DNA from: Solobacterium sp.
GTDB lineage: Bacteria; Bacillota_I; Bacilli_A; Erysipelotrichales; Erysipelotrichaceae
DNA: 19,174 nt
Assembly (NCBI GenBank): GCA_017543025.1
Contig: JAFYGX010000161.1
Location: forward strand, 1-19,174
Reading direction: 5' to 3'
Both the position numbers and the translations under genes were made by a program. Position 1 is the stretch's first letter. Every line of letters starts with the position of its first letter. Below, piece by piece: positions 1-19,174 of the stretch. The notes beneath the pieces were generated by a model. That model did not search any database, was not told where the DNA came from, and worked only from the letters and a program-made list of their open reading frames with translations.

Positions 1-2
1 CT

Positions 3-134
3 GCAGCGTACGGAATTCACGGAATCCGTTCCATCGCACAGACGCACGATCCCTCGCGCAGCTCCTATCCATGCATCGATCAGCCCGGCGATCTTCCTGC
101 ACTGCTGAAAGAAATGAACGGAGGAAGTTTATGA
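3..134 (+). CDS. C-terminal end of a truncated gene, possibly HAD-type hydrolase
   Basis: This frame is open from the window edge to a TGA at 132-134. It encodes 43 residues that begin AAYGIHGIRSIAQTHDPS and end LPALLKEMNGGSL. The stop overlaps the next start as ATGA, the usual sign of a translationally coupled upstream gene, so this is probably a real 3' end. The pattern (Gly-Ile-Arg-Ser-Ile-Ala, then a short variable stretch, then a terminal Asp-Leu-Pro-Ala-Leu-Leu helix) resembles the last strand and helix of HAD-superfamily phosphatases. That resemblance is weak, and other families are possible. Confidence 0.5.
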   Translation, partial: AAYGIHGIRSIAQTHDPSRSSYPCIDQPGDLPALLKEMNGGSL

Positions 135-607
135 GAAGAAGAGACCGCGAGATTACTGACCGCACGGAAATCATTCAGATCCTTCAGGACTGTGATGTGA
201 TTCATCTTGCCATCTGTTCACCGAACGGGCCGCCCTGTATTGTGCCGATGAGCTTCGGCATGGAAGATACGGATCAGGGGCTTCTGCTCTGGTTTCACAG
301 TGCGAAAGAAGGCAGAAAAATCCGTTTGCTCGAACAGAATCCAACCATCTCCTTCGAAGCGGACACAGACCGGCAGCTGCTGTTTGATGACGCAAAACAG
401 AACTGCTCCACAACATACCGGTCCGTGATCGGAACCGGTACCGTCCGTTTTGTGTCTGAAGAAGAAAAGCTTCATGGCCTGCAGTGTCTGATGGCTCACT
501 ATCATATGGAAGAAAAACCGATCAATACCGCAATGATTCCTCAGACTGCCGTTTTCTGCCTGAAGGCAGAGACGCTCACCGGCAAACAGCGGAAGAAACC
601 GGAATAA
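131..607 (+). CDS. pyridoxamine 5'-phosphate oxidase-like FMN-binding protein (NimA-like)
   Basis: The product has 158 residues and a split-barrel flavin-binding fold typical of small pyridoxamine-phosphate-oxidase-like proteins, including the NimA/5-nitroimidazole reductase type. Seen in the sequence: an N-terminal helix, then IHLAICSPNGPPCIVPMSF (first barrel strands), then WFHSAKEGRKIRLLEQNP, which is the family's signature flavin/phosphate-contacting strand and helix, and a later barrel strand SVIGTGTVRFV. The start at 131 is preferred over an in-frame ATG at 71 because GGAGGA (120-125) lies seven bases ahead and the preceding gene ends there as ATGA. It is the second gene of a + strand run. 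The true substrate cannot be inferred: members reduce diverse compounds with FMN or bind haem or F420. Confidence 0.85.
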   Translation: MRRRDREITDRTEIIQILQDCDVIHLAICSPNGPPCIVPMSFGMEDTDQGLLLWFHSAKEGRKIRLLEQNPTISFEADTDRQLLFDDAKQNCSTTYRSVIGTGTVRFVSEEEKLHGLQCLMAHYHMEEKPINTAMIPQTAVFCLKAETLTGKQRKKPE

Positions 608-622
608 CCGCCTGATCAGATT

Positions 623-1450
623 ATGACTTCGTTCCTCTTTTTTGCACTGCAGAAAGAAGCTGCACCGCTGATCCATGCATTGAATCTGAAACAGACAGAC
701 GGCCGCATCCGCTGTTTCCGAAATGAAGATACCATTCTCACACTGACCGGTACCGGACCGCTGTCCGCTGCCGCTGCAGTTTCGGCAGTACTGGCACAGA
801 ATCAGGCAGATGAAACAGACTTTCTGATCAACGCCGGAATCGCTGCTGGGGTCGCTGGGGCAGAATGGATGCGTGTATACCGGATTCACAAAGTACATGA
901 CTGTGCCTCAGAACGGGATTATTATCCCGACCTTCCATCGGACCGGCTGTTTCCGGAGGCAGCGCTTCTGACCGGCAGTGCGCTCTTTCGAAAAGGGCAG
1001 CACGCAATCCATTCAGAAAGCCCGCTGCTTTATGATATGGAAGGTTCCGCCATCCTGCATGCCGGGTCCATGTTTCTTCCGCTTCATCGCATCTGTCTGC
1101 TCAAGGCAGTCAGCGACAGCGGGGAAGTGCCTTCCGATGAAACGATCAGCCGCTGTGCATCCCTGTTATGCGATGCGGTTCTGCGTGAGCTTGAACGGCT
1201 GCGCAGCGACAGTTCCCCTGTCCCGCCGCATAGCGACATACCCTCATCCCTCAGAACCCTGTCTGCAGAGCTGAACGCTTCTGTAACCATGGAGCGGCGT
1301 CTGAATCAGCTGCTGCGTTATTGTGCCCTTGCAGGGATTGATCCTTCTTCCGTTCTGCAGCAGCTCCGTGAAGCAGGCCGGCTGCCGGCCGCTTCCAGAG
1401 AAGAAGGAAAAAAAATACTGGAGGTGCTGTTTCATGAGCTCCTGCCGTAA
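623..1450 (+). CDS. MTAN/phosphorylase-superfamily nucleosidase with C-terminal extension
   Basis: The product has 275 residues. The first ~195 match the 5'-methylthioadenosine/S-adenosylhomocysteine nucleosidase fold: FALQKEAAPL with an acidic residue (Glu12) where the MTAN catalytic acid lies, LTGTGPLSAAAAVSAVL (Gly-rich ribose/phosphate loop), LINAGIAAGVAGA, DMEGSAIL (Met139-Glu140, the ribose-binding ME pair) and KAVSDSG (Asp165, purine-contacting). Known family members hydrolyse methylthioadenosine, adenosylhomocysteine and 5'-deoxyadenosine. About 75 extra C-terminal residues form predicted helices and have no counterpart in ordinary MTAN. No clear Shine-Dalgarno precedes the ATG, 15 bases after the previous stop, so translation may depend on coupling. 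The end overlaps the next gene by 17 bases. The superfamily is secure; the exact substrate is inferred. Confidence 0.75.
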   Translation: MTSFLFFALQKEAAPLIHALNLKQTDGRIRCFRNEDTILTLTGTGPLSAAAAVSAVLAQNQADETDFLINAGIAAGVAGAEWMRVYRIHKVHDCASERDYYPDLPSDRLFPEAALLTGSALFRKGQHAIHSESPLLYDMEGSAILHAGSMFLPLHRICLLKAVSDSGEVPSDETISRCASLLCDAVLRELERLRSDSSPVPPHSDIPSSLRTLSAELNASVTMERRLNQLLRYCALAGIDPSSVLQQLREAGRLPAASREEGKKILEVLFHELLP

Positions 1451-2432
1451 ACTCTTTTCTCATATTTATGTCGAGGAAGATCTTCTGGACACAGAACGTG
1501 CACAGGCTGTCCTCCGGTTATTTCCGCAATCCTGTGTAATCCCTGTGCGTCGCTATACAGATGTGTTTTCCCGTTCCTCGCAGAGCTATCAGGCACAGCG
1601 CAGCTGTCCGAATCTGATTCTCGCCCGCAAGCACGGCACCTTCCTCTATCCCGGGGCACCGGTCTGCCAGAGCTTTGGCGCAGAGCGTTTTTTCTATACC
1701 TCTTCCACGCTCAACTGCATTTATGACTGCGATTACTGCTGGCTGAAGGGGATCTACTCCACCGCAAACATCGTCCTCTTTCTGAATATGGAAGATTTTC
1801 TGGAAGCGGCCCGCAGCCTGCTGGCTGAAGGCCCGCTCTATCTTTCTCTGTCCTATGAAACCGATATGGTTCCGTTAGAATCCATCAGCCATCAGATCCG
1901 TCAATGGAACGACTTCATTCTTGAACAGCCCCTGCTGACTGCGGAAATCCGCACGAAATGCGGGAATACAACTCTCTATTCCAGGCTTCAAAGCAATCCC
2001 AGGCTCTTTGTTTCCTTCACACTGTCTCCGCAGTCTCTGATCGATGCCTGTGAGCACTATACCGCCTCGCTCGCCCAGCGGCTTGCGGCAGCGAATGCGG
2101 CGCTGGACGCTGGCTTTCCTGTCCGGCTCTGCTTTGATCCTCTGATCCGTTTTCCTTCCTGGAAAGAAGCTTATTCTGATCTGATCGATACGGTACGGAC
2201 TTCGACAGACCTTGCCCGCATCAGCGGATTCAGCGTCGGTTCCTACCGGCAGTCCGACGGTTATCAGCGCCGCATGCGGAAACGCTTCCCGGAACTGGCC
2301 GTGCTCCAGTATCCATACGAGACCGTAAACGGCTATTGCCAGTATGATTCTGCCCGCCGGGAAGAGATCGAACAGTTTGTTTATTCGAAATTAGCGCTAT
2401 ATACGGATCCGGACAGAATCTTCCGTCTTTAA
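1434..2432 (+). CDS. radical SAM protein, spore photoproduct lyase family
   Basis: The product has 332 residues. The start at 1434 is chosen because GGAGG (1420-1424) lies ten bases upstream; an earlier in-frame ATG at 1323 lies deep inside the nucleosidase gene. Cys95-x3-Cys99-x2-Cys102 (CIYDCDYC) is the radical-SAM [4Fe-4S] motif with the spacing of spore photoproduct lyase, and downstream blocks (LSYETDMVPLESISH, RLAAANAALDAGFP, DPLIRFPSWKEAY) match that family's barrel. In the Bacillus enzyme, as I recall it, the equivalent of Tyr141 is the cysteine that donates hydrogen to the thymine product. Here the aligned position is Tyr, so repair of spore photoproduct is doubtful. Coupling to a nucleosidase gene suggests a shared pathway. 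Confidence 0.85.
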   Translation: MSSCRKLFSHIYVEEDLLDTERAQAVLRLFPQSCVIPVRRYTDVFSRSSQSYQAQRSCPNLILARKHGTFLYPGAPVCQSFGAERFFYTSSTLNCIYDCDYCWLKGIYSTANIVLFLNMEDFLEAARSLLAEGPLYLSLSYETDMVPLESISHQIRQWNDFILEQPLLTAEIRTKCGNTTLYSRLQSNPRLFVSFTLSPQSLIDACEHYTASLAQRLAAANAALDAGFPVRLCFDPLIRFPSWKEAYSDLIDTVRTSTDLARISGFSVGSYRQSDGYQRRMRKRFPELAVLQYPYETVNGYCQYDSARREEIEQFVYSKLALYTDPDRIFRL

Positions 2433-2491
2433 CGCGCTGATTTCCTGTACGCTTTGAAGAAACACTGCCATTCAGAAAGGATCCCCTGTCT

Positions 2492-3193
2492 ATGCATGAG
2501 CTTGCATTGGTTACCGGTGCCTCTTCCGGCATCGGAAAAGCGATCAGCCGCCGGCTGATCTCACTTGGCTATGAAGTATACGGAATCGGACGCACATTCT
2601 GCAGCGAAGATCCGATTCAAAGCCCGCTGTTTCATCCTGTTGAGCTGGATCTGCTTGACACAGCAGCCTGGGAACGATTTGCGGCGTCACTGCCGCATGA
2701 TCGGCTCAGAGTGCTGATCAACAATGCCGGCACAGCCTGGTACGGCACGCTGGAAACCCTGCACGCAGAAGAGATTCAGAACATGTGCCGCACAGATCTC
2801 GAAGTGCCGATTCTGATCTGCAATTCTCTGCTTCGGACCCTGAAACGAAACCAGGGGTACATTATCAATATCTGCAGCGTCACTGCACTTTCCGTCAGCA
2901 CGCATGGTGCGGTTTATGGTGCCTGCAAAGCCGGTCTGCTTCATTTCAGCCGCACGCTGTTCGAAGAGCACCGCAAAAGCGGGCTCCGCGTCTCTGCCAT
3001 TCTGCCCGATATGACAGAGACAGCGCTTTACCGGAACGCGGATTTCACTGCAGATTCTTCCTTTGGCGCAAGCCTTTCCCCGCAGGATACCGCAGATGCG
3101 GTGGAAACCATTCTCCGTCAGAGAGAAGGTACTGTGATCAGCGAACTGGTGCTCCGCCCCCAGCTGCACCGGATTCTAAGAAAACCCCGTTAA
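2492..3193 (+). CDS. short-chain dehydrogenase/reductase (SDR)
   Basis: The product is a 233-residue classical SDR, predicted cytoplasmic. It has TGASSGIG (residues 8-15) for dinucleotide binding, NNAG (77-80) for structural stabilisation, a catalytic Ser around 129 (INICSVTALS) and the Tyr142-x3-Lys146 pair (YGACK). Arg20-Arg21 and Arg34 near the end of the second strand hint at NADP(H) preference, which is an inference. AAAGGA (2476-2481) precedes the ATG by about ten bases. It lies 59 bases after the radical SAM gene in the same direction and is likely the last gene of that run. Its substrate is unknown; co-occurrence with the flavoprotein, nucleosidase and radical SAM protein suggests a redox step on the same metabolite. 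Confidence 0.88.
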   Translation: MHELALVTGASSGIGKAISRRLISLGYEVYGIGRTFCSEDPIQSPLFHPVELDLLDTAAWERFAASLPHDRLRVLINNAGTAWYGTLETLHAEEIQNMCRTDLEVPILICNSLLRTLKRNQGYIINICSVTALSVSTHGAVYGACKAGLLHFSRTLFEEHRKSGLRVSAILPDMTETALYRNADFTADSSFGASLSPQDTADAVETILRQREGTVISELVLRPQLHRILRKPR

Positions 3194-3229
3194 CAGGAGA
3201 CAAGCATTCTGCTTCTCTGATTTCAAGCA

Positions 3230-3257
3230 TTGTATTCCCTTTTTTTAGAAGTAAGAT
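3230..3257 (+). promoter_or_regulatory. putative sigma-A promoter of the 38-residue peptide gene
   Basis: TTGTAT (3230-3235), a 16-base spacer and TAAGAT (3252-3257) lie about 40 bases before the start codon of the small gene. The spacer holds a T-run. This is inferred from hexamer similarity only. Confidence 0.45.
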
Positions 3258-3298
3258 AGGTAACCGGATGGCACATCTGAAGTGAAGGGGGAATTAAG

Positions 3299-3415
3299 AT
3301 GTACAGTGAAAGTGAAGAGATTCAGACAGAACGGCCGGTCGTTTATGACTGGGAAGTATCATCTTCTCTGACCAGCGAAGAGATCGAAGAGGTGACCGCA
3401 GAGATCCGCTTCTGA
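3299..3415 (+). CDS. small acidic 38-residue peptide, function unknown
   Basis: A short gene with unusually good signals: GAAGGGGG (3284-3291) lies seven bases before ATG, a promoter-like pair is upstream and a hairpin with a T-run is downstream. The peptide begins MYSESEEIQTERPVVYDWEV and ends EEVTAEIRF. It is strongly acidic, with 11 Glu and Asp against 2 Arg and no Lys, has no cysteine, no signal peptide and no transmembrane segment, and carries aromatic residues in a YDW core and a terminal Phe. I do not recognise a family. It could be a small regulatory or chaperone-like peptide, or a precursor of a modified peptide with a C-terminal core. The signals make coding likely; the role is unknown. 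Confidence 0.6.
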   Translation: MYSESEEIQTERPVVYDWEVSSSLTSEEIEEVTAEIRF

Positions 3416-3517
3416 GTCTTCGTATCTGTATCTGCCAGCGCTTTCTGCGATTCCTGCATGAAGGGTCGGTTTATCCGGCTGAACGAGTCAGCACGGAATC
3501 ACTGCCAGATTTCAAGC

Positions 3518-3560
3518 AAACGGACCCGATACCCGTTTACAGGCACCGGATCCGTTTTTT
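3518..3560 (+). terminator. intrinsic terminator after the small peptide gene
   Basis: The arms AAACGGACCC (3518-3527) and GGATCCGTTT (3548-3557) pair over ten positions with one mismatch, followed by a run of T to 3560. The inner CCGTTT (3533-3538) can also pair with the first arm, so two mutually exclusive hairpins are possible. The T-run touches the stop codon of the opposing subtilase gene. Confidence 0.65.
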
Positions 3561-6500
3561 CATCCCTTTCTGTAGGTGATCGGATTCGTGACAGCCGCAA
3601 GGTGAGAGGTCTCGTCCCATCTTACGATGTCATACACATAATCGATGATTCCAAGACGTGCATCGGCAGAAATATCTGCTTTGCCGGTATTGCCGGAAAC
3701 GTTCATATTTGCACTTCCGGATTCTGCGCTTACAAACTGATATCTGGTTCCTTTTTCATCCCGGATCACCCATTGATCCGCATCATGCCCGGTCGGAATG
3801 TCAAGGACTGCCTGTCCGGTTCTGGAAGAAGGATCAACAATGATCATTCGGTGCCAGGTCGTTCCTGTGCTGTCCGCAATGGAATACAGGAACGCCGGCT
3901 GGCCATAAGGCCCGTAATACTGTCGGATCAAGGCGTTGATGATGATCCTTGCAGACCAGTTCTTCACCTCATTCGATTCAATCTCTGCCTGATCGACAAT
4001 CTCCGTTGCCCGGTTGGTAAATGTCACATCGCTTTCCGTCAGGATCGCCCTGATATACAGCTTCTTTTCTTCCCCTGCCGCAAGATTCATCTTCCATGTC
4101 ACATGATTCCCGTTCCACGATGCGCCAGCTCCTTTTGAAACATACGTTTCTTTCAGCTCTCCGGCATCGAGTACCTTCAGCACGGACGGAACATCATCGC
4201 TGACCGTAAACAGACGGGTCGTTTCCGTCGGGTTTTTCACCGCAATCTCATAGAAGAATGTCTCATTCACTGCAATCGCCCTGCCATTCAGATCCACGCC
4301 GCCGACCGATCTGACCGTTTTCTCCGGCGGTACCGGCGTATATACCACTGTCTCATTCGTTTCGGCAGTGGGACCATGGTCTACGGTGACTGATGCGCGG
4401 TTGGGAATCTTTTTTCCCCATTCATCCGCATTTGTTTCAAATGTCACAGTCTTTTCTCCGCCTGCTGCGACCGTCACCTGCCAGGTGATCTGACTGCCGG
4501 AAAGACTTCCGCCGTCACTGATCGAATTCTGCCGCAGTTTCTGATACGGCTGTATCGTGTCTCTGATCGTAAAGACTTTTGCGGCAGAAGCAGGATTTTT
4601 TACCGTAATCTGATAACGCAGCACCGTTTCCTTTGAGACAGTCCTGCCATTGAGATCGGTTCCGGATGGATCCGTGATCTTTTTCACCGGATCCGGAAGC
4701 ACAGGGTTTTCTGTCGGATTGGTTGTGATCCTGACCTGATTAACCTCCGCTTCCGCTGTGTTCTTTACAATCTTCCCTTTCGCTTCATTCTTCACTTTCA
4801 CACGGAACGTTACGGTTTTCTCTTTCCCGGATGCGACATCCAGGGACCAGGTAAGAACGCCGCCCGCATTGTTTCCCCCGTCGCTCGCACTTCCTGCAAC
4901 ATACTCTGCAAGTGAAGGGATACTGTCTCTGATCGTGAATTTCTTTGTCTCGGAGAAGGTATTCTTCACTTTGATTTCATAAGTGAGAATGTCCCCGGCA
5001 CGCACCATATTTCCATCGATCACTGTACCTGCATCATTTTTTACGGTCTTCTCTGCCGGCGGTTTCGGAGAATAACGCACCTCAATCTTATGATCCGCAT
5101 TGATTCCGTTAAAACTGTAACTGCTGAGACAGTTTGAGAAGTCTGTATTCGTCCCGTCCACCTTCACATAATCCATGACGTAATCCGGCCGCGGTTCATA
5201 TCGGATTGTGCGTTTCTGACCGGAGCTGATCCCCGTTACAGCACCGGACGCATTCCATGTATTGTCTCCGACGGCACCGCTCTGTTCCATATCGTTGTTC
5301 AGCGTAATCTTTCCGTTGATCACTCTGGTGTCGATCCGGAACTGTTTCCGGTAGTACACATTGATCGTATGATCTTTCGCCGGCATAGTGCCCTTTACGG
5401 TCTTCTGTGCGCTGTCGCAGAGCACATATCCCGAAATATCTGGTGATGCCACTTCATACTGTGCCCCTGCCGCAAATACCTTCGGCCCGTACTTCGGCGA
5501 AAGCACTTTATCTGTGCCTTCTTCCAGGTAATTAATTGTCAGATTGTAATTCTGATCCGGCGCCTCATAGTAGAAGTCCACCCGGAAGCCCTCATAATCT
5601 ACTCCGCCGGATGTTTCTTCCCATCCTTTGCTGTTCCATTTCACAGCACCTTCTTCCCCGAGTTTCAGATTCACGGAAACCGCATTGGATAAAGATGTCA
5701 GCGGGACCGGCCCAGGAAAGACGATCGGTACGTTATGCGACCCGGGCCCGTAGTCTCCATCGTGATGATTGACAGCCTGCTGGGCAATCATTCCCCTGTA
5801 TGTAAAGCCGCTCAGCGTTTTTGCGTTCAGAGTGTACTCGCGGGAGGAGTTGAAATACCTGCCCGTATCCCCGTCCTCTTCTGCGGAAGATCCCCAGGAG
5901 GAAACGGTATTCGGTTTATGCGTGCTCGCAAATATCGAGTAACCGTGTCCAGGCGTGAATATCTCATCTGCATACTGCTGAAACAGCACATCATATCCGT
6001 TCTTTGTATCGGTTTTTGCATTCAGGATATCCTGCTGCACATTCGGGATCAGGATTGCATCTGCGGTCGTTGTCGCTCCATGCGGGATCTGCCAGAAATA
6101 CACATCGCCATACCGGAAGCCATTGCACTGTATATGAAAGTTCTCGTCCTCTCCGATCGGCACGCCTTTTCCATGGCTCTTCCCATCCCATTCATACCGG
6201 AAGAGATTCTTTTCCGTAAACCGGATCGGATCAGAAGCGATATGTTTCGAAAGAATTCCGCTGAATCTTGCGGCTGCTTCACTGGTCGTACCCGATGTCA
6301 CAAGATAATCCACTGTGCTTCCGAAGTTCGAAATGGTTCTGATCGCACCGTCCGGCCCGCAGCTTCCGATGATCAGTGCCGCTTCACTGCAGGAGGGAAG
6401 AAAATAAGAAGCGTTCATTCCCCGGTTGCCGGCAGCACCGACGACCGGAATTCCGTTTTTCACCGCCCGGCTGATCGCATCCAGGATGACGGTGCTTTTT

Positions 6501-7345
6501 TCAGACCGGACTGCACTGGCAGAAAGCGAAATGATATCCGCTTTCTGCGCAACTGCATACTCAATGGCGGCAAAGACAGAAGAAACAGTTCCGCTTCCTC
6601 CCTGATCCATCGCTTTGATGGAAAGGATTCTGGCATCCGGATTTTCCGCAAGGATCAGTTCTGCCATCTTCGTCCCGTGCCCGTTGTCGTCCTGCGGGTT
6701 CTCACCAAGCACACTGACAGCTGAAATGACTGCTCTGCAATCCGGATCCGCTCCGGTATCAATCAGTGCAATCACCGGTTTCTTCTCTGTCAGCACCACT
6801 GACGGTTCTTCCATCAGCTCACTCAGCTGCTGAAACGGATCGCTGTTTTCCGGCTCTTCTTCCGTTTCTTCATCCGCAATCTGAAATACCGCATCCCGTT
6901 CCGCGTGCTCCGCATGCTCGGAATAGTATTCCAACGCCTGTTTCAAGCTCTCTTCATCTTCGTATCCGAGTATGTACATATTCTCATACCTGGAAAGAAT
7001 GATATCCTCTGCCCGGATCTCACTGTCTGTAATCACAATCAGCCGGCAGGAATACGCTGCAGATTCCGGTTCTGCGGGCGTCTGAGGCCCGTCGATTTCC
7101 GCTTCCGGCTCCTGTTCTTCTTCTGCTTCTGACGGATCGCTTTCCGGATCCGCTTCCTCAATCAGTTCCGCTTCTTCGGTTTCCGGTTCCTCTTCTTCCT
7201 CCGGCACTTCCGGCTGTTCCGGTTCACTGATTTCCTCCGCCGGAACTTCTTCGCCTTCCGGCTGCTGTGCATATCCCGGCAGAATCGTGGAAACCCACAG
7301 AATTCCTGCCAGCAGGATTTGTATCATTGTGTGATGTCTGTTCAT
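3560..7345 (-). CDS. secreted modular subtilisin-like (S8) protease with MucBP-like and DUF11-type repeats
   Basis: The product has 1261 residues. In order: signal peptide (1-26, ILPGYA-QQ); a Glu/Pro-rich linker (28-95); an I9-like propeptide (about 98-160); a subtilase domain with Asp196 (VIALIDTGAD), His223 (NGHGTKMAEL), oxyanion Asn307 (GAAGNRG) and Ser355 (TTSEAAARFSG); an unassigned region (380-595); a MucBP-like module (599-666); another unassigned segment (667-760); three DUF11-type beta repeats (about 764-880, 885-1000, 1007-1128); and a C-terminal module (1129-1261) with no sorting signal or membrane helix. The serine motif departs from GTSMAAP: Gly is Thr and Pro is Ala, though the triad is intact. 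AAAGGGAG lies seven bases before ATG. As the last gene of the TasA-like operon, it probably acts outside the cell on, or as part of, the matrix. Confidence 0.85.
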   Translation of the reverse strand: MNRHHTMIQILLAGILWVSTILPGYAQQPEGEEVPAEEISEPEQPEVPEEEEEPETEEAELIEEADPESDPSEAEEEQEPEAEIDGPQTPAEPESAAYSCRLIVITDSEIRAEDIILSRYENMYILGYEDEESLKQALEYYSEHAEHAERDAVFQIADEETEEEPENSDPFQQLSELMEEPSVVLTEKKPVIALIDTGADPDCRAVISAVSVLGENPQDDNGHGTKMAELILAENPDARILSIKAMDQGGSGTVSSVFAAIEYAVAQKADIISLSASAVRSEKSTVILDAISRAVKNGIPVVGAAGNRGMNASYFLPSCSEAALIIGSCGPDGAIRTISNFGSTVDYLVTSGTTSEAAARFSGILSKHIASDPIRFTEKNLFRYEWDGKSHGKGVPIGEDENFHIQCNGFRYGDVYFWQIPHGATTTADAILIPNVQQDILNAKTDTKNGYDVLFQQYADEIFTPGHGYSIFASTHKPNTVSSWGSSAEEDGDTGRYFNSSREYTLNAKTLSGFTYRGMIAQQAVNHHDGDYGPGSHNVPIVFPGPVPLTSLSNAVSVNLKLGEEGAVKWNSKGWEETSGGVDYEGFRVDFYYEAPDQNYNLTINYLEEGTDKVLSPKYGPKVFAAGAQYEVASPDISGYVLCDSAQKTVKGTMPAKDHTINVYYRKQFRIDTRVINGKITLNNDMEQSGAVGDNTWNASGAVTGISSGQKRTIRYEPRPDYVMDYVKVDGTNTDFSNCLSSYSFNGINADHKIEVRYSPKPPAEKTVKNDAGTVIDGNMVRAGDILTYEIKVKNTFSETKKFTIRDSIPSLAEYVAGSASDGGNNAGGVLTWSLDVASGKEKTVTFRVKVKNEAKGKIVKNTAEAEVNQVRITTNPTENPVLPDPVKKITDPSGTDLNGRTVSKETVLRYQITVKNPASAAKVFTIRDTIQPYQKLRQNSISDGGSLSGSQITWQVTVAAGGEKTVTFETNADEWGKKIPNRASVTVDHGPTAETNETVVYTPVPPEKTVRSVGGVDLNGRAIAVNETFFYEIAVKNPTETTRLFTVSDDVPSVLKVLDAGELKETYVSKGAGASWNGNHVTWKMNLAAGEEKKLYIRAILTESDVTFTNRATEIVDQAEIESNEVKNWSARIIINALIRQYYGPYGQPAFLYSIADSTGTTWHRMIIVDPSSRTGQAVLDIPTGHDADQWVIRDEKGTRYQFVSAESGSANMNVSGNTGKADISADARLGIIDYVYDIVRWDETSHLAAVTNPITYRKG

Positions 7346-7359
7346 TTACTGTCTCCCTT

Positions 7360-7956
7360 TCAGATCCGGCTGTACTGCCAGGCTTCCTTCCAGGAGCAGT
7401 CAGCTGCCTCTCCTCCCGGTGTCTTTGCCTGTTTTGTCTGAATGCTTTCGGTGCGGACATAGATGTCGTAATCCATCTTTCCGCTCTTTTCTGTAAACGT
7501 GGTCGATACCTTCTGAATCAGCTCATCTGTTTTCTGTCCTGGCTGCAGCGGCTTCGTGTAGTACAGATAACGTTCTTCGCCTTCTGTCCACCCCTCCGGC
7601 AGACGGGACTTCAGTTCGGATGCGGCAAACGTTCCCGTACTGTTGGTAATGGTGGAGCACTGTTCTGCTCTGGGATCGCTGAATTCAATACGCACCCGTA
7701 CGTAAACCGGAACCGATCCGGTATTTTCCACGCTGACGCTCTTTGCATAATCTGTTGTCCCGTAATCGGTTACAATCTTCGGGTTAAAGTCCGGTTCTCT
7801 GATCTCTACGGTATTTTCTGCAAATCCTGCCGGGTTGGAATGTTTCTCCGAAGATGCATAGTAAGCCGCCGTCACGCCTGCACTGCCTGCCGACAGAAGG
7901 CATATGACAGCCGCGCATACTGTCGCTTCCCGCATTCTCTGTCTGCTGTAGTTCAT
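7360..7956 (-). CDS. SipW-dependent TasA/camelysin-like surface protein (second)
   Basis: The product has 198 residues starting MNYSRQRMRE. This start is preferred over an upstream in-frame ATG at 7989 because GGGG lies eight bases before it and the preceding gene stops only four bases away; the upstream start would put ten coding codons inside that gene. Residues 11-31 are hydrophobic and lead into TAAYYASSEKHSNPAGFAEN, the layout of SipW-type signal peptides (a short cleavable segment, then aromatic residues, a spacer and a Phe). VSVENTGSVPVYVRVRIEF and YLYYTKPLQPGQKT are typical of the TasA/camelysin jelly-roll family. Known members are exported, cut by SipW and form fibres or coat the surface. 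It likely pairs with the neighbouring homologue; which is the major subunit is unknown. Confidence 0.82.
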   Translation of the reverse strand: MNYSRQRMREATVCAAVICLLSAGSAGVTAAYYASSEKHSNPAGFAENTVEIREPDFNPKIVTDYGTTDYAKSVSVENTGSVPVYVRVRIEFSDPRAEQCSTITNSTGTFAASELKSRLPEGWTEGEERYLYYTKPLQPGQKTDELIQKVSTTFTEKSGKMDYDIYVRTESIQTKQAKTPGGEAADCSWKEAWQYSRI

Positions 7957-7960
7957 CTGC

Positions 7961-8812
7961 TTAACCCCGCTTCTTTGCATGCAAATCAAGCTTGTTGGAG
8001 GTATCCGCTTCCTGAATATCGGAAAGGTCTGCCCGGGCAGCAGCGATCCGGTAAATATCCTTTAACATTTCTGCACTCATGTTTTTCGTTGATTCTGCGG
8101 TTGTCACCGCGCCGCTGCTCAATGTGAGATTCTCCGCCTGCACCGCGAGAAAATACACTTCAATTCCGGATTCCTTACCGGATTCAAACGAACCTTCGAC
8201 GAAATTCTGCGCCTGTATACTGTCAAACAGCGTATCGGTCTTTGTCGGCTGATCCGCGGTTCCGCCGGGAATGGAATCCCGGTATCCGAAGATGTAGCGG
8301 CGGGCTGCTGTATTTGCCGGTACTGTGGAAGCAGCATTGAGCGCCGGTCCGGTCGTATTTCCCTTTTCATCGATGTACATACTGTCCGCCAGCACCCAGT
8401 TTGCGGTATTGAAGCCTTCGGTTTTATCTGCTTTCAGAAACCGGAAAATCTCCACATCCGCTTCCGGAAGCAGATGTCCGTCTTTATCGGACAGCCTGGT
8501 CTTTGTGCGGATCGGACTGTCAACGACGATATACCCGACCGCAAGATTCGTACCTGTATTCTCGATACGCGGATTTTTCGCTTCGATCTGACAGGGAACC
8601 ATGTGCTTTGTCTTTTCCGGATTCCAGAGCGTTTCCGTTCCGTCGATCGTCACATCGCCAAAGCTGTAGCTGTTTGTATGATGTTCACTGTCCGTAAAAT
8701 ACGCTGAGGTTGATTCTGCCGGCGCACGGTTCAATACCGCCGTAACTCCCGCAGAAGCCGCCATTGCCATGACCGCAGCAGCGGTCCGTTTTGCCAAAAG
8801 TGTGTAGTTCAT
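7961..8812 (-). CDS. SipW-dependent TasA/camelysin-like surface protein (first)
   Basis: The product has 283 residues starting MNYTLLAKRT. An ATG three codons earlier (8821) overlaps the sipW-like stop as ATGA, but GGG (8823-8825) is only one base from it and ten bases from 8812, so 8812 is favoured. Both starts share the frame. After a hydrophobic segment (about 10-27) comes STSAYFTDSEHHTNSYSFGD, a clear SipW-type processing region, with cleavage expected around residue 38. IENTGTNLAVGYIVVDSP is the TasA-family strand motif. It is larger than the second homologue, with insertions in the barrel. Family members are secreted and polymerise into biofilm fibres or form a surface coat. The MNY start it shares with the next gene suggests gene duplication and divergence. 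Confidence 0.85.
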   Translation of the reverse strand: MNYTLLAKRTAAAVMAMAASAGVTAVLNRAPAESTSAYFTDSEHHTNSYSFGDVTIDGTETLWNPEKTKHMVPCQIEAKNPRIENTGTNLAVGYIVVDSPIRTKTRLSDKDGHLLPEADVEIFRFLKADKTEGFNTANWVLADSMYIDEKGNTTGPALNAASTVPANTAARRYIFGYRDSIPGGTADQPTKTDTLFDSIQAQNFVEGSFESGKESGIEVYFLAVQAENLTLSSGAVTTAESTKNMSAEMLKDIYRIAAARADLSDIQEADTSNKLDLHAKKRG

Positions 8813-8817
8813 CTTCT

Positions 8818-9321
8818 TCATTCCCTTTCTTTATTCTGTTTCCCAAGAAATACCGCTCCGAATGCGGCTCCGGCAGATACTGCCGTCAATCCGATGCGAA
8901 TACGCAAATCACTGATCAGATAACCAAGATACGGAAGCGCACAGACGTCTGTTCCGATAATCTGTTCTGCTTTGATGCGGTTCAGATCAGCCGTCTGATT
9001 TGCATCGCCTTTCATGATCAGTTCCCCGGTTTCAGTGATTTCATTGACCCGATGCGTCACAATCATGGAAGACGGATTGTCTGTAATGTGATAGGTCATG
9101 ATCTTTCCGACATCGGGCGTTCGATCCTGCTGATTCACCAGAACCAGCGAACCAACCGGTATTTCCGGCTCCATGGACCCTGAGGTAACCGCATAGGCAG
9201 AAAAGCCGAACAGCCGCGGCAGATTGGAAAGACCGGCCCGTAATACAAGAAGCGCAGCGCTGACAAAGAAAATCAGCTTTAGTGTTTTACGCAGTCCGTC
9301 TTCTGTCTGTATTCCGCTCAT
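8818..9321 (-). CDS. sipW: SipW-type (ER-type, S26B) signal peptidase I
   Basis: The product is a 167-residue membrane protease that removes signal peptides from TasA-like exports. Seen: an N-terminal membrane helix (about 12-30); the catalytic Ser49 in VTSGSMEPEIPVGSLVLV; His90 in VTHRVNEI, where ordinary bacterial type I peptidases have lysine, marking the archaeal/ER class; KGDANQTAD with Asp106; and a second helix near the C-terminus (about 140-160) before a charged tail. The ATG overlaps the stop of the anchored-protein gene by ATGA, and its own stop overlaps the next gene by ATGA, so synthesis is coupled to its presumed substrates. The symbol is used for family membership; orthology with the Bacillus gene is inferred. 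Confidence 0.92.
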   Translation of the reverse strand: MSGIQTEDGLRKTLKLIFFVSAALLVLRAGLSNLPRLFGFSAYAVTSGSMEPEIPVGSLVLVNQQDRTPDVGKIMTYHITDNPSSMIVTHRVNEITETGELIMKGDANQTADLNRIKAEQIIGTDVCALPYLGYLISDLRIRIGLTAVSAGAAFGAVFLGKQNKERE

Positions 9322-10472
9322 TCCGGAAGCCTCTTTCTGCGCTCCAGATTCAGAATCAGCACTGCTGCTGCAGCGACCGCAACACTGATGCTCAGCAGGA
9401 TACCGGCAGCCGCCAGTGAACTGCTGTCACCGGTTTTCGGTGTGATTCTCTGCGGCGTATTCAGCTCTGCCCGGAAGATCCATTTCTGATGGGTATGTTC
9501 CAGTTCAAATTCATTTTTCAGTGTCTCCGGCACTTCCAGTTCATAGGTGAGTACGGCCTGCCATTTCGGCGTCATGTATGCAAGATACATCTCGTTCATC
9601 GCATCCTTCAGGGTTCCGGAAAAGATCTGCATCTCACCTGCTCTGACCCGAAGCCGCACCTGCCTGGCAAGCTCATCATTCTCAGTGCCTTCGATTCTGA
9701 AATACAGTCTTACCGGCTGATGGTATCCGTTTCCGATCACAACGCTGTCCTGAACGCGATCTCCCGGCATCAGCGTCCTGAAGTTATCGAACAGATCGCC
9801 GGTATTCGCAATCAGTCCCTGCGCGCCTCCTTCATAGCTCACAAAGAAATGTGTTTCTCCGGTGGGCTTGTTGCGGAATGTGTCATAGACTGAAGTCTCG
9901 ACTACCGTGCCGAACCACGGGTCCTCCGCATTGAAGTCCGGTTTGAAATTGTCATACTGTACGGCATCCGCCCACACCACTACGTTGAAGCTGGTATTTC
10001 TGACACTGTTTTCCTCTGTTCCCGGCACCCGTACTTCCTTCGTAAAACGGATTGTCTTTCCATGGTCTACCGGTTCGGTGTAATACCAGAAATCCTTTTT
10101 CTTTGCCCAGTGCTCGTCGTCTGCGAGAATCACCCAAGAGGGATCGAGATCTGTGATTTTCCGGTCTCCGTCTACCATCACCTTTGCGCGGATCCATGAC
10201 TTGTGACCGTTCACTGTGATCTTTGACAGCTTTGAAATGGTTTCTCCCGGAAGAATAATCTTCCGGTCAGCGTTTCCTTCAATCGGTGTTTCTTTTCCTG
10301 CTGCGTCAACCTTGAATTCATTCAGGCTGATTGACACATTGCCGAGTCCGATGTTGTTTACTGTTTCTGTTGAAGATCCCTCCGCGATTACCGGCAACAG
10401 ACCCGTAAACAGCAGGAATGCAGTGATGATGACACCGGACATCCGCTTGAAACTGTTAAACGTTACGTGCAT
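9318..10472 (-). CDS. sortase-anchored TasA-like surface protein with TPKTGD sorting signal
   Basis: The product has 384 residues. It has a Sec signal peptide (about 1-30, cleavage near PVIA-EGS), an extracellular region, and a C-terminal sorting signal: TPKTGD at 344-349, a hydrophobic segment, then RRKR. The first position of the LPxTG motif is Thr instead of Leu. Two TasA-like units can be read: about 45-185 (ILPGETISKLSKITVNGHK, DFWYYTEPVDHGKTIRF, WADAVQYDNFKPDFNAEDPW) and about 205-340 with a pronounced strand content. The start has AAAGGAAGG eight to ten bases upstream. It is the first gene of the five-gene operon and is probably the wall anchor or base of the structure built by the two downstream homologues. 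A sortase gene is not in this window. Confidence 0.82.
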   Translation of the reverse strand: MHVTFNSFKRMSGVIITAFLLFTGLLPVIAEGSSTETVNNIGLGNVSISLNEFKVDAAGKETPIEGNADRKIILPGETISKLSKITVNGHKSWIRAKVMVDGDRKITDLDPSWVILADDEHWAKKKDFWYYTEPVDHGKTIRFTKEVRVPGTEENSVRNTSFNVVVWADAVQYDNFKPDFNAEDPWFGTVVETSVYDTFRNKPTGETHFFVSYEGGAQGLIANTGDLFDNFRTLMPGDRVQDSVVIGNGYHQPVRLYFRIEGTENDELARQVRLRVRAGEMQIFSGTLKDAMNEMYLAYMTPKWQAVLTYELEVPETLKNEFELEHTHQKWIFRAELNTPQRITPKTGDSSSLAAAGILLSISVAVAAAAVLILNLERRKRLPE

Positions 10473-10584
10473 GTTTTCCTTCCTTTCTCCGTCAGAATTT
10501 CACGCCTGACATTTTTCTTATTGCCGGCATTTTTCAAAAACCCGAAGAAATCAGAAAAATATTTTTAAAATTATTTCCTGGCCC
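10473..10584 (-). promoter_or_regulatory. AT-rich leader and likely promoter region of the surface operon
   Basis: Between the terminator of the zinc-ribbon gene and the operon start there is an AT-rich stretch with AAAAATATTTTT and a GCCGGC palindrome. The promoter must lie here if the operon has its own. A TTGAAA hexamer can be seen on the - strand (10529-10534), but no convincing -10 follows at the right distance, so exact boxes are not assigned. Confidence 0.4.
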
Positions 10585-10623
10585 GAAAAAAAGAAAAAAA
10601 GCAGGCCGGGCTTTCCGGACTGC
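10585..10623 (-). terminator. intrinsic terminator of the zinc-ribbon gene
   Basis: Read on the - strand, GCAGTCCGG and CCGGCCTGC form a stem (one mismatch, five-base loop; + positions 10601-10623). It is followed by TTTTTTTCTTTTTTT (complement of 10586-10600). It ends the transcript from 11118 before the surface operon. Confidence 0.8.
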
Positions 10624-10725
10624 TTCACATACATTATTTCACCGCAGATTTTCTTCCTGCGCTATTCACCGGCAATCCCGCATGTTTCCCGGATTCCGGC
10701 ACGGCCGTTCCGCCGCATTTCTCCC

Positions 10726-11118
10726 TTATGCAAGCTTTCTGCCGCACTTTGAGCAGAACTTCGCATCAGACGGAAGCTTTGTTCCGCATTCCACACAGAA
10801 CTGAGCTGCTTCTGCACCTCCGGCTTTCTCCGGTTTTCCGTTCAGGGCAGCTTCAAGCCGTTTCATGATTTTTGTCTTTTCCGGTCCGTCTTCCATCGGA
10901 ACACAGAACCAGGCAACCGAATACTCATATTGATCGGTCGCCCCGATTGCGCCTTCTTCCGACAGAACATATGCCTTCGGTGCTTCCAGGTCCGGATTTT
11001 TGTCCATTGCGTCAACCAGCTCAAGAATTGTCACAGGTTTGCCTTCTATATTTACCCACACGCTGCAGAGACTTCCGGCTTCCTTCACCAGCTCTGCAAA
11101 TGACTGAAATCGTTTCAT
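10726..11118 (-). CDS. small protein with C-terminal double-cysteine zinc ribbon
   Basis: The product has 130 residues. The N-terminal ~95 form a mixed alpha/beta region (RFQSFAELVKEAG, KPVTILELVDAMD) that I do not recognise. The C-terminus carries Cys108-x2-Cys111 and Cys122-x2-Cys125 (FCVECGTKLPSDAKFCSKCG), a standard zinc-ribbon found at the end of many Bacillota proteins. It has no signal peptide or membrane helix, so it is predicted cytoplasmic. GGAGG lies eight bases before the ATG. It has its own promoter and terminator and so is a single-gene unit; its position before the surface operon does not by itself link the two. Its function is unknown; a DNA- or protein-binding role is possible. 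Confidence 0.8.
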   Translation of the reverse strand: MKRFQSFAELVKEAGSLCSVWVNIEGKPVTILELVDAMDKNPDLEAPKAYVLSEEGAIGATDQYEYSVAWFCVPMEDGPEKTKIMKRLEAALNGKPEKAGGAEAAQFCVECGTKLPSDAKFCSKCGRKLA

Positions 11119-11139
11119 GCTTTTTCCTCCGTAATGCAG

Positions 11140-11174
11140 TCTGGTATTCCAGACCAGAATGTTCTTTCATTATA
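11140..11174 (-). promoter_or_regulatory. promoter -10 and leader hairpin of the zinc-ribbon gene
   Basis: TATAAT on the - strand (complement of 11169-11174) lies about 50 bases before the start codon. The -35 is poor (TTACGG, 15 bases upstream). The leader holds a small inverted repeat, TCTGG-4-CCAGA (11140-11153). Confidence 0.55.
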
Positions 11175-11241
11175 ATCGATATTGATTCTCCGTAATCCTT
11201 CATCCGACAGCCCGCAGCCGGATCATTCCGCAGCCCTGATC

Positions 11242-11278
11242 CAAAGAAAAGCCCTGCTCCTTTTCAGGAACAGAGCCT
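11242..11278 (-). terminator. intrinsic terminator of the lysine operon
   Basis: On the - strand GCTCTGTTCCT pairs with AGGAGCAGGGC over eleven positions including two G-T pairs, with a five-base loop, followed by TTTTCTTT. It lies 14 bases after the ddh stop. Confidence 0.9.
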
Positions 11279-11291
11279 GTGATGAATCTGA

Positions 11292-12272
11292 CTACAGCAG
11301 ATGTGCCCGCATCTCTTCCGGCGTCAGCGTACTGAGCAGTACCGGAGGGATATCAAATACCGTCTTACAGCCGGTATCTCCCCTTTCATTCAGGCGCCTG
11401 ACAGCTCTTGCATAAGCAGTCAGCACACTGGCAGTAAATTCCGGGTTGGAATCCAGTTTCAGGCTGAATTCGATCACATGATTATGATCGGCTCCGGTTT
11501 TACCCGTGCGGATCACAAATCCGCCGTGAGCCATGCCGGAATGATCCTGCTCAAACTCCTCTGCTGAAATGAAATGTACTGTAGTATCATAATCCGCAAA
11601 GTAATTCGGCATAGTGACAATCGCTTCTTCTACTGCCTTTGCATCCGCGCCTTCTTTCAGTACGACAAAGCACTCGCGCAGGTGCTTGTCGCGTACGCTC
11701 AGCTCCGGATTTGATCCGCTGCGCACAGCTTCCAGCGCTTCTTCTCTTGGAATCGTATACTGTTTTGCATTCGCAACGCCTTCAATCCGGCGAATCGCAT
11801 CGGAGTGACCCTGAGAAACGCCTTTGCCCCAGAATGTATAATCGGTTCCATCAGGAAGAACCGCCCCGGCATAGGCACGGGCAAGTGAGAACAGTCCCGG
11901 ATCCCAGCCAACGGAGATCATTGCGATATGCCCGCTTTCCTTCGCCGATTGATCCACATTCGCAAAATGGGACGGAATATTGGCATGTGTATCGAAGCTG
12001 TCAATCACATTGAAATACTTTGCATACTCCGGCGTCTGTACCGGAAGATCTGTTGCGCTGCCGCCGCAGATCATCAGTACATCGATCCGATCCTTCCAGT
12101 TCATCAGATCATTCACGGAAACAACCGGAACATTCTCTGAAGCAATCTTCAGAGATGCAGGATCTCTGCGGGTAAATACCGCCGCAAGTTCCATATCTTC
12201 CGCTGCATTTACCGCACACTCCACGCCGCGTCCGAGATTTCCATAACCAAGCAGTCCGATTCTTGTCTTCAT
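11292..12272 (-). CDS. ddh: meso-diaminopimelate D-dehydrogenase
   Basis: The product has 326 residues, the usual length of this enzyme (EC 1.4.1.16), which converts tetrahydrodipicolinate with NADPH and ammonia directly to meso-diaminopimelate and so bypasses the succinyl or acetyl branches. Seen: GLLGYGNLGRGVE (N-terminal Rossmann loop), AAVFTRRDPASL, ICGGSATDLP, NVIDSFDTHANIPSHF, ISVGWDPGLFSLAR, FWGKGVSQGHSDAIRRIEGV and HNHVIEFSLKLDSNPEFTA, all characteristic blocks. GGAGGAG lies six to eight bases before ATG. It is the last gene of lysA-dapA-dapB-ddh, 14 bases after dapB. Its presence means the operon needs no dapD, dapE, dapF or transaminase for lysine and cell-wall precursor. Confidence 0.96.
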   Translation of the reverse strand: MKTRIGLLGYGNLGRGVECAVNAAEDMELAAVFTRRDPASLKIASENVPVVSVNDLMNWKDRIDVLMICGGSATDLPVQTPEYAKYFNVIDSFDTHANIPSHFANVDQSAKESGHIAMISVGWDPGLFSLARAYAGAVLPDGTDYTFWGKGVSQGHSDAIRRIEGVANAKQYTIPREEALEAVRSGSNPELSVRDKHLRECFVVLKEGADAKAVEEAIVTMPNYFADYDTTVHFISAEEFEQDHSGMAHGGFVIRTGKTGADHNHVIEFSLKLDSNPEFTASVLTAYARAVRRLNERGDTGCKTVFDIPPVLLSTLTPEEMRAHLL

Positions 12273-12286
12273 TTTCCGCTCCTCCT

Positions 12287-12991
12287 TCAGAACAACAGGT
12301 CATTCATGTCATACATGCCGGCTGGCTGTTTTACCAGATACTCCGCCGCCCGGATTGCTCCGTTGACGAAGATCTGGCGGCTGGCCGCATGATGTGTCAG
12401 AGTGATCGATTCGTTATTTCCGAAAAACAGAACCGTATGTTCGCCCGCTTCTGTTCCGCCTCTTACCGCATGAACGCCGATCTCTCTCTGCCGTGCGCCG
12501 CACATTCCTTCCCTGCCGTATACTTCCCGGAATTCCCCATCCGGATTCATAATCTCAAGCAGAGATTTTGCGGTTCCGCTCGGCGCATCTTTCTTCTGAT
12601 TATGGTGCGTTTCGATCAGCTCCATATCAAAGCTGTCTTTCAGCAGAGGCACCGCTGTCGCAACCAGCTTCCGCAATACGGCAACGCCATAGGAGAAGTT
12701 GGAACTGTAAAATACCGGGATTGTTTCTGCAAGTTCCTTCAGAACTGCCTTATCTTCTTCGGTAAGACCGGTTGTTCCGTAAACCAGCGCACAATGATGC
12801 TTCAGCACATATGTTTTAATCCAGGAAAGATTGTCGCGATGGCTGAAGTCGATCACCACATCTGCCGCTTCCTTCTGCAATGCGCTCTGATCAAACGCAT
12901 CTGCACAGCCAAGCACCGTATGTCCGGCTTCCGCCGCAGTGGAGGCAATCAGTGATCCCATCTTTCCTTTTCCGCCGATAAGGATCTTCAT
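12287..12991 (-). CDS. dapB: 4-hydroxy-tetrahydrodipicolinate reductase
   Basis: The product is a 234-residue cytoplasmic NAD(P)H-dependent reductase of the diaminopimelate pathway, somewhat shorter than the 270-residue proteobacterial enzyme, as is common in Bacillota. Seen: GGKGKMGSLIA (dinucleotide loop), VVIDFSH, VYGTTGL, YSSNFSYGVAVL, and the family signature ELIETHHNQKKDAPSGTA with the catalytic His pair and Lys. The C-terminal block NGAIRAAEYLVKQPAGMYDM is also typical. The start overlaps the dapA stop by four bases; the nearest ribosome site-like GAGG is about 14 bases upstream, so reinitiation from dapA is likely. Confidence 0.96.
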   Translation of the reverse strand: MKILIGGKGKMGSLIASTAAEAGHTVLGCADAFDQSALQKEAADVVIDFSHRDNLSWIKTYVLKHHCALVYGTTGLTEEDKAVLKELAETIPVFYSSNFSYGVAVLRKLVATAVPLLKDSFDMELIETHHNQKKDAPSGTAKSLLEIMNPDGEFREVYGREGMCGARQREIGVHAVRGGTEAGEHTVLFFGNNESITLTHHAASRQIFVNGAIRAAEYLVKQPAGMYDMNDLLF

Positions 12992-13866
12992 AACAGACCA
13001 GCTTTCCTCATTTCGGCATAGAGGGTTTCCCTGTTCTTTTCCGCCATCTCATACAGCGGCAGACGGTATCCGCCGACATTCATGCCCATCGCATTCATCG
13101 CTTCCTTGACCGGAATCGGATTCACTTCGCAGAACAGTGCATGGATGTAATCCAGATATTTCTGCTGAATTTCAAGCGATCCGGCATAATCGCCTTCAAA
13201 CCATTTCGCGACAAGCTCATGGCACTCTTTCGGATTCGTGTTGGCAAAGACGCTGATCACGCCCGAGCCGCCGAGGGAAAGAATCGGAACGATCATGTCG
13301 TCATTTCCGCTGTACATCACGAAGTCATCGCTCAGATATCTTGAAATACTGACCGCAAAGCTGATATTACCGCTGGCTTCCTTGATTCCGATGATATTCG
13401 GATGACCGGAAAGACGTTCTACCGCCTTCACGCTCAGGGAGCAGCCGGTACGGCCCGGCACATTGTAAAGAATGACCGGAGCGCTGACCTGATCCGCAAC
13501 TGTTGTGAAATGACGGATCATTCCTTCTTCATTTGCCTTGTTGTAATACGGCGTAATCGCAAGCAGTGCATCCGCCCCCATATCTGCATATTTCTTTGAT
13601 TTCATAAGCATGGTTGCAGTGTCATTGGACCCTGAACCCGCAATTACCGGAATCCGCCCGTTTATGGTTTTCAGGGTAAACTCCACAACCGCATCGTCTT
13701 CCTCATGCGTCATGGTCGTGCTTTCGCCTGTCGTTCCCAGCACAAGAATGCCGTCGGTATGATTGGCCACATGCCATTCCAGCAATTCTCCGAGCTTCTC
13801 AAAATTTACGCTTCCGTCCGGATTGAACGGGGTTATGAGTGCAACAATCGAACCCTTGATCATCAT
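12988..13866 (-). CDS. dapA: 4-hydroxy-tetrahydrodipicolinate synthase
   Basis: The product is a 292-residue aldolase of the N-acetylneuraminate lyase fold that condenses pyruvate with aspartate semialdehyde, the first committed step to lysine and diaminopimelate. Seen: Schiff-base Lys162 in GIKEASGN, pyruvate-binding GTTGES (44-49), TPYYNK with Tyr107/108, and YNVPGRTG with Tyr134 and Arg139. Two adjacent ATGs are possible (13866 or 13863). AGGAGG overlaps the lysA stop codon and lies five or eight bases before them, so the second may be the true start. It sits nine bases after lysA. Confidence 0.97.
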   Translation of the reverse strand: MMIKGSIVALITPFNPDGSVNFEKLGELLEWHVANHTDGILVLGTTGESTTMTHEEDDAVVEFTLKTINGRIPVIAGSGSNDTATMLMKSKKYADMGADALLAITPYYNKANEEGMIRHFTTVADQVSAPVILYNVPGRTGCSLSVKAVERLSGHPNIIGIKEASGNISFAVSISRYLSDDFVMYSGNDDMIVPILSLGGSGVISVFANTNPKECHELVAKWFEGDYAGSLEIQQKYLDYIHALFCEVNPIPVKEAMNAMGMNVGGYRLPLYEMAEKNRETLYAEMRKAGLL

Positions 13867-13875
13867 CTCTTCCTC

Positions 13876-15132
13876 CTAGTCCTCAAGTGCTGTCATATGT
13901 TCATAAGTCTCTCTGCGGATCACACAGCGGTGATTGCCGTTTTCCGCAAACACCACAGCCGGCAGCAGCAGTTTATTGTAGTGGCTTGCCATCGAATAGC
14001 CATATGCCCCGGTTGTCTTCATCACCAGAAGATCCCCCGGTTCCGCCTTTGGCAGGGCAATTTTCTGAATCAGGATATCGCCCGATTCACAACATTTGCC
14101 GGCAATCGTATATTCCGCATATACCGCTTCCGTTTCCTTACCGTAAATGAAGGCGTCATATTCCGCGCTGTAAAGCGCCGGCCGGATGTTGTCTGCCATA
14201 CCGCCATCCACAAACGCATACAGTTTATTCGGCGTTTTCTTGATCGCGCCGATCGTATAGATTGTATATCCTGCTTCTGCGACAATACTCCTGCCCGGTT
14301 CGATCAGAATCTGTTCCATCCGGTTTCCATACCGCCTGTTCTCTTCTTCACAGATTTCCACCATCATCCGGCATACCTCGTCGGTCGGAATCGGCACATC
14401 CTGCTCGGTATATCTCGCTCCGAAGCCGCCGCCGAAATTCAGAACCTTCACATCGATCTGATACGACTGCTTCAGATGATCCGCATATGCAAACAGCTTG
14501 CGGATCTCCTCAGCAAACGCCTGACGGTCAAAGATCTGACTTCCGATATGCGCGTGCAGACCGTCAAACACAATCTTCTCACATCCCTGCAGAACCCGGA
14601 TCGTTTCAACCAGCTCATCTTCATTGACAAATGAGATACCGAACTTACTGTCAACATGAGCAGTCACGATATAGTGATGCGTGTGCGCTTCAATTCCCGG
14701 ATTCACTCGCAGCAGCGTATGCACGCACTGTCCGGTCTCTTCACACAGTCTGCGGAGCAGTTCTGCCTCATACAGATTATCCACTACGATTGTTCCGATC
14801 TTTGCGTCCAGCGCCTGCCTCAGTTCATCCATCGTCTTGTTGTTTCCGTGAAAGTAGATTTTCTCTGCCGGAAAGCCTGCCTGTATGGCGGTATAGAGCT
14901 CTCCGCCGGACACCACATCCAGACAGAACCCGTATTCGTTCGCCAGCCTCAGAATCGCTTTACAGCTGAACGCCTTGGATGCATACAGAACTCCGGTCTT
15001 CAGAGAATCAGAGCGGAACTGTTCTGTATAAATGCGCATGATGTCACGGATTTTTCCTTCATCATATACAAAGAGCGGGGTTCCGTACGTTTCCGCCAGT
15101 GTTTTCACACTGACGCCTGCAATCATGTCCAT
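13876..15132 (-). CDS. lysA: diaminopimelate decarboxylase
   Basis: The product is a 418-residue PLP enzyme (alanine-racemase-like barrel plus beta domain) that decarboxylates meso-diaminopimelate to L-lysine. Seen: YASKAF with PLP-binding Lys53, YFHGNNK, GLHAHIGSQI, LNFGGGFG, IEPGRSIVAEAGYTIYTIG, AFVDGGMADNIRPALY and GKCCESGDIL, the C-terminal catalytic Cys and Glu block. GGAGG lies nine bases before the ATG at 15132; a second in-frame ATG at 15126 is less well spaced. It is the first gene of the operon, directly behind a lysine riboswitch, which fits end-product control. Placing the last enzyme first is unusual but understandable when the riboswitch controls the whole unit. Confidence 0.97.
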   Translation of the reverse strand: MDMIAGVSVKTLAETYGTPLFVYDEGKIRDIMRIYTEQFRSDSLKTGVLYASKAFSCKAILRLANEYGFCLDVVSGGELYTAIQAGFPAEKIYFHGNNKTMDELRQALDAKIGTIVVDNLYEAELLRRLCEETGQCVHTLLRVNPGIEAHTHHYIVTAHVDSKFGISFVNEDELVETIRVLQGCEKIVFDGLHAHIGSQIFDRQAFAEEIRKLFAYADHLKQSYQIDVKVLNFGGGFGARYTEQDVPIPTDEVCRMMVEICEEENRRYGNRMEQILIEPGRSIVAEAGYTIYTIGAIKKTPNKLYAFVDGGMADNIRPALYSAEYDAFIYGKETEAVYAEYTIAGKCCESGDILIQKIALPKAEPGDLLVMKTTGAYGYSMASHYNKLLLPAVVFAENGNHRCVIRRETYEHMTALED

Positions 15133-15147
15133 AGTCTCTTACCTCCA

Positions 15148-15180
15148 AAAAAAGAACCGGCGGAATCCTACCGCCGGCAT
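15148..15180 (-). terminator. riboswitch-controlled intrinsic terminator before lysA
   Basis: On the - strand GCCGGCGG and CCGCCGG form a strong stem (+ positions 15155-15179) with a seven-base loop, followed by TTCTTTTTTT. The lysA Shine-Dalgarno begins immediately after the T-run. Confidence 0.88.
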
Positions 15181-15198
15181 ACATGAAATCACCAGACC

Positions 15199-15350
15199 GA
15201 TAGCACTCCTGCTTTCGCAGACAGTCTGCCGGATGTTCTCCGGCAGCCCACCGTTTCACAGCGCCCTGCAAAACAGTTCGGCGAACTTGCTGGAGAGGGA
15301 CGTCACTGCCTGCCGGCTCTGTCTCCTTCCATCGCATCCGCGCCTCTATC
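15199..15350 (-). ncRNA. lysine riboswitch (L-box) aptamer
   Basis: The leader of lysA carries the L-box signature on the - strand. GATAGAGGCGCG opens the aptamer and pairs (GATAG) with CTATC in the closing GGAGTGCTATC. The internal CGCCGAA and GGGCTGCC blocks sit in the conserved order known from the Bacillus lysC leader. The aptamer is about 150 bases long, and an intrinsic terminator follows within about 20 bases. Established knowledge: lysine binding stabilises the aptamer and favours the terminator, so transcription of the lysine genes stops when lysine is plentiful. Predicted to control lysA-dapA-dapB-ddh as one unit. Confidence 0.93.
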
Positions 15351-15359
15351 ATCGAAAAA

Positions 15360-15388
15360 AGTTTATCATTGCATGTATTCCATTGCAA
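15360..15388 (-). promoter_or_regulatory. promoter of the lysine operon
   Basis: On the - strand TTGCAA (15383-15388), a 17-base spacer and TAAACT (15360-15365) would start transcription just before the aptamer's first stem. Spacing is ideal; the -10 matches four of six. Confidence 0.6.
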
Positions 15389-15416
15389 TAAAAACCCTTA
15401 CATTTTTTCAGCGGAA

Positions 15417-15452
15417 ATGAAACAGCGTGTGATTTTCATGAAACAGTTTCAT
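15417..15452. repeat. operator-like repeat ATGAAACAG with palindrome
   Basis: ATGAAACAG occurs at 15417-15425 and 15438-15446, exactly 21 bases apart. The second copy forms a perfect palindrome, ATGAAAC-A-GTTTCAT (15438-15452). It lies 30-65 bases upstream of the lysine promoter. Two turns of helix between copies suits a protein-binding site, but no regulator is known. Confidence 0.4.
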
Positions 15453-15612
15453 AATTCTCTGATCTTCTCAGCAGTACGTCAGATACTTCTGTGATCGCCG
15501 CATTCAGACAGGACAGATCTGCTTCTTTCTGCCGGCAGCGGATGCACGCTGTGATCTGACGTTCATTTCATCCTGTTCCATCATCCAGGTAATCCCGGGT
15601 GCGAAAGTCTGT
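15453..15612. other. intergenic spacer with no recognised gene
   Basis: Between the repeat above and the GDSL-gene terminator I see no open frame longer than about 30 codons with a ribosome binding site, and no RNA motif I recognise. It is probably upstream and downstream flank of the neighbouring units. Confidence 0.5.
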
Positions 15613-15649
15613 AAAAAAGGAAAGGGAGCCTTCGATTACCCAGGCCCCC
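15613..15649 (-). terminator. intrinsic terminator of the GDSL hydrolase gene
   Basis: On the - strand GGGGGCCT and AGGCTCCC pair with one mismatch around a ten-base loop, followed by TTTCCTTTTTT. It is about 50 bases after the stop codon. Confidence 0.75.
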
Positions 15650-15700
15650 TGTAACGCAGCTTATGTACAGACATGGCGTAAGATCTGTGTACTGATCTGA

Positions 15701-16447
15701 CTACAGCTCACGGATCTTTTCAAATATAATCTCTGAAATTGCTGCATTTCCCTCCGCATTGGGGTGAACGCCATCTCCGAACCATTCCGGATGTGTTTTC
15801 GTCTCTTTGTAAAGATCAAAACAGGGAATTCCGAGTTTTTCCGCCGTCCATTTCACAATCGGAACAATGTCTGTTTCTATGATCTCATTCCGGATTCCGT
15901 ATGCGGGTGTTTCACTGCCCTCCATCGCAAATGCACATGGCGGTGTCATCAGCACAACGACCGGCTTCTGCGGAAGTGCGGTATATGCACGTACAAATTC
16001 TTCCAGCTCCGCTTCATATCTTTTCTTATTCCAGCATTCCGCTTTACTGTCATTACTGCCGAGCATTATCAGATAGCCTTCCGCGCCGCATTCCATGGAA
16101 AGCCTGTAATACGCAGTATCTGTATAGGAATATTCACTTTCCTTCAGAAGAGTTCTGCCTGCCACCCCATAGTTCAGACACTGAGTTGATTCTCCGTATT
16201 TCTGTTCCAGAAGATACGGCCAGGTCAGCTCATCAATCCGCCGTTCCTTCTCATCCAGTACACCGGCCCCATAGGTAATACTGTCTCCCACACAGGCAAT
16301 GTGGATGACGCCTTTGCGGATGACCGGTGCTTCATAGATCAATCCCGCCGCAGACAGACGGATCAGATTCCTCATCTGCGGAATACAGAACAGCATCGCT
16401 GTCAGGACAATCACACCGGTTATTTTTTTCAGTACTCTGTTATTCAT
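15701..16447 (-). CDS. SGNH/GDSL-family hydrolase with N-terminal membrane anchor
   Basis: The product has 248 residues with a hydrophobic segment at 9-25 preceded by positive charges (MNNRVLKKITG), so it is probably anchored outside the membrane or secreted. The SGNH blocks are complete: GDSIT with Ser56 (block I), NYGVAGRT with Gly95 (II), LGSND with Asn132 (III) and DGVHPN with Asp225 and His228 (V). Known members are esterases, lipases and carbohydrate acetyl-esterases; the substrate here cannot be fixed, and acetyl removal from wall or polysaccharide is one option. The ATG is preceded by an in-frame TAG and has no clear Shine-Dalgarno. It is a single-gene unit with its own terminator. 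Confidence 0.88.
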   Translation of the reverse strand: MNNRVLKKITGVIVLTAMLFCIPQMRNLIRLSAAGLIYEAPVIRKGVIHIACVGDSITYGAGVLDEKERRIDELTWPYLLEQKYGESTQCLNYGVAGRTLLKESEYSYTDTAYYRLSMECGAEGYLIMLGSNDSKAECWNKKRYEAELEEFVRAYTALPQKPVVVLMTPPCAFAMEGSETPAYGIRNEIIETDIVPIVKWTAEKLGIPCFDLYKETKTHPEWFGDGVHPNAEGNAAISEIIFEKIREL

Positions 16448-16480
16448 ATCTGTCTATATTATAAGCATCAAACCGCTGCT

Positions 16481-16508
16481 TTTATAATCAGTGCAGCTGC
16501 TGAAACAA
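16481..16508 (-). promoter_or_regulatory. putative promoter of the GDSL hydrolase gene
   Basis: On the - strand TTGTTT (16503-16508), 16 bases and TATAAA (16481-16486) precede the gene by about 35 bases. A second TATAAT lies only ten bases before the ATG and has no good -35; if used, the mRNA would be leaderless. Confidence 0.45.
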
Positions 16509-16675
16509 ACCGGTTTCTTCCGGATACTCACCGATATCGACCGCACTTGCATAATATCCTGAACACCATGGAAGACAGCTCAGTTTTCCCGTCTGAATCC
16601 GGAATCACCGGAATGTATGCCTTTCTTTTCGCTTTCTGATCTCATAATAATCAGAGCAGACACATTTCGCATCAT

Positions 16676-16692
16676 GTACAGAAGTTCTGTAC
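16676..16692. repeat. 17-base palindrome downstream of the dipeptidase gene
   Basis: GTACAGAAGTTCTGTAC has eight-base arms around a single central base. It lies 15 bases past the dipeptidase stop. It has no T-run, so it is not a standard terminator. The rest of 16448-16706 holds no gene I can support. Confidence 0.5.
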
Positions 16693-16706
16693 CGCCCTGC
16701 AGCGGA

Positions 16707-18167
16707 TTATTTATCTGCCCGGGAAAATCCGTTTTTCATTTTCCTGTCCGAAATCTTAAGCACTTCATTCAGCGCTTTGACCGTTTCTTTCTTCACCATC
16801 GCCGCAATCTTCTCATTCGCCTGCATGAGCAGATCTGCATCTTTTTTCTCTGCATATTTCCGGTCATATTCATTCAGCAGCTCATGTGATTTCGCAGCTA
16901 CCGCGTTCTGATATCGTTCAATGATCTGAATGCAGCTGCCGTAATTCTTATCTGCCAGTGACCCGATCAGTCTGCTTGCCCAGAAGAAGCTTTCCGTCGA
17001 AACATCCATGCCTGTATTTCTGAAATATACCGGCAGATCGTTCACTGCAGTATATAACGGCACCATAACATTAAAGGCATTGGAACCGAAGCTGAACCAT
17101 TCAATACCGCTGATTTCTTCCGGCACCCCGGTTCGAATCTGACAGAGAACTGTCACCCCTGTACGGCTGACCCCGATCGGCCGGTACATTCCGCTCCGGG
17201 AATCTTCCCCCTTCACATACGGGTCATACGGCGTGCCCTGATAATAAGAGGAAAGAATATATTTCACATCTTCCGCTGTGATCTTTCTCTCCGGTACAAA
17301 TGACCAGGGGATGTCATTACTGTCCGGCCTGTATTCCGCATCCGGTCCGTCCCAGCTGTGAGTGGTCGGATTAAAGTAACGCCCCATGAACCAAGCCCGC
17401 GGGTTGTTGTAGATTCTGTCGGCATCGGAATGCGTGCCATATGCATATCTGGGATTGAAGACCGCGCTCTGATTGATATTCAGATGATTCACTTCCGTGA
17501 ATGATCTGAGATCCTTTGAGCACATGAATTCCTTCTGTGCTCCATATGCATCCTCAAAATCAAAGAAATCAATTCCAAGCCGGTTCGGCATGATGACATA
17601 TTCTTCATCTTTCACCCTGCGGGCCATCCAGTGATGCCCGCCGATGGTCTCCATATACCAGATTTCATCACGGTCATTGAATGCAATTCCGTTGGATTCG
17701 TAGGTTCCGTACTGTTCCAGCAATGTGCCGAGCCGCAGCACGCCTTCTCTTGCGGAGTGAATATACGGTAGTACAAGCACCACCATATCTTCTTCCCCGA
17801 TTCCGCCTCTGACTTCCGGTTCCGTCCGTGTCTTCTTCCTGTATTCCACATACGGGTCTGCCCCGAGTACCATGGGATTTACCGAGATCGTCTCCGTAGC
17901 CGTCATTCCCACATTCGCTTCATTGATTCCGCTTGTTGCCCAGATGCCTTCTTTTCCATCTACGTTCGGTGCAGCCGTATAACGCATCGGATGATCCGGG
18001 AGTTCAATCTCCACATGTGAAATGATACTTTTATATTTCTGTTTCTGCCTGTCCGGAGTGACTACCACCAGCTTCTTTATATCAAAGTCGCCGTCATCCG
18101 TTCTTGCGATCATGGTTGATCCGTCATAGCTGGCCTTTTTCCCGACCAGAAGTGTAGTACATGCCAT
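16707..18167 (-). CDS. C69 family dipeptidase (PepD-like)
   Basis: The product has 486 residues, near the usual length for peptidase family C69 (N-terminal nucleophile fold). The start MACTTLLVGKKASYDGS places Cys3 as the presumed nucleophile, exposed by removal of the first residues, as in Lactobacillus PepD. Further blocks match the family: MIARTDDGDFD, GKEGIWATSGINEANVGMTA, GIGEEDMVVLVLPY, ARRVKDEEYVIMPNRLGID and the C-terminal helices. It has no signal peptide, so it is predicted cytoplasmic, recycling dipeptides from imported or internal peptides. AAGGAG lies eight to ten bases before the ATG. It is not in an operon with its neighbours; the downstream GDSL gene has a promoter-like sequence of its own. 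Confidence 0.94.
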   Translation of the reverse strand: MACTTLLVGKKASYDGSTMIARTDDGDFDIKKLVVVTPDRQKQKYKSIISHVEIELPDHPMRYTAAPNVDGKEGIWATSGINEANVGMTATETISVNPMVLGADPYVEYRKKTRTEPEVRGGIGEEDMVVLVLPYIHSAREGVLRLGTLLEQYGTYESNGIAFNDRDEIWYMETIGGHHWMARRVKDEEYVIMPNRLGIDFFDFEDAYGAQKEFMCSKDLRSFTEVNHLNINQSAVFNPRYAYGTHSDADRIYNNPRAWFMGRYFNPTTHSWDGPDAEYRPDSNDIPWSFVPERKITAEDVKYILSSYYQGTPYDPYVKGEDSRSGMYRPIGVSRTGVTVLCQIRTGVPEEISGIEWFSFGSNAFNVMVPLYTAVNDLPVYFRNTGMDVSTESFFWASRLIGSLADKNYGSCIQIIERYQNAVAAKSHELLNEYDRKYAEKKDADLLMQANEKIAAMVKKETVKALNEVLKISDRKMKNGFSRADK

Positions 18168-18477
18168 TGCTTTTCTCCTTGGTGTGATTCGATAACAACC
18201 CTACCCGTAATCCCGTGCCTGTTCATGGAGAAACAGGCAAAAGAGCATATTCAGACCGATTTCTATCGATGATGTTCTCAAGGACAGTGAACTGAATTTC
18301 TCATTGATATCATTTCTGCAGGCTTCTGGCTCGAGAAGATGAGATAGACAGTCATTTTCCATGCCTGTTTTCAAAAATGGCGTTCAGAAACATGTCCGCC
18401 GGTTTTGTTCATTGGCCGTTTGCGAGAACATGACAACAAGCCGGAATTATTCATGTCATTGCAATAATCTGCAGGTA
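18168..18477. other. 310-base intergenic region with inverted repeats
   Basis: No gene supported. It holds an inverted repeat GCCTGTT-8-AACAGGC (18217-18238) in the likely leader of the dipeptidase gene, and GCCTGTTTTC again at 18363-18372. A second weak repeat, ATGACA/TGTCAT, lies near 18430-18466. A 15-codon open frame at 18225 (MEKQAKEHIQTDFYR) lacks a ribosome binding site. No convincing promoter pair was found. Confidence 0.45.
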
Positions 18478-18876
18478 TCATTCACTCTCTTCCAATAGTC
18501 TGTCATAAGCTTTCGCCAATGTCGCTGCCGCTTCATAAACGGCATAGGGATCGTTTCTGTCCGCATCCGCTGCCTTTCTCAGCGAGGTTTCCATCATTCC
18601 CGCCTTACCCGCAAGAGCGCCGGAAAAGCGGGAAGTATCTATGGACCAGGCCGCTTCCATAAGCGCTTCAAGAAAACCGTTGAGCTTTTCATCCCTGAGC
18701 GCGGGTGTGTTTTCCGGCATGCGGCGGATCAGGTTTCCCGCTTGCTGCTGGGAAGCGCTTCCCTCGCCCGTATAACGGAATTGCGGAATCGATGGCTTCT
18801 CCGCACTGCCCGCGCAGGCCGAAAGCGCCATAGTGAGCAGCAGAAAAGTCATAATCAACGCAACGTGTCTTTTCAT
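18478..18876 (-). CDS. small putative lipoprotein, function unknown
   Basis: The product has 132 residues starting MKRHVALIMTFLLLTMALSACAG, a typical lipoprotein signal peptide with lipobox LSAC and lipid attachment at Cys21. The open frame continues upstream to 19116, but that 80-residue part precedes the signal sequence and is probably not translated as one protein. The mature part is a short Gly/Ser/Gln linker, then amphipathic helices rich in Ala, Glu and Leu (LNGFLEALMEAAWSIDTSRF, AAATLAKAYDRLLEESE). I recognise no family. No clear Shine-Dalgarno is seen; AAACG-4-CGTTT sits just upstream of the ATG (18877-18890). It may belong to a unit with a gene beyond the window. Confidence 0.6.
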   Translation of the reverse strand: MKRHVALIMTFLLLTMALSACAGSAEKPSIPQFRYTGEGSASQQQAGNLIRRMPENTPALRDEKLNGFLEALMEAAWSIDTSRFSGALAGKAGMMETSLRKAADADRNDPYAVYEAAATLAKAYDRLLEESE

Positions 18877-19174
18877 AAACGCTATCGTTTGCACAGTGGC
18901 CCTGAAATTGAAGCGAATCAGCCTGTATAATGGTGGTTCTGAATTAATAAATCTACTCGTTTTCACAATTATTTCTCTTGCCTGTTTTTCATTATATCCG
19001 TTAAAGCCTATTTGAGACCCTCTCAATTGGTATGCATTAGCAGACAGTCTCCACATGGCTCGATACGTCGATTTTGATGTCAGCGGCCCTCTGCGTTCAC
19101 GGGAATTAATCCACATAGTTCCGTAAGAACAAATCTACCGGATTATGCCTCTGCCTCCAGTCGTGTTCGTTATC
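18877..19174. other. window-end region without an identified gene
   Basis: It contains only the upstream extension of the lipoprotein frame, and on the - strand a 22-codon open end (19106-19174) that runs off the window edge and could be the tail of another gene. A TATAAT-like sequence appears on the - strand near 18990. Nothing here can be identified with confidence. Confidence 0.35.

Follow-up and report, generated by a model that had tools for sequence, protein, structure and literature searches.

A predicted SipW/BsaA-like surface operon with a linked modular subtilase in Solobacterium sp.

Organization of the operon and comparison with described systems

In the tapA-sipW-tasA operon of Bacillus subtilis, an accessory/anchor gene, a gene for a SipW-type signal peptidase and a subunit gene follow one another in this order, with the first two genes overlapping at their stop and start codons (PMC9674648, PMC10151520), and TasA is described as assembling by strand exchange (PMC9674648). 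In Clostridium perfringens, SipW and a BsaA-family secreted subunit are encoded in a single operon, sipW-bsaABCRSD; SipW is needed for the export of BsaA polymers, and the nearby sortase is not needed for polymerization (PMC7395162). The window analysed here (19,174 nucleotides of contig JAFYGX010000161.1) contains a related set of five genes, A-B-C-D-E, which runs from 10472 to 3560 on the minus strand, and the ORF listing places all five ORFs at the positions first noted in an earlier reading of the sequence alone (hereafter, the sequence-only reading). That reading had described a five-gene operon joined by ATGA overlaps or gaps of no more than 14 bases, and the junctions read from the sequence agree with this: A/B and B/C are both 4-bp ATGA overlaps, C and D are separated by a 4-bp gap (D starts at the ATG at 7956), and a 14-bp gap containing a GGGAGA site separates D from E. 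The longer TTG start given for D by the ORF tool is unnecessary. An intrinsic-terminator-like element, an 18-bp hairpin (3518..3557, minus strand; -32.4 kcal/mol; z -6.5 over 3500-3570), is present at the operon end, and a conserved leader element upstream of gene A (10509..10556, minus strand) is a candidate promoter. An Rfam search returned zero matches at gathering scores. The neighbouring genes lysA, dapA, dapB and ddh were named by eye.

The locus shares with sipW-bsaABCRSD the combination of SipW and a BsaA-like secreted subunit in one operon and differs from it in having five genes without two-component genes and in the addition of a wall-anchor subunit and a modular subtilase. With tapA-sipW-tasA it shares the gene order and the overlap of the first two genes, but A carries a BsaA-like domain and a sorting-signal-like tail, unlike TapA as described in the available parts of PMC9674648 and PMC10151520, and two subunit genes and a protease gene lie downstream of the peptidase gene. 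The TasA equivalog NF046066 matched none of A, C and D at E up to 1. A comparison limited to Bacillus TasA, as in the sequence-only reading, does not reach far enough, the described family nearest to these proteins according to curated models being C. perfringens BsaA. The broader description, i.e. a SipW/TasA-like surface operon with an anchor and a linked modular subtilase, is supported.

Predicted products of the five genes

Gene B (8818..9321, minus strand; 167 aa) is identified from its sequence as a SipW/ER-type signal peptidase, scoring 74 bits against TIGR02228 (curated cut-off, 51.85) and 77 bits against the Bacillus SipW equivalog NF046067, under the cut-off of 190. Residues S49, H90, D106 and D112, which we take to be catalytic, are kept in three orthologues.

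Gene A (9318..10472, minus strand; 384 aa; orthologues 59-62% identical) encodes a signal peptide (by eye), a BsaA/TasA-like domain (residues ~34-183), a wall-anchor domain (~210-340) and a sorting-signal-like tail. Each half matches separate genes in other genomes, the anchor half being the counterpart of the anchored subunit that comes last in ordinary SipW operons, and the predicted product of A is therefore regarded as a fusion of a BsaA-like half and a wall-anchor half. The tail comprises the motif TPKTGD (residues 344-349; 9426..9443, minus strand), a hydrophobic stretch and the basic sequence ERRKR, and the pattern [TI]P[KN]TGD plus hydrophobic stretch plus basic tail is kept in all four aligned proteins, the A protein of the window included. 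The LPXTG model TIGR01167 gave no match to A at E up to 1, and srtB_target gave 11.4 bits, under its cut-off of 18.15; a sortase is present in four of four relatives. The tail of A is likely to be a wall-sorting signal.

Genes C (7961..8821, minus strand; 286 aa; orthologues 45-62% identical) and D (7360..7956, minus strand; 198 aa; orthologues 48-51% identical) encode predicted secreted subunits that are homologous to each other in profile comparison (95.7%, E 1e-8), and C contains a SipW-type motif, SAYFTDSE, recognized by eye. D matches the BsaA model TIGR04090 at 34.2 bits, under the cut-off of 60, which further distinguishes the locus from sipW-bsaABCRSD; TIGR04090-matching subunits of other SipW operons likewise stay under this cut-off (20-48 bits). 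The SipW-signal model TIGR04088 gave 12.8 and 12.9 bits for C and D, respectively (cut-off, 19), and PF12389 (TasA/camelysin) gave 12.7 bits for C (cut-off, 22.5). A profile of 13 rows of D-like subunits, drawn from this operon and others, was run against three related genomes. At E values up to 0.001, its matches in each were confined to A (first half), C and D of the operon, with scores of 53-55 bits for A, 28-36 bits for C and 182-196 bits for D, whose orthologues are rows of the profile or near copies of rows. Direct comparison of the A and D profiles gave only 2%, so that the relationship between A and D rests on this wider profile. From these matches, A, C and D are classified as BsaA/TasA-like subunits. 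The sequence-only reading had called C and D SipW-dependent; the curated matches for this are weak, but the 13-row profile does group the two proteins with A. PDB sequence searches with A, C, D and the 13-row profile found nothing below E 0.24, and the two single-sequence structure predictions, with pLDDT values of 37 (for A) and 35, were too poor to use.

Gene E (3560..7345, minus strand; 1261 aa; orthologues 47% identical) encodes, in order, a Sec-type signal peptide, an acidic linker and a propeptide-like region (all by eye), an S8 domain, an unmatched region, a MucBP-like domain (21.6 bits; cut-off, 23), three DUF11 stretches (60.8 bits) and a C-terminal domain. The S8 domain (residues 188-373; 6227..6784, minus strand) scores 64.4 bits against PF00082, above the cut-off of 21.8, and its residues 192-373 match NF049966 under the cut-off. 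The Asp/His/Ser residues D196, H223 and S355 and the oxyanion Asn N307 are conserved in all 15 related heads compared, and a PDB sequence search gave 87 matches, of which the 60 listed are all subtilisin-type proteases. E is accordingly assigned to peptidase family S8 (subtilases) as a predicted protease. Sub-threshold NCBIfam matches of the head include the maturation/secretion-system proteases QhpE, mycosin and PatA; QhpE matures a partner enzyme. No sorting signal was seen in E, and the C-termini of C, D and E all lack a sorting-signal tail.

Distribution of the operon and related clusters

An E-based genome scan gave no match, and related loci were reached through a scan with the neighbouring ddh protein. 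Genes A-E in identical order and with the same flanking genes were found in 3 of 272 genomes of the family (44-65% protein identity), and a fourth copy, in genome G077, is broken by contig ends. In all three intact operons, D and E overlap by 4 bp and the genome contains one SipW above the cut-off. A survey of 315 genomes from the order found E at full length only in these three, with a contig-cut E in G077; A shows the same distribution among the 272 family genomes, being full-length in the same three and contig-cut in G077. Since the order is repeated in three other genomes, chance, artefact and misassembly were ruled out, and the shared order, flanks and D/E overlaps indicate that the linkage of A-D with E is not accidental, although it is rare. 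SipW above the cut-off is present in 63 of the 272 genomes, and a subtilase lies within 20 kb of it in three; none was found within this distance on the same contig in the other 60. E-like heads were examined at 11 loci elsewhere, where the operon profiles for A, SipW, C and D gave no match in stretches of 3.5-18 kb; a sortase gene is close by at five, and neighbours at the remaining six were scanned in part. The neighbourhood check proposed in the sequence-only reading thus had a divided outcome: intact A-D loci adjoin the protease in every case found (3/3), but relatives of the head are mostly located elsewhere.

Two groups of loci resemble parts of the operon. Seven clusters of the family (L145-L149, L151 and L152) encode BsaA-like subunits, with SipW in five and a large adhesin-like protein, or a probable cut tail of one, in six. 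In several of them, a BsaA-like gene is followed by a wall-anchored gene, the two being homologous to the halves of A. These clusters differ from the present operon in that the A-like halves are separate genes, the subunits are more numerous, and the large protein (819 to 1539 codons where sequence is available) contains vWA (L145, L147 and L152), List_Bact repeats or no Pfam match, and no S8 domain. Of the 63 SipW-positive genomes, four have a vWA domain no more than 6 kb from SipW, two of these being the L145 and L152 loci. The C-terminal domain of E at first appeared related to that of these large proteins (E 0.0087, and likeness by eye), but this candidate failed a control: with a trimmed six-row profile, the C-terminal domain gave E 0.05-0.15, against 0.06-0.10 for a DUF11 segment and 0.10 for protein A. 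Because the control segments score about equally, the view that E fills the place of the large adhesin-like protein is based on the parts list and not on homology.

The second group consists of sortase-linked subtilase adhesins (L121 and L123-L126), which share with E a homologous short S8 head, the TSxAAA serine motif and the form of a long surface protein. In contrast to the present operon, they have a sortase alongside and no SipW-operon profile matches, and the two scanned (L121 and L125) have SpaA stalks, L125 also having TQ ester-bond domains. The operon itself does not resemble a sortase-assembled pilus cluster: a Pfam scan of 13 proteins from the window, a set that excludes the products of lysA, dapA, dapB and ddh, gave no sortase match, and the putative shaft subunits C and D have no sorting signals.

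A predicted protease-bearing fibre and alternative readings

We propose, with confidence evenly divided, that the five genes build a wall-anchored protein fibre that displays a predicted protease outside the cell; the fibre, the display and the target are all inferred. B would process the special signal peptides carried by C and D. The N-termini exposed in this way would let these two subunits and the BsaA-like part of A assemble through strand exchange of the kind described for TasA, and A would be attached to the wall, as the base of the fibre, by a housekeeping sortase. E would leave the cell by the ordinary Sec route, shed its propeptide and be held by its DUF11/C-terminal modules either along the fibre or at the tip, where it would cut host, mucus, food or rival proteins. 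The conserved five-gene order with its D/E overlaps, the joint occurrence of A and E, the subunit profile shared by A, C and D and the conserved triad speak for this reading; the missing sorting signal of E, the scores of A, C and D under curated cut-offs and the rarity of the operon weigh against it. The occurrence of vWA in some loci and a protease here suggests that the head is exchangeable. It is possible, though somewhat doubtful, that this is the first strand-exchange fibre whose large tip-like protein would be an active subtilase rather than a vWA adhesin. If so, a bacterial fibre would act as an enzyme carrier, and gut bacteria would gain a fibre able to cleave whatever it contacts. 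Although many genomes of the family carry SipW genes, a full-text literature search pairing SipW with Erysipelotrich- listed a single paper, a general review. The parts list (peptidase, subunits, large partner, fused or split anchor) provides a testable base/shaft/head model of such fibres.

The linkage of E to A-D and the 4-bp D/E overlap in the intact relatives could also be explained if E serves the fibre itself as a processing or remodelling protease, by trimming its subunits, maturing its anchor or dissolving it to permit dispersal, and the sub-threshold matches to maturation/secretion proteases point in the same direction. This appears rather unlikely, because the 11 head loci without operon-profile matches in the stretches covered, five of them near sortase genes, indicate that the head is not restricted to BsaA fibres, and the 60 SipW-positive genomes with no nearby subtilase indicate that fibres seem not to need one. 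The sequence-only reading had suggested that E could trim, cross-link or cap the fibre; the analysis yielded no support for this, and, as related heads accompany sortase-type adhesins, a head that acts on external proteins is no less probable.

We consider it unlikely that C and D do not polymerize at all, in which case the operon would specify a few surface proteins, exported with SipW and linked to the wall, and no fibre. Scores of C and D under the curated TasA/BsaA cut-offs, or the lack of a match, are consistent with this, but A, C and D of the three relatives share the SipW-operon subunit profile, and their described relative BsaA self-polymerises (PMC7395162). An equally improbable alternative to the protease-bearing fibre is that E is an independent secreted or surface protease, serving nutrition or colonization, that is co-transcribed with the fibre genes and shares only their regulation. 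The Sec-type signal seen by eye, the lack of a visible sorting signal and the similar subtilase heads in other surface clusters would fit such a protein; against it, full-length E is always found in this operon, in three of three genomes, the fourth copy being cut by contig ends.

Operon layout and conservation

The operon consists of five ORFs (genes A to E) of 384, 167, 286, 198, and 1261 codons, which extend from 10472 to 3560 on the minus strand. Successive ORFs are joined by two ATGA overlaps of 4 bp, one gap of 4 bp, and one gap of 14 bp, and the operon is closed by an 18-bp hairpin (3518–3557; z = −6.5). The same five genes, in unchanged order, are present in three other genomes, G031, G040, and G039 (loci L112, L113, and L114, respectively), and the 4-bp overlap between D and E is retained in all three. 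Amino acid identities of these orthologues to the window proteins are 59–62% for A, 45–62% for C, 48–51% for D, and 47% for E. On one side, the operon is flanked by lysA/dapA in L112 and L113 but not in L114, and on the other side by convergent sdr and splB in all three loci. In a fourth genome, G077, A is located at the end of one contig (L154) and E residues 578–1259 at the end of another (L115). A search of 315 genomes of the order with profile A4 identified full-length E in G031, G039, and G040 and the cut E in G077. Full-length A was likewise found, among the 272 genomes of the family, only in G031, G039, and G040, with the contig-end-cut copy in G077.

SipW matches above the cut-off were obtained at 85 places in 63 of the 272 genomes. 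Of the 63 SipW-positive genomes, G031, G039, and G040 alone were found to have a Pfam subtilase at ≤20 kb from SipW, and four have a vWA domain within 6 kb (G125, G016, G201, and G166, the last two represented by loci L145 and L152); both counts are lower bounds, many contigs being short. Since only these four genomes show it, a vWA domain close to SipW is itself not a general arrangement.

Signal peptidase, subunits, and the fused anchor

Gene B scored 74 bits against TIGR02228 (cut-off, 51.85) and 77 bits against the Bacillus SipW model, under its cut-off of 190. Residues S49, H90, D106, and D112, which we take to be the catalytic residues of ER-type peptidases, are conserved in the three orthologues. 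In G031, G039, and G040, SipW exceeds the cut-off once per genome, in the operon's own gene.

C and D fall under the cut-offs of the family models: 12.8 and 12.9 bits, respectively, against TIGR04088 (cut-off, 19), 34.2 bits for D against TIGR04090/BsaA (60), and 12.7 bits for C against PF12389 (22.5). C is homologous to D (hhalign, 95.7%). When A and D were compared directly, the result was no more than 2%; their relationship is based on a wider profile, A5, built from 13 D-like subunits (3 rows from the operon's D and 10 from other loci). At E ≤0.001, A5 matched exactly three proteins in each of G031, G039, and G040, namely the operon's D (182–196 bits), A (53–55 bits), and C (28–36 bits); the single match in G077 was A at the contig end. 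G058 shows an order reversed relative to the window: in L150 (4475–5980, plus strand), a C-like gene precedes an A-like one, of which the contig end leaves the first part.

The match of its halves to separate genes in other genomes marks A as a BsaA-like subunit fused to an anchor. One or both halves were matched in ten further genomes of the 272; among them, G247 and G222 have the counterparts of the halves as two adjacent genes. The counterpart of the second half in other SipW operons is a separate protein whose core is conserved and whose hydrophobic tail ends in basic residues (alignment A6). Among these separate anchor proteins, those of L144, L146, and L147 show a clear xPxTG motif and others a looser form of it, and the L148 protein exceeds the LPXTG model cut-off (17.6 vs 15.9 bits). 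Several subunits adjoining the anchor genes scored 20–48 bits against TIGR04090, under the cut-off.

Ten loci with distant A relatives (L144–L153) were examined. SipW profile matches are present in five (L145, L146, L148, L151, and L152) and E profile matches in none of the ten, and a subunit cluster is recognisable in seven (L145–L149, L151, and L152). Six of these seven clusters include a large protein or a probable cut tail of one; L146 ends too early. The large proteins of L145, L147 (5' end cut), and L152 carry vWA, that of L151 has List_Bact repeats, that of L148 has no Pfam match, and L149 retains a 165-aa tail only. L148, L151, and L152 have one gene order in common, in which SipW comes first and is followed by the subunits, the large protein, a BsaA-like protein, and an anchored protein; in L148, a sortase gene comes next. 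The window operon has parts of the same types, but its BsaA-like and anchored proteins are fused as A and stand at the front. When the C-terminal domains of E and the large proteins were compared, control segments scored about equally.

Protease E and its possible display on a fibre

E matches PF00082 at residues 188–346 (64.4 bits) and contains three DUF11 stretches and a MucBP match under the cut-off. By eye, it has a Sec-type signal and a propeptide-like stretch, and no sorting signal was seen. None of D196, H223, N307, and S355 varies among the four orthologues or among all 15 aligned heads (subtilase catalytic parts); this number includes near copies from one genome (L118 and L119) and excludes one further row, residues 100–221 of L116, located ahead of the catalytic domain. 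The usual subtilase serine motif is GTSMAAP; that of the E heads is TSxAAA. In the tree, the four E heads make up one modestly supported group (77/93) close to L116 and L117, and branches are long.

E-like heads also occur at 11 non-orthologous loci (L116–L126), in the retrieved stretches of which no matches to the A, SipW, C, or D profiles were found. A sortase gene lies close to the head in five (L121, L123, L124, L125, and L126), exceeding the Pfam cut-off in L121 and L124 and under it in the others (21–22 vs 26.6 bits); for the remaining six, single neighbours or none were scanned. SpaA domains are present in all three head proteins scanned with Pfam (L117, L121, and L125), and TQ ester-bond domains in L117 and L125. 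The L117 surface protein (2147–6736, minus strand) bears, besides its subtilase head, an NlpC/P60 domain and three stretches each of the TQ ester-bond and SpaA types.

In relatives, SipW is required for BsaA export, and BsaA polymerises without the nearby sortase (PMC7395162); in sortase pili, vWA may be borne by the tip pilins (PMC5817068). By analogy with these systems, B would free C and D, which would polymerise on A; a sortase (PF04203, present in all four relatives) would tie A to the wall, and E would be carried as the head of the fibre. We give this joint reading an even chance, because the placement of E on the fibre is an inference from co-encoding. Alternatively, E might act on the fibre and remodel it, which seems rather unlikely, or be secreted independently of it, which we consider slightly less likely still. 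The parts of the operon are of known kinds; their combination and the fused anchor amount to a new variation on these. Among the matches listed from the open-access literature, none described a SipW operon that includes a subtilase, and none except one general review dealt with SipW in Erysipelotrichaceae.

Leader element and flanking genes

A leader element of approximately GGGGATTT-N10-GGCAATAAGGA lies upstream of A in the window (10509–10556, minus strand) and in L112, L113, L114, and L154. A longer pattern, allowing ≤3 mismatches, found 6 sites across four genomes, and its reversed control found 0. Three of the 6 are upstream of A, where the G077 copy is too divergent to be counted. The element looks like an unusual promoter common to a few genes. 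One other site precedes a lipoprotein-like gene (L211), and another precedes a gene that has likely tilS, hpt, and ftsH genes after it (L212; names by eye). Between the upstream zinc-ribbon gene and A lies a hairpin weaker than the closing one and accompanied by a T run (10598–10626; z = −1.3).

The lysA-dapA-dapB-ddh genes (names by eye; 11292–15132, minus strand) are clustered as a whole set in L002, L003, and L008; only lysA-dapA adjoins the operon in L112 and L113. The ddh protein shares 80% identity with the copy in L001, from a MAG labelled Clostridia, and 77–78% with those in L002 and L003, both from MAGs labelled Erysipelotrichaceae; the window probably comes from an uncultured bacterium of the Erysipelotrichaceae. 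A spore photoproduct lyase-like gene (1323–2432, plus strand; PF20903, 61 bits) adjoins the operon, or the contig-cut E, in four relatives.
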